A stretch of DNA of 64,000 bases from Proteus appendicitidis (GTDB taxonomy: Bacteria > Pseudomonadota > Gammaproteobacteria > Enterobacterales > Enterobacteriaceae). The notes under the pieces are model-generated. The model worked only from the letters and a program-made list of their open reading frames with translations, ran no database searches and was not told the origin of the DNA. The stretch's first letter is position 1; the number at the start of each line of letters is the position of its first letter. This document shows, piece after piece, positions 1 through 64,000 of the stretch. The DNA lies in contig NZ_CP127389.1 of NCBI RefSeq assembly GCF_030271835.1, forward strand, positions 682,001-746,000. The letters are read 5' to 3'. The position numbers and the translations under genes are program-made.

Positions 1-630
1 GAATTTGTTTCATCACTCTTGGTGAATAAGTTAGGGGTAAAGTTTCTTGCTATTGGCGATGATTTTCGCTTTGGCAAAAACCGTGAAGGTGATTTCCATT
101 TTTTACAACAAGCCGGTGTTAGATATGGATTTGAAGTCGCGAATACAGAAAGTTATTGCGATAAAGGATTGCGTATCAGTAGCACTGCGGTACGAGAAGC
201 GTTACTCAATGATGATTTAGTTCTTGCTGAATCACTACTAGGACACCCTTACAGCGTTTGTGGGCGTGTTGTTCATGGTAATGAATTGGGTAGAACCATT
301 GGTTTTCCGACAGCCAATATTCCTATGAAACGCTTAGTTGCACCAGTTAAAGGCGTTTATGCCGTTGATGTCTATTTATCAGATAATCAATCACCTTTAC
401 CCGGTGTGGCAAATATCGGAAGTCGTCCTACTGTACAAGGGAAGGGCGTACAATTAGAAGTTCATTTAATCGACGTTAATATGGATTTATATGGACGTCG
501 TATTGATGTTGTGTTACGAAAGAAATTACGTAATGAACAGCGATTTGCATCATTGGATGCATTGAAGCAGCAAATCGCAGATGATGTGGCTACTGCTAGG
601 GATTTTTTATCGCAGCGGTCGGAGTCATAA
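1..630 (+). CDS. ribF: Bifunctional riboflavin kinase / FAD synthetase, 5' truncated by the window edge
   Basis: RibF phosphorylates riboflavin to FMN and adenylates FMN to FAD in the cytoplasm. The reading frame is open from base 1, so the gene starts upstream; a TTG at 19 is internal and not a real start. The visible part begins near the end of the adenylyltransferase domain (motif GDDFRFG) and contains the whole flavokinase domain, with GRVVHGNELGRTIGFPTAN as the nucleotide and flavin binding stretch. About 209 residues are present against roughly 313 in E. coli, so about 100 N-terminal residues are missing. It is followed after 29 bp by ileS, as in E. coli. Confidence 0.95.
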   Translation, partial: EFVSSLLVNKLGVKFLAIGDDFRFGKNREGDFHFLQQAGVRYGFEVANTESYCDKGLRISSTAVREALLNDDLVLAESLLGHPYSVCGRVVHGNELGRTIGFPTANIPMKRLVAPVKGVYAVDVYLSDNQSPLPGVANIGSRPTVQGKGVQLEVHLIDVNMDLYGRRIDVVLRKKLRNEQRFASLDALKQQIADDVATARDFLSQRSES

Positions 631-659
631 ACTAGCGGAAAATTGGAACTGAGAATCGA

Positions 660-3470
660 ATGAGTGACTATAAAAATACCCTGAACTTACCAGAAACAGG
701 GTTCCCTATGCGCGGGGATTTAGCAAAGCGCGAGCCAGAGATGTTATCACGTTGGTACAAAGAAGGTTTGTATCAAGCAATTCGTCAGGCTAAAAGTGGT
801 AAGAAAACATTTATTTTGCACGATGGCCCTCCATACGCCAACGGCAATATTCATATTGGTCACTCAGTAAACAAAATTCTCAAAGATATTATTATTAAAT
901 CCAAAGGGCTGTCAGGCTTTGATTCTCCGTACATTCCAGGATGGGATTGTCACGGATTACCTATCGAACTAAAAGTTGAACAAATCGTAGGTAAACCAGG
1001 AGAGAAAATATCTGCAGCGCAATTCCGCGAGGAATGCCGTAAATACGCTTACGAGCAAATTGAAGCACAGAAAAAAGATTTTATTCGTTTAGGTGTTCTA
1101 GGAGATTGGGAAAAACCTTATCTTACAATGGACTATAAAACTGAAGCGAATACTATCCGTGCATTAGCGCGCATTATCGCAAATGGTCACCTGTTAAAAG
1201 GGGCTAAACCTGTTCACTGGTGTACTGCATGTGGTTCATCGCTGGCAGAAGCTGAAGTTGAATATTACGATAAAACTTCACCTTCGATTGATGTGCGTTT
1301 CACCGCCGTTGATCCAAACGCAGTTGCTGCAAAATTCCATGCAACAACAGATAAGCCTATTTCTTTGGTTATCTGGACAACAACGCCTTGGACATTACCT
1401 GCTAACCGCGCTATCGCATTAAATGCTGAATTTAATTACGCGTTAGTCTCTTTTAACGATGAATGCGTGATTTTAGCCGCTGATCTTGTTGAAGGCGTAA
1501 TGAAGCGTATTGGCGTAACAAGCTGGACTGTTTTAGGCGAATGCAAGGGTGCTGATTTAGAACTACTGCGCTTTAATCATCCATTTATGGGCTTTGATGT
1601 ACCTGCAATTTTAGGTGATCACGTTACTTTAGAAGCGGGTACAGGTGCTGTTCATACTGCACCAGGCCACGGCCCTGATGACTTCGTTGTTGGTCAAAAA
1701 TACGGTTTAGAAGTCGCAAACCCAGTTGGTCCAAATGGTTGTTACTTGGCTGGTACTTATCCAACATTAGATGGCGTGTTTGTTTTTAAAGCGAATGATG
1801 TGATTGTAGAGCTGTTAAAAGAAAAAGGCGCTCTATTACATCACGAAGCCATGCAACACAGTTATCCATGTTGCTGGAGACATAAAACTCCGGTTATTTT
1901 CCGTGCTACACCACAATGGTTTATTGGCATGGATAAAAACGGTTTACGTCAGCAATCATTAAAAGAGATCAAAGGTGTTAAATGGATCCCTGATTGGGGT
2001 CAAGCACGTATTGAATCAATGGTTGAAAACCGTCCTGACTGGTGTATCTCTCGTCAGCGTACTTGGGGAACGCCAATGTCTCTGTTTGTTCACAAAGAGA
2101 CTCAAGAGCCACATCCACGTACTTTAGAGTTAATGGAAGAAGTGGCAAAACGTGTTGAAGTGAGTGGTATTCAAGCATGGTGGGATTTAGATATCCGCGA
2201 AGTGCTGGGTGATGAAGCTGACGATTACATGAAAACGCCAGATACACTGGATGTTTGGTTCGATTCAGGATCAACACACTCAACAGTTGTTGATGCGCGT
2301 CCTGAATTCCACGGCAATTCAGCAGATATGTACTTAGAAGGCTCTGACCAACATCGTGGCTGGTTTATGTCTTCACTGATGATCTCGACTGCAATCAAAG
2401 GCAAAGCGCCTTACCGTGAAGTGTTAACGCATGGTTTTACCGTAGATGGACAAGGCCGTAAAATGTCTAAATCTATCGGTAACACAGTAAGCCCACAAGA
2501 TGTAATGGATAAACTGGGCGCTGATATCCTACGTTTATGGGTTGCATCAACAGATTACACAGGTGAAATTGCGGTATCTGATGAGATCTTAAAACGTTCA
2601 GCAGATACTTATCGCCGTATTCGTAATACTGCGCGTTTCTTCTTAGCTAACTTAAATGGATTTGATCCTGCAAAACACCAAGTTAAGCCAGAAGATATGG
2701 TCACGTTAGATCGCTGGGCAGTAGGTCGTGCGAAAGCAGCACAAGCGGATATCCTAAAACATTATGAAAATTATGATTTCCATAATGTTATTCAGCGCCT
2801 GATGCAGTTCTGTTCAGTGGAAATGGGGTCTTTCTACTTAGATATCATCAAAGACAGACAGTACACCGCGAAAAGCGATAGCATTGCTCGTCGTAGTTGC
2901 CAAACAGCGTTATTCCATATCTGTGAAGCATTAGTTCGTTGGATGGCGCCAGTTATGTCATTCACTGCAGATGAGATCTGGAATGAGTTACCAGGCGAAC
3001 GTGCAAAATATGTCTTAACGGAAGAATGGTATACCGATTTATTCGGCTTAGATGCGTCAGAAACCTTAAATGATGACTACTGGGCTGAATTACTTGCCGT
3101 TCGTGGTGAAGTCAACAAAGTATTAGAGCAAGCGCGTACAGATAAACAACTGCGTGGCTCTTTAGAAGCCTCAGTAACGCTGTATGCAGATAAAGCTTTA
3201 GCAGATAAGTTAAATGCGTTAGGTAACGAACTACGTTTTGTTTTATTAACTTCTCAAGCGAAAGTGGCAGATATTAATGAAGCACCAGAAACAGCATTAG
3301 CTTCTGATATGGCGGGTTTAAAAATCGCCTTTAACAAAGCAGATGGCGAAAAATGCCCTCGTTGTTGGCATTATGCGACAGATATCGGTCAAGTAGCGGA
3401 ACACGCTGAATTATGCGGACGCTGTGTTACTAACGTAGCCGGTAACGGTGAAGAACGTAAGTTTGCTTAA
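660..3470 (+). CDS. ileS: Isoleucyl-tRNA synthetase
   Basis: This class I aminoacyl-tRNA synthetase charges tRNA-Ile with isoleucine in the cytoplasm. The 936-residue length matches E. coli IleS (about 938). The HIGH motif is seen in [13 protein letters not shown] near residue 57, and KMSKS in [13 protein letters not shown] near residue 600. The editing (CP1) insertion lies between them with [14 protein letters not shown]-terminal zinc site is shown by the cysteine pairs CPRCW and CGRC in the last 40 residues. The ATG start gives the usual N-terminus with [13 protein letters not shown]. It lies between ribF and lspA, with only 3 bp before lspA, so it is probably cotranscribed. Confidence 0.98.
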
Positions 3471-3473
3471 TTA

Positions 3474-3989
3474 ATGAAGAAAACACTTTGCTCTACAGGT
3501 TTACGCTGGCTATGGCTAGCTGTCGCCGTAGTGGTGTTGGATTTAGGAACGAAACAGTATTTCATGCAGACATTTCGTCTGTATGAATCTGTTGCCGTGA
3601 TGCCTTTTTTCAACTTCACTTACGCCCATAACTATGGTGCAGCCTTTAGCTTTTTAGCAGATAAAGGGGGATGGCAACGTTGGTTTTTTGCACTGATTGC
3701 ATTGGCAATCTGCATTACTTTATTGGTAATGATGTATAAAAACAAAGCGAGTGCCAAACTAAGTAACATTGCTTATGCGCTCATTATTGGCGGAGCATTG
3801 GGTAATCTCTCTGATCGTCTGATCCACGGGTTTGTCATCGACTTTCTTGATGTTTATATCGGAGATTGGCATTGGCCGACCTTTAATATTGCTGATATGG
3901 GCATTTGTATTGGTGCAGGGCTTATTATTATTGAGAGCTTTTTTCCTGATAAAAATGCCAGCCCTCAAGATACAAAAAAGCAAAAGTAA
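3474..3989 (+). CDS. lspA: Lipoprotein signal peptidase (signal peptidase II)
   Basis: LspA is an inner-membrane aspartyl protease that removes signal peptides from prolipoproteins after diacylglyceryl transfer. The 171 residues contain four hydrophobic segments. The two catalytic aspartates sit in NLSDR (D114) and FNIAD (D141), and the family motif [10 protein letters not shown] is present near residue 51. It starts 3 bp after the ileS stop. The RNase T2-like and 5'-nucleotidase lipoproteins later in this window would be clients of this enzyme. Confidence 0.97.
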
Positions 3990-4012
3990 TCAGACAAGAA
4001 GTTAACTAAAAT

Positions 4013-4036
4013 AACCCCTGCCTTATGGCGGGGGTT
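4013..4036 (+). other. Intercistronic hairpin between lspA and fkpB
   Basis: A 10-bp stem (aacccctgcc with ggcgggggtt, one G-T pair) closes on the loop ttat. There is no T-run after it, so it is probably not an intrinsic terminator; it may stabilise or process the ileS-lspA message. The role is inferred. Confidence 0.5.
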
Positions 4037-4058
4037 ACGCTTAATAGAAGGTATTAGT

Positions 4059-4529
4059 ATGGTTATGCAGGTACTCAACGACAGCGCTGTGTTGCTGAAT
4101 TTCACTTTAAAGTTAGCCGATGGCTCTGTTGCTGAATCTACACAAGCGCATGGTAAACCCGCCCTTTTTCGTTTAGGTGATGAAAGTTTATCGCCAGCCT
4201 TAGAAGCTGAATTATTGGGATTATCAACGGGAGATAAAAAAACCTTTACGCTTGCGGGTGAACATCTTTTTGGTAAATACAATCCCGACTTGCTCCAATA
4301 CTTTATGCCTTCTGACTTTGTAGAGTCTGGTGTGCCTGAGGCAGGCACTATCATGCTATTTACAGCAATGAATGGCAGTGAAATGCCGGGCATTGTAAGA
4401 GATGTCACTGAAGATTCTGTAACCGTTGATTTTAATCATCCGTTAGCATCAGAAGAAGTGACATTTGATATTGAAGTTGTCAGCATCAATCCTGAGGAGG
4501 AAACAACACATGCAAATACTGCTGGCTAA
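4059..4529 (+). CDS. fkpB: FKBP-type peptidyl-prolyl cis-trans isomerase
   Basis: FkpB (SlpA) is a small cytoplasmic FKBP-family proline isomerase and chaperone. The 156 residues compare with about 149 in E. coli. Recognisable segments are [36 protein letters not shown] and [20 protein letters not shown], with the insert-in-flap domain in the middle. ATG codons occur at 4059 and 4065; the first is used here, but the second is possible. The last 20 bases overlap the start of ispH, implying translational coupling, and the ribosome binding site of ispH lies inside fkpB. Confidence 0.95.
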
Positions 4530-5463
4530 CCCACGAGGCTTTTGTGCGGGTGTTGACCGAGCTATCAGCATTGTTGACCGCGCTCTGGAAATCTATGGCG
4601 CACCTATTTATGTTCGTCACGAGGTCGTTCATAACCGCTATGTCGTTAACGACTTACGTGAACGTGGCGCTATTTTTATTGAAGAAATTTCAGAAGTCCC
4701 CGATAACGCGATTTTAATTTTTTCTGCACATGGTGTTTCTCAAGCTATTCGTCAAGAAGCTCGCTCACGTAATTTAACGATGCTTTATGATGCGACTTGT
4801 CCGTTAGTAACTAAAGTTCATATGGAAGTGGCAAGAGCGAGCCGTAAAGGCAAAGAAGCGATTTTAATCGGTCATGCAGGACACCCAGAAGTTGAAGGCA
4901 CAATGGGGCAATACAATAACCCTGAAGGGGGAATGTATTTAGTTGAGTCGCCAGCTGATGTGTGGAAATTAGAAGTGAAAGATGAAGATAATCTTTGCTT
5001 TATGACTCAAACAACGCTTTCTGTTGATGATACATCTGAAGTGATTGATGCTTTAAATGCACGCTTCCCCAAAATTATTGGGCCTCGTAAAGATGATATC
5101 TGTTACGCAACAACCAATCGCCAAGAAGCTGCGAGAGAGCTTGCTGAAAAAGCGGATGTTGTATTTGTCGTTGGCTCTAAAAACTCATCAAACTCTAATC
5201 GTCTAGCGGAGCTTGCACAGCGTGCAGGTAAGCCTTCTTATCTGATCGATAGTTTTGAAGATATTGATGAGTCATGGGTGGCTAATGCAAATATTGTTGG
5301 CGTTACAGCAGGGGCTTCAGCACCCGATATTTTGGTTCAACAAGTATTAGAACGTTTAAAGACCTTTGGTGCTGATGAGGTGATTGAATTATCAGGGCGT
5401 GAAGAAAATATTGTTTTTGAAGTACCTAAAGAGCTTCGCCTAGATTATAAAGTTATCGAATAA
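4510..5463 (+). CDS. ispH: 4-hydroxy-3-methylbut-2-enyl diphosphate reductase
   Basis: IspH is the last enzyme of the non-mevalonate isoprenoid pathway and makes IPP and DMAPP from HMBPP using a [4Fe-4S] cluster. The start is ATG 4510, preceded by a strong gaggagg, giving [20 protein letters not shown] and 317 residues as in E. coli (316). A longer frame from 4465 exists but would place that ribosome binding site inside the gene. The three cluster cysteines are seen in RGFCAGV (C12), DATCPLV and DICYATTN. A terminator follows immediately. Confidence 0.97.
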
Positions 5464-5490
5464 TCTCACTTAAATGTGATAGTGAATTTA

Positions 5491-5521
5491 AAAAGCAGCG
5501 TGAATAACGCTGCTTTTTTTA
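5491..5521 (+). terminator. Intrinsic terminator after ispH
   Basis: A GC-containing stem (aaagcagcgt with acgctgcttt, loop gaata) is followed by a T-run. It ends the ileS-lspA-fkpB-ispH transcription unit. Confidence 0.9.
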
Positions 5522-5672
5522 TGTGTAAAGTAAAGTTAAATGAATAATCATGCTGTTCATCTCTTTTACTGATAATGACCACGATTTTGTGTGTTTTTCT
5601 TATCTTGAACGTTAAATGCTGGCATCAAGTGGATGACATCGCTAATCTGTAAACAATAAATAGAGACAATAA

Positions 5673-6518
<846 letters not shown>

Positions 6519-6541
6519 TTTATTAAATTTATAATGTAATG

Positions 6542-6576
6542 AAAACTCATGATTATTTTTTCAATTATGAGTTTTT
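6542..6576 (+). terminator. Intrinsic terminator after dapB
   Basis: An inverted repeat aaaactcat ... atgagttttt around an AT-rich loop ends in five T residues, 24 bp after the dapB stop. Confidence 0.75.
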
Positions 6577-6952
6577 ATTGATTTTTGTTCTTAATTATTT
6601 GTATGTGTGTTTTTTATATCTATTTTCTCTGTATTCTTGCCTATATTTCCTTTCTTAATGTCAAAAATCCTCTTTTTTTCCTATTTAAGATCAGTTTTTA
6701 AATTAACTTGGTAAGCAAACGGTTAAATTTGTAAGATCGCTGGTGTAAATTGTCACTTAGATGACTAATTTGCTAATAATTGATATTTTTTAAATTAAAA
6801 AGGTGTTTTTTCTAGACATCTGCTTGTTCGATCTTTAGAATGCGCCCAATTTGCCAAAAATTTGCCCAATTTTATGTTTTTGGCATTGATTTAGAGTCTT
6901 AAATCTGAATTAATATGCATGAAATGTGATTTATTATTCTCTGGAGGGCGTT
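6577..6952 (+). promoter_or_regulatory. carAB control region
   Basis: This gene-free stretch between dapB and carA is the expected place for the tandem carAB promoters. Its last 120 bp resemble the E. coli carAB leader as I remember it, including tttagagtcttaaatctgaa and ttctctggaggg. By analogy an upstream pyrimidine-responsive promoter and a downstream arginine-repressed promoter should lie here. Only the downstream ARG boxes are read with confidence. Confidence 0.65.
6904..6942 (+). promoter_or_regulatory. Tandem ARG boxes (ArgR operator) in front of carA
   Basis: Two imperfect 18-bp palindromes lie 21 bp apart: one at 6904-6921 (tgaattaatatgca core) and one at 6925-6942 (tgtgatttattattct core). 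They fit the ArgR consensus TGAAT-N6-ATTCA loosely and sit exactly where the E. coli carAB operator lies. ArgR with arginine is expected to repress the promoter here. Confidence 0.75.
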
Positions 6953-8116
6953 TTGATTAGAAAAGCTATACTGGTTCTAGAAGATGGGACCGAATTCCAC
7001 GGCAAGTCGATTGGCGCAGAAGGCGCCGCCATCGGTGAAGTCGTTTTTAATACTTCCATGACCGGTTATCAAGAAATATTAACCGACCCTTCTTACTCCC
7101 AACAAATTGTTACTCTCACTTATCCCCACATTGGCAATACCGGCGTTAATCGTTCAGACGAAGAATCAGAAACAATCCATGCTCAAGGTTTAATTATTCG
7201 CGACTTACCATTAGTGATGAGCAACTATCGTGCTGAAGAAACGTTATCTGATTATCTTAAACGCCATAACATTGTTGCGATAGCGGATATTGATACACGT
7301 AAATTAACGCGCTTATTGAGAGAAAAAGGCGCGCAAAACGGCTGTATTATCGCTGGTAAACATCCCGATACCAAACTTGTCCTCGAAAAAGCTAAAGCCT
7401 TTCCCGGCTTAAAAGGCATGGATTTAGCCAAAACAGTCACCGTCAAACAGCCTTACTCGTGGACTCAAGGAAGTTGGACACTAGAAAATGAATTACCAGA
7501 AGCTAAATTAGCGACTGAATTGCCATTGCATATTGTGGCGTATGATTTCGGTGTGAAACGTAATATTTTACGTATGCTGGTGGATAGAGGATGCCAAGTT
7601 ACTGTGGTACCCGCTCAAACGTCAGCTCAAGATGTGTTAGCGCTTTCTCCTGATGGTATTTTTCTTTCCAATGGTCCCGGGGATCCAGAGCCTTGTGATT
7701 ATGCCATTAATGCCATTCAAACCTTTTTAACCACTGATATTCCGGTATTTGGTATTTGTTTAGGGCATCAGCTATTAGCATTAGCTAGCGGTGCAAAAAC
7801 CATCAAAATGAAATTTGGTCACCACGGTGGTAATCATCCTGTTAAAGATTTAGATAAAAATACGGTGATGATCACAGCGCAAAATCATGGATTTGCCGTT
7901 GATGAAACCTCTCTTCCTGCCAATTTACGTGTGACACATAAATCTCTATTTGATGGTTCTTTACAAGGTATTCATCGCACGGATAAACCTGCATTCAGTT
8001 TCCAAGGTCACCCAGAAGCTAGCCCAGGGCCACATGATGCAGCACCGCTTTTTGATCACTTTATCGAGCTTATCGCGCAATATCGTCAAAACCTGCAATC
8101 AGTGACAACTAAATAA
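6953..8116 (+). CDS. carA: Carbamoyl-phosphate synthase small (glutaminase) subunit
   Basis: CarA hydrolyses glutamine and channels ammonia to CarB to make carbamoyl phosphate for arginine and pyrimidine synthesis. The start is TTG at 6953, 5 bp after ctggaggg, the same unusual start codon as in E. coli; a GTG at 6926 would place the ribosome binding site inside the gene. The product has 387 residues. The class I amidotransferase triad is visible: the Cys in GICLGHQ (residue 269) and His/Glu in [11 protein letters not shown]. It is followed after 17 bp by carB. Confidence 0.97.
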
Positions 8117-8133
8117 ATCAGGAGCGAAAGAAA

Positions 8134-11100
8134 ATGGCTAAAAGAACAGATATCAAAACAATCCTGATTTTAGGTGCTGGGCCGATTGTTATCGGGCAAG
8201 CGTGTGAATTTGACTATTCAGGCGCGCAAGCATGTAAAGCCCTACGTGAAGAGGGATATCGAGTTGTTTTGGTAAATTCAAATCCTGCAACCATTATGAC
8301 CGATCCTGAAATGGCCGATGCAACGTACATCGAGCCTATTCACTGGCAAGTTGTGAGAAAAATTATTGAAAAAGAGCGCCCTGATGCGGTATTGCCAACA
8401 ATGGGTGGGCAAACGGCACTGAACTGTGCGCTAGAGCTAGAGCGCCAAGGTGTCTTGGCTGAATTTGGCGTCACCATGATTGGTGCAACAGCCGATGCAA
8501 TTGATAAAGCAGAAGATAGACAACGCTTTGATAAAGCGATGAAAAAAATCGGTTTAGATACTGCGCGTTCAGGTATTGCACATAATCTTGATGAAGCCTT
8601 TGCTGTTGCTGAACAAGTGGGTTTTCCTTGTATTATTCGCCCTTCATTCACAATGGGCGGAACGGGGGGCGGGATCGCCTATAATCGTGAAGAATTTGAA
8701 GAAATTTGTACGCGAGGCTTAGATTTATCACCCACTAATGAACTGTTAATTGATGAATCTCTAATTGGTTGGAAAGAGTATGAAATGGAAGTTGTGCGTG
8801 ATAAAAACGACAACTGCATTATCGTCTGCTCTATCGAAAACTTCGATGCAATGGGAATTCATACAGGCGATTCCATTACCGTCGCGCCAGCACAAACACT
8901 TACTGACAAAGAATATCAAATTATGCGTAATGCCTCGATGGCGGTATTACGTGAAATAGGTGTTGAAACGGGCGGTTCTAACGTTCAGTTTGCTGTTGAT
9001 CCTAAAACAGGGCGCTTGATTGTTATCGAAATGAATCCTCGGGTTTCTCGTTCATCAGCGCTGGCATCTAAAGCGACAGGCTTCCCAATTGCGAAAGTCG
9101 CTGCAAAATTAGCTGTAGGTTACACCCTCGATGAGTTGATGAATGATATCACTGGAGGGCGAACACCAGCCTCTTTCGAACCTTCTATTGATTATGTTGT
9201 GACAAAAATTCCTCGCTTTAACTTTGAAAAATTTGCAGGAACCAATGACAGATTAACAACGCAAATGAAATCTGTTGGCGAAGTGATGGCAATTGGTAGA
9301 ACACAACAAGAATCTTTGCAAAAAGCATTACGAGGCCTCGAAGTGGGGGCGACAGGGTTTGATCCTAAAGTCGATTTAGACGACCCAGAAGCGTTAACGA
9401 AAATTCGCCGTGAGCTAAAAGAAGCAGGCTCTGACCGAATTTGGTATATCGCGGATGCCTTCCGAGCAGGGCTATCCGTTGATGGTGTATTTAACCTCAC
9501 CAATATTGATCGCTGGTTCTTAGTTCAAATAGAAGAAATCGTTCGCCTTGAAGAAAAAGTCAGCGAAGTCGGTATAAAAGGCTTAAATGCTGATTTCTTA
9601 CGTCAGTTAAAACGTAAAGGTTTTGCTGATGCACGTTTAGCTAAAATACTTAACGTAAAAGAGCCTGTTATTCGCCAGTTACGGGAGCAATATCAACTCC
9701 ATCCGGTCTATAAACGTGTTGATACTTGTGCAGCAGAATTTGCTACGGATACGGCTTATATGTACTCGACTTATGAAGAAGAGTGCGAGGCAAATCCACA
9801 TCAAGATAAACCTAAAGTCATGATCTTAGGTGGTGGACCAAACCGTATAGGGCAAGGAATAGAATTTGATTATTGCTGTGTTCATGCCGCGCTTGCGTTG
9901 CGTGAAGACGGTTACGAAACCATTATGGTGAACTGTAACCCTGAAACGGTTTCAACAGATTACGATACTTCTGACAGACTCTATTTTGAACCTGTCACAT
10001 TAGAAGATGTACTTGAAATTGTACGAATTGAAAAGCCGAAAGGGGTTATCGTGCAATATGGTGGACAAACACCATTAAAACTCGCCAGAGCGCTAGAAGC
10101 TGAAGGGGTGCCAGTTATTGGCACAACGCCAGATGCTATTGATAAAGCAGAAGATCGTGAACGTTTCCAAAAAGCAGTTGATAAATTAGGGCTTAAACAG
10201 CCTGAAAATGCCACTGTAACCGCTTTAGAAGAGGCTGTAGAAAAAGCACAATTGATTGGCTATCCGCTGGTGGTTCGTCCGTCTTATGTTCTTGGTGGAC
10301 GCGCAATGGAGATTGTTTACGATGAAGTCGATTTACGTCGCTATTTCCAAACCGCAGTGAGTGTGTCAAATGATGCGCCAGTGTTGTTAGACCGTTTTCT
10401 TGATGATGCAATTGAAGTCGATATTGATGCGATTTGTGACGGTAAGCAAGTCGTGATTGGCGGCATTATGGAGCATATCGAACAAGCGGGTGTTCACTCT
10501 GGTGACTCTGCTTGCTCATTGCCTGCTTATACCCTAAGCCAAGAAATTCAAGATGTGATGCGTAAGCAAGTCCGTGAGCTTGCGTTTGAATTAGGTGTAA
10601 AAGGGTTGATGAATGCACAATTTGCGGTGAAAGGTAACGATGTTTACCTTATCGAAGTCAATCCTCGTGCTGCTCGTACCGTACCTTTTGTGTCAAAAGC
10701 CACAGGTGTGCCATTAGCCAAAGTCGCTGCGCGTGTCATGATTGGTCAAAGCCTTGAAGAGCAGGGAGTTACAAAAGAAGTTATTCCACCTTATTACTCT
10801 GTAAAAGAGGTGGTTTTACCTTTCAATAAGTTTGCAGGTGTTGATCCGATTTTAGGACCTGAAATGCGTTCAACTGGTGAAGTGATGGGCGTTGGTGCAA
10901 CCTTTGCTCAAGCCTTTGCTAAAGCGATGTTAGGCAGCAGTTCTACCATGAAGAAAAAAGGCAGAGCGCTTCTTTCTGTGCGTGCTGGTGATAAAAAGCG
11001 AGTTGTTGATTTAGCAACGAAATTACTAAAAAGTGGATTTGAATTAGATGCTACACATGGTACAGCCATTGTATTAGGTGAGGCGGGAATAAACCCACGT

Positions 11101-11361
11101 TTAGTTAATAAGGTTCATGAAGGTCGGCCGCATATTGAAGATAGAATCAAAAATGGTGAATATGACTATATTGTTAATACGACTTCTGGTCGTCAAGCCA
11201 TTGAAGATTCTAAAATTATTCGTCGTAGTGCATTAAGATATAAAGTCCATTATGACACGACGTTAAATGGCGGGTTTGCGACAACGCTGTCATTAACAGC
11301 GGACCCTACGGAAAGTGTTATCTCAGTTCAAGAAATGCACGAAAAGATAAGTAAATCTTAA
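8134..11361 (+). CDS. carB: Carbamoyl-phosphate synthase large subunit
   Basis: CarB is the synthetase subunit, using two ATP to make carbamoyl phosphate from bicarbonate and ammonia. The 1075 residues match E. coli (1073). Two homologous halves are evident: the first begins [20 protein letters not shown] and the second, near residue 555, [20 protein letters not shown]. Each carries an ATP-grasp fold with an [15 protein letters not shown] or [15 protein letters not shown] segment. The C-terminal methylglyoxal-synthase-like allosteric domain follows. The ribosome binding site aggagcg precedes ATG 8134. Confidence 0.98.
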
Positions 11362-11384
11362 GGTTATTTATTGTTGTAATAATG

Positions 11385-11427
11385 ATCCCGAATATAAGGA
11401 GACTTGTATTCGGGATTTTTTATTTTT
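11385..11427 (+). terminator. Intrinsic terminator after carB
   Basis: The stem atcccgaata ... tattcgggat is followed directly by a T-rich run, 23 bp after the carB stop. Confidence 0.9.
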
Positions 11428-11446
11428 CTATTTGATATAAAAAAGA

Positions 11447-11474
11447 TAGCCCCAAATAAATTTATTTGGGGCTA
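11447..11474 (-). terminator. Perfect 28-bp palindrome, terminator-like on the minus strand
   Basis: tagccccaaataaa is followed directly by its exact reverse complement. Read on the minus strand, the hairpin runs into a T-run (tatctttttt), so it could end a transcript coming leftward from the hok-like locus, or act as a barrier between carB and that locus. The orientation is inferred from the T-run. Confidence 0.55.
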
Positions 11475-11838
11475 GTGCAAAACAAAGAAGTGGGTGCGGA
11501 TCTTTTTTTCAAGTAAGGAGTCAAGAAAATAAAATAAGTTAATTTCTTTGTTTTAGCGGGTTGATTTTGTCTTTTTTTGTCGCTTGAGTCAAGAGAAAAT
11601 TATTTTACGAGATTGAGTAACGTACTGTTTTAATTGGTTTAAATTTGTTATTTACTACGGATAAGGTATAGGGAATAGAGAAATTTCTGTTACTATATTG
11701 GCGGGTGCTTGGATCATTTTGGTTCAAGCATTTTGCAAGAGCCAAAAAGAGAAAAGCCCCGAATTCTATTTTCATAAAATCCGGGGACAGACTCAAACAT
11801 CAACAACTTGATTCTGTCTCCTTTTCCGAAAGGAGTCA
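11475..11838 (+). ncRNA. Structured leader region of a hok-type type I toxin mRNA
   Basis: This gene-free stretch lies directly upstream of the Hok-like ORF. It contains a hairpin with tgcttg at 11706 pairing caagca at 11725, then gaaaagccccg at 11752 and a stem ccccg (11757) with cgggg (11782). The leaders of Enterobacterial hok/gef loci contain similar gcgggtgcttg and gagaaaagcccc blocks, as I recall them. The string aaggagtcaa occurs at 11515 and again as the toxin ribosome binding region at 11830. A Sok-like antisense RNA would be expected on the minus strand, but I could not locate its promoter. Confidence 0.5.
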
Positions 11839-11988
11839 ATGAAATTGACGAAAATAACCTTATTTGGCATTACGGTTATCTGTGTGACTGTTCTATGTTT
11901 TACAATAATTGTAGGCGAACGATTATGTTCACTTAACATTAGTAATGGAAACACAGTCGTTCAAGCTATTTTGATGTGTAATAAATAG
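11839..11988 (+). CDS. Small membrane toxin of the Hok/Gef family
   Basis: The ORF encodes 49 residues starting MKLTKITLFGITVICVTVLC. It has a short basic N-terminus, one transmembrane helix (about residues 7-25) and a periplasmic tail with ERLCSLNISNGNTVVQA. The layout, and the LC plus V-x-A positions of the tail, match Hok, HokC and related toxins, which depolarise the inner membrane. A ribosome binding site aaaggag lies 5 bp before the ATG, and a terminator follows. The ORF is too short for most gene calls. Expression is presumably blocked by an antisense RNA. Identity is by eye, without a search. Confidence 0.75.
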   Translation: MKLTKITLFGITVICVTVLCFTIIVGERLCSLNISNGNTVVQAILMCNK

Positions 11989-11995
11989 CTTGGTT

Positions 11996-12023
11996 GGAGG
12001 GAGGTTTTCTCCCTCCCAATTTT
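11996..12023 (+). terminator. Intrinsic terminator after the hok-like gene
   Basis: An eight-pair GC-rich stem (ggagggag with ctccctcc) and a short T loop are followed by caattttt, 7 bp after the toxin stop codon. Confidence 0.85.
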
Positions 12024-12095
12024 TCTTCAAGTTGTCAGAGTTTTGGTACAAGCACCCTGTCTTTTAAATTATTTTTTGTGATAGTTGGATATAAA

Positions 12096-12110
12096 TGATA
12101 ATGATTGCTA
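12096..12110 (+). promoter_or_regulatory. Fur-box-like site upstream of the AraC regulator
   Basis: tgataatgattgcta fits the 7-1-7 Fur pattern TGATAAT-N-ATTATCA with two mismatches. It lies 58 bp before the AraC-family gene, consistent with iron control of the island. Confidence 0.5.
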
Positions 12111-12167
12111 TTTCGTTGCGTGTTTGAGAATATAGCTGATTATTTACTCTGCTGATATCTTTCTATT

Positions 12168-13061
12168 ATGTCTCAACACTCTTCATTCTATTCATATATT
12201 GGTTATCAACCTAAGCATCAGCAGGTTGAAGAATATCGCTTTCAAGACCAAATTCTATTACGACAAGGGGTATTAGAAACCACAGAAGATCTGCATATTG
12301 AAGAGACTTATCAAGCCGGCTTTAATTTAGTGGCGGTTCATAGTGGAAGTGTGATTAGTGAAAGTGTCAATGGACAGAAAATAGAGATAGCAACACCGAG
12401 TATTTTTATTGCTAATAGTGTTGAACGTTATTCTTTATTGAATCAATTTAAATCTGGCGATCCGCTAAGATATACATTATTGCAATTATCATCTCAGTGG
12501 CTTGAGCAACAACATATTTTATTACCTCCAATACTGCGACAAAACCAATCACTTATGTTGCATCATCTGACTTTGGATAACACGTTTTTAGCGTTAACCA
12601 TGCAGTTATTCCAAAATCCGGTTCACGACTCCTTAAAACCACTTTACTACTCAGGTAAAGCCTGCGAATTTGCTTCATTAAGTTTGCAATATTTATGTCA
12701 TGAACAAGAGCCAGCCAATCGGCCATTAAGTCAGCGTGAAAAAAACAGTTTAAAACAAGCCAAAGAAATTTTAATTGCTGAAATGGAAACGCCACCCAAG
12801 CTTGAAATATTAGCAACTCGTGTGGGACTAAATACTCGAAAACTGACTCAAGGTTTTCGTCAATTATTTGGTAATTCTGTTTATGGTTGGCTACAAGAGT
12901 ATCGTTTACAAACCGCATATAATATGTTGCTAAATGAAGGGGAATCTATCTCCAGTGTTGCCTATTATGTTGGGTATACACCCGCTCATTTTTCCGTCGC
13001 GTTTCGTAAACGTTTTGGTATATTACCGGGCGATGTACGCAAAGGGCATTTCACGCCTTAA
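12168..13061 (+). CDS. AraC-family transcriptional regulator of the siderophore uptake island
   Basis: The 297-residue cytoplasmic protein has a variable N-terminal sensing domain (about 1-190) and a C-terminal AraC/XylS double helix-turn-helix domain (about 195-297). The latter shows LEILATRVGLNTRKLTQGFR followed by SISSVAYYVGYTPAHFSVAF. Regulators of this type (YbtA, PchR) activate siderophore receptor and transport genes when the ferric siderophore is present. The following ABC operon and receptor gene carry matching 21-bp-spaced repeats that could be its operator. Its own promoter region has a Fur-like box. The ATG at 12168 lacks a strong ribosome binding site, so the exact start is uncertain. 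Confidence 0.85.
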   Translation: MSQHSSFYSYIGYQPKHQQVEEYRFQDQILLRQGVLETTEDLHIEETYQAGFNLVAVHSGSVISESVNGQKIEIATPSIFIANSVERYSLLNQFKSGDPLRYTLLQLSSQWLEQQHILLPPILRQNQSLMLHHLTLDNTFLALTMQLFQNPVHDSLKPLYYSGKACEFASLSLQYLCHEQEPANRPLSQREKNSLKQAKEILIAEMETPPKLEILATRVGLNTRKLTQGFRQLFGNSVYGWLQEYRLQTAYNMLLNEGESISSVAYYVGYTPAHFSVAFRKRFGILPGDVRKGHFTP

Positions 13062-13180
13062 TTGATTTTATTAGGTTTATCGGTATATTAATTATCTTCA
13101 TCGCTTGATTTGTCATCTATTAAACGCTTAATTAATTCTCCCGTTCCCATCTTGCTTAATAAATAAGCAAAATGCATCTA

Positions 13181-13209
13181 AATCGAAAGTAATAGTCACG
13201 CAATCTAAA
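13181..13209 (+). promoter_or_regulatory. Candidate AraC-type operator before the ABC transporter operon
   Basis: aatcgaaag and caatctaaa lie two helical turns apart (aatcgaaa at 13181, aatctaaa at 13202, 21 bp offset). The same two elements with the same spacing occur before the receptor gene at 16640. The shared pattern suggests a common activator, most simply the neighbouring AraC protein. Confidence 0.55.
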
Positions 13210-13273
13210 GTCTTGTTGCTAGAGGGAAAATACGCTTTTCGTTATAGTGCCACAAGATGTTGTGGAGATTATT

Positions 13274-14968
13274 ATGCATAATGAATTATGGGCGTTGTTA
13301 CGTCCTTATCGCCCTTTATTAATAGGTGCGCTGTTACTACAAGCTGTTGCAGGTTTTAGCTCTTTAGTACCTTGGTTAGCACTTTATCAACTTATTATTT
13401 CTTTCCCTTCTACTAATACGTTCTGGCTAACCATTGCGGTTATTGGTGGCATTGTATGGCTTATTTCGCAGACTATTGCCTTTCATTTAACGCATTTAAT
13501 GGATGCTAAATTAACCTATCATTTACGGTTAGCACTATCAGAAAAAATGCAAAAATTACCATTGAATTGGTTCGTTAACCAAGGGAAAAATGGTATTAAT
13601 CAATATGTTCAGCGAGATATTAAAGCATTACATCAATTAATTGCTCATGCACCTGCTGATATCGTGCAATTAATCGTTGTTCCTGTTATCGCTATTATTG
13701 TGCTATCAACATTAAATCCTTTTTTACTGGTTTTCTCTCTTATTCCTTTAATCATTGCTTATTTTTGTTTTAAACAAACACAATCATCACGTTATCAAAC
13801 CTATTGTGAACAGCGTGATAGTGCGATGAAAATACTCTTTGGCGATTATCAACTTCTTGCCGAAAACCCACTTATCGCGCGTCAATTCCCGCATAAAGGC
13901 ATTATCAGTAAAACAGAAAAAGCCTTATTTAATTTTGTTTTTCATTTTCAAAATTGGGTTAAACGAGTTGGATTATTAGGATCACTTACTCAGCTATTAT
14001 TAAGTGCCACGCTATTAACGGGATGGCTATTACTGGGTGCAACTATTTTTGAACACGCGTTGCCATTAGCCGATTTATTACTGTTTATTTTATTATTAAG
14101 ACGTATCGCAGAGCCTGTTATGGCAATGGGGCATGGTGGCGATGCTTTACGTGCTGCAAAACAATCAGCACAGCGAATTCAGCAATTATTAAATCAGCCT
14201 GAAATGCAATATGGTGATTTATCGACCGAGACGATATCTCATGCTGTCGCGTTAACAGCACACTCTGTTTGCCTCTCTTATGGGGATAAAAAGATCCTCG
14301 ATAATATTAATTTTGAAATTAAGAAAGGCGAGTTTATTGCCATTGTTGGATCTTCTGGTGCAGGTAAAAGCTCTTTGCTACAACTGATTGCTCGATTTAT
14401 GGATGCAACATCAGGTGAGATTTTTGTTGAGGATCAGAATTTACAGGCATATTCACGTAATGCACTAAACCAGATAACCACTGTGGTGATGCAAAATAGT
14501 GCACCATTGCCTTATTCTATTCGCGATAATTTGTTGTTGTTTGATCCCGATTGTAGCGAGCAACAGTTGCAATCAGCCATCAATGAAACCAATTTAACTG
14601 AAGTCATAAAGAATTTACCGCAAGGTTTATCAACCGTTATTAATGATGAAATTGCATTATCTGGTGGTGAAGCTCTACGCCTTGCCATTGCTCGCGCTTT
14701 TATTGCCAATAACCCTCTGTTGTTAGCCGATGAACCCTCCTCTGCACTTGATCCTGATAATGCACAAAAGATTTTTGTGGCGATAAAAAATAAAACCATG
14801 ACACGAGTCGTCGTCACACATTCACTGGTTTTAGCACAACAAGCAGACAGAGTGATGTTTATGGCTGAAGGTAAATTAATCGCAATAGGGCATCATGATG
14901 AGTTATTAGTTAATTGCTCTGCTTATCAAGACTTTGTACAAAAACAAGGAGAGCAAAATGAAGACTAA
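13274..14968 (+). CDS. ABC half-transporter (membrane plus ATPase), YbtP/IrtA-like
   Basis: This exporter-fold protein has an N-terminal six-helix membrane domain (about 1-310) and a C-terminal ATPase domain. Walker A is GSSGAGKSSLL, the signature is LSGGEALRLAIARA, and Walker B is LLLADEPSSALD. The ATG at 13274 follows tgtggag and gives 564 residues; a GTG at 13247 is less likely. It overlaps the next ABC gene by 11 bp, so the two should form a heterodimer. Pairs of this kind (YbtP/YbtQ, mycobacterial IrtA/IrtB) import ferric siderophores despite their exporter fold. With a TonB receptor next door, siderophore import is the likely job; export cannot be ruled out. Confidence 0.85.
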   Translation: MHNELWALLRPYRPLLIGALLLQAVAGFSSLVPWLALYQLIISFPSTNTFWLTIAVIGGIVWLISQTIAFHLTHLMDAKLTYHLRLALSEKMQKLPLNWFVNQGKNGINQYVQRDIKALHQLIAHAPADIVQLIVVPVIAIIVLSTLNPFLLVFSLIPLIIAYFCFKQTQSSRYQTYCEQRDSAMKILFGDYQLLAENPLIARQFPHKGIISKTEKALFNFVFHFQNWVKRVGLLGSLTQLLLSATLLTGWLLLGATIFEHALPLADLLLFILLLRRIAEPVMAMGHGGDALRAAKQSAQRIQQLLNQPEMQYGDLSTETISHAVALTAHSVCLSYGDKKILDNINFEIKKGEFIAIVGSSGAGKSSLLQLIARFMDATSGEIFVEDQNLQAYSRNALNQITTVVMQNSAPLPYSIRDNLLLFDPDCSEQQLQSAINETNLTEVIKNLPQGLSTVINDEIALSGGEALRLAIARAFIANNPLLLADEPSSALDPDNAQKIFVAIKNKTMTRVVVTHSLVLAQQADRVMFMAEGKLIAIGHHDELLVNCSAYQDFVQKQGEQNED

Positions 14969-16598
14969 TCCCTTTGTTTCATTACTCTTATCTTTAAAAT
15001 ATCCACTTAGTTTTATGGTGTTGAGTGCCATTTTAGAAGGGCTATGTGGTTTATTATTATTACCCATTATTATCTATTGGCATCAAGGACCAAGCCAATA
15101 TTTATGGATGTTAGCGGGATTAACATTAATTACACTTATTTTTCAGTATATTGCGACACTAAAAGGTTTTCTTGCGGGTACGACGGTGATGAAGATCTTA
15201 GTCCAAGCCTTGATCCGTCATTTACCGCGTAGTTTAACGCCACCGCCTCAAGCACAAACGTTATGCTCAGGTGCAGCGATGAGCGCAATGAGTATTCCAG
15301 CCCATTTACTTGCACCTGTTATCAGTGTTGTGGTTACACCATTAACAGTGATTATGGGGCTTTTATTTTATAACGTCACTTTTGCGTTGATTTTTATAGT
15401 GGCTACATTATTACTTGTTGCAGTGATGCGAATAAGTGCCAAAGGGCTGTATAGACAAGAAGTAACACTGCAAACAGCAGAGGCTGTTGCGGCTAAAACA
15501 TTGGCTAATTTTGCACAACATCAGGCATTACTGCGAAAAAGTGGGCAAAATTCACTGTTCTCACAGCAGTTACAGCAAGATTTACTAGCGCAACATCACC
15601 AACAAGTACAGTTATTACAGCGAAGTTTACCTTACCATTTAATTTTTTCTCTCTGTATTCAGGTTATTTTTATCGCTGTGCTCGTGATTGGGGTGATAAA
15701 TGTTGATGCTAATTATCTTACTTTAGCGCAGTGGTTAGCCGTTGTTGTATTAATTGCCCGCTTTATTGAGCCGTTATTTCAGCTTTCTCATATTGATCAA
15801 GCATTAAGACAAAGTAAACAGTCACTCACTTTAATTAAGAATGCGTTGAATACACCAATATTACATAGCCCAATAGAGAGTGAAGCACCGAAAAATTATC
15901 AGATCCATTGTGAACATCTCCATGTTAATAACCATACAGGTAAAGCCATTCTTTCTGATATTTCAGTCTGTTGTCCTGATAAAAAAATGACTGCGGTTGT
16001 GGGGAGTTCTGGTGCAGGTAAAACAACACTACTCCATGTTTTAGCTCGTCTTATTGATGCGGATAAAGGGCAAATTCTTTATGGTGATAAAAAAGTTAAT
16101 GATTTATCTGAGAGTGTATTAGCGCAAACAAGACAAATCGTATTTCAGCATAATCAATTAATTAAAGGCACTTTACGCTGGTCATTATTGCAAGATGAGC
16201 AATCAACAGTCAGTGATAAGGATATTTTACAATTACTTAATGCATTAGGTTTATCGCTGACCCAAGCGGATTTAGATGACGATGTGGGAGAACAGGGAGA
16301 CCGTTATTCTGGTGGGCAAAAACAAAGGCTATGCTTGGCGCGTTCATTATTAGCCGATCCTAAAATTCTATTTTTAGACGAGCCTACCGCGAGCCTTGAT
16401 ACAATTAGTCGTGAAAAAGTCGCGCTTTATCTTGAAAATTTAACATCCACACGAGTTGTGATCACTCATGATCCTGATGTTGCCAAACGGGCAGATCACG
16501 TCATTGTGCTAGAGGATGGAAAAGTCATTGCAGAAGGTTCGCCTAATGCATTGTTATTATCTTCAACATGGTTCTCACGTTTTTGTGGATCATATTGA
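14958..16598 (+). CDS. ABC half-transporter (membrane plus ATPase), YbtQ/IrtB-like
   Basis: The second exporter-fold half-transporter is expected to pair with the preceding one. The start ATG 14958 lies after aaggaga and overlaps the upstream stop; the product has 546 residues. The N-terminal membrane domain spans about 1-310. The ATPase has Walker [12 protein letters not shown], signature YSGGQKQRLCLARS and Walker B ILFLDEPTASLD. The signature here is canonical (SGGQ), while the partner has SGGE. Location is the inner membrane. The substrate is unknown; a ferric siderophore is inferred from the operon context. Confidence 0.85.
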   Translation: MKTNPFVSLLLSLKYPLSFMVLSAILEGLCGLLLLPIIIYWHQGPSQYLWMLAGLTLITLIFQYIATLKGFLAGTTVMKILVQALIRHLPRSLTPPPQAQTLCSGAAMSAMSIPAHLLAPVISVVVTPLTVIMGLLFYNVTFALIFIVATLLLVAVMRISAKGLYRQEVTLQTAEAVAAKTLANFAQHQALLRKSGQNSLFSQQLQQDLLAQHHQQVQLLQRSLPYHLIFSLCIQVIFIAVLVIGVINVDANYLTLAQWLAVVVLIARFIEPLFQLSHIDQALRQSKQSLTLIKNALNTPILHSPIESEAPKNYQIHCEHLHVNNHTGKAILSDISVCCPDKKMTAVVGSSGAGKTTLLHVLARLIDADKGQILYGDKKVNDLSESVLAQTRQIVFQHNQLIKGTLRWSLLQDEQSTVSDKDILQLLNALGLSLTQADLDDDVGEQGDRYSGGQKQRLCLARSLLADPKILFLDEPTASLDTISREKVALYLENLTSTRVVITHDPDVAKRADHVIVLEDGKVIAEGSPNALLLSSTWFSRFCGSY

Positions 16599-16639
16599 GT
16601 TTTTCGATCTTCATTCGTTGTGATGTAATATCGATTGGC

Positions 16640-16668
16640 AATCGAAAGAGATAATTTGGCAATCTAAA
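16640..16668 (+). promoter_or_regulatory. Candidate AraC-type operator before the receptor gene
   Basis: aatcgaaag at 16640 and caatctaaa at 16660 (aatctaaa at 16661) repeat the pattern and 21-bp offset found before the ABC operon. The element ggcaatc precedes both halves here (16637 and 16658). It lies upstream of the Fur box, a good position for an activator. Confidence 0.6.
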
Positions 16669-16694
16669 ATACCCTAATCCCAAAATTGATAGAG

Positions 16695-16709
16695 TGATAA
16701 CCATTATCA
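16695..16709 (+). promoter_or_regulatory. Fur box before the TonB-dependent receptor
   Basis: tgataaccattatca fits the 7-1-7 Fur pattern TGATAAT-N-ATTATCA with one mismatch, 16 bp before the receptor start. Iron-replete Fur should repress the receptor operon. Confidence 0.8.
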
Positions 16710-16724
16710 TTTGAATATTTTGGG

Positions 16725-18923
16725 ATGGGTATGGTTTACATTTCTGCTTTAGCTAACTTAGATAAAACACAGACATTATCACCAGTATTAAATCAACGTA
16801 CACAAAATAAATTGGCATTAACACAATGCGCTATCTTGTGTTCTACCGCATTATTTTCACTTTCTGCCATCGCAAATACAGCAACAGAAAACAATAAAGC
16901 GGTCGATGTTTTGGTGGTGACTGAAAGCGCGACACAAAACCGCGATGATCTTGCTCCTGGCGTGAGTACATTAAGTAAAATGGCACTAAAGCCCAGAGAG
17001 ATCCCACAAACTGTCTCTGTGATAGACAGAGAGCAAATAGAAAATCAAAACCTAAACACTCTTGATGAAGTGATGACTCGTGCCAATGGCATTACCAGCG
17101 CCCCGTTTGTATTATTAACAACGGCTTATTACGCTCGTGGTTTTCAAATTAACTCTTTTGAGCTTGATGGTGTTCCTGCATTAATGGGAAATATGGCAAG
17201 TTCACCACAAGATATGGCGGTGTATGAACGAGTTGAGATCTTAAAAGGCTCTAACGGATTAATGCATGGAATGGGAAACCCTGCGGCAACCGTCAATATG
17301 GTACGTAAACATGCACCTTTAGAAGATCAATTAAAAGCAACATTCACGGCTGGAAGCTGGAACCGTTATCGCGGTGAAGTGGATGTGGGGGGACGTTTAA
17401 ATCAAGAGGGTAGCGTTCGTGGTCGTGTTGTAATGGCATGGGAAGATAAAGATTTCTTCTACGATATTTCAGATCAAAAGACTCGCTTGATTTATGCCAC
17501 TGTCGATGCGGATTTAACGCCTAACACCCTATTACGTACGGGTATTCAATATCAAACAATAGACTCCATCACCAATATGGCGGGTGTGCCAATGGGGAAA
17601 GAGGGGAGTGATTTACATCTTTCTCGTAAAACCTATTTAGATGCTGATTGGGATCGCTTTAAATGGGATACCACGCGTTTATTTACCGGAATTGAATATC
17701 AAATTAATGATGATTGGCTGTTTAAAATCAACGGTGATTATCAATATGCTAAAGCGCGTTTGTTGTATGCAGGAGCATGGGGAAATATCGATCCTGAAAC
17801 CGGTGATGGTGCCATGTTAATGGGAGGAGCATACAAGTTCCATAACTATCAAACCAGTCTTGATACCAACGTCACAGGAAAATTCAAAGGTTGGGGCTTA
17901 CAACATGACGTGATAGTAGGAATGAGCTACTCGAAGGCCAGTGAAGAACAGCACACTGGGCAATTTAAAGAGCCTCTCAATGTACCTGTCAATATTTATC
18001 GCTGGGATCCTCACAGTGTAGCAAAACCACAAATAACAGGTTATTCCTCTCAAGGTGCGACAAAAACGGAACAAACTGGCGTTTATGCAATGAGCCGGAT
18101 CAAGCTTATAGAGCCTGTTACGCTGGTTACAGGCGCAAGAGCGAGCTGGTGGGAAGTGACAAAACCGCAAGCTAAGTTTACTGAAAATGGAAAAATTACT
18201 CCTTATGGTGGTTTGATTTGGGACTTTGCGCCTCAATGGTCATGGTACAGCAGTTATTCTACGGTTTATCAACCACAAACAGGAAAAACGTGGAGTGGTG
18301 AAATGTTGAAGCCCGTTGAAGGACAAACGGTTGAAACTGGGATCAAAGGTGCGTTGATGAACGGTGGTCTTAACGTCTCAGCCGCTATTTTCCGTATTGA
18401 TATGAAAAATAATCCACAAGAAGATCCGGCACATCCTGGCGGTGGTTTTAATACCTATCTTATTAGTGGCGGAAAAGTGATTAGCCAAGGGTTTGATATT
18501 GAAGGGACAGGATATCTATCACTATTTTGGGATCTCTCTGTTGGCTACACCTACACTGATACGGAATATAAAGAAGATACTCTTAATAAAGGCAATAGTT
18601 TTAATTCATTGGTGCCTCGCCATATGGTAAGAGCGTGGACAAACTATCAGTTACCTTGGGATGCACGTAAGTGGAGTGTGGGTGGTGGTATTCAAGCACA
18701 AAGTGAATATAGCAAAACAAACGGTGAAGTTACGTTACGCCAAGGTGGCTATGCGATATTTAATACGCGTTTAGGTTACCAAATTCATGAAAACTGGTCT
18801 GTAGCATTAAATATTAATAACGTTTTTGATAAACGTTATTACTCAAGTCTTTTCTCCCCTCAATGGAATAATCGTTACGGTGAACCTCGTAATGTTATGT
18901 TGAATATAAAGGCTGATTTCTAA
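16725..18923 (+). CDS. TonB-dependent siderophore receptor (FhuE/FpvA-like)
   Basis: This outer-membrane gated barrel should import a ferric siderophore using TonB-ExbB-ExbD energy. The 732-residue precursor has a long basic N-region and a hydrophobic signal segment (about residues 33-50, ending SLSAIA). It continues with a TonB-box-like VDVLVVTES, then a plug domain with REIPQTVSVIDREQIENQN and VERVEILKGSNGLMHGMGNP. The C-terminal barrel ends in aromatic LNIKADF. I see no N-terminal signalling (STN) domain, so cell-surface sigma regulation is unlikely. Start ATG 16725 or 16731. The ligand cannot be read; hydroxamate receptors of the FhuE type look closest by eye. Confidence 0.88.
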   Translation: MGMVYISALANLDKTQTLSPVLNQRTQNKLALTQCAILCSTALFSLSAIANTATENNKAVDVLVVTESATQNRDDLAPGVSTLSKMALKPREIPQTVSVIDREQIENQNLNTLDEVMTRANGITSAPFVLLTTAYYARGFQINSFELDGVPALMGNMASSPQDMAVYERVEILKGSNGLMHGMGNPAATVNMVRKHAPLEDQLKATFTAGSWNRYRGEVDVGGRLNQEGSVRGRVVMAWEDKDFFYDISDQKTRLIYATVDADLTPNTLLRTGIQYQTIDSITNMAGVPMGKEGSDLHLSRKTYLDADWDRFKWDTTRLFTGIEYQINDDWLFKINGDYQYAKARLLYAGAWGNIDPETGDGAMLMGGAYKFHNYQTSLDTNVTGKFKGWGLQHDVIVGMSYSKASEEQHTGQFKEPLNVPVNIYRWDPHSVAKPQITGYSSQGATKTEQTGVYAMSRIKLIEPVTLVTGARASWWEVTKPQAKFTENGKITPYGGLIWDFAPQWSWYSSYSTVYQPQTGKTWSGEMLKPVEGQTVETGIKGALMNGGLNVSAAIFRIDMKNNPQEDPAHPGGGFNTYLISGGKVISQGFDIEGTGYLSLFWDLSVGYTYTDTEYKEDTLNKGNSFNSLVPRHMVRAWTNYQLPWDARKWSVGGGIQAQSEYSKTNGEVTLRQGGYAIFNTRLGYQIHENWSVALNINNVFDKRYYSSLFSPQWNNRYGEPRNVMLNIKADF

Positions 18924-19177
18924 TGCAAAAAGCATTGCTGATCAGTTGTGCTATTTTAGGCAGCGTAATAGGAAGTATTACGCTGTCATTACTGATAGCA
19001 ACTTTTTATCCCAGTGTAGATCCGCTTAATCGTCTATATGCAGCCGTCTTTTTACCTGTTTTATTTTTATGTGGCATGCTCTGTTTTAGTTTGCTTTCAG
19101 TGACTGGAAAGCAGGTATTTTGGCGAGCATGGAGCTGGTGGCCGTTACTTTTAATATTGCTGGAGTTTACTTTATGA
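18923..19177 (+). CDS. Small membrane protein of a siderophore operon (DUF3649-like)
   Basis: The 84-residue protein is almost entirely hydrophobic, with about three predicted membrane helices and ending WWPLLLILLEFTL. Its ATG overlaps the receptor stop (taatg) and its stop overlaps the next ATG (atga). Small proteins of this size commonly sit between a TonB receptor and a PepSY membrane protein in iron operons and are grouped under DUF3649; that assignment is from memory. The function is unknown; an accessory role for the PepSY protein is an inference. Confidence 0.6.
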   Translation: MQKALLISCAILGSVIGSITLSLLIATFYPSVDPLNRLYAAVFLPVLFLCGMLCFSLLSVTGKQVFWRAWSWWPLLLILLEFTL

Positions 19178-20580
19178 AAGCAATATTAAAACGCCAATTT
19201 TCACAGCTTCATCGCCAAACAGGCACTTTATTTGGCATCCTATTATTTATTATTTTATTTACAGGCACATGGTCATTAGCTCATGAAAATTTAAATCTAT
19301 GGGTTCAATTTAAGCCGTTAAATAAAGAACTATTACCGTTAGATAAGCTATTAATAAAAGGCGAATACCTCTTAGGTGAAAACGGTTTTAATAGTGTGAA
19401 ATTAGCTTCTATTGATCATCCTATTATTACTTTCTGCCAAGGAATGGGAAATTGTTCACTGCAGTTAAATGCACAAACAGGAGAAGAAATTAGATTAACA
19501 GAGGTTATCTCTCCTATGGTTAATCTACATAAAAATCTATTTATGGGTTTTTCTGGGCGATTATTTATTAGCTTATTTGGGTTTGTTTTTGCGCTATTGC
19601 TAATAACGGGCATTGTTATTCATCACCGTAAAATCTATCAATTATTTCGGCTCCGTTTTAATCAAGGACGTAGGTTATTTTTCTTTGATTTGCATAATGT
19701 CATTGGATTATTGAGCTATCCGTGGCTGGTTGTATTTGCTTTAACCGGGGCATTATCAGGATTAGGTGCATTTGGTACATTAATGCTGGCAAAATATGTG
19801 GAGCCAAATGCTCCAGCGCAAGTGATGATGAAACTTATGGGGCAATCAACCCCTACCTCATTTGAATGGAGTGCATCTTCGCCAAATGAACTGTTAATTC
19901 AACTTTCGAAAGAAAAGCCAGAATTTATTCCTGAAACAATTAATTGGAAAAATAAAAGTACTGCTGAACAGCAAATAACAATAAGTGGGAGCAATTTATA
20001 TTTACCCAGTACTACGAATTTTGAACAGTTCTCTTTTGCTGGTTTAGATAATTATCGGGTTACAGAAAAAACTTCTGTGTCTCAGCAATTTTGGACGCGT
20101 ACTTTTATTGCGGTTCAACCGCTGCATTATGGGCAATATTTATGGACAGGCTCTGCTAACTTTAGTTTATCTGCGCTTCACTGCTTAATGGGAATGATGG
20201 CCTGTGTATTAACTTTTAGCGGATTAGTGATTTGGCTATTAAAAAAGCCCATCAATATCAGTTCCCGTTTAGTGTTAGGAAGTTGTATTGGCTTAATTTT
20301 TGCCAGCACATGTTTAATTCCTATCGCTATTTTCTCCGCGTTATCACCGATACTGTCTTTTTTTAGCATCTGGTTAATAACGCTTCTTTTTTATTCTTTT
20401 TATTTGCAAGTGATCCAACTTACTTTCCTTATTTTAACCCTAAGTAGTGCGATTTTATTAATAAGTGTTTTTAGCCACTTATTTATTACTCATGCTTCTT
20501 TATGGTGGATAAGTTGTGCCTTGCTGATAAGTGCCATTTTTTATTTTTTGATAGGTCTTTTTCTACTGAAAAGAGCGTAA
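19174..20580 (+). CDS. PepSY-TM family inner-membrane protein, putative ferrisiderophore reductase
   Basis: The start is ATG 19174, after ctggag, giving 468 residues; a TTG at 19120 lies inside the previous gene. The N-terminal helix (GTLFGILLFIILFTGTWSLA) is followed by a periplasmic region and further helices with HLHNVIG-type histidines (FFDLHNVIGLLSYPWLVV). A cluster of four C-terminal helices ends the protein. PepSY-TM proteins such as FoxB and FpvG take part in reducing iron in siderophore complexes at the inner membrane. The gene is translationally coupled to its neighbours. The reductase role is inferred from family and context. Confidence 0.75.
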   Translation: MKAILKRQFSQLHRQTGTLFGILLFIILFTGTWSLAHENLNLWVQFKPLNKELLPLDKLLIKGEYLLGENGFNSVKLASIDHPIITFCQGMGNCSLQLNAQTGEEIRLTEVISPMVNLHKNLFMGFSGRLFISLFGFVFALLLITGIVIHHRKIYQLFRLRFNQGRRLFFFDLHNVIGLLSYPWLVVFALTGALSGLGAFGTLMLAKYVEPNAPAQVMMKLMGQSTPTSFEWSASSPNELLIQLSKEKPEFIPETINWKNKSTAEQQITISGSNLYLPSTTNFEQFSFAGLDNYRVTEKTSVSQQFWTRTFIAVQPLHYGQYLWTGSANFSLSALHCLMGMMACVLTFSGLVIWLLKKPINISSRLVLGSCIGLIFASTCLIPIAIFSALSPILSFFSIWLITLLFYSFYLQVIQLTFLILTLSSAILLISVFSHLFITHASLWWISCALLISAIFYFLIGLFLLKRA

Positions 20581-20592
20581 TTGGAGTCCGTT

Positions 20593-21819
20593 ATGCAAGA
20601 ATTATTAAAATCTCGTCAATTGGTCATTACGTTAGGTTTACTTTATCTAGCACAAGGTATTCCGATGGGAATTGCAATGGATGCTTTACCCACATTATTA
20701 CGTCAAGAAGGTTCGGCTTTAAGTGCCATCGCATTTATTCCATTAGTGGGATTGCCGTGGGTGTTAAAATTTTTATGGGCGTCAGTCGTTGATAATTATT
20801 GGTTTACATCATTAGGTCGTCGCCGTAGCTGGATTATTCCCATGCAGATTATCGTGACGCTTTGCTTATTACTCTTAGCATTGATAGGGATTTCCGTTGA
20901 GATGGCAAAATGGGGTGTCGCTTTATTAGCTATCGCTTCATTAGCCAGTGCAACACAAGATATCGCGACAGATGGAATGGCGGCTGAGCATGCAAGTGGC
21001 ACTCTATTATCTAAAATCAATGCGATCCAAATTGCGGGGGTAATGGGGGGATTTTTCTTAGGAGGCGCAGGAATGATGATATTAAGCGAGACATTAGGGC
21101 AGCAAAATACATTGTTATTTTTTGCATTGATCCCCGCTATTAGCTTGATATCGATTACGTTATTTCAACAAAAAGCCCAATATGAAGCAGGAGAAAACAG
21201 TGATCATCCTAATGCAAGTTTATTAAAAACGGTACGAAGAAAAGGCGCCGTAAGGCTATTAACACTGACATTACTCTCAGCAGTAACGGCAGTTTCAGGC
21301 TTTGGTTTGGCTAAACTATTTTTAACGGATAATGGCTGGTCTTTAGCTGATGTTGGAAAAATGGGCATGATGGGAGGAATGGTCACTCTGTTCTTTGGTT
21401 GTGGTGGTGGAGCTTGGTTAATTAATAAAATCGGTGTTTGGCGTGCTTTTTCTGCAGGATTATTGTGTGCTTTAGGCTCTTCATTATTATGGTTTTCACA
21501 ATCAACAGGAACGGTTAGCCTTCCAATGGTTGCTGTATGTATCGTTTTAGGCTCTTTATCTTCGGGGATCACTTCTGTGGCTATTATGACCGCTGGTATG
21601 CGATTTGCTTCAACAGATAATCAAGCTGGTACAGATATGACTGCTGTGCAAAGCATGCGTGATATTGGTGAAATGGCGTGCGCAATGATGTTAGTGAGTT
21701 TAACTGCCATTATTGGATATCGTGGTGGTTTTGGATTGGCTGCAATGATTGCACTCTTTGCTTTATTGGTAACGTTGGTAAACGTAAAATATCAAAAGAG
21801 ATATCAATCAACGGAATAA
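20593..21819 (+). CDS. Major-facilitator siderophore transporter, RhtX/FptX/YbtX type
   Basis: The start is ATG 20593, 6 bp after ttggag, giving 408 residues with about 12 membrane helices. The N-terminus LGLLYLAQGIPMGIAMDALP and the loop SLGRRRSW resemble the AmpG/RhtX/FptX branch, which imports rhizobactin or pyochelin in other bacteria. YbtX of the yersiniabactin island belongs to the same set. The gene is the last of the receptor operon, before a bidirectional terminator. Whether it imports the siderophore in parallel with the ABC pair or handles a breakdown product is not visible. Confidence 0.8.
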   Translation: MQELLKSRQLVITLGLLYLAQGIPMGIAMDALPTLLRQEGSALSAIAFIPLVGLPWVLKFLWASVVDNYWFTSLGRRRSWIIPMQIIVTLCLLLLALIGISVEMAKWGVALLAIASLASATQDIATDGMAAEHASGTLLSKINAIQIAGVMGGFFLGGAGMMILSETLGQQNTLLFFALIPAISLISITLFQQKAQYEAGENSDHPNASLLKTVRRKGAVRLLTLTLLSAVTAVSGFGLAKLFLTDNGWSLADVGKMGMMGGMVTLFFGCGGGAWLINKIGVWRAFSAGLLCALGSSLLWFSQSTGTVSLPMVAVCIVLGSLSSGITSVAIMTAGMRFASTDNQAGTDMTAVQSMRDIGEMACAMMLVSLTAIIGYRGGFGLAAMIALFALLVTLVNVKYQKRYQSTE

Positions 21820-21849
21820 ACTGATTTAGAAAAACAGCTTTAAATTAAT

Positions 21850-21872
21850 AAAGAGCCTCGAGAGGCTCTTTA
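21850..21872 (+). terminator. Bidirectional terminator between the siderophore island and the invasin gene
   Basis: A perfect stem aaagagcct / aggctcttt with loop cgag has A-rich and T-rich flanks on both sides. It can end the MFS gene on the plus strand and the convergent invasin gene on the minus strand. Confidence 0.85.
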
Positions 21873-21882
21873 TGGTTATTAA

Positions 21883-24800
21883 CTAAAGTTGGCTAATTTT
21901 CGTTATATTATTTTGTGATGAAGCACCATCTCCATCCCAATTAACATGTTGTTTAAACTCATATGTTTCACCTGCGATAGTGACAGAGGTAATTAACGTT
22001 GCATTACCATGATGAGCAGAAGCACCGCCACCACTCCCCCAACAGTCTTCTTTTATTGCCAGTGAATGACTATTAGATGGGAAACGTTGGTTCTCAATTC
22101 TAGATGTATAAGTATCTCCATCGTTGTAATCGACTGAACCACGAGTAGAATCGCCTTGTATATCAATAAGTTTATGAGATACCGTGACTGGCTCAAAGAA
22201 ATCACTTGCGTGGTTTCCTAATGTAAACATCGGCCTTGCAATAACATGAACCATACTATCCAATCCACTCATTCTACATGAATTTCTCGGCACACTAGCA
22301 CTAGTAGTAGTAATAAATGAAATAGAGCCGTTTAATTCTAAATCCATATACATAGGATGAATCGGTTTTACATCTAGTGGATAATAAACCGCATATTGTC
22401 TACCTGTATTTGTACTTGGATCATGATCGTAAATGTCAAACACAATGACTTTGATTTTAAGTTGAGTACTTTTAAATAAATTTTTATCAAGCTTAAAGGA
22501 GCTAGTGATTTTTGGTCTACCAAGAAGCTGATTGTGGTCATAAGCAAGGATTTGACTGGTTTTTTGATTTCCATCCCATAATTCAAGATTAACTGCATAA
22601 TCACTTGATGTTGTATCTGGCGGTAACCAAGAAAAAGTTAACGAATCATCTTCATAAACAGGAGTCCAATTTATCGATATATTTGCATGAGGTGTGACTT
22701 GTGCATTTTTATTGTTATCAACCCTTCGTGTTACGGAATTAATAGTGATATGAGGTACTTTTCTGACATCGACAGAATAAGAACCTTGAGATTGATAAAA
22801 GTAGTCATTTTCTTTTGATGTCAAAATGATATTTGTTTTACCTGGAGTGACTTTAACAATAACCCCACTTTCTTTTATTGCCACAATATTAGGATCTTTT
22901 GCTGACCAGATACCTAGAGCTTCTTTAGGCAATGGAATTGTTGGTTGTTGGACATCAATATTAGTATCCGTTTCAGATAAAATAATGTCATTTTTTGCAA
23001 AAGTGATTTGGAGTGTTCCTTTATCTTGCTCGTAATCCACTGCCACCGCATCTGCTAGAAATTGATCAGTCGCATCACTTTTGATGTGTATTTTCGTTTT
23101 ACCTGGTTTTACTTCTGCAATAGTGCCTTGTGTATCAATAGTGGCTATACGTTGATCATCACTGATATAATACAAAGGAATATTTTTTACGTCTGTATTG
23201 CCAAAAGTGGCGTTAACGTTATGTACTACTCCATCATTCCATACCGATTTAATCGCACCCGATGACGCTAATTGTAAAATAGGTTTCGCTTTTTCAATGA
23301 CTAAAGGATAACTACTTTGCGCTGGTTGATATTGATCATTACCTGATGTTTGTAATGTGATAACTGCAGTACCCGCTTTTTTCATCGAAATACGGCCGCT
23401 AGTTGTATCAATAGAGGCAATAGTCGGATCGGAACTAGACCACATCATATTAATATTATTAGGTAATCCTGTATAACCTAGTGCGCTGATTGGTGCTGAA
23501 GCGTAGGTTTCTTGTTGGATTTGTTTGTCAAAAATAATATCAGGTTTCGGAATAGTGACTTTAATAGTTAATGGTTTCGCAATGGCTAATCCTTCCGCTT
23601 CAGCCGTTAAAATAATATCTGTTTTAACATTTGAAGTAAGATGAGTTTGATATTTCCCCTTTCCTAATGAATTGAGTGGGTTATCACTAAAATTAGGTTT
23701 ACCACTGGTTGTTTTTATCGAAACAGTTTTACCATCAATGGTATTGTCGTATTTATCCATTAAATTTACAGTGAGTAGGGCGCTATCTTTATTATTTCCC
23801 CCAATTGATTGACGGTTACTACTAAAGGTTGATTGATTGGCATCAATATCAGCTGGATTTACGGTTACATCTTGAATTGGCTTATAATTATTTGAATCAA
23901 GAGCAGCGTTCATTTTCAATATACCGGCAACAGTACTGGTGACTTTTGTTCTTGCGATACCATTGGTATCGGTATAGGTAATATGGTTATATTTATCAGC
24001 TACACCTTGTAACTCCCATACTACAATAACGTTAGACAATATATTGTCATTGGCATCCACAATGGTTGCTTGATAATTAACACCATTATCTCCGGCGATT
24101 ATGCTTGTTCTATCGACATCGACAGATTTTACTTGCCTGGTTTTTGCATCTGCACGCAGTTGTAAGGTTTTTTGTTTTTTGAAATCGACACCATTCACTT
24201 TAACACTTAATTGTGCCATGCCTGATTTCGTGCCCGTTGCTTCAATTTCATAATGACCCGGAGAGACTTGTTGGGCTTGGCTAAACCGAATAGTTGGGTT
24301 ATTAGAAATTCCTTCAACTTGCTGATTTGGCAGAATATTACCGCCTTTATCTTTAATCGTTAACGAGAGTAAGGCTTTATCTGTGCCATTGGCGATGATT
24401 GTTGCTGGTATTAAGTCGATTTCTGAACGGTTTTCATCAACATCATCAGCGATAAAATTGACATCTTTTGCAGGATAAACCCCTGATTTTAAGTTCACAT
24501 TAACTTTTGCTAACCCCGCAGGGCCACGCGTTAATTTTGTTTGCGCCACGCCTTTATCATCTGTAAACGTCAGTGCTGAGGTTAAAACACTGACATTGTC
24601 GGATGTCCAAGTGACAGGCGTATCATTACTAACAGGATTATCATATTTATCAATTAAATAAGCAGTATAAGTGATAGTGTCTCCGGCTTTAGGTGCCATA
24701 TCACTGATAATAATATCACGCACTTTGGCACTGATATTATCAGCAACAACAGTCAGCGAAACCGATTGAGTTAAGGTGATACTGTTAATCGTGGCATGAA

Positions 24801-27800
24801 TTTCTGTTGTACCCGTTTTTTGGGCGCTGATTGTAGCTTTATAAACACCCGCGCTACTCTCGGTAAATTTACTCTCTTTAATATTAAGATTAGTGGAATA
24901 TTGAAGTTTAATATCGTCTTTTAATCCAGTGAGTAAATTCCCCTGATTATCTTTTACAATGACCGTAATATTTGATTGATCATAAGAGCGAGTTCCATCA
25001 CCCGCCGTAATGATGGATGGTGAAAGAGCAAGTGTAGAGCGAGTTGCTGAGATAACATCAGTTGTAAATATAATGTCATGATCCGCTTCAAGAAACTCTT
25101 GAGCATCTAGCATTGCAGTGACTTTGGCTGTGCCTGCTTGTGTGCTTATCAGCGCAATCTCTGCAACCCCATTCTTATCTGTTTTACTAATTGGTAATGG
25201 TGAAAGTTGACCTAATGAGGTTTGCCAACCCACCGTAATGCCTTCCATGCTTGGGTTGCCTTGCTTATCTACAATATGGGCTTTAATAACGACACTATCT
25301 TTCCCATTTGCGGTGACAGTATAAGGTGCAATGACGTTTACAGATTGAATCATGGCATTTTGCGTGTCGGCAACAAAACCAAGAGGCTGTGTTAGGGCAA
25401 ATGGATTTGTTACGCCATATTTTACTGTTATCTCACTAATACCTTCTTTTTTCCCTTTAATTTCAAACTGATAAATTCCGTTGTTTTTATCAATAACATT
25501 ACTGAATGTAATAGTGGGGTTATTACCACTAAGGCTGATATATTTTTCTTGTTTAGGAACTGGGTTATCAAATTGGTCTTTTAATTCGATAGTACCAATA
25601 GAGACATTTTTACCATTAGCCACGATGGTTTGCGGATCTAATTTAAAGTGGCTATGGGCTTTATCTACTTTTCCAGGTTTAAATAAAAGATTAATTGATG
25701 CACTTTGATTATTATTTAGACGGCCAGTTAATGTTATTGCCTGTGCTATTTTTCCTTTTATTTCGACTTGTGCATTACCATGAATATCTGTTTTTACCAT
25801 CTCTTTATTAGGATGATTAGGTGATGCATTCCAAAAAACAGATTGTTGTATCAATGGGTTATTATTTGCATCAACAACATGTGCTGTGACTGTGATGGTG
25901 TCATTATCATCAGCAATGGCTTCTGTTTTATTATTAGCCGATAAAGAAATTGTTGCACTGTTCGGATCAGAAATGGCTTTTATTGTCGTCTGGGCTTTAT
26001 TTCCATTTTTGAGTGAAGCAATGGCGGTAATCGTTCCCGCTTGAGCGGTATTAATCGAAATAGCCGTTTCACCTTGTTGGTTGGTTTTTGTCTCTTTTTG
26101 ATTTGCTGTTCCGCCGTTAATATCCCAATTGACGATAACATCAGGTAATTTATTGCCGAACTTATCTTTTACAACCGCGCTTAATATGGCCTGTTCTTTA
26201 TTATCTGCAATAATTTGAGTTTTATTGCTGGTTAAGGTAATTAAACCTTTTTTGTTATCGGCAATAAAAGTAATAGGTGATTGATCCATTGACCCATTAC
26301 TGAGGCTAGCAGTAACAATAACATCAAAGGCTTGAGTACTGGTCACTGTCGTTTGAGCGATACCTTGGTCATTTGTTGTTGAAACTTCATTAATAGAAAC
26401 AATCTGTTGGTCACGATTAGTAGACCAAATGACTTTTGCATTTGGCAAGATGTTGTGATTGTTATCCTCAACGACCGCGGTAAAGGTTACTGCTGTTTTA
26501 CCATCAGCAATATAAGGTTTTGCCGATGGCGTTAATGAAATAATTTTACCGTTGGATAGATCGGCAATAAATTGCGTTGTCTTTTTCGTGACTATTTTAT
26601 TAACTAATGCACTTACAGTGGTTGTACCTGATATTTGGCTGGTCATCGTTGTTGATGCATTACCTTGATTATCAGTCAATAATTCAGTTTCTTTAAGCAG
26701 GGCTTGGTTATCAGCAGATAATTGTATTTTTACATTTGGGACGGGATTATTATTTTTATCAATCACATTGAAAGCAATATGCTTTTCATCTTTTCCATTA
26801 GCAAATGAACTATTTGGATTAATTGTGAAAGTATTTATTTTGGCTGAACTACTATCGGCAATAAAATCAACATTAGTTGAATAGATAATATTTTTAACAC
26901 TAACATTAATTATACTTTTGCCAATATGTGTATTAGTAATGGGAACAATGATTTTGCCTTCAGCATCTGTATTTGCTTGCCCAATAATCGTTGCTTCATT
27001 ATCTGCAGTAAAAGAGACAGGATAGTTAGGAATTTTATTGGCATTAATATCAGTTACGATAACTTGAATTTTATTTTGGCTTTTACCATCAGCAGGTGCA
27101 TAGTTTTTAATTACGGTTAATCCGCCTTTAGCAATAATGGCGGAATGTGTATCAGCAACAAAAGTCACTTGTGCCTGATTAAAGGTGTTATCTCTAAATT
27201 TGGGTATTAATGTCACCATTTCAGGAGTACTCCCTGCGGTGATTGTGACTTGATATTTCCCTGCATCTATTCGGCTGAAATTGGAAACTTTGCTATTACC
27301 GATAGGATTATCAGATTGAACCTGTAGTGAGAGTTCGTTGATATTGATATCAACGGGAAGTTTATCATTATCGAGGATGGATAAAGTCAGATTTTGTGCA
27401 GAATGACTGTCGGCAGGCAGTTGTGTGGCTTTAGGTGTAAATTGGCTATTTTGTGTATTAATCGCGGATTGATCAACTGTAATGTGACTTTGTACGGGAT
27501 CAGAACGATTACCTTGATCATCAATAGCAACAGCACTTATTGTGTAGCTGTTTTTTTCAGTTGAACCTGAGATATGACGAGGAAAAATTATCGAATAGTT
27601 AAGATTATTATTATGATTAATTTTACCTCCATTAGCGATTAAGCGACTTGCTGACCACTCAATCTGTTTAACAGGATATTTTGAACGAACTTGCACGCCT
27701 AAATCTTTTTCTTCTTTCGCATAACCGTTAAGGGTTGGATTTATAGAAAGGAAGACTAAAGTTTTCTTTTTATATTCCAAAACAATGTCATTATTTCTAT

Positions 27801-29016
27801 CAACAAAATCATAGCGATTTCCTGACATTAAACGAGTTGCTCGCACATTATCGGGATTAAGTTGTGAAGAGAGTGATTCTCCAAGTCGATATTGGATATT
27901 CACATCAAATTTATTATCACTGTTGTCATTTAAACCAAAGCGACGTTCAGCACCAAAGGTAATTAAAGGCACTGGCGTATAAGTAAGCCCCGCAGTATAA
28001 GCGTGAGGATTTTCTTGGCGATTATCTTTGCCAAACAAGCCGACTTCTTTACCGTAATATTGTTCAAAAATGAGTTTTGCGCCTAATTGTGGGTAAGCGG
28101 GTAGGTAGCTTTCTGTCCGAATATCCCACCCATTAGCAGGACGCTCGTTATAATCTATAACGTCGTCAGAGGTACGCCAGTTAGAGAGACGGTGATAGTG
28201 ATTTACACTTAATTTAAAATAGTCTCGCCATACTTCAGCACCCACACCAAAGCGGCTGTGATAACGACTTAAATCGTAGTCATAAAAAGCATTCAGACCC
28301 ACCATAAATTTATCAGTAAAATGCCGGTAGCCAATTCCTTGGTTTAATTGGCTACGAGAGTCTTTACGGTGATAACTGGTTTGAGAGAAAACTAGGTTTT
28401 TTTCTTGATCGTACAATGGGATCAAGAGATCGGCTGAGCTACTTTCTAATGTGAAATTTTTATCAGTAGAAAGTGATACACGAGCATGGCCAAATTGATT
28501 AAGCCATTGTTCTATTTGTTGATTGGCCTTATTTGATATTTGGCTTATTGCGAATTGTGTCGCGTCCGTATCTCTATTTAATAAAGATGAATTATCGACA
28601 ATAATTTGGGCCAGTTCTTGCCCGTTAGTTGAAGGGATCGGAATATCTTGATTATTATTATTTAGCCATTTTTTTGTTAATAAAGGCTCATCGGGGATAT
28701 TAAGTGTTATGCCCGCCTTTATTTTTAATTTACCCACTAAAGAGACATAATCAGGGTTAGCTTCTATAAGTTTAAATAATTTTATATTAAATTGCTTAGC
28801 GATAGATTCAGGTGTATCGCCTGCTTTAACCTGATACGTTTTCTGTTTTTTTAATAAATTAATAGCCTGTTTTTCTTGGTTATTTCCGTTAGCAAACACA
28901 TTGGCTGGAAGGGTTGCTGAGATAGGAAATGCCAGTTGAATAAAAATATTAAACCAAGCAACTTTCTTTGTAATAGAAGAGAGTTGAGGCGTTAGTCCAC
29001 TTTTAAATTTTGTCAT
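21883..29016 (-). CDS. Giant inverse autotransporter adhesin (invasin/intimin family)
   Basis: This predicted outer-membrane adhesin of 2377 residues starts at ATG 29016 after ggtgag; a GTG at 29028 is an alternative. In order I see an extended signal peptide; a LysM domain (TYQVKAGDTPESIAKQFN, about 50-100); the intimin-type 12-strand barrel (about 150-430, with NQGIGYRHFTDKFMVGLNAF); about 13 Big_1-type Ig domains of ~100 residues separated by F(I/V)AD linkers; about three Big_2-type domains (WSSSDPTIASIDTTSGRIS); and a distinct C-terminal module. That module holds the only two cysteines I found, in RNSCRMSG and EDCWGSG. It should export its C-terminus to the surface. The receptor is unknown. 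Confidence 0.9.
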   Translation of the reverse strand: MTKFKSGLTPQLSSITKKVAWFNIFIQLAFPISATLPANVFANGNNQEKQAINLLKKQKTYQVKAGDTPESIAKQFNIKLFKLIEANPDYVSLVGKLKIKAGITLNIPDEPLLTKKWLNNNNQDIPIPSTNGQELAQIIVDNSSLLNRDTDATQFAISQISNKANQQIEQWLNQFGHARVSLSTDKNFTLESSSADLLIPLYDQEKNLVFSQTSYHRKDSRSQLNQGIGYRHFTDKFMVGLNAFYDYDLSRYHSRFGVGAEVWRDYFKLSVNHYHRLSNWRTSDDVIDYNERPANGWDIRTESYLPAYPQLGAKLIFEQYYGKEVGLFGKDNRQENPHAYTAGLTYTPVPLITFGAERRFGLNDNSDNKFDVNIQYRLGESLSSQLNPDNVRATRLMSGNRYDFVDRNNDIVLEYKKKTLVFLSINPTLNGYAKEEKDLGVQVRSKYPVKQIEWSASRLIANGGKINHNNNLNYSIIFPRHISGSTEKNSYTISAVAIDDQGNRSDPVQSHITVDQSAINTQNSQFTPKATQLPADSHSAQNLTLSILDNDKLPVDININELSLQVQSDNPIGNSKVSNFSRIDAGKYQVTITAGSTPEMVTLIPKFRDNTFNQAQVTFVADTHSAIIAKGGLTVIKNYAPADGKSQNKIQVIVTDINANKIPNYPVSFTADNEATIIGQANTDAEGKIIVPITNTHIGKSIINVSVKNIIYSTNVDFIADSSSAKINTFTINPNSSFANGKDEKHIAFNVIDKNNNPVPNVKIQLSADNQALLKETELLTDNQGNASTTMTSQISGTTTVSALVNKIVTKKTTQFIADLSNGKIISLTPSAKPYIADGKTAVTFTAVVEDNNHNILPNAKVIWSTNRDQQIVSINEVSTTNDQGIAQTTVTSTQAFDVIVTASLSNGSMDQSPITFIADNKKGLITLTSNKTQIIADNKEQAILSAVVKDKFGNKLPDVIVNWDINGGTANQKETKTNQQGETAISINTAQAGTITAIASLKNGNKAQTTIKAISDPNSATISLSANNKTEAIADDNDTITVTAHVVDANNNPLIQQSVFWNASPNHPNKEMVKTDIHGNAQVEIKGKIAQAITLTGRLNNNQSASINLLFKPGKVDKAHSHFKLDPQTIVANGKNVSIGTIELKDQFDNPVPKQEKYISLSGNNPTITFSNVIDKNNGIYQFEIKGKKEGISEITVKYGVTNPFALTQPLGFVADTQNAMIQSVNVIAPYTVTANGKDSVVIKAHIVDKQGNPSMEGITVGWQTSLGQLSPLPISKTDKNGVAEIALISTQAGTAKVTAMLDAQEFLEADHDIIFTTDVISATRSTLALSPSIITAGDGTRSYDQSNITVIVKDNQGNLLTGLKDDIKLQYSTNLNIKESKFTESSAGVYKATISAQKTGTTEIHATINSITLTQSVSLTVVADNISAKVRDIIISDMAPKAGDTITYTAYLIDKYDNPVSNDTPVTWTSDNVSVLTSALTFTDDKGVAQTKLTRGPAGLAKVNVNLKSGVYPAKDVNFIADDVDENRSEIDLIPATIIANGTDKALLSLTIKDKGGNILPNQQVEGISNNPTIRFSQAQQVSPGHYEIEATGTKSGMAQLSVKVNGVDFKKQKTLQLRADAKTRQVKSVDVDRTSIIAGDNGVNYQATIVDANDNILSNVIVVWELQGVADKYNHITYTDTNGIARTKVTSTVAGILKMNAALDSNNYKPIQDVTVNPADIDANQSTFSSNRQSIGGNNKDSALLTVNLMDKYDNTIDGKTVSIKTTSGKPNFSDNPLNSLGKGKYQTHLTSNVKTDIILTAEAEGLAIAKPLTIKVTIPKPDIIFDKQIQQETYASAPISALGYTGLPNNINMMWSSSDPTIASIDTTSGRISMKKAGTAVITLQTSGNDQYQPAQSSYPLVIEKAKPILQLASSGAIKSVWNDGVVHNVNATFGNTDVKNIPLYYISDDQRIATIDTQGTIAEVKPGKTKIHIKSDATDQFLADAVAVDYEQDKGTLQITFAKNDIILSETDTNIDVQQPTIPLPKEALGIWSAKDPNIVAIKESGVIVKVTPGKTNIILTSKENDYFYQSQGSYSVDVRKVPHITINSVTRRVDNNKNAQVTPHANISINWTPVYEDDSLTFSWLPPDTTSSDYAVNLELWDGNQKTSQILAYDHNQLLGRPKITSSFKLDKNLFKSTQLKIKVIVFDIYDHDPSTNTGRQYAVYYPLDVKPIHPMYMDLELNGSISFITTTSASVPRNSCRMSGLDSMVHVIARPMFTLGNHASDFFEPVTVSHKLIDIQGDSTRGSVDYNDGDTYTSRIENQRFPSNSHSLAIKEDCWGSGGGASAHHGNATLITSVTIAGETYEFKQHVNWDGDGASSQNNITKISQL

Positions 29017-29180
29017 TTTTAAACTCACCGTAACAAATAATGATGAGATTCTCGTATTTATAGATGTTTTTGATATCAGAAAGTGAACTTGAATTAATTA
29101 ATTATTCAATATATAAAAATAAATGATCAAAAAAATAAAATAAGTTTAGAAATAAAAATTGAAAAGGGAATTTAAGTATA

Positions 29181-29215
29181 AAAAAGCCAATAGAAATAAT
29201 ACTATTGGCTTTTTA
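29181..29215 (-). terminator. Terminator after dkgA
   Basis: The stem aaaaagccaatag ... ctattggcttttt with loop aaataata is symmetric and can work in both directions. On the minus strand it ends yqhD-dkgA. Confidence 0.85.
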
Positions 29216-29229
29216 TTCAACATCAAAAA

Positions 29230-30060
29230 TTAGATATCAACAAAAATATCAGGATCAGGGCCTAAACGTTTTTTCTGATCAAGTGTTGTTATTTCCGCAA
29301 CTTCCTCTTTCTCCAATTTAAAATCAAAAATATGGAAGTTTTCTTCTATACGAGAAGGCGTAACAGATTTAGGGATCACCACAAGTCCACTATCTAGGTG
29401 CCAACGTAAAACAATTTGTGCTGGGGTTTTATGATATTTTTCGGCAAGTTTTTGAATAATGGGCTGGTTGAAAACACCTTCACCACCTTGTGCTAAAGGG
29501 CTCCAAGATTCGGTCACAATATTATGCGTTGTGTTCCATGCTCTTAATGGCGCTTGTTGCATTAAAGGGTGAATTTCAATCTGATTAATAACAGGGGCTA
29601 CACCTGTTTCAGTAATGATACGTTCAAGATGTTCTTCTTTAAAATTACAAACGCCAATACTTTTTACTAACCCTTCTTTTTGCAAAATAATCATCTGTTT
29701 CCACGCTTCAACATAAAGTTCGCGTGAGGGAGCAGGCCAATGCATTAAATAGAGATCAATATAATCAAGTTGCAAACGCTGGAGACTTTCTAAGACAGCA
29801 CCACGAGCATGCGTTTGATCGTTGTTCCATAATTTTGTTGTGATAAAAAGCTCCTCACGAGGAACAGTGACCTGTTTTAACGCTTTACCCACACCTTCTT
29901 CATTATGATAAATCGCTGCCGTATCAAAAAGGCGATAGCCTGTATCAAGTGCGTGATGAATAGCGTTAACAACTTGATGATTATCTGCTTTCCAAACACC
30001 AAGACCAAGTTGTGGAATGGTATTTCCATCAGATAGCTTGATCAGTTTAGGTTTATCCAT
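29230..30060 (-). CDS. dkgA: Aldo/keto reductase, DkgA (YqhE) type
   Basis: This NADPH-dependent aldo/keto reductase reduces small aldehydes and 2,5-diketogluconate in the cytoplasm. The ATG at 30060 follows ttggaga and gives 276 residues, as for E. coli DkgA (275). The catalytic tetrad appears in FDTAAIYHNEEGVG (Asp, Tyr), TTKLW (Lys) and LMHWP (His); the NADPH site IPKSVTPSRIEEN is near the end. It lies 28 bp downstream of yqhD on the same strand, the E. coli arrangement, supporting a joint role in aldehyde detoxification. Confidence 0.9.
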   Translation of the reverse strand: MDKPKLIKLSDGNTIPQLGLGVWKADNHQVVNAIHHALDTGYRLFDTAAIYHNEEGVGKALKQVTVPREELFITTKLWNNDQTHARGAVLESLQRLQLDYIDLYLMHWPAPSRELYVEAWKQMIILQKEGLVKSIGVCNFKEEHLERIITETGVAPVINQIEIHPLMQQAPLRAWNTTHNIVTESWSPLAQGGEGVFNQPIIQKLAEKYHKTPAQIVLRWHLDSGLVVIPKSVTPSRIEENFHIFDFKLEKEEVAEITTLDQKKRLGPDPDIFVDI

Positions 30061-30088
30061 TTCTGTCTCCAAAGTCGCATTAAAGTAC

Positions 30089-31246
30089 TTAGAGTGCCGC
30101 TGTATAAATACGTTGACTGACTTCTAATGTGATATCTTGATGCTCGCCTAGTGCGGTTTGTCCGTGCTCTTCCAATTTTCGCACTAAAGCTGGAATATCT
30201 TCTTCAGTGATTTTGAAATCAGCCAGTCGAGTTCTAAGTCCCATTAATTCAAAGAATTTTCGAGTTTCATTAATCGCAGTTTCAATTTTAAAAGCGTCAG
30301 AACCTTGGTTTATACCCCAAACTTTTTGTGCATATTGGATTAACTTCTCATATTTAGTCTGCCGTTTTTCATTTAATAGGGCAGGTAAAACGATAGCGAG
30401 AGTTTGTGCATGATCAAGCCCGTGTAATGCCGTGAGTTCGTGGCCTAATGCATGTGTAGCCCAATCTTGAGGAACACCAACACCAAGGATACCATTAAGC
30501 GCTTGTGATGCTGTCCACATTATATTAGCACGGATATCATAGTCTGTAGGTGATGTCAGCGCTTTTGGTCCTTGATCAATTAAAATCCGTAAAAGACCTT
30601 CTGCATACTCATCTTGTACACGAGCATTCACCGGATAAGTGAGATATTGCTCTAATATATGAATAAAAGCGTCAACAACACCGTTTGCGGTTTGCCTTGG
30701 TGGCAGGGAATAAGTGGTTGTTGGATCTAAAATAGCGCAATGAGGGTAAACATGCGGGCTAGCAAAGCTTTGCTTATCCATGGTCTGTTTTCTGCTGATA
30801 ACAGAAAAACTGTTGGTTTCTGTACCCGTTGCTGGAAGTGTTAATACACAGCTTAAAGGTATTGCATTTTCGATGACTTTACCGCGACTGGTCACGATTT
30901 CCCAAGGTTCACCTTTATAAGGTATCGCGGCTGCAATAAATTTTGTGCCATCAATAACTGACCCGCCCCCTACTGCTAATAAATGCGTAATACCATGATA
31001 TCTGGCATAAGAAACAGCTTTCATTAATGTTTCATAAGAAGGATTGGGTTCAATACCACTAAATTCATGAATTTGATAACCAGGGAGTGCCGTATAGATT
31101 TGATCTAAAACGCCGTTGCGTTTAATACTGCCACCACCATAAGTCAGCAAAATTCTTTCATTTTTTCCGATTTCAGAACGTAGTTTTTCTATTTGCCCTT
31201 GACCAAAATGAAGGCGAGTGGGGGAGTAATAAGTAAAGTTTTGCAT
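30089..31246 (-). CDS. yqhD: NADPH-dependent aldehyde reductase, iron-type alcohol dehydrogenase family
   Basis: YqhD reduces a broad range of short aldehydes (for example from lipid peroxidation, methylglyoxal, furfural) to alcohols. The 385 residues align by eye with E. coli YqhD (387): PTRLHFGQGQIEKL, ITYGGGS-like LLTYGGGSIKRNGVLDQ, and LAVGGGSVIDGTKFIAA. The metal ligands are in DAFIHILEQ and in HALGHELTALHGLDHAQ. It is followed by dkgA. The usual regulator gene yqhC is not next to it here; a divergent methyltransferase gene occupies that side. Confidence 0.93.
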   Translation of the reverse strand: MQNFTYYSPTRLHFGQGQIEKLRSEIGKNERILLTYGGGSIKRNGVLDQIYTALPGYQIHEFSGIEPNPSYETLMKAVSYARYHGITHLLAVGGGSVIDGTKFIAAAIPYKGEPWEIVTSRGKVIENAIPLSCVLTLPATGTETNSFSVISRKQTMDKQSFASPHVYPHCAILDPTTTYSLPPRQTANGVVDAFIHILEQYLTYPVNARVQDEYAEGLLRILIDQGPKALTSPTDYDIRANIMWTASQALNGILGVGVPQDWATHALGHELTALHGLDHAQTLAIVLPALLNEKRQTKYEKLIQYAQKVWGINQGSDAFKIETAINETRKFFELMGLRTRLADFKITEEDIPALVRKLEEHGQTALGEHQDITLEVSQRIYTAAL

Positions 31247-31336
31247 TTTGTATCCACCTTAATTTGATGTTCTGCAATATGACAATTAATCAGGAAAAAG
31301 TTTTTCACTGTGTCTAGACGAAATAGCATGACATAA

Positions 31337-31356
31337 CTATAACTGTAAGGTTGTAG
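31337..31356. promoter_or_regulatory. Inverted repeat between yqhD and the divergent methyltransferase gene
   Basis: ctataac and gttgtag form a 7-bp inverted repeat (one mismatch) with a 6-bp spacer, in the 180-bp divergent promoter region. It could be an operator for either gene; the binding protein is unknown. Confidence 0.3.
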
Positions 31357-31426
31357 AAATAAGAGATGAATTATCTTTCTTAATGACTACAGCAATTCAA
31401 ATTGTAGCTAATTTATAAGGAGTAAT

Positions 31427-32209
31427 ATGGAAAATCATTATTTAACATTAAACCAAGAACATTGGGATAAACAAGCCTCAATGGAAAATCAGTGGTCTAA
31501 ACCTGTAAGTGATGAAGACATTATCGCGGCAAAACAAGGAAACTGGAAAGTCCATTTAACACCTAATCCGGTTAAAAAAGAGTGGTTAGCAGATATTAAA
31601 GGTAAAAAAATACTCTGTTTAGCTTCTGCCGGTGGGCAACAAGCGCCTATTTTAGCTGCTGCTGGTGGCATTGTGACGGTATTTGATTTATCTGAGGGTC
31701 AATTAAGCAAAGACCATCAATTGGCACAAAAGCATCAGTTAGATTTGGTTACAGTACAAGGTGATATGGCGGATTTAACTGCATTTGCTGATGAAAGTTT
31801 TGATATTATTTTTCACCCTATCTCAAACTTATATGTACCGGATGTGAATTCTGTTTGGCAAGAGTGTTACCGTGTTTTGAAAACAGGCGGTGTACTTATG
31901 GCGAGTTTTTATAATCCTGTTGTTTTTGTTGATGATAGAGATCCGCAATTGCGCTCACAGGGATTAATGAGACCAACTTACCGTTTACCTTATAGCGATC
32001 AAGGTTCGCTACCTTCGGAGATCTTGCAAGAAAAAATCGCCAGAGGTGATGGGCTGGTATTTGGTCATTCTTTAACTGACCTTATTGGTGGACAGCTAAA
32101 AGCGGGTTTCTTATTACAAGATTTTGTTGAGGATTTTGCCCCTCATGCTCGTTTCTTAGTTGATAGTTATATTCCAACGTTTCTTGCGTCAAAAGCCATT
32201 AAGCTTTAA
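31427..32209 (+). CDS. Class I SAM-dependent methyltransferase
   Basis: The 260-residue cytoplasmic protein carries methyltransferase motif I in KILCLASAGGQQAPILAAAG (about residues 62-81), followed by the acidic VFDLSEGQL. It ends motif IV in FDIIFHPISNLYVPDVNSVW and continues with ECYRVLKTGGVLMASFYNP, typical of the UbiE/Methyltransf_11 group. A ribosome binding site aaggag precedes ATG 31427. The substrate cannot be told. The gene sits divergently from yqhD and is followed by a terminator, so it is monocistronic. Confidence 0.8.
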   Translation: MENHYLTLNQEHWDKQASMENQWSKPVSDEDIIAAKQGNWKVHLTPNPVKKEWLADIKGKKILCLASAGGQQAPILAAAGGIVTVFDLSEGQLSKDHQLAQKHQLDLVTVQGDMADLTAFADESFDIIFHPISNLYVPDVNSVWQECYRVLKTGGVLMASFYNPVVFVDDRDPQLRSQGLMRPTYRLPYSDQGSLPSEILQEKIARGDGLVFGHSLTDLIGGQLKAGFLLQDFVEDFAPHARFLVDSYIPTFLASKAIKL

Positions 32210-32327
32210 CAACAAACAGATTAAGGTAAAAAGATGACGGTGATAAATATCAACGGATTTTTACTAAGATATTAATAAGATAGGAGATAAGAAAATGAAC
32301 AACTGAACTTTTGATGTGTTAGATGAT

Positions 32328-32368
32328 TAAAAAACGCCATTATGATGATTAAAATAATGGCGTTTTTC
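32328..32368. terminator. Bidirectional terminator between the methyltransferase gene and yghB
   Basis: Arms aaaaacgccatta and taatggcgttttt flank a 12-nt loop, with A and T runs on either side. It serves the two convergent genes. Confidence 0.85.
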
Positions 32369-32372
32369 TTAA

Positions 32373-33041
32373 TTACTTATTACTGGTGCTATTTTTACGA
32401 TGGCGAATATACATCACAATCGAACCAATTAAACCTGCACTTAAGAGTAATATAGGCAATGTCATCAAAATATTCATGACCAGAGTTTCATGTTTTTGTA
32501 TAAATGGAATAAGGTTTAGTACATAGCCTAAAGAAACAATAATCCCTACCCATAAGAAACCACTTAACCAGTTAAATATTTGAAAGCGACGTTGTTGTAA
32601 TTCTGATAAGCCAGCCAGCGTCGGTAATAATGTACGCACGAATCCAATAAAACGACCCAGTAATAGCGCATATAAGCCTTGGCGATGGAAGAGATCATTT
32701 GCCTTATGATGATATTGCTCTGGTAATTGAGCCATCCACCGTTTAACTATTTTTGTATCACTTAGCCAGCGGCCCTGTAAAAATCCGAGCCAACTCCCAA
32801 TACTCGCGGCAGCGCCTAATATAATGATAGTCGGGAAAAAGTGTAAAACACCTTTTGCAATTAAGGCACCGCAAAGAATAAGCAGTGTATCTCCTGGTAA
32901 AAATGCGGCGGGTAATACCCCGTTTTCCAGCATAATAATAACAAAAAGAACAATATAGATAACCCACAGCACATTGGGATTAGCTAACACCATATAATCG
33001 TGTTGCATTAGCGCGTGAATGATCTCTTTTAATGTACCCAT
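32373..33041 (-). CDS. yghB: DedA-family inner-membrane protein YghB
   Basis: The 222-residue polytopic membrane protein is from the DedA family, which affects membrane lipid handling, cell division and proton-motive-force-dependent drug tolerance. Recognised segments are LENGVLPAAFLPGDTLLIL near residue 40, GRFIGFVRTLLPTLAGLS near residue 125 and FQIFNWLSGFLWV. Both YghB and its paralogue YqjA have these; YghB is chosen because the gene lies next to metC and exbBD, as in E. coli. Acidic and arginine residues in these motifs (E39, D51, R130 and R136 in E. coli numbering, from memory) look conserved. Confidence 0.88.
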   Translation of the reverse strand: MGTLKEIIHALMQHDYMVLANPNVLWVIYIVLFVIIMLENGVLPAAFLPGDTLLILCGALIAKGVLHFFPTIIILGAAASIGSWLGFLQGRWLSDTKIVKRWMAQLPEQYHHKANDLFHRQGLYALLLGRFIGFVRTLLPTLAGLSELQQRRFQIFNWLSGFLWVGIIVSLGYVLNLIPFIQKHETLVMNILMTLPILLLSAGLIGSIVMYIRHRKNSTSNK

Positions 33042-33114
33042 TAGCGAACTCGCATTAAAAAAAAGACTTTATGTTCGCTATTCTAACGCAAAATAACGAG
33101 AACAGTTTGATTTA

Positions 33115-33146
33115 ATCCCTGTGGAACCACAGGGATAGATTTTTTT
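33115..33146 (+). terminator. Hairpin with T-run on the plus strand between yghB and metC
   Basis: A perfect 10-bp stem (atccctgtgg / ccacagggat) is followed on the plus strand by agattttttt. Both flanking genes are on the minus strand, where the hairpin has no T-run, so it would act on a transcript running against them. It may just be an intercistronic structure. Confidence 0.35.
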
Positions 33147-33168
33147 AATAAAAAATTCATTATTTTTA

Positions 33169-34359
33169 TTAAGAAATACGTAAAAAGCCCTGCTCTAGAT
33201 CTTCAATAAGATCATCTACATTTTCTAATCCAATATGAATGCGAAATAGAGTACCTGTAAATGTCGGCTGCGTTTCATATTGGCGCATTGCTTTAATATC
33301 ATTAGGCTGATACCCCAAAATTAAAGATTCAAACCCTCCCCATGAAAATGCCATCTTAAATAATGAGAAGTTATCTAAGAAAAGAGCAAACTCTTCAGTG
33401 GTTAGGATTTTCTTTAAACTAAAAGAGAACAACCCGTTGCTACCAGAGAAATCACGTTGGAAATATTCATGTCCTGGGCAAGAGGCTAAGGCAGGGTGAT
33501 AAACATTATCAACTAAAGGATGTTGTTTTAACCAGCGAGCGACTTCTAATGCACTTTGTTCGTGTTGTTTCATCCTGACAGGTAATGTTCTTAATCCTCT
33601 TGCTGTCATATAAGCAGTATCAGGATCAACACATTGACCTAATAAATAGGCATTTTCTCGTAACTGCACCCAACAACGCTCATTAGCGACAGCAAAACCT
33701 AACATGCCATCAGAATGACCATTAATATATTTTGTGGCCGATTGAATTGAAATATCGACACCCAATGTCAGTGGTTTCAGTAGTAATCCTGCCGCCCAAG
33801 TGTTATCAATCATAATAATGATTTCAGGGTTATATTGGCGCACTGAATTGACTATTCCTTGCAGATCTTGAATTTCCATCGTGATTGAACCCGGAGATTC
33901 AAGAAAAACGATTTTTGTTTCAGGACGTAGTAATTGGCTGATCTCTTTACCGATTAAAGGATCAAAATAAGTCGTTGTGACTGAGAATTTACGTAAGATC
34001 TGATCACAAAAATTTTGGGTTGGATCGTAAGCAGAGCCTGTAACAAGAATATGCGCACCTTGCTCAATAAATGCGAGTATAGATTGCGTAATTGCTGCCG
34101 CACCTGAAGGAAATAGTGCACAGCCTGCGCCTTGCTCTAATTCAGTTAAAGCTTCTTGTAAGGCAAAATGTGTGATTGTGCCTCGACGACCATAAAAGAG
34201 CGTACCTTCCGCTCGTTTTTTCGTTGCTTCACGCTTTTGTGCAACGGAATCAAAAATAACGGATGATGTTCGTTGTATAATTGGGTTTACTGCGCCTTGA
34301 GAATATTTTTTAGCTCGACCAGAAAGGAGGAGTGAGGTTTCTTGTTTTTTTAGCGTCAT
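33169..34359 (-). CDS. metC: Cystathionine beta-lyase
   Basis: MetC is a PLP enzyme that splits cystathionine to homocysteine, pyruvate and ammonia in methionine synthesis. The 396 residues match E. coli (395). The PLP lysine is K210 in [26 protein letters not shown] carries the aspartate contacting the pyridine ring; [17 protein letters not shown] is the N-terminal family motif. The gene is divergent from exbB and followed by yghB, the E. coli order. I see no clear MetJ box in the intergenic region. Confidence 0.96.
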
Positions 34360-34688
34360 CCTTAATACCTTCTTTTAATTGATGGTGTGTTTACCTCAAG
34401 TTAATGCATTTTTTGGATAAGTACAAAAGGCTTGCAGGGTAGTTGATAAAATTTCACGTTACGTGAAAGGACGATAATTTGTCTTAAAAATCGACAAATG
34501 GAAAAAAAATAGCCAAATAGTAATGATAATTACTATCAAAATGCTTCATGTTTGATATCATTTGAGCGTTTTCTCTTTCCTGATGGCAAACAGGATGATT
34601 GTAAGCGAACGATTTTGGGTAAGTAGTGACGTAAAGATGTCATTACTGAATAAATAAATAGATAAAAAAGAGAGTAATAGGCCAACTG
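34360..34688. promoter_or_regulatory. Divergent metC / exbB control region
   Basis: The gene-free stretch holds a perfect palindrome tttcacgttacgtgaaa (34452-34468), a second perfect 7-bp inverted repeat atttgtc ... gacaaat (34477-34499) and a Fur box (34524-34538). An imperfect inverted repeat (tagtgac ... gtcatta) lies at about 34623-34645 in the exbB leader. The proteins binding the first two palindromes are not known to me. Confidence 0.55.
34524..34538 (+). promoter_or_regulatory. Fur box before exbB
   Basis: tgataattactatca fits the 7-1-7 Fur pattern TGATAAT-N-ATTATCA with one mismatch, 150 bp before the exbB start. Iron repression of exbBD is well known in enterobacteria. Confidence 0.8.
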
Positions 34689-35714
34689 ATGCGTAATTTG
34701 ACAGCTTCTATTCTATTGGCAATCGGTCTGACAGGCTCTGCTTTTGCGGATACGACTCCTGCCACACCAACTGAACAGCCAACTACTGCTGCCGTTTCTT
34801 CAACAGCTGCTACACCGGGAACTGCTACACCGACAACCGCGACACCAACAACTGCGACTTCTTCTACGACCACGACAACGGGTAATGAAGTGAAAGCAGT
34901 GGGTACTGAAACCACAAAGCCTGAAGGTGAAAATACACCTGTGACAACGGCTGAGAATTCAGAAAATGTACCTTCAGCGACAGAAAATACCTCCTCAGAA
35001 GTACAACCTGAAATGGTTGCTGGTGGTGGCTTCGCTGAAGATTTATCTGTAATGGGTATGTACCGTAATGCGGACTTAGTCGTTAAAAGTGTCATGATTG
35101 GCTTACTGTTAGCCTCTATTGTTACTTGGGCGCTATTTTTCGCAAAAGGAAGCTACTTGATTTCACTGCGTCGTCGCTTAAGAAAAGAGACGGCTCAGTT
35201 AGTTGAAGCTAAATCACTTAACGATGCGTTAGCGATTAGCAAAAAATTTGGTAATAAGAGCGCAACCGCTGATTTCTTTAATGATGCAGAATTAGAGCGT
35301 ACTTACTCTCAAGAAAGTAAAGTCGCATCAGGTATTAAAGAGCGTGTTGAAATGCGTATGGAACGTCGCGTTGCTGCAATTATTCGTGAATTAGGCCGCG
35401 GTAATGGTTATTTAGCCACAATCGGTGCAATTTCTCCTTTTATCGGTCTTTTCGGTACGGTTTGGGGGATCATGAATAGCTTTATCGGTATTGCACATTC
35501 TCAAACGACAAACCTTGCTGTTGTTGCGCCGGGTATTGCAGAAGCGTTATTAGCAACCGCGATTGGTCTGATTGCGGCAATTCCAGCGGTTATTATCTAT
35601 AACATTTTTGCTCGTATGATCGCAGGTTATCGTGGTGAAATTGGTGATATCGCAACAGGTGTGGTGACATTAGTCAGCCGTGATTTAGATATCGAAAACA
35701 GCAAAGCAAGGTAA
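34689..35714 (+). CDS. exbB: TonB-system energising protein ExbB, long form
   Basis: ExbB forms the proton-driven motor with ExbD in the inner membrane and powers TonB-dependent receptors such as the one in this window. The 341 residues are about 100 longer than E. coli ExbB (244). A signal peptide (ending GSAFA) is followed by a Thr/Pro/Ala/Ser-rich periplasmic stretch (about residues 22-115). The usual core then starts at VVKSVMIGLLLASIVTWALF and includes GTVWGIMNSFIGIA and ALLATAIGLIAAIPAVIIYN. N-terminally extended ExbB proteins are known in Pseudomonas and some enterobacteria. exbD follows after 6 bp. Confidence 0.94.
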   Translation: MRNLTASILLAIGLTGSAFADTTPATPTEQPTTAAVSSTAATPGTATPTTATPTTATSSTTTTTGNEVKAVGTETTKPEGENTPVTTAENSENVPSATENTSSEVQPEMVAGGGFAEDLSVMGMYRNADLVVKSVMIGLLLASIVTWALFFAKGSYLISLRRRLRKETAQLVEAKSLNDALAISKKFGNKSATADFFNDAELERTYSQESKVASGIKERVEMRMERRVAAIIRELGRGNGYLATIGAISPFIGLFGTVWGIMNSFIGIAHSQTTNLAVVAPGIAEALLATAIGLIAAIPAVIIYNIFARMIAGYRGEIGDIATGVVTLVSRDLDIENSKAR

Positions 35715-35720
35715 TGAATT

Positions 35721-36149
35721 ATGGCAATGCGTCTTGGTGATGATTCAGGTGATGATAATGAATTGCATGATATCAATGTGACGCCTTTTATTGATGTCAT
35801 GTTGGTTCTACTCATTATCTTTATGGTGGCGGCACCTTTAGCTACTGTTGATATAAAAGTAAATTTACCCGCTTCAAGTGCTAAACCACAGCCTCGCCCT
35901 GAAAAGCCTGTTTATTTAACGATTAAGTCGGATAAACAAATTTTCATTGGTGAAGAGATGGTCACACATGAAACGATGGCGAATGTGTTAGATACCATGA
36001 CACAAGCAAACAAAGAGACAACAATCTTTTTCCAAGCTGATAAAACGGTTGATTATGAAACGTTAATGTCGGCAATGGATTCGCTAAGAAAAGCGGGTTA
36101 TCTCAAAGTGGGGCTGGTGGGAATGGAAACCGTCTCTACGGGTGGTTAA
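35721..36149 (+). CDS. exbD: TonB-system energising protein ExbD
   Basis: The 142-residue protein has a short cytoplasmic N-terminus, one transmembrane helix (about 23-43, PFIDVMLVLLIIFMVAAPLA) and a periplasmic domain. The essential proton-carrying aspartate is D25 in TPFIDV. It works with ExbB and TonB to energise outer-membrane receptors. It is cotranscribed with exbB and followed by a terminator; tonB is not in this window. Confidence 0.96.
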   Translation: MAMRLGDDSGDDNELHDINVTPFIDVMLVLLIIFMVAAPLATVDIKVNLPASSAKPQPRPEKPVYLTIKSDKQIFIGEEMVTHETMANVLDTMTQANKETTIFFQADKTVDYETLMSAMDSLRKAGYLKVGLVGMETVSTGG

Positions 36150-36194
36150 AATTTAGTAAATACGCTATTTATCTAAGTATTACTACGCTATTTT

Positions 36195-36243
36195 AAAAGC
36201 ACTTTATTTGTCGTTGTGAAATGATGAATAAAGTGCTTTTTTA
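36195..36243 (+). terminator. Intrinsic terminator after exbD
   Basis: Arms aaaagcacttta and taaagtgctttt surround a 22-nt loop and are followed by further T residues. Confidence 0.85.
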
Positions 36244-36588
36244 TTGTGTAGAAGAAATAGAGTTTATATTTTTACCGTTTTTAATGGTTATCGATATTAT
36301 TAATAAAATTGAGTTAGAATAAAATTTAACTTTAGTCTTAAATAAGATTAATAATAAGTAGATTAAGTTTATGAATAAACGATTAATTAAGTTTATTGAG
36401 TAATGGCGGGCTGAATCAATTAATGCTAAGTAGATGTCATTACTTGAACTCCTGTAACATTAATATTCATTAACTCTTCATTTTTTTCATTTTTAGATTT
36501 GTTTAGAACGGCTTTTTAAAGTTAAATTTCTCTATAACCTTGTGATTTATAATGTCTTTATGCAAATTTGATTTAAGTGTAAAAAAAC

Positions 36589-36902
36589 TTGCGCAAAAAA
36601 TCTTATTGGATATAATGCACTCACGTTACAAATTGAAATACTTTGTAACGTGTTATAACGCCTAATTTATTTATTATCTAAGTTATCCGTATTTGGATAC
36701 TTATTTTTTTATTGCACCAGGTAGACCGTTGTTTTCAGTCATTCCAATTTCGGGTAAGTAGATTTTATTTACTTACTCAAACCACTTCTTATCTTTGATA
36801 AGCGGTGAGTAAAATAAAACGTGAAAGGCAGAGAACTACACATAGCATTTTATTATTTTAATAAATTTAGAAGCCATAACATTTCGGTGTTATGGCTTTT
36901 TT
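36589..36902 (+). ncRNA. Candidate structured small RNA with its own promoter and terminator
   Basis: A promoter-like ttgcgc (36589) and tataat (36611) are 16 bp apart. About 6 bp downstream starts a perfect 11-bp stem (cacgttacaaa / tttgtaacgtg, 36622-36652). Further stems follow: tatcc / ggata near 36680, gtaagta / tacttac near 36755 and cttatc / gataag near 36790. The end is a strong terminator at 36871. There is no long ORF. I do not recognise it as 6S, tmRNA, RNase P, CsrB/C, GcvB or another familiar RNA, so its identity is open. Confidence 0.45.
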
Positions 36903-36904
36903 AT
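36871..36904 (+). terminator. Intrinsic terminator ending the candidate small RNA
   Basis: The 11-bp stem aagccataaca / tgttatggctt with loop tttcgg is followed by a run of T. Confidence 0.85.
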
Positions 36905-37791
36905 TTGGCTTGCTATATCTGCCGTTACTGCCTCTTTTAAGTCGATAGGGTCGGAGTGGGTGTTTTGTTGTGTACCCTTTTGATGCTTATTCCCAGTTTA
37001 TCTCCCATTATCAACCAAACCTTGCCAGATTAAAAAACACAAACAGTTAACAACGTATTTTTCAATTTTTTAGATTTATGACCACTTCTTTTATCTATTC
37101 TTACAAAAAAAAGAAATCGGCTCTATTTGGGCATTATTTATCGATAAATTGTATTTTTTTTATCCACAAAAACAACATGGATTTAACATTAAATTTTATT
37201 TACGTTAATTTTGTTATGAATTCGATATGTTATAAAATAACTTAATGAAATTATTGCAACCATTTACTAATTAGTAATTATTAATGATCTTATCTTTTTG
37301 ATGGCGTCTTATATCAATATGTATTTAATTTTATAACGATTTTATACTAAAGGAACTTCTTATTCCAAAAACGAATATGGTTATAACTTCATGAAAAATG
37401 ATAAGAAAAAGAGGTTATTATTTGGCTAAAAAATAAACATCTTCATGGTGATAAAAAATGAATAACAAAAGAAGAGTCACTAAATTGGTAATGAAAATAA
37501 GCTGAAATTAAATATATTAATGTAATCATTTCTTGTTTATGAAATGCAATTTTTAACATTATTCATGATGTAATATAAAGGTTGATAATATGAAAAAAAG
37601 AGTCACTATTATAATTAAAAAATATATTAGAATTTATTTTTAATAATTTTTATTAGAAAATAGAAATAATGAATTATTAATTTTGTATTATTTTAAATAT
37701 ATTGTCTTATAATTTGGTTGTTTTTTGTGTTTTTGTAAGTAGTTAATTAATAAGGGTTTAAATTTACCTCTCTCTTGAATTTTTGAGATAA

Positions 37792-37806
37792 TGATAATTA
37801 TTTCTA
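37792..37806 (+). promoter_or_regulatory. Fur-box-like site upstream of the hydrogenase operon
   Basis: tgataattatttcta fits the 7-1-7 Fur pattern with two mismatches and is preceded by gagataa, extending the repeat. It lies about 230 bp before hybO, far for direct repression, so its relevance is uncertain. Confidence 0.4.
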
Positions 37807-37942
37807 TTTACTTTATCATTATTAAATAGAATTTTAATAAATTTAAAATGACGAAATATATAAAAAATAGACATTAAACCTTATATTGCTGAAACGTTTT
37901 TACTCACATAAAAGAGTAATTTATTTTTTAATGAATTATCGC

Positions 37943-37956
37943 TTGATAATGATCAA
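37943..37956 (+). promoter_or_regulatory. FNR binding site before hybO
   Basis: ttgataatgatcaa is a perfect match to TTGAT-N4-ATCAA. If centred at -41.5 it predicts a start near 37991, with tgttaa around 37976 as a possible -10 element. Anaerobic activation of hydrogenase-2 by FNR would follow. Confidence 0.8.
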
Positions 37957-38035
37957 GTCATTATTGTGTCGGAGTGTTAAAAAGGCGGTGTTTTAAAATT
38001 ATTCCAATTAAAAATCATCATATCAGGAGAGATAT

Positions 38036-39160
38036 ATGGCCTTGGGGAATAATGTTTTTTCCCATCATGGTATTAACCGACGCGATTTTATGAAATTGTG
38101 TGCTGCGTTGTCAGCTACCATGGGATTAAGCGGCAAAGCTGCCGCGGAAATGTCAGAAGCAATGGCATCACCTGAACGCCCACCTGTTATCTGGATTGGC
38201 GCTCAGGAATGTACTGGGTGTACGGAGTCTTTATTACGAGCAACTCACCCTACTCTAGAAAACCTCGTTCTTGATGTTATCGCACTCGAATATCACGAAG
38301 TGCTTTCTGCAGCTTTTGGTGATCAAGCTGAAGAAAATAAACACAATGCGATGGAGAAATACAAAGGTAAGTACGTCCTCGTTGTTGACGGTTCAATCCC
38401 AGACAAAGACGGTGGTGTTTACTGTATGGTTGCAGGAAAACCAATTCTTGAGCATATCAAAGAAGCTGCTGAAGGGGCTGCTGCGATTATTGCTATTGGT
38501 TCATGTTCTGCATGGGGTGGTGTACCTGCTACTGGGGGCAACCCAACAGGCGCTAAATCACTGGAAGCTATTTTACCGGGTAAAACCGTTATCAATATTC
38601 CAGGATGTCCACCAAACCCACATAACTTTTTAGCTACTGTTGCACATATTATTACTTTCAATAAATTGCCTAAGTTAGATAGCAAAAACAGACCGCTTTT
38701 TGCTTATGAGCGTTTAATTCACGAAAACTGTGAACGTCGCCCTCATTTTGATGCGGGTCGTTTTGCTAAAGAATTTGGTGATGAAGGTCATCGTCAAGGC
38801 TGGTGTTTATACCATTTAGGCTGTAAAGGCCCTGAAACTTATGGTAACTGCCCTACATTAGAATTCTGTGATGTCGGTGGTGGGATCTGGCCTGTCGGTA
38901 TCGGTCACCCTTGCTATGGTTGTAACGAAGAAGGTATCGGCTTTACTAAAGGTATTTTCCAATTAGCGAACGTTTATCAGCCAACACCAAAAGCACAAGT
39001 GCCTGATGTTAATGCAAAAGAAGGTGGTGGTGTCTCTTATGGTGCTGCTGGCTTACTGGGTGCTGTCGTGGGTGCAGTTGCGGGTGTCAGTGTGATGGCT
39101 GTGCGTCAATTAGGCCGTGACAAGAATGCCACAGGAGCCTCACAGGAGGATAAACGGTGA
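38036..39160 (+). CDS. hybO: Hydrogenase-2 small subunit
   Basis: HybO is the iron-sulfur small subunit of the membrane-bound [NiFe] hydrogenase-2, passing electrons from HybC to HybA/HybB on the periplasmic side. The 374 residues start with a Tat signal (INRRDFMKL, then AAA before the mature part). Cluster ligands are seen in [42 protein letters not shown] and [12 protein letters not shown]-terminal membrane anchor ([18 protein letters not shown]) follows. A ribosome binding site aggagag precedes ATG 38036. It is the first gene of a tightly packed operon. Confidence 0.97.
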
Positions 39161-40170
39161 ATAGGCGTCATTTCTTTAAGCTGGCATCAGGTGGGGTTCT
39201 CCTTGCGGGAATGGCACCCACTGCGAGTCATGCTGCGGCGCAGAACCGTCCCCCAATTCCTGGGTCTCTCGGTATGCTCTACGACTCTACACTGTGTGTA
39301 GGCTGTCAAGCATGTGTCACAAAATGTCAGGAAATTAATCACCCGGAGCCAATGGAGCGTGGTGATACTTACGCTAATGGTGATCCGACTTGGTCAAACA
39401 ATGACAAATTAAGTCCTTACACAAATAACATTATTCAAATTTGGCGTGATGGTACTGGTGAAAATAAAGACCAACTGGAAAACGGTTACGCCTTTATTAA
39501 GAAACAATGTATGCATTGTGTTGATGCAAACTGCGTTTCTGTTTGTCCTGTTTCTGCGTTAACCAAAGATCCAAAAACCGGTATTGTCCATTATCACGCG
39601 GATATCTGTACAGGTTGTCGTTACTGTATGGTGGGATGCCCTTATAACATTCCAAAATACGATTATGATGATCCATTTGGTAAGCTCTATAAATGCGAGC
39701 TTTGTAACCAAAAAGGGGTTGAGCGTTTAGATAAAGGCTTATTACCAGGCTGTGTTGAAGTTTGTCCTACTGGTGCGGTTATTTTCGGGACACGCGAAGA
39801 GTTGCTGGAAGAAGCAAAACGTCGTTTAGCGAAAAAAGCGGGTGAAGAATATCATTACCCACGTCAAACCATTAGTGGTGGCGACACTTATCTGCATAAA
39901 ATTCCTGAATATCAAGATCATATCTATGGTGAGTTTGAAGGTGGCGGTACGCAAGTCATGGTACTTTCTGCTGTTCCTTTCAGCAATTTAGGTATGCCAG
40001 AAGTGGCACCATTATCAACGGGCGCACGTTCTGAACATATTCAACATACGCTGTACAAAGGCATGGTATTACCAATAGCAGCCCTTGCAGGGATCACCTA
40101 TTTGGTTAACCGTAATAGTAAAAAACAAGAGCAGGAACACCACAAGGAGGATAACGATGTCGAGTCATGA
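39157..40170 (+). CDS. hybA: Hydrogenase-2 ferredoxin-like subunit
   Basis: HybA is a periplasmic [4Fe-4S] protein that carries electrons between HybO and the membrane subunit HybB. The GTG start at 39157 overlaps the hybO stop. The Tat signal [11 protein letters not shown] is followed by a cleavage region SHAAAQ. Cysteine clusters [35 protein letters not shown] and CELC ... CVEVC supply four clusters. A C-terminal hydrophobic segment ([16 protein letters not shown]) anchors the protein. The 337 residues compare with 328 in E. coli. Confidence 0.96.
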
Positions 40171-41338
40171 TCCTCGTCCACTTGGCGGTAAGTTATTTAC
40201 TCTCGCAGTAAGAGTATTTTTACCGCTTGCTGTGCTCGGTTTTATTCTTATTGGTAAGCGTTTGGTATTGGGTCTGGGCGATGTCTCTGATTTGAATGGG
40301 GGATATCCTTGGGGGATTTGGATTGCCTTTGACTTATTGATAGGAACAGGCTTTGCATGTGGCGGTTGGGCGCTTGCATGGGCTGTTTATGTCTTTAATA
40401 AAGGGGAGTTTCACCCGTTAGTACGCCCTGCATTGTTAGCGAGCTTGTTCGGCTATTCATTAGGTGGTTTATCTATCGCCATTGATATCGGTCGTTATTG
40501 GAACATGCCTCACTTCTTTATGCCGCAATACTTTAACGTTAACTCAGTGTTGTTTGAAACAGCGACCTGTATGACCATCTATATTATGGTGATGGCATTA
40601 GAATTCTTACCGGCGTTATTAGAACGTTTAGGTTGGAAAGTGTCGTTGAAGCGTCTTAATAAAGCGATGTTCTTTATTATTGGTCTTGGGGCTTTACTGC
40701 CAACCATGCACCAATCTTCAATGGGATCGTTAATGATTTCAGCAGGTTGGAAAGTACACCCACTGTGGCAATCTTATGAGATGTTACCGCTGTTTTCTCT
40801 GTTAACGGCCTTTCTCCTTGGTTTCACTATCGTTATTTTTGAAGGTTCGCTGTTAAAGGCAAGCCGCACCATGAACGATGATGAAACACCGCTATTTACC
40901 AAATTAACCAAAGTGATTGAAGTGTTACTGATTGCTTTCTTGGTATGTCGCTGGGGCGAAGTTATTTGGAACGGTAAACTGAGTTATATCGGAAATGGGG
41001 ATATGTTCTCGTGGTTATTCATTGCTGAAAGTGCATTATTGTTACTTCCTCTTATTTTGATGCATTTAAATAATAACCGCCGTAGTCCAAAAATGTTGTT
41101 TGTCTGTGCTGTATTTATCCTAATTGGCGCAGCAATGTGGCGTATGAACTACTCTTTAGTTGCTTACAATCCAGGCAATGGTTACCACTATTTCCCAACA
41201 GCAAGTGAATTGCTGATTTCTGTTGGTTTCGTTGCATTTGAAGTAACAGCTTACATTCTTATTATCCGTTTACTGCCGGTTTTACCAGCACAAACAGACT
41301 CAAATATACAATTAAAAAAGGCTGAGGTTAAATCATGA
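40157..41338 (+). CDS. hybB: Hydrogenase-2 integral membrane subunit
   Basis: HybB is the NrfD-like polytopic subunit that connects the hydrogenase to menaquinone. The start is ATG 40157, directly after aaggagg inside the end of hybA; it gives [13 protein letters not shown] and 393 residues, as in E. coli (392). A longer frame from 40085 is rejected. The segment [20 protein letters not shown] and about ten helices are clear, and [20 protein letters not shown] is the family core. It overlaps hybA by 14 bp and hybC by 4 bp. Confidence 0.96.
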
Positions 41339-43038
41339 GCCAACGCATTACTATTGATCCTATTACCCGTATTGAAGGGCATTTACGCGTCGATTGTGAA
41401 ATTGATAACGGAAAAGTTGTTAAGGCTTGGTCTTCCGGTACCATGTGGCGCGGAATGGAGGAGATCCTAAAAGGAAGCGATCCTCGTGATGCATGGATTA
41501 TCGTACAACGTATTTGTGGTGTTTGTACGACAGTTCACGCCATTGCCTCAGTACGTGCAGTTGAAGATGCCTTAGGGATGGATATTCCTGTCAATGCGCA
41601 GTATATCCGTAACATTATTCTGGCTTCTCACATTCTTCATGACCATATCGTTCACTTCTATCAGCTTTCTGCGATGGACTGGGTTGATATTACTTCAGCA
41701 TTACAAGCTGATCCTGAAAAAGCGTCAGCAATGCTGAAAGGTGTTTCTCAGTGGCAATTAAACTCTGCTGAAGAGTTCAGAAAAGTTCAGAAGAAAATTC
41801 AAGGTCTAGTGGACAGCGGTCAGTTAGGTATTTTCGCTAACGGCTACTGGGGTCACTCAGCAATGAAATTACCGCCAGAAGTTAACCTGATTGCGGTTGC
41901 TCACTATCTGCAAGCACTTGAATGTCAGCGTGATGCAAACCGTATCGTAGCGGTTCTGGGTGGTAAAACTCCACACATTCAAAACTTGGCAGTGGGTGGG
42001 GTTGCTAACCCAATTAACCTTGATGCACCAAGTGTTCTTAACTTAGAACGTCTAATGTATGTTAAGCACTTTATCGATAATCTTGGCGATTTTATTGAAC
42101 AAGTTTATAAAGTCGATACTGCGATTTTTGCTGCTTATTACCCAGAGTGGCTAAAAATTGGTAAAGGTGCGAACTACTATTTATCTGTACCTGAATTACC
42201 TATTAACGGTAATAACACTGAGTTTTTATTATCTGGTGGTTATATGGAAGGCGTTGATTTCTCAACGTATCGTCCAATTAAAGACTGGAAAGATGAAAAC
42301 CTGAAGGACGGTATCGAAGAAAGTGGTAAGCATGCTTGGTATGAAGATGATGAACCATTAAAACCGTGGGAAGGTTTGACTCGTCCTAAATATACAGGTT
42401 GGGATGAGAACGAAAAATACTCATGGGTTAAATCACCGACATTCTATGGCAAACCTGTCGAAGTGGGTACATTAGCATGGTTAGTATGTGGTTTAGCAGG
42501 TAAGCATGAAGGGACTGTTAAACATTACAACGAAATCAATGGTATCTATACTAAATTAACAGGTGAAACACTGGTTAATGAGCAGTTAGAGTCAACTTGG
42601 GGACGTATTATTGGACGTACTGTTCATGCGTGCGTGTTACAAGATTCTCTAAACTTCTTGTGGCAATCACTGGTTGATAATATTGGTCGTGGCGATACTG
42701 CTGCCTTTATTAAACCAGAGTTTGAACCCGGTAAAGAGTATCGTGGTGTAGGTTTTGAAGAAGCCTCTCGCGGTATGTTATCTCACTGGATCGTATTTAA
42801 AGACGGTAAAATCACTAACTATCAGGCGGTTGTTCCATCAACATGGAATGCGGGTCCTCGTAACTTTAATGATGAACCGGGTCCTTATGAGTTATCACTT
42901 GTTGGTACACCTGTTGCTGATCCGAAAAAACCATTAGAAGTGGTAAGAACAATCCACTCCTTTGACCCATGTATGGCGTGTGCTGTGCATATGGTTGATT
43001 TAACAGGTAAAGAACTAAGTAAGGTGAAGGTATTATAA
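41335..43038 (+). CDS. hybC: Hydrogenase-2 large catalytic subunit
   Basis: HybC binds the [NiFe] active site and oxidises or produces H2. The 567 residues equal the E. coli length. The nickel ligands are the two CxxC motifs: RICGVCTTVHA near residue 60 and DPCMACAVHMVDLTG at the C-terminus. The last 15 residues after the histidine form the extension cut off by HybD after metal insertion. All four ligand positions are cysteine; there is no selenocysteine. Translational coupling (atga) links it to hybB. Confidence 0.98.
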   Translation: MSQRITIDPITRIEGHLRVDCEIDNGKVVKAWSSGTMWRGMEEILKGSDPRDAWIIVQRICGVCTTVHAIASVRAVEDALGMDIPVNAQYIRNIILASHILHDHIVHFYQLSAMDWVDITSALQADPEKASAMLKGVSQWQLNSAEEFRKVQKKIQGLVDSGQLGIFANGYWGHSAMKLPPEVNLIAVAHYLQALECQRDANRIVAVLGGKTPHIQNLAVGGVANPINLDAPSVLNLERLMYVKHFIDNLGDFIEQVYKVDTAIFAAYYPEWLKIGKGANYYLSVPELPINGNNTEFLLSGGYMEGVDFSTYRPIKDWKDENLKDGIEESGKHAWYEDDEPLKPWEGLTRPKYTGWDENEKYSWVKSPTFYGKPVEVGTLAWLVCGLAGKHEGTVKHYNEINGIYTKLTGETLVNEQLESTWGRIIGRTVHACVLQDSLNFLWQSLVDNIGRGDTAAFIKPEFEPGKEYRGVGFEEASRGMLSHWIVFKDGKITNYQAVVPSTWNAGPRNFNDEPGPYELSLVGTPVADPKKPLEVVRTIHSFDPCMACAVHMVDLTGKELSKVKVL

Positions 43039-43526
43039 TGCGAACTCTCGTCTTAGGTATTGGTAATTTATTACTAAGCGATGAAGGCATTGGTGTTCGT
43101 ATAGTAGAAGCGCTCGAAGAGCGCTTCTCTTTACCAGAGAACGTCGATGTTATTGATGGTGGCACATCTGGCATGGAAATTTTGCAAGATATCGCCGCCA
43201 GAGATCTCCTGATTGTTGCTGATGCAGTAAGAAGTAATCATGAACCGGGCAGTATTTTTGTCTTACATGATGATGATGTTCCCGCGCTTTTTACACAGAA
43301 AATCTCACCTCATCAATTAGGCTTATCTGATGTGCTTATGGCATTGCGTATGACAGATGAATTTCCACGTAAGCTTATTTTAGTGGGTATTGAACCTGCT
43401 TCATTAGAGCCAAGCATGTCACTGTCTGACATTGGTCAAAAATCAATGGAAATTGCGTTAGAACATGTCGTCAATATTTTGCGTGAATATGGTATTCCTG
43501 TCACACCCAAAGAGGTAACAGCATGA
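43038..43526 (+). CDS. hybD: Hydrogenase-2 maturation endopeptidase
   Basis: HybD removes the C-terminal extension of HybC once nickel is in place. The 162 residues compare with 164 in E. coli. The N-terminus LVLGIGNLLLSDEGIGVRIV carries the first metal-sensing glutamate/aspartate region, and VDVIDGGTSGMEIL and the histidine of SPHQLGLSDVL supply the others. Its ATG overlaps the hybC stop (taatg). Confidence 0.96.
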   Translation: MRTLVLGIGNLLLSDEGIGVRIVEALEERFSLPENVDVIDGGTSGMEILQDIAARDLLIVADAVRSNHEPGSIFVLHDDDVPALFTQKISPHQLGLSDVLMALRMTDEFPRKLILVGIEPASLEPSMSLSDIGQKSMEIALEHVVNILREYGIPVTPKEVTA

Positions 43527-44017
43527 GTGAAATAAGCTGGGATATCGAAGGATACGATGAACCGCCTGTTGAGCAACTTGAAGCGCGTTTTAGTGAAATT
43601 GCTGAAAAAGAGATGAAAGGGCTTCCTTTTTATCGAGAAGGTATTCCTGTAAAAGCAGGGGGCTTTACCTTATTTGAAAATCAGTGGATTGGCGCTGTTC
43701 TTACTCCGTGGATGCTAGAGCTAGTCGTTTTTCCGGGACCTTCACAAGAATGGCCACATCGAAAAGTCGGTGAGCGCATTGGATTAGAATTACCTTGTGG
43801 TCAGATTAAATTCGTTGTGGGGGAGCTTGCTGGTGATATGCAATATCTCGCGTGTTCATTAATGTCGCCACTTGATAGACACCTTTCAGGGGAACATGCT
43901 GTTGAGTTGGTGGAAAATAGTGTAAAAATGGCACTTTCTCTTCCTGTTCAGACACAATCCGTAGCAGAAGTTGATTTAAGTCGTCGTTCTCTCTTCCGTG
44001 GTCAGTTAAGATCATAG
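43523..44017 (+). CDS. hybE: Hydrogenase-2 assembly chaperone HybE
   Basis: HybE binds the HybO Tat precursor and delays export until the cofactors are loaded. The 164 residues compare with 162 in E. coli. Segments MKGLPFYREGIPVKAGGF, GAVLTPWMLELVVFPGP and DLSRRSLFRGQ are typical. It overlaps hybD by 4 bp. In E. coli the next gene is hybF (HypA type); here hypB follows after 62 bp and no hypA homologue is present. Confidence 0.93.
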   Translation: MSEISWDIEGYDEPPVEQLEARFSEIAEKEMKGLPFYREGIPVKAGGFTLFENQWIGAVLTPWMLELVVFPGPSQEWPHRKVGERIGLELPCGQIKFVVGELAGDMQYLACSLMSPLDRHLSGEHAVELVENSVKMALSLPVQTQSVAEVDLSRRSLFRGQLRS

Positions 44018-44079
44018 TGTAGAAATTTTACGCGACACAGAGTCACATTCTTCTTATTGAATAGTACAGGAGTCAGAAT

Positions 44080-45315
44080 ATGTGTAGCACTTGCGGTTGT
44101 GGCGAAGGCAATGTCAGAATTGAAGGCGTAGAGCCTCATTCACATGATCACCACCATCATCACTCTCATGACCATGATCATCACGACCACGGTCATCATC
44201 ATGATCACGGCCATCATGGGCATGATCACCATCATGAACACAATGCTACTCCAGCGAATACTGTTCATAAATATATTGATAAGTCTGAGCAAAAGCATAA
44301 GCATAACTACGAAACACATGGTCAGCCTATCATCGTTCATCACCACTATTACCATAACAGTGGCGATGTTCATCTCCATTTTTATAACGATGCTCAGCTA
44401 AACGAAACGCCTGTTTTCCATGAACACCATCATGGGCATGACGATCATCATGAGCATGAACATTCACACAATCATGACCATGCTCACAGTCACGATCATG
44501 CTGATGATCATAGCCATGAACATTCACATCATCATTCTCACAGCCACGATCATGATCATGATCATGAACATGATCACGAAGAGCAATTTAGCCCTGTAAT
44601 TGAAAATCAGAATATGCATTATGGTCAAGGTGAAGCAGGTACACATGCTCCCGGTATTAGCCAAAAGCGTATGCTGAAAATTGAAATGGATGTGTTGGAT
44701 AAAAATAACCGTATTGCTGTTCATAACCGTGAACATTTTGAACAACAAAATGTGTTGGCATTGAATTTAGTTTCAAGCCCCGGCTCTGGTAAAACGACAC
44801 TATTAACTCAAACATTAAAACAGTTAGCACAACGTGTGTCTTGCGCTGTGATCGAAGGCGATCAGCAAACCACTAATGACGCGGATCGTATCCGTGAAAC
44901 AGGCGTGCCAGCTATCCAAGTGAATACAGGTAAAGGTTGTCACCTTGATGCACAAATGGTGCATGATGCGACACATCAATTAGGCTTACAAGATAACAGC
45001 ATTCTCTTTATTGAAAACGTGGGTAACTTAGTTTGCCCTGCCAGTTTTGATCTGGGTGAGAAACATAAAGTTGCTATTCTTTCTGTCACTGAAGGTGAAG
45101 ATAAACCGCTGAAATATCCGCATATGTTTGCTGCGGCTGATTTAATGATTATCAACAAAATTGATTTAGTGCCACATCTGAATATTGACGTTCAAGCCTG
45201 TATTGAATCGGCTCGCCGTGTTAACCCAAATATCGAAATCATTGCGTTATCAGCAACAACGGGTGAAGGCATGGAAGAGTGGTTAGCTTGGTTGGAGAGC
45301 CGTTTATGTGCTTAG
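44080..45315 (+). CDS. hypB: Hydrogenase nickel-insertion GTPase HypB with giant histidine-rich region
   Basis: HypB is the GTPase that delivers nickel to hydrogenase. The 411 residues exceed E. coli HypB (290) because of an expanded N-terminus. CSTCGCGEG at residues 2-10 is the high-affinity Ni site. Residues about 20-190 hold roughly 60 histidines by my count, as HD, HH, HS and HE repeats. The G domain has Walker [13 protein letters not shown] near residue 231, [27 protein letters not shown] and NKIDLVPHL. Histidine-rich HypB proteins store nickel as well as inserting it. It is preceded by caggag and followed by an overlapping hypC. Confidence 0.96.
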
Positions 45316-45572
45316 GTGTGCCAGCTAAGATTGTTGAGGTGGGCGAAGACGTCCACCAACTCGCTTATGCCGAAGTCAGTGGCGTCAAACGTGCTGTTAA
45401 TATTTCGATGGTATGTGAAGGCGAACCTAGTGAATTATTAGGCAAATGGGTACTTATTCATGTGGGATTTGCCATGAGTATTCTTGATGAGCAAGAAGCA
45501 CAAGATACCCTTGATGCATTACAGCATGTGTATGGTGTAACCCTCGAAGAGGCTGATGATGCAGTACGTTGA
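45306..45572 (+). CDS. hybG: Hydrogenase maturation chaperone HypC/HybG
   Basis: This small chaperone carries the Fe(CN)2CO moiety with HypD and delivers it to the large subunit precursor. The start is ATG 45306, giving [15 protein letters not shown] and 88 residues; the essential Cys2 is exposed after methionine removal. The remainder closely resembles HybG ([15 protein letters not shown]). A longer frame from 45279 is rejected because it buries Cys2. It overlaps hypB by 10 bp and hypD by 14 bp. Because it sits in a hyb operon, HybG is the better name, though HypC function is the same. Confidence 0.93.
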
Positions 45573-46695
45573 TGAATTTCGTGATCCCGAACTTGCGAAA
45601 GCCTTACTAGTTCAAATCCGTGAAACAATTTCACAATGGCCTCATCCAATTAAACGTCCATTACAAATTATGGAAGTGTGTGGTGGGCATACACATGCCA
45701 TTTTTAAATTTGGTCTAGACCGCTTACTACCAGAAGAAATTGAATTTGTTCATGGACCCGGTTGTCCTGTTTGTGTATTGCCGATGGGGCGAATTGATGC
45801 ATGTTTAGAAATCGCAGCCCGTCCAGATGTGATTTTCTGTACTTTTGGTGATGCAATGCGAGTACCGGGTCGTAATGGCTCCATGCTTGATGCGCGTCGT
45901 CGTGGCAGTGATATTCGTATTGTCTATTCCCCGCTCGACTCACTCAAAATTGCCCAAGATAACCCAGATAAACAAGTTGTCTTCTTTGGTTTAGGTTTTG
46001 AAACAACGATGCCAAGTACGGCAATGACGCTACAACAAGCGAAATTGCGCGGGCTTAAAAACTTCTCTCTGTTTTGTCAGCATATTACTATCGTGCCGAC
46101 GTTGCGTTGTTTACTAGAACAAGAGGATGTTCGCATTGACGGCTTTATTGCTCCGGGGCATGTGAGTATGGTGATTGGCTGTACGCCATATCAACCGCTA
46201 TGTGACGAATTTGAAAAGCCTTTTGTGGTGACAGGATTTGAACCATTAGACTTATTGCAAGCTATACTGATGGTCATTAAACAACTTAAAGCAAAAGCAG
46301 AAAATGCAGATTATGTTTTAAGTATTGAAAATCAATATAGTCGCATTGTACCGAATGAAGGTAATAAGTTGGCTCAAAAAGCACTTAGCGAAGTGTTTAT
46401 GTTAAAAGAAACCAGCGAATGGCGTGGATTGGGTGAAATCCCAATGTCAGGTATTCAATTAACACCTGCTTATTCTGAGTTTGATGCTGAACGACGTTTT
46501 ACTCCCGCACCGCAGAAAGTGGCAGATAATCCGCAATCTCGCTGTGGCGATGTATTAACAGGACGATGCAAACCTTCCGATTGCCCACTCTTTGGTAAAA
46601 GTTGTACACCAGAAACGGCATTGGGTGCCTTGATGGTATCATCTGAAGGTGCATGTGCGGCTTATTATCAGTATCGCCGTGAAGGTAATATATGA
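45559..46695 (+). CDS. hypD: Hydrogenase Fe(CN)2CO assembly protein HypD
   Basis: HypD is an iron-sulfur scaffold where the Fe(CN)2CO group is built together with HypC and HypE. Two ATGs lie at 45556 and 45559; the second, 6 bp after gaagagg, is preferred and gives 378 residues. Motifs are [53 protein letters not shown] and the C-terminal cysteine-rich [17 protein letters not shown]. It overlaps hypE by 4 bp. Confidence 0.96.
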
Positions 46696-47711
46696 AACAA
46701 CCTGATGAAATCACCTTAGCCCAAGGAAATGGTGGGCAAGGTATGCAACAACTTATCGAAGGACTGTTTTTAAAAGCGTTCGATAATCCATTATTAAATG
46801 AAAAAGAAGACCAAGCGCGGATCGCGTTAAATGAATTAACCACGCTTGGTGATCGTCTTGCATTTAGTACAGATAGCTATGTTATCGATCCGATAATCTT
46901 TCCTGGTGGAAATATTGGTAAATTATCGGTCTGCGGTACGGCTAACGATCTTTCTGTTGGTGGTGCGGTTCCTCGTTATCTTTCATGTGGTTTTATTCTT
47001 GAAGAAGGGCTTCCCTTTGAAACCCTCGAAACCCTTGTTATGGCGATGGCGAAAGCAGCAGCACAAGCAGGAATACAAATTGTTACGGGGGATACAAAAG
47101 TGGTTCCTCGTGGTGCTGCGGATAAGATCTTTATCAATACTGCGGGTATTGGGGTTATTCCAACGACAATTAATTGGGCGGCAAGTAATATCAAAGCTGG
47201 CGATAAGATCTTAGTGAGCGGCACGATTGGCGATCACGGTGCAACAATCCTGAATCTGCGTGAAAATTTAGGATTAGAAGCCGATCTGCAAAGTGATTGT
47301 GCTGTTCTGGAGCCAATGATTGCGCCTTTACGTCAACTTAAAGGCATTCGTGCATTACGTGATGCAACACGAGGCGGAGTGACAGCAATTTTACATGAAT
47401 TTGCTCAAGCCAGTGGTTGCGGTATGAATGTGCATGAAAGTAAATTACCTATGAAACAATCTGTTCGTGGCGTTTGTGAATTATTAGGGCTTGAAGCGCT
47501 GAATTTCGCTAACGAAGGAAAAATTGTTTTAGTGGTATCACCAGAAGCAGAAGCCCAAGTGCTTGAAACTCTACATCAACATGATTTAGGGAAAGACGCT
47601 TGTACGATTGGTGAAGTTACAACCGATAACTATATTCGTTTAACGGGTATTTTTGGAACTAGCCGTATTCTTGACCTACCTTATAACGAGCCATTACCTC
47701 GTATCTGCTAA
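46692..47711 (+). CDS. hypE: Hydrogenase cyanide-ligand synthesis protein HypE
   Basis: HypE dehydrates the thiocarbamate on its C-terminal cysteine to thiocyanate, the source of the CN ligands. The 339 residues end in PLPRIC, with the reactive cysteine last as required. The PurM/ThiL-like ATP domain shows LAQGNGGQGMQQLIEG, TDSYVIDPIIFPGG and GTANDLSVGGAVPRYLSCGF. The partner carbamoyltransferase gene hypF is not in this window. Its ATG overlaps the hypD stop. Confidence 0.96.
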   Translation: MKQPDEITLAQGNGGQGMQQLIEGLFLKAFDNPLLNEKEDQARIALNELTTLGDRLAFSTDSYVIDPIIFPGGNIGKLSVCGTANDLSVGGAVPRYLSCGFILEEGLPFETLETLVMAMAKAAAQAGIQIVTGDTKVVPRGAADKIFINTAGIGVIPTTINWAASNIKAGDKILVSGTIGDHGATILNLRENLGLEADLQSDCAVLEPMIAPLRQLKGIRALRDATRGGVTAILHEFAQASGCGMNVHESKLPMKQSVRGVCELLGLEALNFANEGKIVLVVSPEAEAQVLETLHQHDLGKDACTIGEVTTDNYIRLTGIFGTSRILDLPYNEPLPRIC

Positions 47712-47719
47712 GTTTTTAT

Positions 47720-47763
47720 CTTCCACTTACTAATCAAAAAATAAAGCGATTGATAAGTGGAAG
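47720..47763 (+). other. Inverted repeat after hypE
   Basis: cttccactta and taagtggaag pair perfectly around a 24-nt loop whose ends (ctaatc, gattga) can extend the stem. No T-run follows, so it is more likely a processing or stability element than a terminator. Confidence 0.4.
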
Positions 47764-47857
47764 ACGTTACCCAGTTGTTACAAAAAAATTGTTATAACGC
47801 AAATTTCTCTCATTTATCTGAATACTGACTCTTTGATAAAAAAATTATCGGAGTAAC

Positions 47858-47911
47858 ATGTTCGCCTCATCCTACTGCGTGGAGAGTGTCTCTCGTAGAG
47901 GTAAGCTCTAG
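47858..47911 (+). CDS. Possible 17-codon leader ORF before yedE
   Basis: ATG 47858 follows ggag by 5 bp and encodes MFASSYCVESVSRRGKL. Its stop codon (tag) overlaps the ribosome binding site aggaaa of yedE, which starts 9 bp later. The DNA can fold into competing hairpins (gagag / ctctc and tagag / ctcta). Coupling or attenuation of yedE by translation of this peptide, which has a cysteine codon, is possible. Nothing shows that it is translated. Confidence 0.35.
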   Translation: MFASSYCVESVSRRGKL

Positions 47912-47919
47912 GAAAAAAC

Positions 47920-49146
47920 ATGTCTTGGTCAGAATTTAAATCTCAATACCTGATCCGTTTTTGGAAGCCTCTTCCAGCAGTCATTGCGGCAGGTATTTTA
48001 TCAACTTACTATTTTGGTTTAACGGGTACTTTTTGGGCTGTCACTGGTGAGTTTACTCGCTGGGGTGGTCACGTTATGCAATGGTTTGGCGCTCACCCTG
48101 AAGAATGGGGTTACTTTAAAATTATCGGTCTTGAAGGTACGCCATTAACGCGTATTGATGGTGTGATGATTATCGGGATGTTTGGCGGTTGTATTATGGC
48201 AGCTCTTTGGGCCAACAACGTCAAACTTCGTCATCCTCAACATAAAATTCGTATTCTTCAAGCTGTTCTAGGTGGGATCATCGCAGGTTTTGGTGCTCGT
48301 CTAGCAATGGGTTGTAACCTTGCTGCCTTCTTTACGGGTATTCCTCAGTTCTCTTTACATGCATGGTTCTTTGCCGTTGCAACGGCAATCGGTTCTTACT
48401 TTGGTGCCAAGTTATCATTGATGCCTCTGTTCCGTATTCCAGTAAAACTGCAAAAAGTCAGCCAAGCTTCACCTATTACTCAAGATAAACAACGTGCGAA
48501 ACGTCGCTTTAGATTGGGAATGGTTATCTTTTTTGCCATGATTGCGTGGTCTTTAATTATTCTGTTTGATTCACCAAAACTGGGCTTCGCCATGCTAGGC
48601 GGTATTGGTTTTGGTATTTTAATTGAACGTGCGCAAATCTGTTTTACTTCTGCTTTCCGTGACTTATGGATAACAGGCAGAACCCATATGGCAAAAGCGA
48701 TTATCATCGGTATGGCGGTGAGTGCCATTGGGATCTTTAGCTATGTCCAATTAGGTGCATCACCTAAAATTATGTGGGCGGGACCTAATGCGGTTGTGGG
48801 TGGTTTATTGTTTGGTTTTGGTATTGTGCTTGCGGGCGGTTGTGAAACCGGCTGGATGTATCGCGCTGTTGAAGGGCAAATTCATTTTTGGTGGGTAGGA
48901 TTAGGTAATGTCATTGGTTCGACGTTACTCGCTTATTACTGGGATGATTTTTCAGCCATCTTAGCGACCGATTATGACAAAATTAATTTACTTGATACTT
49001 TTGGACCAGTAGGTGGATTAGGTGTGACATATCTGATGTTGGGTCTGTCATTTGTGTTGCTGCTTTGGTGGGAGAAACATTTCTTCCGTAAAAAAGCACA
49101 ACAAGCACACTCTATTTCAACCCAGATTAATAAGGAAATCGCATGA
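47920..49146 (+). CDS. yedE: YedE-family inner-membrane transporter
   Basis: The 408-residue polytopic protein is of the YeeE/YedE family. Related members take up thiosulfate (TsuA), and YedE is linked by genomics to selenium or sulfur metabolism; its actual substrate is unproven. The characteristic cysteine segments GARLAMGCNLAAFFTG, ERAQICFTSAFRD and GIVLAGGCETGWMYRAVEGQ line the transport path in TsuA-type proteins. The sequence follows E. coli YedE throughout. It is coupled by a 4-bp overlap to yedF. Confidence 0.92.
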   Translation: MSWSEFKSQYLIRFWKPLPAVIAAGILSTYYFGLTGTFWAVTGEFTRWGGHVMQWFGAHPEEWGYFKIIGLEGTPLTRIDGVMIIGMFGGCIMAALWANNVKLRHPQHKIRILQAVLGGIIAGFGARLAMGCNLAAFFTGIPQFSLHAWFFAVATAIGSYFGAKLSLMPLFRIPVKLQKVSQASPITQDKQRAKRRFRLGMVIFFAMIAWSLIILFDSPKLGFAMLGGIGFGILIERAQICFTSAFRDLWITGRTHMAKAIIIGMAVSAIGIFSYVQLGASPKIMWAGPNAVVGGLLFGFGIVLAGGCETGWMYRAVEGQIHFWWVGLGNVIGSTLLAYYWDDFSAILATDYDKINLLDTFGPVGGLGVTYLMLGLSFVLLLWWEKHFFRKKAQQAHSISTQINKEIA

Positions 49147-49385
49147 GCCAGAAAGACACCATTATTCCTGATTATCGTCTAGATATGGTCGGTGAACCTT
49201 GTCCTTACCCTGCGGTGGCAACGCTTGAAGCTATGCCATCACTGAAAAAAGGCGAGATTTTAGAAGTGGTCAGTGATTGCCCTCAATCAATCAACAATAT
49301 TCCACTTGATGCTAAAAACTACGGTTATACCGTGTTAGATATTCAACAAGATGGTCCGACTATTCGTTATTTAATTCAAAAATAA
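49143..49385 (+). CDS. yedF: TusA-family sulfur carrier protein YedF
   Basis: The 80-residue cytoplasmic protein of the TusA/SirA family has the sulfur-relay cysteine in GEPCPYPAVATLEAMP. The rest (EILEVVSDCPQSINNIP, GYTVLDIQQDGPTIRYLIQK) is nearly that of E. coli YedF. It is probably the cytoplasmic acceptor of the sulfur or selenium species brought in by YedE, as TsuB is for TsuA. The role is inferred from the family and the pairing. Confidence 0.93.
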   Translation: MSQKDTIIPDYRLDMVGEPCPYPAVATLEAMPSLKKGEILEVVSDCPQSINNIPLDAKNYGYTVLDIQQDGPTIRYLIQK

Positions 49386-49404
49386 TCTTTATTTTTCATT
49401 AAAT

Positions 49405-49443
49405 AAAAAACAGCCTATACATGAGAATGATAGGCTGTTTTCT
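49405..49443. terminator. Bidirectional terminator between yedF and rdgC
   Basis: Arms aaaacagcctat and ataggctgtttt flank an 11-nt loop, with A and T runs outside. Confidence 0.85.
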
Positions 49444-49455
49444 TGAATAACATTA

Positions 49456-50364
49456 TTACTCTGCTTCGCCACCTAAGACTTCGGTGACGCGTTCAATTAA
49501 AGCGCTGAGTTCACCGGTCATTAAAATAAAGTCGGCATCAAAACGTTGGGCAAAATCGGCTTTATCGATATCATCATTTTGCTCACGCAAAGTTTCACTA
49601 AATTTAATGCGTTTGATAGAACCGTCATCACAAAGCATAAATTGCAGGCGATCTTCCCAATCTACAGAGAGTTTGGTAACAAATTTACCCGCTTCTATAT
49701 GTGTCGCAATTTCATCAGAAACTAATTCTTGTTTCTTACAACGAATCACGCCACCTTCATCTAGTACCGCTTTTAGTTCTGCTTCATCCATCAAGGTAAA
49801 ACCAGCAGGGAGTTCTCCAGAGCGTACCCACTCCGTCATTTTTAATTCAACGGATTCATTAAAGTTCAAAGGAACAACCGGTAACGAACCTAAGGTTTTA
49901 CGTAATAATGCTAGATTGTCTTCGGCACGTTTTGCGCTGCCTGAATCAACAATAACGAGTTGTTTTTCTAAATCGAGCCAAATAAACGTTTGTGAAAATT
50001 TACTAAAAGCCCGAGGAAGCAAAGTATGCACAACTTCATCTTTTAGAGTCGCTTTCTCTGTTTTTTTCAGTTTGCGCCCTTGTTCACCTTCAAGCTTTTC
50101 AACTTTATCTTGTAAGGCATTTTTAATTACAGTGGCAGGTAGGATTTTGTCTTCTTTTCGGGCGCAGATCATCACTTGCTTGCCAGCAACATGGATAAGC
50201 GCTTCACCGCGATCACCCATTGGCGAAACCCAACCTGTTTTGGTCATATCTTGGCTGCTACAAGGTGTGAATGCCAATGAAGCAAGCTGTTGTTCTAACT
50301 CATCCATTGACAGCGCTATCTCTTTATTTAAGCGATAGACCAAAATATTTTTAAACCACAGCAT
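49456..50364 (-). CDS. rdgC: Recombination-associated protein RdgC
   Basis: RdgC is a ring-forming nucleoid-associated DNA-binding protein that limits RecA activity. The 302 residues match E. coli (303): start [19 protein letters not shown], middle [19 protein letters not shown] and [17 protein letters not shown], end [21 protein letters not shown] ribosome binding site aagggga precedes the ATG. It is monocistronic and convergent with yedEF. Confidence 0.96.
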
Positions 50365-50598
50365 CTGACATTCCCCTTAATCATTATTTACCGCAATATG
50401 ATACTGAATGTTTAGGGTATCTAAAAGGTAATATCCCTTAAAAGAAAATCTATATGGTGTTATTGAATAAAAAGATAAAAAAAGCTGAAACGAATAATTA
50501 GTAAATCTACTCTATGATAATGCGTATTATTCTTATTTAAATTAAATTGATTAAGAATATTGATAATGAAATAACATGATTTTTAGCACAAGTCATTA

Positions 50599-50614
50599 TG
50601 TGACAATAATCACA
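50599..50614 (+). promoter_or_regulatory. CRP-like site 1
   Basis: tgtgacaataatcaca is a perfect match to the half-sites TGTGA-N6-TCACA. Confidence 0.7.
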
Positions 50615-50713
50615 AGATTTTATTTCCACACTGTTTTTTGTTTACAAACTGAAATCACTTTCAGATTTATCCCTGCATTAATTTACAAAACAAAAATATT
50701 CTTGACGCTCTAT

Positions 50714-50729
50714 TGTGATTATTATCACA
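50714..50729 (+). promoter_or_regulatory. CRP-like site 2
   Basis: tgtgattattatcaca is a perfect match to the half-sites TGTGA-N6-TCACA. Confidence 0.75.
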
Positions 50730-50770
50730 AAATAAGGAAAATATAGGGGTGAGTTTTTCACACTGAACGA

Positions 50771-50786
50771 AGTGATTAAGATCACA
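50771..50786 (+). promoter_or_regulatory. CRP-like site 3
   Basis: agtgattaagatcaca matches TGTGA-N6-TCACA with one mismatch, 57 bp after site 2. Confidence 0.6.
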
Positions 50787-51283
50787 AATATTGATCTTTT
50801 TTTTTCAAATATTGTTAAAAGAGCACAATTGGGCTTTTTATATTAACCATTGTAATAGTTTAGATTTTATAATGTTTCATTAGGTTTTGTTGTTACTTGT
50901 ACGTATTGATTAGATATTGTGATTGAATAGCATTCTTGTGCTCCTCTTTTTAATATTTACAGATAATTATTCTTTTTATGATGGCGTGTTACTCGTTACC
51001 ACTAGTTAAATTGTATTTAAATTCGACTTTGCCTTTATTTAAATAAGAAATAAATATAAAGATAAAAAATTATTAATTAGGAATAACAATATTTAAATCT
51101 TTAGTGTTATTTATTTAGTGGTTAAAATTAATACTTCCTTTTAAATATATTAAATAGGGGGATAAATTTTTTATTAGCAAAAAAAAGAGTCTTATAAAGA
51201 AATGAAATATAAAAGAAAAATCTAAAAATGCTATTTTTTAAAAGTTGATTAAGTTCAAAAAACACGTATCTTTACCTTTAATT

Positions 51284-51299
51284 GTGATACCTATCACTT
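51284..51299 (+). promoter_or_regulatory. CRP-like site 4
   Basis: tgtgatacctatcact matches TGTGA-N6-TCACA with one mismatch, about 400 bp before the porin start. Confidence 0.6.
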
Positions 51300-51692
51300 G
51301 GGCATGTAACCATGAAAATGCACATTGGTGTAATTGTGGGCTACATCACGAAAGCAGGGCTTTTTTTTGAGTAACATGCCTTCGAAAACTCAACAACCTA
51401 TTTCTTTTCCTAACAGAAATAAAAGCAATGCCCTTATTTAAATATAATGAGGATATTATTTTTGTGTCTTATTGGTGATTACGTCTGTGTCAAGGAAATT
51501 AAAACCTTTAAGAAGATTTTGTAGAGTCATAATTAGTAGCTATAAAAATTATCAATTGTGAGAGCGATTTTCTTTTTCGAAATTCGTGGCAGAGATCTTT
51601 TGTCTGAATCTCAGGTCAACTATATACGGCGGTATTATTTTTGACCTTAAAGAAAGTCATAAAACTATAGAAAATAGATGGGTATTTTAATC

Positions 51693-52886
51693 ATGAAAAG
51701 CTTGAAGCCTCTAGCAGCACTGGTTGGTTTGTTGGTTCTTTCTGGATCGGCAAACGCGGTAAACGTGTATAACGATAAAGGTACACGTTTTGATGTAAAT
51801 GGTCAGTTCCGTTTAAAAACACAAGTGACTAGCCAAAATCACGAAATGAAAATGACGGATGATGGTAGCCGTATCGGTTTCTTTGGCTCGCATGAACTGA
51901 CTAACGATATCAAAGTATTTGGTAAATTAGAGTGGGGTTCAGACACTCAAAAAACAAACAGTGACAACCCTAAATCAAACTTTGAAATGTACAACCGTGT
52001 GGGTTATGTCGGTTTCTCTCACCGTGATTATGGTCAAATCCAGTTTGGTCGTACTTATATTCCAATCGACTGGGTGAAAAAATCAAGCTACGGCTATGGT
52101 AACACTGGTGTGTTCTACTTTAGCGATGTATTAGGTCGCTCAGTAGGTTATTCTGGTGGTGAAACTAGTGTTAATGGTAAATATGTAAATACCAACGGTG
52201 TCGGTAAAAATAACTTTATGACCCGTTTACCACAAACTATTTTCTTAGAAACTAACCGTTACGAAGGCTTTAAATTAGCTGGTACTGTAACTGGTAAAAC
52301 AGGTGATGATGGTCGTCGTGTTGCAGGTGATATCACTCGTGCTTACTCATTAGTTGGTTTCTATAAATCAACTTTCGGCTTAGAGTTTGATGCGGGTTAT
52401 TCAGCAGCTAAAGGTGAAGCAAACAATACTGGACCAAATAAAGATAAAACACCTGAAAACAGTATTTTAGCTTTTGGTGCTGAATACTTCTTCCCAGGTC
52501 GTGAATTCTCTATCGGTTTAGACTATGGTCAATCTCGTGGTAAAAACCCAGGTTTAGCACTGTATTCAGACCAAGCTCCTCGTGGCTGGAACTCTGTTAA
52601 AGGCGACTGGAAAGCAGATTTATATGGTGTTGGTGTGAAATGGCACTGGGATCGTATCGAAAGTGGTATGTATGCGGGTTACTACCTGCGTGATGGCGAT
52701 GCCAATACATTCAACTACAAAAAAGAAACCTATACTATGGGTGTAGATAAACGTTTTGCTGTATCTAAATACAACAACTTACGTTTATTCGCTGAAGTTG
52801 CATATGATGATGCACGTAGCGAAAACCCGAAATATGAAGATAAAAAACAATATATCTTCGAAACTGGTATGCGTCTGTACTTCTAG
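51693..52886 (+). CDS. Outer-membrane porin of the OmpC/OmpF family
   Basis: This is a general-porin-type 16-strand barrel. The start is ATG 51693, giving the signal peptide MKSLKPLAALVGLLVLSGSA ending in NA before VNVYNDKG; an ATG at 51678 would add five residues. The 397 residues are longer than E. coli OmpF (362). Typical parts are RFDVNGQFRLK, DGSRIGFFGSHELT, QIQFGRTYIPIDW near loop 3 and a C-terminal phenylalanine (ETGMRLYF). It is the first gene of a set with cpdB, an RNase T2-like gene and a 5'-nucleotidase gene, suggesting entry of nucleotides or oligonucleotides. That link is inferred. Confidence 0.88.
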   Translation: MKSLKPLAALVGLLVLSGSANAVNVYNDKGTRFDVNGQFRLKTQVTSQNHEMKMTDDGSRIGFFGSHELTNDIKVFGKLEWGSDTQKTNSDNPKSNFEMYNRVGYVGFSHRDYGQIQFGRTYIPIDWVKKSSYGYGNTGVFYFSDVLGRSVGYSGGETSVNGKYVNTNGVGKNNFMTRLPQTIFLETNRYEGFKLAGTVTGKTGDDGRRVAGDITRAYSLVGFYKSTFGLEFDAGYSAAKGEANNTGPNKDKTPENSILAFGAEYFFPGREFSIGLDYGQSRGKNPGLALYSDQAPRGWNSVKGDWKADLYGVGVKWHWDRIESGMYAGYYLRDGDANTFNYKKETYTMGVDKRFAVSKYNNLRLFAEVAYDDARSENPKYEDKKQYIFETGMRLYF

Positions 52887-52924
52887 TCCTGACAAAAGCA
52901 TTACCGTTTGATAGAAGTAACCAA

Positions 52925-52946
52925 AGGAGAGCGATTTCGCTCTCCT
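52925..52946 (+). other. Intercistronic hairpin between the porin gene and cpdB
   Basis: A perfect 9-bp stem (aggagagcg / cgctctcct) with loop attt lies 40 bp after the porin stop and has no T-run. It may protect the porin message and leave partial read-through into cpdB. Confidence 0.5.
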
Positions 52947-52972
52947 GTTAACCAATATATAAGGGGTGTGTA

Positions 52973-54928
52973 ATGGTTAAGAATGTGTTGAAAATTTCAA
53001 CATTAGCAATGTTTGTCGCATTCAACGTGAATGCTGCGACAGTCGATCTTCGTATTATGGAGACGTCTGATGTTCACAGTAACTTAATCGACTTTGACTA
53101 CTTCAAAGACAAACCAACAGAACAGTTTGGTTATGTCCGTACTGCTAATTTAATTAAAGCAGCAAAAGCTGAAGCAACCAATGCGATTTTAGTTGATAAC
53201 GGCGACTTGATCCAAGGTAGCCCGCTGGCTGACTATCAAGCAGCTAAAGGCTTAGAAAAAGGCGAATCTCATCCAGCTCACCAGCTGATGAACACCATGG
53301 GCTACACAGTAGGTAACTTTGGTAACCATGAATTTAACTATGGTTTAGATTACCTGAAAAAAGCCATTGCCGGTGCTAAATTCCCTTACATCAACGCCAA
53401 CGTGATGGATGCGAAAACAGGCAAAAACTATTTCACACCTTATATCATTGTTGATACACCAGTAAAAGATCGTGATGGTAAAGAACACACTATCAAGATT
53501 GGTTATATCGGCTTCGTTCCACCACAGATCTTAATCTGGGATAAAGCCAATCTGGATGGTAAGGTCGTTGTAAACGATATTACAGAAACAGCGAAAAAAT
53601 TCGTCCCTCAAATGAAAAAAGAGGGTGCTGACCTGATTGTGGCTATTCCTCACTCTGGTTTTGCGTCAGAGCCGTACAAAGCAATGGCTGAAAACTCTGT
53701 TTATTATTTAAGTGAAGTTGAAGGCATCAATGCAATCATGTTTGGTCACGCTCATGGCGTATTCCCAAGCAAAGAATTTGAAGGCATTAAAGGTGTTGAT
53801 GTTGCTAAAGGTACTGTAAATGGCGTTCCTGCAGTTATGCCTGGCCAATGGGGTGATCACTTAGGTGTCGTTGATATGGTTATCAACAACGACAGCGGTA
53901 AATGGGTGATGACACAAGCAACAGGTGAAGCGCGTCCTATCTTTGATAAAGCAAACAAAAAAGCATTAGTTGAACGTGATGCTGAGTTAGCGCAAATCAT
54001 CGAAAAAGCACACCAAGGCACCCGTGATTTCGTGGGTAAACACATTGGTAAAGCTTCTGCCAACATGTACAGCTTCTTAGCATTAGTACAAAGCGATCCA
54101 ACTGTACAAATCGTGAATGATGCACAAGTTGATTACACCAAACACTTTATTCAAGGTGATCCGAACTTAGACGGTTTACCAGTATTAGGTGCAGCTGCGC
54201 CATTTAAAGCGGGTGGTCGTAAAAATGCACCAGCAGACTTCGTCGAAGTTGAAAAAGGTGACTTAACATTCCGTAACGCGGCAGACTTATATCTGTATCC
54301 AAACACATTAGTGGTTGTTAAAGCGACCGGTGCTGATGTTGTTGAGTGGTTAGAATGTTCAGCAGGTATGTGGAACCAAGTTGATCCTAACTCAACTAAA
54401 CCACAAGAACTGATCAACTGGGATGGTTTCCGTACTTATAACTTCGACACTATTAGTGGTGTGAACTATAAAGTTGACTTAACTCAACCAGCTAAATATG
54501 ACGTTGATTGCCAAGTCGTTAATAAAGATGCGAACCGTATCAAAGAAGTGACTTATGAAGGCAAACCAATCGATCCTAAAGCAACATTCCTGATCGCAAC
54601 CAATAACTATCGTGGATACGGCGGTAAGTTTGCAGGTACTGGTGAAGCCAATATTGCGTTTGCATCTCCAGATGAAAACCGTGCAATCTTAGCTTCTTAC
54701 ATTGCTAAACAAACGAAAGAAAAAGGCGAAGTTGCAACTAAAGCAGCTAACAACTGGTCATTCTTACCTATTAAGACTGACAAAGCATTAGATGTACGTT
54801 TTGAAACTTCTCCAAGTGAAAAAGCGGCTGCATTTATTAAAGATTTCTCTCAATATCCAATGACCTTTGTGGAAAATGATGAAATCGGTTTTGCAATTTA
54901 CAAAATTGATTTAACTGAGAAGAAATAA
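52973..54928 (+). CDS. cpdB: Periplasmic 2',3'-cyclic-nucleotide phosphodiesterase / 3'-nucleotidase
   Basis: CpdB converts 2',3'-cyclic nucleotides to 3'-nucleotides and then to nucleosides and phosphate. The 651-residue precursor (E. coli 647) has a signal peptide ending NVNA. The metallophosphatase domain shows [35 protein letters not shown] and [10 protein letters not shown]. The C-terminal nucleotidase domain has the substrate motif [10 protein letters not shown] ribosome binding site aagggg precedes ATG 52973. Its products and substrates link it to the RNase T2-like gene just downstream, which makes 2',3'-cyclic ends. Confidence 0.95.
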
Positions 54929-54937
54929 GCTATTAAG

Positions 54938-54962
54938 CCTGCCCATTCAGGGCAGGTTTTTC
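54938..54962 (+). terminator. Intrinsic terminator between cpdB and the RNase gene
   Basis: Stem cctgccc / gggcagg with loop attca is followed by ttttt, 10 bp after the cpdB stop. The next gene starts 50 bp later, so it may be partly read through or the RNase gene may have its own promoter (ttgaac at 54971 is a possible -35). Confidence 0.85.
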
Positions 54963-55013
54963 TTACCTTTTTGAACCAAGAGAGTAAAACTTATTGCTCT
55001 TTAAGGGGATTTT

Positions 55014-55790
55014 ATGCGCTTTATGAAGCTATTACCTGCAGCTTTTGCTTTAGTGCTAGCAGGATGTGCAACGCAAGCACCTGAAATTACAGAACCATTA
55101 AAACCTCAAGCTAAATTAGTTGAAGGCGTATCTTGTATTTTGCCTGATGCGCCAACAGCACCTTACGACTACATTGCTTCTAATGATCGCTATGGCCAAA
55201 ATAGCACAGCATCGACAGATTACTTTAAGTTAGCGATTAACTACTCACCGGCTTTTTGTGATTATAAAAGTAATAACATTAAACGTTTAAATAACGATAA
55301 TGAAAAAGATCGTGCAAAACGTGAGTACGATAAATTTGAAATCCAGTGTTTCTCTGATAACAAATTTGGCTGGATAGTTCATGGGCTGTGGGCTGAAACC
55401 TGTGATGGTAAATCATGGGAAGAGTGCCGTGATTGGAAAGACATACGCAAGCATCCTCGTCTATGTAAAGGCGATTTACCACCTTTAGAATACTCTGCTA
55501 TCAAACCTTATCTGTGTGATTCTCCGGGTATCGACTTACTGCAAGGTGAGTGGGAAAAACATGGTGTGTGTGCTTTTGATACACCAGATGCATTCTTTGG
55601 TAAACAAAAAGAGTTGTATGAAGCGTTAGTATTACCAGAAGGCCGTCCTTCAAACAGTGCATTGATTAAGTTCTTAAAAGAACACAATCCATCACTGAAG
55701 GATAAAGAAATTCAAATTAATCGAGATGAATTCTATATCTGTTATAGCAAAGATTTCGAAGTAATTGATTGTCCGAAACGTGAATTTTGA
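55014..55790 (+). CDS. Ribonuclease T2-family lipoprotein (RNase I type)
   Basis: The 258-residue enzyme should cut RNA through 2',3'-cyclic phosphate intermediates in the envelope. The N-terminus has a lipobox (LVLAGC, cysteine near residue 18), so it is probably membrane-anchored rather than soluble like E. coli RNase I. The two conserved active-site segments are present: GWIVHGLWAETC (CAS I, catalytic His) and EWEKHGVCA (CAS II, catalytic Glu, Lys and His). Several cysteines suggest disulfides. ATG 55014 follows aaggggatttt; ATG 55023 is possible. It lies between two periplasmic nucleotidase genes. Confidence 0.88.
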   Translation: MRFMKLLPAAFALVLAGCATQAPEITEPLKPQAKLVEGVSCILPDAPTAPYDYIASNDRYGQNSTASTDYFKLAINYSPAFCDYKSNNIKRLNNDNEKDRAKREYDKFEIQCFSDNKFGWIVHGLWAETCDGKSWEECRDWKDIRKHPRLCKGDLPPLEYSAIKPYLCDSPGIDLLQGEWEKHGVCAFDTPDAFFGKQKELYEALVLPEGRPSNSALIKFLKEHNPSLKDKEIQINRDEFYICYSKDFEVIDCPKREF

Positions 55791-55809
55791 TCTTAGGGAT
55801 AAATTTTAA

Positions 55810-57432
55810 ATGAACCATAAATATAAACTCGTTGCACTAGCGGTAAGCTCTGTCTTATTAGCGGGTTGTGCAAAGAACTACGACGAAGCTAATGTTGTTG
55901 ATGTGCGTGTTATCGCAATGAACGACTTCCACGGTGCGCTAAAAGCGCCAGGTCCAAACAAACCTGGTGGCATCGAGCATATGGCAACATTAATCAAAGA
56001 AATGAAGAAAGATAACCCGAACAACATCGTTGTTGCCGCGGGTGACATGGTCGGTGCAAGCCCTCTGTTATCTTCAATGTTCCATGATGAGCCTTCTATC
56101 GAAGCATTATCATTAGCAGGCTTAGAAGCAACTTCTGTGGGTAACCACGAATTTGATAAAGGCATGGGCGAGTTACTGCGTAAGCAAAACGGTGGCTGCC
56201 ATCCAGTGACAGGTTGCCAAGGTCCAACTGAATTTAAAGGGGCTGATTTCCAATACTTATCAGCAAACGTAACTGTTAATGAAACAGGCAAAACGTTATT
56301 CCCTGAATATGTTATCAAAGAATTTAACGGTATCCCTGTTGCCTTTATTGGTGTCACTCTAGAAGGTACTGCTGCAATCGTAACGCCTAAAGGTACTGAA
56401 GGTTTAAGCTTCCATAACGAAGCAAAAACCATCAATGCATTAGTGCCTCAGTTAAAAGCACAAGGTGTTCAAGCGATTGGTGTATTAATTCACGAAGGCG
56501 CTGCACAACGTCGTGACGGTGGTCCTGTGAATATCAACGCATGTAATGGTATTACGGGCAAAGTTCTGGGTGTTGTTGAGCAATTAGATCCAGCGATTGA
56601 TTTCGTTGTAACAGGTCACACTCACCAAGCTTACAACTGTACAATTAACGGACGTTCAGTAACATCAGCGCAATCAAACGGTGCAATGTTAACGCGTATC
56701 GACCTGAAATTAGACAAAACAACAAAAGATGTTGTTGATGTTGAAGCACGTAATATTTGGGTTGATAACCGCAAATATGAAAAAGATCCAGCCGTTACCA
56801 AACTGTTAGAAGCTTACGAAAAAATCGCAACCCCATTAGCTAACCGTATTATCGGTAAGTTAGAAGGTAATTTAACTAAGCAAACTAACGATGCGGGTGA
56901 GTCTGCACTGGGTCAAGTGATTGCTGATGCGCATTTATACACTGCAAAACCAAAAGATATGGGTGGCGCACAAATCGCATTTATGAACAGCGGTGGTATT
57001 CGTGCTGATATGACAGGTGGCGATGTTTCTTATAACGCAATCTACACTGTACAGCCATTCTCTAACGTACTGTTAACTCAAACATTAACAGGTGAGCAAA
57101 TCAAACGCCTGTTAGAGCAACAATGGGATCGTTCACGTCCACAAGTGTTAGCGATTTCAGGTAACTTCCAGTACACATGGGATAGCAAAGCATCTAATGG
57201 TAACCGTGTTATCGTTGAATCAATGAAAATTGATGGCAAACCAGTAGATATGAAAGCGAATTACCGTGTTGTGGCTAACGAATACTTAGCAACGGGTGGT
57301 AGTAACTTCTCTGTACTGAAAGAAGGTAAAGATCCAGTTTACAGCGTGCCAGATGTTGATGCAGTCGTGAAATACTTTGCTGAGCAATCTCCTGTTGCTC
57401 AACCAAAAGCGAATAACATCACACGTAAATAA
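55810..57432 (+). CDS. 5'-nucleotidase-family lipoprotein (UshA-like)
   Basis: The 540-residue protein of the 5'-nucleotidase/metallophosphatase family should hydrolyse nucleoside monophosphates in the envelope. The signal ends in a lipobox (VLLAGC, cysteine near residue 20). The metal site is shown by IAMNDFHGAL, VAAGDMVGASPLL, VGNHEFDKG and TGHTHQAYN. The C-terminal domain has FMNSGGIRADMTGG and YLATGGSNF. UshA of E. coli is a soluble 550-residue periplasmic protein; this version is lipidated. It follows the RNase gene by 19 bp, so the two are cotranscribed. Confidence 0.9.
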   Translation: MNHKYKLVALAVSSVLLAGCAKNYDEANVVDVRVIAMNDFHGALKAPGPNKPGGIEHMATLIKEMKKDNPNNIVVAAGDMVGASPLLSSMFHDEPSIEALSLAGLEATSVGNHEFDKGMGELLRKQNGGCHPVTGCQGPTEFKGADFQYLSANVTVNETGKTLFPEYVIKEFNGIPVAFIGVTLEGTAAIVTPKGTEGLSFHNEAKTINALVPQLKAQGVQAIGVLIHEGAAQRRDGGPVNINACNGITGKVLGVVEQLDPAIDFVVTGHTHQAYNCTINGRSVTSAQSNGAMLTRIDLKLDKTTKDVVDVEARNIWVDNRKYEKDPAVTKLLEAYEKIATPLANRIIGKLEGNLTKQTNDAGESALGQVIADAHLYTAKPKDMGGAQIAFMNSGGIRADMTGGDVSYNAIYTVQPFSNVLLTQTLTGEQIKRLLEQQWDRSRPQVLAISGNFQYTWDSKASNGNRVIVESMKIDGKPVDMKANYRVVANEYLATGGSNFSVLKEGKDPVYSVPDVDAVVKYFAEQSPVAQPKANNITRK

Positions 57433-57493
57433 CGTATTTTCATACGCCTTGTGAAAATCGCACCTCTTATGGGAGGTGCGTAAATAAATAAAG

Positions 57494-57562
57494 AGAGCAA
57501 AGTGTTGAACACAAAGGGTCCATCCCTACCTTTGTATTCATTACGCACTTTGCTCTTTTTTT
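57494..57562 (+). terminator. Two-tier terminator after the nucleotidase operon
   Basis: An outer 11-bp stem (agagcaaagtg / cactttgctct) encloses an inner stem (acaaagg / cctttgt) and ends in a run of T. It is unusually long for an intrinsic terminator. Confidence 0.85.
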
Positions 57563-57684
57563 ATGTTTTTTATTCACCAATATGTGGGAATAAACATAAG
57601 AGTTAACGCCTTTACAATGGGTAGTTTGTGGTGTATTGTGTTATTTTGCGACAAAAGATTGCATTTTGTCGTCATTATAAAGAT

Positions 57685-57729
57685 CTAAACTTATAACGTT
57701 TTAATGTTATCAAGTTCTAAAGTTATAAC
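57685..57729 (+). promoter_or_regulatory. Direct repeats in the toxin-antitoxin promoter
   Basis: ctaaacttataac (57685) and ctaaagttataac (57717) are near-identical direct repeats 32 bp apart. Between them gttatcaag forms an imperfect inverted repeat with cttataac. They are good candidates for antitoxin (ribbon-helix-helix) binding sites giving autorepression. Confidence 0.55.
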
Positions 57730-57754
57730 TGCCGTGAGGCTTGGAGTGTAAGTA

Positions 57755-57985
57755 ATGGCTATTTCCGTAAGATTAGATGAAGACTTTGTGTCTGATGCTA
57801 AAATTCATGCGGAAGCGAAAAGCAGAAGTGTTCCTAAACAAATTGAACACTGGGCTAAAATAGGGCGTATAGCTGAAGATAACCCTGATCTGCCATATAG
57901 CTTTATCGAAGAATTGTTACTGGCACAGGCGGAAGTCGAAAACAAAAAGGTTTCTCGATATGTCCGAACCACAAAAAGAGATTGA
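57755..57985 (+). CDS. ParD-like antitoxin (ribbon-helix-helix type)
   Basis: The 76-residue protein begins MAISVRLDEDFVSDAKIHAE, a strand-helix pattern expected of a ribbon-helix-helix DNA-binding domain, with SVPKQIEHWAKIGRIAEDNP resembling the ParD-like antitoxin family. The C-terminal part should wrap the toxin. A ribosome binding site ttggag lies 8 bp before ATG 57755. It overlaps the toxin gene by 26 bp, as usual for coupled type II pairs. Confidence 0.8.
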   Translation: MAISVRLDEDFVSDAKIHAEAKSRSVPKQIEHWAKIGRIAEDNPDLPYSFIEELLLAQAEVENKKVSRYVRTTKRD

Positions 57986-58283
57986 TGTTTATCAGTCAGC
58001 TCGATTTGAAAAGGCAATGAAAAAGTTGCCTGAATCAGATGTGAAAATTATTGAAGATGAAATTGATCAAATAATTGATAATCCATTGATTGGTGAACAG
58101 AAAAAAGGCGATCTTGCTTATCTCAGAGTACACAAATTTAGGCTTAATGAGCTGACTGTACTACTCGGCTATTCATGGGTCGCCAACAAAGTTGAACTGT
58201 ATTTACTGCATATCGGTTCCCATGAAAATTTCTATGATGCTCAGAAAAAACAGCGAAAGGCTGATCTGAAACTGATTAAGTAA
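57960..58283 (+). CDS. RelE/ParE-superfamily toxin
   Basis: The 107-residue basic protein includes YQSARFEKAMKKLPESDVKI, GDLAYLRVHKFRLNELTVLL and GYSWVANKVELYLLHIGSHE. The last two match the typical ParE/RelE fold of an Arg-rich strand followed by a hydrophobic strand and a G(S/P)HENFY end. RelE-type toxins cut mRNA on the ribosome and ParE-type toxins poison gyrase; the sequence alone does not decide. It is translated after the overlapping antitoxin and followed by a terminator. Confidence 0.78.
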   Translation: MSEPQKEIDVYQSARFEKAMKKLPESDVKIIEDEIDQIIDNPLIGEQKKGDLAYLRVHKFRLNELTVLLGYSWVANKVELYLLHIGSHENFYDAQKKQRKADLKLIK

Positions 58284-58287
58284 TAAA

Positions 58288-58320
58288 AGAGTGGTGGCAT
58301 AAGGTCACCACTCTTTTTTT
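58288..58320 (+). terminator. Intrinsic terminator after the toxin gene
   Basis: Stem agagtggtg / caccactct is followed by seven T residues. Confidence 0.9.
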
Positions 58321-58333
58321 ATGGATATGTAAT

Positions 58334-58360
58334 AAAAAAAAGCCCACAGTGGCTGTGGGC
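58334..58360 (-). terminator. Terminator of the nitroreductase gene
   Basis: On the minus strand gcccacag / ctgtgggc with loop cca is followed by a run of eight T, 70 bp after the nitroreductase stop. Confidence 0.88.
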
Positions 58361-58430
58361 AAGGAATGAAAGTAAAGAAAGAGGGTATTACTTATTGCTA
58401 GGGTCTTTTGTCAGATGTCTGTTCTAACTC

Positions 58431-59030
58431 TTATTTGAAGATTTTAAAGCGTGCATCATCTTCCATATAATTCTTTTCGCCAGCCTCTTGTTCAATTGAA
58501 CCAAAGACCATTTGCGCTCTTAATTTCCATGTTTTTGGCAGATCCCAAGTTGCATGAACTTCGTCATCAATAATTGGGTTGTAGTGTTGTAATGAAGCAC
58601 CTACGTTCTCTGCGGCTAATGCAGTCCAAACAGAAAGTTGCGCCATACCACTTGCTTGTTCTGACCATACAGGGAAGTTATCCGCATACAGTGGGAATTG
58701 CTCTTGAAGACCTTTTACAATATCGGTGTCTTCAAAATACAGAATTGAACCAGCGCCTGCTGCAAAGCTATCAATTTTAGCTTCAGTTGCGCTAAACGCT
58801 TCTGCGGGGACTAATTTTTTCAGGGTATTTTTCACGATACCCCATAGTTTTTGGTGTTGTTCACCAAACAGAACCACAACACGAGATGTTTGTGAGTTAA
58901 ATGCTGTAGGGCTTTCTTTAACCGCTTCTTTAATAACTGCAGTGACTCTGTCTTCGCTAATTGGAAGTTGATTACCTAAATGATAAATTGTTCTACGTTT
59001 TTTCATTAAATCAGTAAATGCGTTAGACAT
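58431..59030 (-). CDS. Nitroreductase-family flavoprotein
   Basis: The 199-residue FMN-dependent oxidoreductase is of the short, NfsB-unlike branch (YdgI / Frm2 / Hbn1 type). The N-terminus FTDLMKKRRTIYHLGNQLPI carries the basic FMN-phosphate contact; ESPTAFNSQTSRVVVLFG is the second FMN segment; SGMAQLSVWTALAAENVGAS and the C-terminal QMVFGSIEQEAGEK complete the fold. It probably reduces nitro or quinone-like compounds; the substrate is unknown. The ribosome binding site aaggagaca precedes the ATG. It is monocistronic. Confidence 0.85.
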   Translation of the reverse strand: MSNAFTDLMKKRRTIYHLGNQLPISEDRVTAVIKEAVKESPTAFNSQTSRVVVLFGEQHQKLWGIVKNTLKKLVPAEAFSATEAKIDSFAAGAGSILYFEDTDIVKGLQEQFPLYADNFPVWSEQASGMAQLSVWTALAAENVGASLQHYNPIIDDEVHATWDLPKTWKLRAQMVFGSIEQEAGEKNYMEDDARFKIFK

Positions 59031-59161
59031 GATTGTCTCCTTGATAAATTTAAGCGCTTAAAGCGTGTCTTAGCTTGGGCTAATCTATGGATATACTATA
59101 GGGCTTAGTCGTGATTTATTGATATATAAAAAATTTAATCAGCTACGTCAAAATATTCGAC

Positions 59162-62100
59162 CTAGTTTTTAACTACTTGATTTAAATTCTGTTTATCTAC
59201 ATATCTAAACTCAGGAGCAAGCTGGCTAATGCCAACGCCTCCGGCTTTCTTCACTTTAATTTGCACTGGAATGCGCTCTTTCATTGCTTCTACGTGACTA
59301 ATTACACCAATAATTTTTCCAGATGCATTAAGGCTATCGAGAGCATCTAATGCAATATCTAAGGTGTCAGGATCTAATGTGCCAAAGCCTTCATCTAGAA
59401 AGAGTGATTCGATTTGTGTTTTGTTACTGACCAAATCCGACAGCGCTAAAGCGAGCGATAAACTGACTAAGAAACTTTCACCACCAGAGAGCGTGCGAGT
59501 ATCCCGCAAAGCATCAGCTTGCCATGTATCGGCAATTTGTAGTTCAAGGCTTGCTGGTGTTTTGCGTTGCAAGAAATAACGTCCATGAAGCTTTTCTAAA
59601 CGACGATTGGCCAAATAAATTAGATGATCAAGCGTTAAGCCTTGGGCAAAACGGCTGAATTTATCTCCTGATGCAGATCCCACCAATTCATTTAAATAGC
59701 TCCAATCATCAAACTGAGATTGCTGTTTCGTTATTTTGTCGAGCAAGGTTTGTTGTTCTTTACGTTTTTCTTCATCTGTACGCAGTTGCTCTTGAAGACG
59801 AAACTTGGTTTCTTGTGTATGCACTAGCTGTGTTTCTAGTGCCAATAAATGTGCCGTGATTTGTTCAATATTTTGCTCAGTTGATAATAAAGGTTGTTGT
59901 AGCAAGTGTTGTTGATATGCCTTTTCTTGTGTATCTAGACGTGTTTTCTCTTGCAACAACTTATCAAGCCGTTGTTTTTGTTGCTCTTGTAAGCGATTTC
60001 TTTCCTCGACGGATAACAGAGAGGCTAAAAATGCATTTTCGTCAGTAAACGGGCTATTTTTTAACGCATATTGATATTGTTCAATAATGTCTTGTGAGCG
60101 TGTTTGCAACCGTTGTCGCGATTTTTCATTTTCCTGATATTGACCAATAAGCTGATTTAAACGGACTTCGAGTCGGTTTTTCTCTTCGCTATATTGCTCA
60201 ATTTGCTTTTGTAACAACTGACTCTGTTTATCTAACTCATTACGTGCATCTTCGGTGGTTTGTATCCCGAATAAAGCGTGGCGTTGTGCTTTTAGTTGTT
60301 CTTGTTGCTGATGCAGTTTTTGTAACTGGATCAAAACAGCATCAAGTTCTTTTTGCGTTTCAGATAAATAGCGTTTTCTCTCTTCCTGCGTTAATAACAA
60401 TTCGCGGATTGTTTGTTGTAATTCGTGATGTGTTTTTAAGGTTGATTGATATTGTTGGCTCTCTTTTTTACGCGCAGTAAGCCATTGAATTTTGTCTTCA
60501 AACTCTTGTAATTCATAACCTTGTTGTTTGACTAGAGATTGCAGATCCTGCGTTAATAGGGCTTGTTGTTGAAGATATTGCGCTGTTTGTTGTTGTTTAT
60601 TGGAAACTTCTTTCTGTTGTTGCGCAAATTCATTTTGTTGATGAAGGATCGCTTGCTGTTGTTGATTAAATTGTTCTTTGGCATCAGATAGCAACTTGTA
60701 TTCTTGCTGAATTTTGACTTCTAATTGTTGATAACTAATTCGTTTTTGTGTCAGTAAATTATCTTCTTTCTCAAGGGCTGAATCTAATTGAGTTAAAGCC
60801 GTTTCTTCACAGTCAACATCTGGTAATGCGTAAGTTTGAGCTAAAATCTGCCATTGCTGTTTTAATGACGCAATATCTTGTGTTAGCTGCTCAAGATCGC
60901 GACTTAATTTTTCGTTTTGAACTTCAAAACTAGCACACTGTGTTTTTTGTTCCACTAACGTTATTGTTAATGTATGCACTTGCTGTGTTAAGTTATCTAA
61001 ACGTGATTTTGTTTCATCCGTTTGAATTTCTTTATATTTTTCAACATAAGGATGCTCGGTTGAACCACAAACAGGACATGGGTTGTCTTTAACTAAACGT
61101 TGTCTCTCTTCTTCATATTCCGCTAACTTCCTTATTAGCAGATAATTATCGTTTAAGTCTTTAAGGTGTTGTTCTTTCTCTTTTAAAACAGTGTCATTTT
61201 TGTGAATATTTTCAGTCAGCATGGCTATTTTTTGCTGATTGTCTGACTGCGTTTGTTGGTACTGATGTTCAGTTTTTATAGCGCGCTGTAATTGAGCCTG
61301 TACTCCCATTAGTTTTGTGAGAGCATTTCTTTGTTGTGAAATTTGTTGTGAACGATGAGGAATATCTGCAATAGCATCCGCTTTATTTTGTTGCTCAAGT
61401 TGCGTTTGTAATTCGCTTAATTGTTGTTGCTGTAAATTAAGCGTGTGCTGTTGAGCTTCTAGCGTTTTCGTCGCTTTTTCTAATTCGAGTTTAAGTAAGC
61501 ATTCTTTTTCTTGTTCTGCTTTTTCACTTTTCTGACTAATTCGATATTTCTCTGTAATTTCATCATATTGCTCAAAATAACGCTGCCATAACGGTAAGTT
61601 TTCAGCAAGTTGAGCATGAGCGGTATGCTGATTTAAATATTCATTTAATTCATTAAATTGCTTTTGTGATCCCGCTAATTTGGCTTCTGTTAACTGTATT
61701 TTTTCCAGATATTCTGATTGCGTTTTTTCTAGCGTATTTTTTTGCTGTGTTTTTACTGAAATATCTTGTTGTAGCAAGATTAACTGATTATCCAATGGCG
61801 CGACTTTTTCACGTATAAGCTGCAAGGTTTGCTGTTTTTTCTCATCGTGTTGTTTAAATGTATTTCGAGCCTCGACTAAATGCTGATTAATAGGTTGGCT
61901 CTGTTGTTCAATAAGCTGTTTTTCCGCTGTTAGTGTTGAGAGTTGTGACTCAATATAGGTTTGTTCTTTTAATAGACGATTTTTTTCATCGTAAATTGGG
62001 CGAATTTTTTCTGCTGGTTCACTATTTTCAAGACGTTGAATATCAGGTTTAGCAGAAACTAATGCTTCCTGTGCTAAATTAACCTCATTTTGTGCTAATG

Positions 62101-62890
62101 CTTTATTTTTATTGAGTTCTATTTCTTTTTCTTGCCACTGTTTTGCTGCTTGATATTCCTGTTGTTCTTTTTGTAATAAACTCTCTTTGGCAAAAAGATC
62201 CGTTTGTTCAGTTAATAGAGCTTGGCGAGCATTTTCATCTAATAACGCCATCGTTTCGGCTTGCTGTTTTAGTGTTTTTAATGCTTGTTCTTCTTCTCGC
62301 CAATGTTTAAAGATAGACTGAGAAATATGACGATAAATATCTGTGCCAGTGAGTTCTTCGAGTAATTCAGCGCGAGATTTATCATCTGCATTTAAAAAAG
62401 CCGCAAATTGCCCTTGGGAAAGCAACATAGATTTAGTGAAACGATCAAAATCAAGACCAGTGATATTAATGATCATCTCTTTCACTTGGCTTATCTTGCT
62501 TGCTAATATTTTGTCTTCGCCTCCTGTGGTATTGATTTTAACCAGTTCTGCCTGCGGTGCTTGAAGGTTGCCATCTTCTTTATAATTAGCTCGACGTTGT
62601 TCCCAAAATGCTCGATAAGCCACACCTTTAACTTCAAATTCAACTTCAGCCAAACACTCCGCGGTGTGGCGTGTCATTAACTCATTTTGTGATTGTGTGA
62701 CTTTATCTAATCGTGGAGTTCGGTGATAAAGCGCTAAACTAATCGCATCTAACAGCGTGGTTTTCCCCGCCCCCGTAGGACCTGTAATCGCAAATAATCC
62801 ATTGCTGATAAAAGGCTCTTGGTTAAAGTTAATCTTCCACTCGCCTTTTAAGGAGTTAATATTTTTAAATCGCAGACTTAAGATTTTCAT
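59162..62890 (-). CDS. sbcC: SbcCD nuclease ATPase subunit
   Basis: SbcC is the SMC/Rad50-like ATPase of the SbcCD exonuclease/endonuclease that opens hairpin and blocked DNA ends. Walker [18 protein letters not shown] is at about residues 35-51, the zinc hook CPVCG near 604, signature [17 protein letters not shown] near 1133 and Walker [12 protein letters not shown] near 1165. Long glutamine-rich coiled coils fill the rest. At 1242 residues it is longer than E. coli SbcC (1048), the extra length lying in the coiled-coil arms. Its ATG overlaps the sbcD stop (taatg). Confidence 0.96.
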
Positions 62891-64000
62891 TATGCTTCGT
62901 TATCCTCTTTCTCTGCCATTTCAACTGCTTGTTTAAATAATGTTGTTAAACGAGTTTTAGTTTCTTCTGAATCAAACTCATGTTGTTCTAAGCGTCTTTC
63001 AAAAACATCATAAACGGTTAATTCGGCCAGTGTTTCGTTTTCATTTTGAGTGAATGCTTGGCGCTGTTTTCTCGCTCTTCTTAATAAGATCACATCAAAA
63101 AGCGGATCGTTAGTTAGCTCTTGAATACGGGTTTGTATGTCACTGAGATAATCTTGTGTTGAAACTTCGATATCCAACCAAATAGTGGTATCTATTTCGC
63201 CGTATTGTTTTTTTAAATCCTCAAGTTGTATCGCTATCTCTTTTAATGAACCACTAATCGTGCGTAGTAATTGAAACTCAGGGATAGGTAATAGTGTGAG
63301 GTTAGTTAATTTGTCTTGCTCAAAATCGATAAGGCAGACACTTTTCTGTTGCCCACTCTCATCAAAACTTAAAGGAATAGGGGAGCCACTATAACGAATA
63401 TGACCGGACTTATTCATCACTTGAGGACGATGAATATGACCAAGGGCGATATAGTCAAATTCAGGAAATAGGGTTGCTGAAAAGGCTTCTAAGGTGCCGA
63501 TATAAATTTCACGGACAGAATCTGTCACACTCGCGCCAATTGTGGTGAGGTGACCTGTTGCAATAATGGGAATATCGACATTTAATTGCTGACGTAATTC
63601 AAGGGCTGTTTGATATTGAGCTTGATAATATTCAGCAATCGCTTCTTTTAAGGCGGTTTGTTTTTCAGCACCTGATTGCCCACTTTTACTGCTGATCATA
63701 TCTCTAGGACGTAGATAAGGGATTGCACACAGCAATGCTCCCGGAGTGCTATCTTTTTGAGGAAGAATTAGCGGTGCTTGTGGTGTTTCAGTATGAACAT
63801 TGGCAATAACCGTCGTATTTAAACACGCCAAGAGTGATTTTGATTCATTTAGTGTCGCCACAGAGTCGTGATTACCACCTAGAATAACAAGCTGACATTG
63901 TGTATCTCGAATAGCGACGACAAAACGGTTATAAAGCTCTCGGGCATAGCTTGGAGGGGAGCCAGTATCAAAAATATCACCTGCAACAATCAGTGCATCG
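62890..64000 (-). CDS. sbcD: SbcCD nuclease subunit, 5' truncated by the window edge
   Basis: SbcD is the Mre11-like metallophosphoesterase that performs DNA cleavage. The frame stays open to the window end, so the gene starts outside; an internal ATG at 63861 is not the start. The visible part has [20 protein letters not shown], the metal motif [18 protein letters not shown] and LGHIHRPQV, followed by the capping domain. About 369 residues are present, so roughly 35-40 N-terminal residues with the DxH motif are missing. It is translationally coupled to sbcC. Confidence 0.95.

Follow-up and report, generated by a model that had tools for sequence, protein, structure and literature searches.

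A conserved locus with genes for a porin, CpdB, RNase T2 and a 5'-nucleotidase in Proteus and its relatives, preceded by a putative CRP control region, probably serves the use of external RNA and nucleotides as food

The locus lies in a 64,000-nucleotide stretch of Proteus appendicitidis DNA (contig NZ_CP127389.1, forward-strand positions 682,001 to 746,000), here called the window, and coordinates are positions in this stretch. Four consecutive plus-strand genes had been proposed in an earlier note on this DNA, and all four open reading frames are present and intact:

51693-52886, plus strand: divergent general porin of 397 amino acids (open reading frame; Porin_1 family)
52973-54928, plus strand: cpdB, 2',3'-cyclic-nucleotide phosphodiesterase/3'-nucleotidase (open reading frame and family models)
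55014-55790, plus strand: predicted RNase T2 lipoprotein of 258 amino acids (open reading frame; Ribonuclease_T2 family)
55810-57432, plus strand: predicted 5'-nucleotidase lipoprotein of 540 amino acids (open reading frame, 19 nt past the end of the RNase T2 gene)

No gene starts at position 50599, with which the earlier note began the locus; a perfect CRP site begins there, 1.1 kb 5' of the porin gene. A second in-frame ATG at 51678, 5' of the porin start at 51693, is likewise open.

The three enzymes named in the earlier note all score above the cut-offs of their family models. CpdB matches two equivalog models over its full length (NF006938, 1109.8 bits, cut-off 486; TIGR01390, 1067.7 bits, cut-off 883). 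The T2 protein, the sole RNase T2 found in the genome, scores 33.8 bits with Ribonuclease_T2 (PF00445; cut-off 26), and its catalytic motifs HGLW (H123GLW) and EWEKHG (EWEKH183G) are unchanged in 16 of 16 aligned sequences. By family and both motifs, it is a predicted RNase T2 enzyme. No NCBIfam model matched it. Its relationship to E. coli RNase I is one of fold (2pqy, E 5.8e-4 in a fold search), and not one seen by sequence search of the PDB at E 0.001, which did not match the E. coli enzyme. The 5'-nucleotidase carries both required domains, 5_nucleotid_C (138.6 bits, cut-off 23.6) and Metallophos (34.2 bits, cut-off 21.5). We rejected the name UshA for this protein (NCBIfam NF007109, 167.3 bits, cut-off 600); a separate UshA is encoded elsewhere in the genome, so the 5'-nucleotidase may be partly redundant.

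The porin belongs with the general porins by its Porin_1 match (41.5 bits, cut-off 23.7, profile search) and its general-porin barrel fold, and the NCBIfam models for OmpC and OmpF both fall far under their cut-offs. OpnS was considered as a possible name. OpnS of Xenorhabdus is also a porin encoded beside rdgC; the interval from exbD to rdgC in X. poinarii contains tetR and opnS (PMC4079199). In X. khoisanae (locus L033), a TetR-type gene followed by a full Porin_1 protein (411.8 bits) is found on the far side of rdgC. By position, the candidate for OpnS is this far-side porin, which makes the porin of the present locus a different one.

Lipoboxes had been claimed for the two downstream enzymes, and LAGC can be read directly in both, within VLAGC-ATQ of RNase T2 and LLAGC-AKN of the 5'-nucleotidase. 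The N-termini of CpdB and the porin carry no LAGC lipobox. Residue +2 is Ala, not Asp, in both enzymes; thus, each has the lipobox and the absence of +2 Asp that are expected of an outer-membrane lipoprotein, and anchoring is predicted. The lipobox cysteine of RNase T2 is kept in 8 of 8 alignment rows that are at least 61% identical. That of the 5'-nucleotidase is present in all five relatives from Xenorhabdus, Photorhabdus and Providencia (seven relatives were read overall), and is missing from a Bradyrhizobium relative.

The periplasmic rna, cpdB and ushA products of E. coli belong to the same enzyme families. Their genes are scattered in MG1655, as had been stated (rna at 644-645 kb, ushA at 505-507 kb and cpdB at 4.435-4.437 Mb), whereas the cpdB, T2 and 5'-nucleotidase genes are adjacent here. 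A further difference from the E. coli set is that RNase T2 and the 5'-nucleotidase of this locus are predicted lipoproteins.

The order cpdB-T2-5'-nucleotidase is found in 20 of 20 genomes of the genus, the genome studied included. The dN/dS ratio is 0.02-0.10 for all four genes when the window is compared with two other Proteus species, the comparisons to which the measure was restricted, synonymous sites being saturated or nearly so in others. Because of this constancy of order and these ratios, the arrangement is not attributable to chance. All four genes occur together in 9 of 9 named Proteus loci and in 4 of 5 Xenorhabdus loci. Photorhabdus retains cpdB-T2 in all nine loci; each has only a remnant in place of the full porin, and eight have no intact adjacent 5'-nucleotidase. 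The single Moellerella locus has cpdB-T2 only, and two other genomes of the family have rdgC-cpdB with no T2 genome-wide and no porin in the available flank. Thus, conservation extends beyond one strain to several genera, but the four genes do not always stay together. In all 24 Morganellaceae loci, which come from the best 80 of 560 T2 relatives, T2 adjoins cpdB; these loci were found through T2, so the presence of T2 in them is by construction. The other 56 of the 80 T2 loci have no cpdB or 5'-nucleotidase match (E 1e-5) in the available flank, several flanks being short. In an even draw from the GTDB family, the CpdB query has matches in 165 of 295 genomes, some of them weak and UshA-like, and the T2 query in 7 of 295.

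The losses in Photorhabdus and Moellerella amount to a natural dissection in which cpdB-T2 was kept and the porin and 5'-nucleotidase were lost. The retained pair (in loci found through T2) would fit a role in signal control, in which RNase T2 and CpdB determine how much 2',3'-cyclic nucleotide is present at the envelope, or CpdB removes cyclic dinucleotides, and nutrition is secondary. A signalling role of 2',3'-cNMPs in bacteria has been proposed, and cyclic dinucleotides are among the compounds that CpdB hydrolyses (PMC9958556). Signal control leaves unexplained the porin and 5'-nucleotidase of Proteus and Xenorhabdus, as well as the deoC-like promoter geometry described below, and we regard it as decidedly unlikely.

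Three hairpins bear on how the genes are transcribed:

52925-52946, plus strand: intercistronic hairpin AGGAGAGC...GCTCTCCT with no U-run, between porin and cpdB
54935-54965, plus strand: intrinsic-terminator-like hairpin between cpdB and T2 (folding z -4.4)
57490-57564, plus strand: terminator-like hairpin with a U-run, after the 5'-nucleotidase gene (folding z -5.0)

The 86-nt spacer between porin and cpdB has a folding z of -4.5. A hairpin with at least 5 T among the following 8 bases is found past cpdB in 8 of 9 named Proteus loci, 9 of 9 Photorhabdus loci, 1 of 5 Xenorhabdus loci and 0 of 1 Moellerella loci. A promoter and terminator scan of the window listed neither the cpdB-T2 nor the final terminator, probably because stems reach into the U-run or loops are long, and folding was used instead. 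Covariation is weak, with changes on both sides in 0 of 8 pairs of the cpdB-T2 hairpin and 1 of 4 pairs of the porin-cpdB hairpin; alignment A3 comprises 15 of the 24 loci plus the window, without Xenorhabdus, and alignment A4 comprises 14 of the 24 loci plus the window. An Rfam sRNA match at 54891-54971 (27.9 bits, gathering score 99) was taken to be the terminator hairpin, and no other known RNA element matched Rfam at E up to 1.

The conserved terminator-like hairpin after cpdB speaks against the single four-gene operon that had been proposed, and T2-5'-nucleotidase therefore needs read-through or a promoter of its own. Porin-cpdB is probably one transcript. The sequence of T2-5'-nucleotidase is best read as a separate pair, transcribed through partial read-through at the cpdB terminator or from its own promoter.

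The region 5' of the porin contains the following elements, the sites of the distal cluster being given without a strand:

50599-50614: TGTGACAATAATCACA, a perfect CRP site of the distal cluster; all nine named Proteus loci keep it with no more than one mismatch
50714-50729: TGTGATTATTATCACA, a perfect CRP site of the distal cluster; all nine named Proteus loci have it without mismatch
50771-50786: CRP site with one mismatch, distal cluster, 57 bp past the preceding site
51283-51298, plus strand: upstream member of the proximal CRP pair, centred at about -93.5 relative to the inferred start
51305-51309, plus strand: TGTAA, weak candidate CytR half-site, between the proximal CRP sites
51335-51350, plus strand: downstream member of the proximal CRP pair, centred at -41.5 relative to the inferred start
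51372-51377, plus strand: inferred -10 element TAACAT, 29.5 bp from the CRP centre

Eight of the nine named Proteus loci have no more than one mismatch at the third distal site, and the other (L025) has two. The 64-kb window has five CRP sites that deviate by one mismatch at most; four of them sit in this intergenic region, for which shuffled sequence gives an expected mean of 0.036. Genome-wide (4.1 Mb), 16 perfect CRP palindromes were found, two of them here; the reversed-pattern control gave three.

In three genera (19 of 24 named loci), the distance between the proximal CRP sites is exactly 52 bp. An alignment of the control region comprised 13 loci and the window. All ten Proteus sequences (nine loci and the window) have the pair, as do four of the five Xenorhabdus loci and six of the nine Photorhabdus loci; it is absent from Photorhabdus asymbiotica, khanii and tasmaniensis, Xenorhabdus szentirmaii and Moellerella. 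A transcription start near 51384, with a 5' leader of ~309 nt, is inferred from the -10-like element. Such an element (TACTAT or TATTAT) stands at 29.5 bp in 4 of 4 Xenorhabdus loci examined, and TATTAT does so in 3 of 6 Photorhabdus loci with the pair, being shifted in the other three. Relative to the inferred start, a CRP centre would thus occupy -41.5, the class II position, in the window and in these seven loci. Because the six Photorhabdus loci have only a porin remnant, the pair more likely serves cpdB there.

These observations also bear on whether the four genes are plain neighbours, that is, envelope genes each used on its own that lie together through common descent, CRP controlling the porin alone. 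Neighbours inside one family can persist through common descent, which counts against a functional link. Certain porins are known to be CRP-controlled, and the hairpin past cpdB and the unequal loss of genes between genera would fit as well. On the other hand, CRP pairs kept beside porin remnants, the mere 19 nt between the T2 and 5'-nucleotidase genes, and the absence of cpdB from the available flank at 56 of 56 T2 loci outside the group are not what plain neighbours predict, and we find this account quite unlikely.

The control region points to CRP, and perhaps CytR, and thus to carbon and nucleoside control and not to phosphate. A search that allowed up to four mismatches to one consensus found no Pho box in 50365-54972 or 5' of the four genes. 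The wider interval 49301-58400 has two Pho-box-like hits, inside rdgC and past the end of the cluster. Control through the Pho regulon is ruled against by this lack, as judged with the one consensus. The locus might still mainly free phosphate from RNA and nucleotides, since the action of each of the three enzymes can end with phosphate set free. In Salmonella, ushA2 allows growth with nucleotides as the only source of phosphorus, and does so without depending on PhoB (PMC10715179), so a missing Pho box does not exclude a phosphate role. Nevertheless, what the control region contains is a conserved CRP pair, and we consider phosphate scavenging an unlikely main role.

In the genome studied, CRP pairs with a spacing of 51-53 bp occur in two places only, this locus and before deoC; the reversed control pattern gave one genome match. 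A NupC-type transporter gene adjoins deoC, and the genome also encodes CytR (NF008269, 631 bits, cut-off 436). Promoters of the CytR regulon (deoP2, udp, nupG, tsx) likewise have two CRP sites at a conserved distance. These flank a CytR site, with 30-31 bp between them at udp (PMC3454398); the 36 bp between the 16-bp CRP cores here equal 30 bp for 22-bp sites by our own conversion. As a positive control, the E. coli deoC upstream region showed weaker CRP sites paired at 53 bp, with CTTGTAAG in the spacer. This locus offers a candidate CytR half-site read from sequence: the CRP spacing fits, and only the short TGTAA is conserved between the sites. TGTAA is formed by five adjacent columns common to the Proteus, Xenorhabdus and Photorhabdus consensus sequences (Photorhabdus L034 deviates), among 10 of 36 spacer columns common to all three genera. 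The CytR-like sequence in the deoC spacer of the same genome is far better. A Channel_Tsx family match in this genome was not given the name Tsx, because NCBIfam calls it only 'hypothetical protein'.

We favor the reading, with a probability of about 0.6, that the locus serves the use of RNA and nucleotides as food at the envelope, and that it is activated by cAMP-CRP, probably repressed by CytR, and probably expressed as porin-cpdB and T2-5'-nucleotidase transcripts. Its likely role is to supply carbon and energy in connection with nucleoside catabolism, rather than to scavenge phosphate. In the proposed sequence of events, cAMP-CRP would turn the locus on when better carbon is scarce, and CytR would probably repress it until nucleosides appear. 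RNase T2, anchored in the outer membrane, would make 2',3'-cyclic nucleotides and short pieces from RNA, and the porin would admit nucleotides or short oligonucleotides to the periplasm. A general porin should not admit long RNA, which counts against the RNA-food reading. CpdB would then open the cyclic phosphate and take off the 3' phosphate, and the 5'-nucleotidase would clear 5'-nucleotides. The nucleosides would pass into the cytoplasm through the NupC-type transporter encoded beside deoC, to be degraded by the deo pathway, the promoter of which matches this locus in CRP spacing. In E. coli, RNase I products are substrates of CpdB, and the periplasmic enzyme would act on them (PMC9958556).

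More tentatively, the locus could be a new member of the CytR regulon, such that CytR governs the whole route from external RNA to pentose catabolism via a private porin and enzymes, two of them anchored. Nucleosides, once sensed, would switch on this porin and these enzymes, and RNA would be digested on the outer side of the inner membrane. The main text of PMC3454398 does not mention cpdB, a porin, a nucleotidase or a ribonuclease in the CytR regulon, and its search for new members, as described there, began from E. coli genes. If the proposal is true, a single clustered locus would connect the breakdown of RNA in the envelope with the catabolism of nucleosides by way of a known switch, and the CytR regulon would reach beyond nucleoside uptake to the polymer.

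RNA should be plentiful in the habitats of such bacteria, among them the gut, infected tissue and dead insects; to our knowledge, its use as bacterial food has been little described compared with that of DNA. The enzymes and regulators are known. In the mainly open-access literature, covered in part, we found no description of this gene set, nothing joining RNase T2 with cpdB, and nothing joining Proteus mirabilis, cpdB and a porin; the CRP control region is a new result. A known parallel is Haemophilus, in which the envelope enzymes NadN, Hel and AphA, one of them anchored in the outer membrane, convert nucleotides to nucleosides (PMC10694654). Scavenging there yields nucleosides in the envelope, as is proposed for this locus, but the Haemophilus set, as described in that source, consists of other enzymes without an RNase or porin, and cAMP acts there on the enzymes themselves.

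A plasmid origin of the locus is unsupported. In a plasmid collection, 272 records gave a cpdB-like match, and 14 of those among the matches listed have at least 60% identity. Two of these 14 records are Proteus mirabilis sequences of 4.1 Mb, and the other twelve come from other enterobacteria, at 60-80% identity.

The earlier note described four consecutive plus-strand genes as a putative operon for scavenging RNA in the cell envelope, with lipoboxes on the two downstream enzymes. The four genes are confirmed, and lipoboxes are present in both the RNase T2 and the 5'-nucleotidase; CpdB carries none.

51693-52886, plus strand: porin
52973-54928, plus strand: cpdB
55014-55790, plus strand: RNase T2 lipoprotein gene (T2)
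55810-57432, plus strand: 5'-nucleotidase lipoprotein gene (5'NT)

The window lies in a 4.1-Mb Proteus-like chromosome, and its nearest named loci are from Proteus species. All four genes have dN/dS values of 0.02-0.10 when the window is compared with P. mirabilis or P. hauseri. The cpdB product is clearly a CpdB equivalog. A PDB sequence search with T2 produced no RNase I match, and a structure model of T2 matched E. coli RNase 1 by fold; no second RNase T2 was found in the genome. The 5'-nucleotidase is distinct from UshA, which is encoded elsewhere in the genome. OmpC and OmpF are distant relatives of the porin. A search of 5.8 billion proteins, restricted to relatives having short words in common with the porin, listed 21 of them, whose source names, where given, are Proteus or Xenorhabdus. 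Published work states that RNase I products would be hydrolysed by periplasmic CpdB (PMC9958556). Among the papers listed by our literature searches, none was seen to describe the cluster or its control. Overall, the cluster comprises known kinds of enzyme, conserved and little noticed.

The gene order extends beyond one strain. T2 is matched in 20/20 genomes of the genus, this one included, and in all 20 cpdB lies upstream and 5'NT downstream of it on the same strand. Loci were also fetched for the best 80 of 560 relatives by T2 alignment. Among these 80, 24 are from Morganellaceae (9 Proteus, 5 Xenorhabdus, 9 Photorhabdus, 1 Moellerella), and cpdB precedes T2 in every one.

Table. Morganellaceae loci with full-length genes, among the best 80 of 560 T2 relatives
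Gene; Proteus; Xenorhabdus; Photorhabdus; Moellerella
Porin; 9/9; 4/5; 0/9; 0/1
5'NT adjoining T2; 9/9; 4/5; 1/9; 0/1

All nine Photorhabdus loci retain a 3'-end piece of the porin, and 5'NT has a large internal loss in one further locus. The flanks examined for the remaining 56 loci of the 80, many from Pasteurellaceae and Janthinobacterium, contain no cpdB or 5'NT. Among 295 genomes drawn evenly from the GTDB family, 7 match T2 and 165 match the CpdB query, some of the latter only weakly. One genus of the family (two genomes) has rdgC-cpdB, with no T2 genome-wide and no porin in the flank. Another (three genomes), probably Providencia by protein identity, has an unlinked 5'NT, and nfsB lies beyond cpdB in the flank of 2/3.

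The simplest reading is that the cluster would be transcribed as two pairs joined by graded read-through. The porin-cpdB spacer in Proteus has a hairpin without a U-run, and its Xenorhabdus and Photorhabdus counterparts are weaker. In the window, the cpdB-T2 spacer has a GC-rich hairpin with a U-run on its 3' side (z -4.4). At least five T occur in the eight bases after this hairpin in 8/9 named Proteus, 9/9 Photorhabdus, 1/5 Xenorhabdus and 0/1 Moellerella loci. Only 19 nt separate T2 from 5'NT, and a strong hairpin with a U-run lies 3' of 5'NT. Seen by eye, a second inverted repeat (54978-55002) immediately precedes the T2 ribosome site. It is absent from the consensus fold of the spacer; Photorhabdus has, again by eye, a repeat of differing sequence at about this position.

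The control region of the cluster provides a new, testable regulatory prediction. The 1.3-kb gap 5' of the porin contains five CRP sites, four of them with no more than one mismatch and the fifth with two; shuffled gap sequence averages 0.036 sites with at most one mismatch (maximum 2 in 2000 shuffles). Perfect CRP palindromes number 16 genome-wide, two of them in this gap, versus 3 in the reversed control. The proximal sites (51283-51298 and 51335-51350) are 52 bp apart. In the window and in 4/4 Xenorhabdus loci examined, the nearer site stands 29.5 bp 5' of a -10-like element, which would put its centre at -41.5 from the inferred start. The 52-bp pair occurs in 9/9 named Proteus, 4/5 Xenorhabdus, 6/9 Photorhabdus and 0/1 Moellerella loci. 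Among the six Photorhabdus pairs, TATTAT is at 29.5 bp in three and not at that distance in three. Because the porin has been lost, the Photorhabdus pair is ~0.8 kb 5' of cpdB. Moellerella has a lone CRP site 312 bp 5' of cpdB.

With spacings of 51-53 allowed, the genome has this pair pattern twice, upstream of the porin and upstream of deoC, the latter between deoC and nupC; the reversed control gives one match. In E. coli, the paired sites of deoC are weaker (8/10 positions each) and 53 bp apart. The numbering of deoP2 is -41.5/-93.5. TGTAA between the proximal sites is common to the Proteus, Xenorhabdus and Photorhabdus consensuses, and the spacer of E. coli deoC has a similar TTGTAA. TGTAA is a candidate CytR half-site, a lead rather than a proof. 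CytR cassettes are described as CRP site pairs at conserved distances (PMC3454398).

The inferred 5' leader (51384-51692, ~309 nt) includes stretches common to Proteus and Xenorhabdus, for example GCGATTTTCTTTT; an Rfam search of it gave no match. A distal CRP cluster (50599-50786), kept in Proteus, has two perfect sites and a third 57 bp further on. Upstream of the porin by 0.9-1.1 kb and of rdgC by 0.2-0.4 kb, it may act on either of these genes or on an unseen RNA.

Beyond the cluster is a ParE-like toxin gene (PF15781, 57960-58283), with a putative small reading frame just 5' of it; the toxin has no match in 3/9 named Proteus loci (L026, L027, L047). A Photorhabdus genome whose cluster has no 5'NT carries one, 72% identical, on a different contig (L164, genome G250), either relocated or a separate copy. 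All five Xenorhabdus loci (L033, L035, L043, L045, L046) have a second porin, 24-27% identical over the aligned part, on the opposite side of rdgC. The L033 copy comes after a TetR-type gene, which is where OpnS is reported to lie (PMC4079199).
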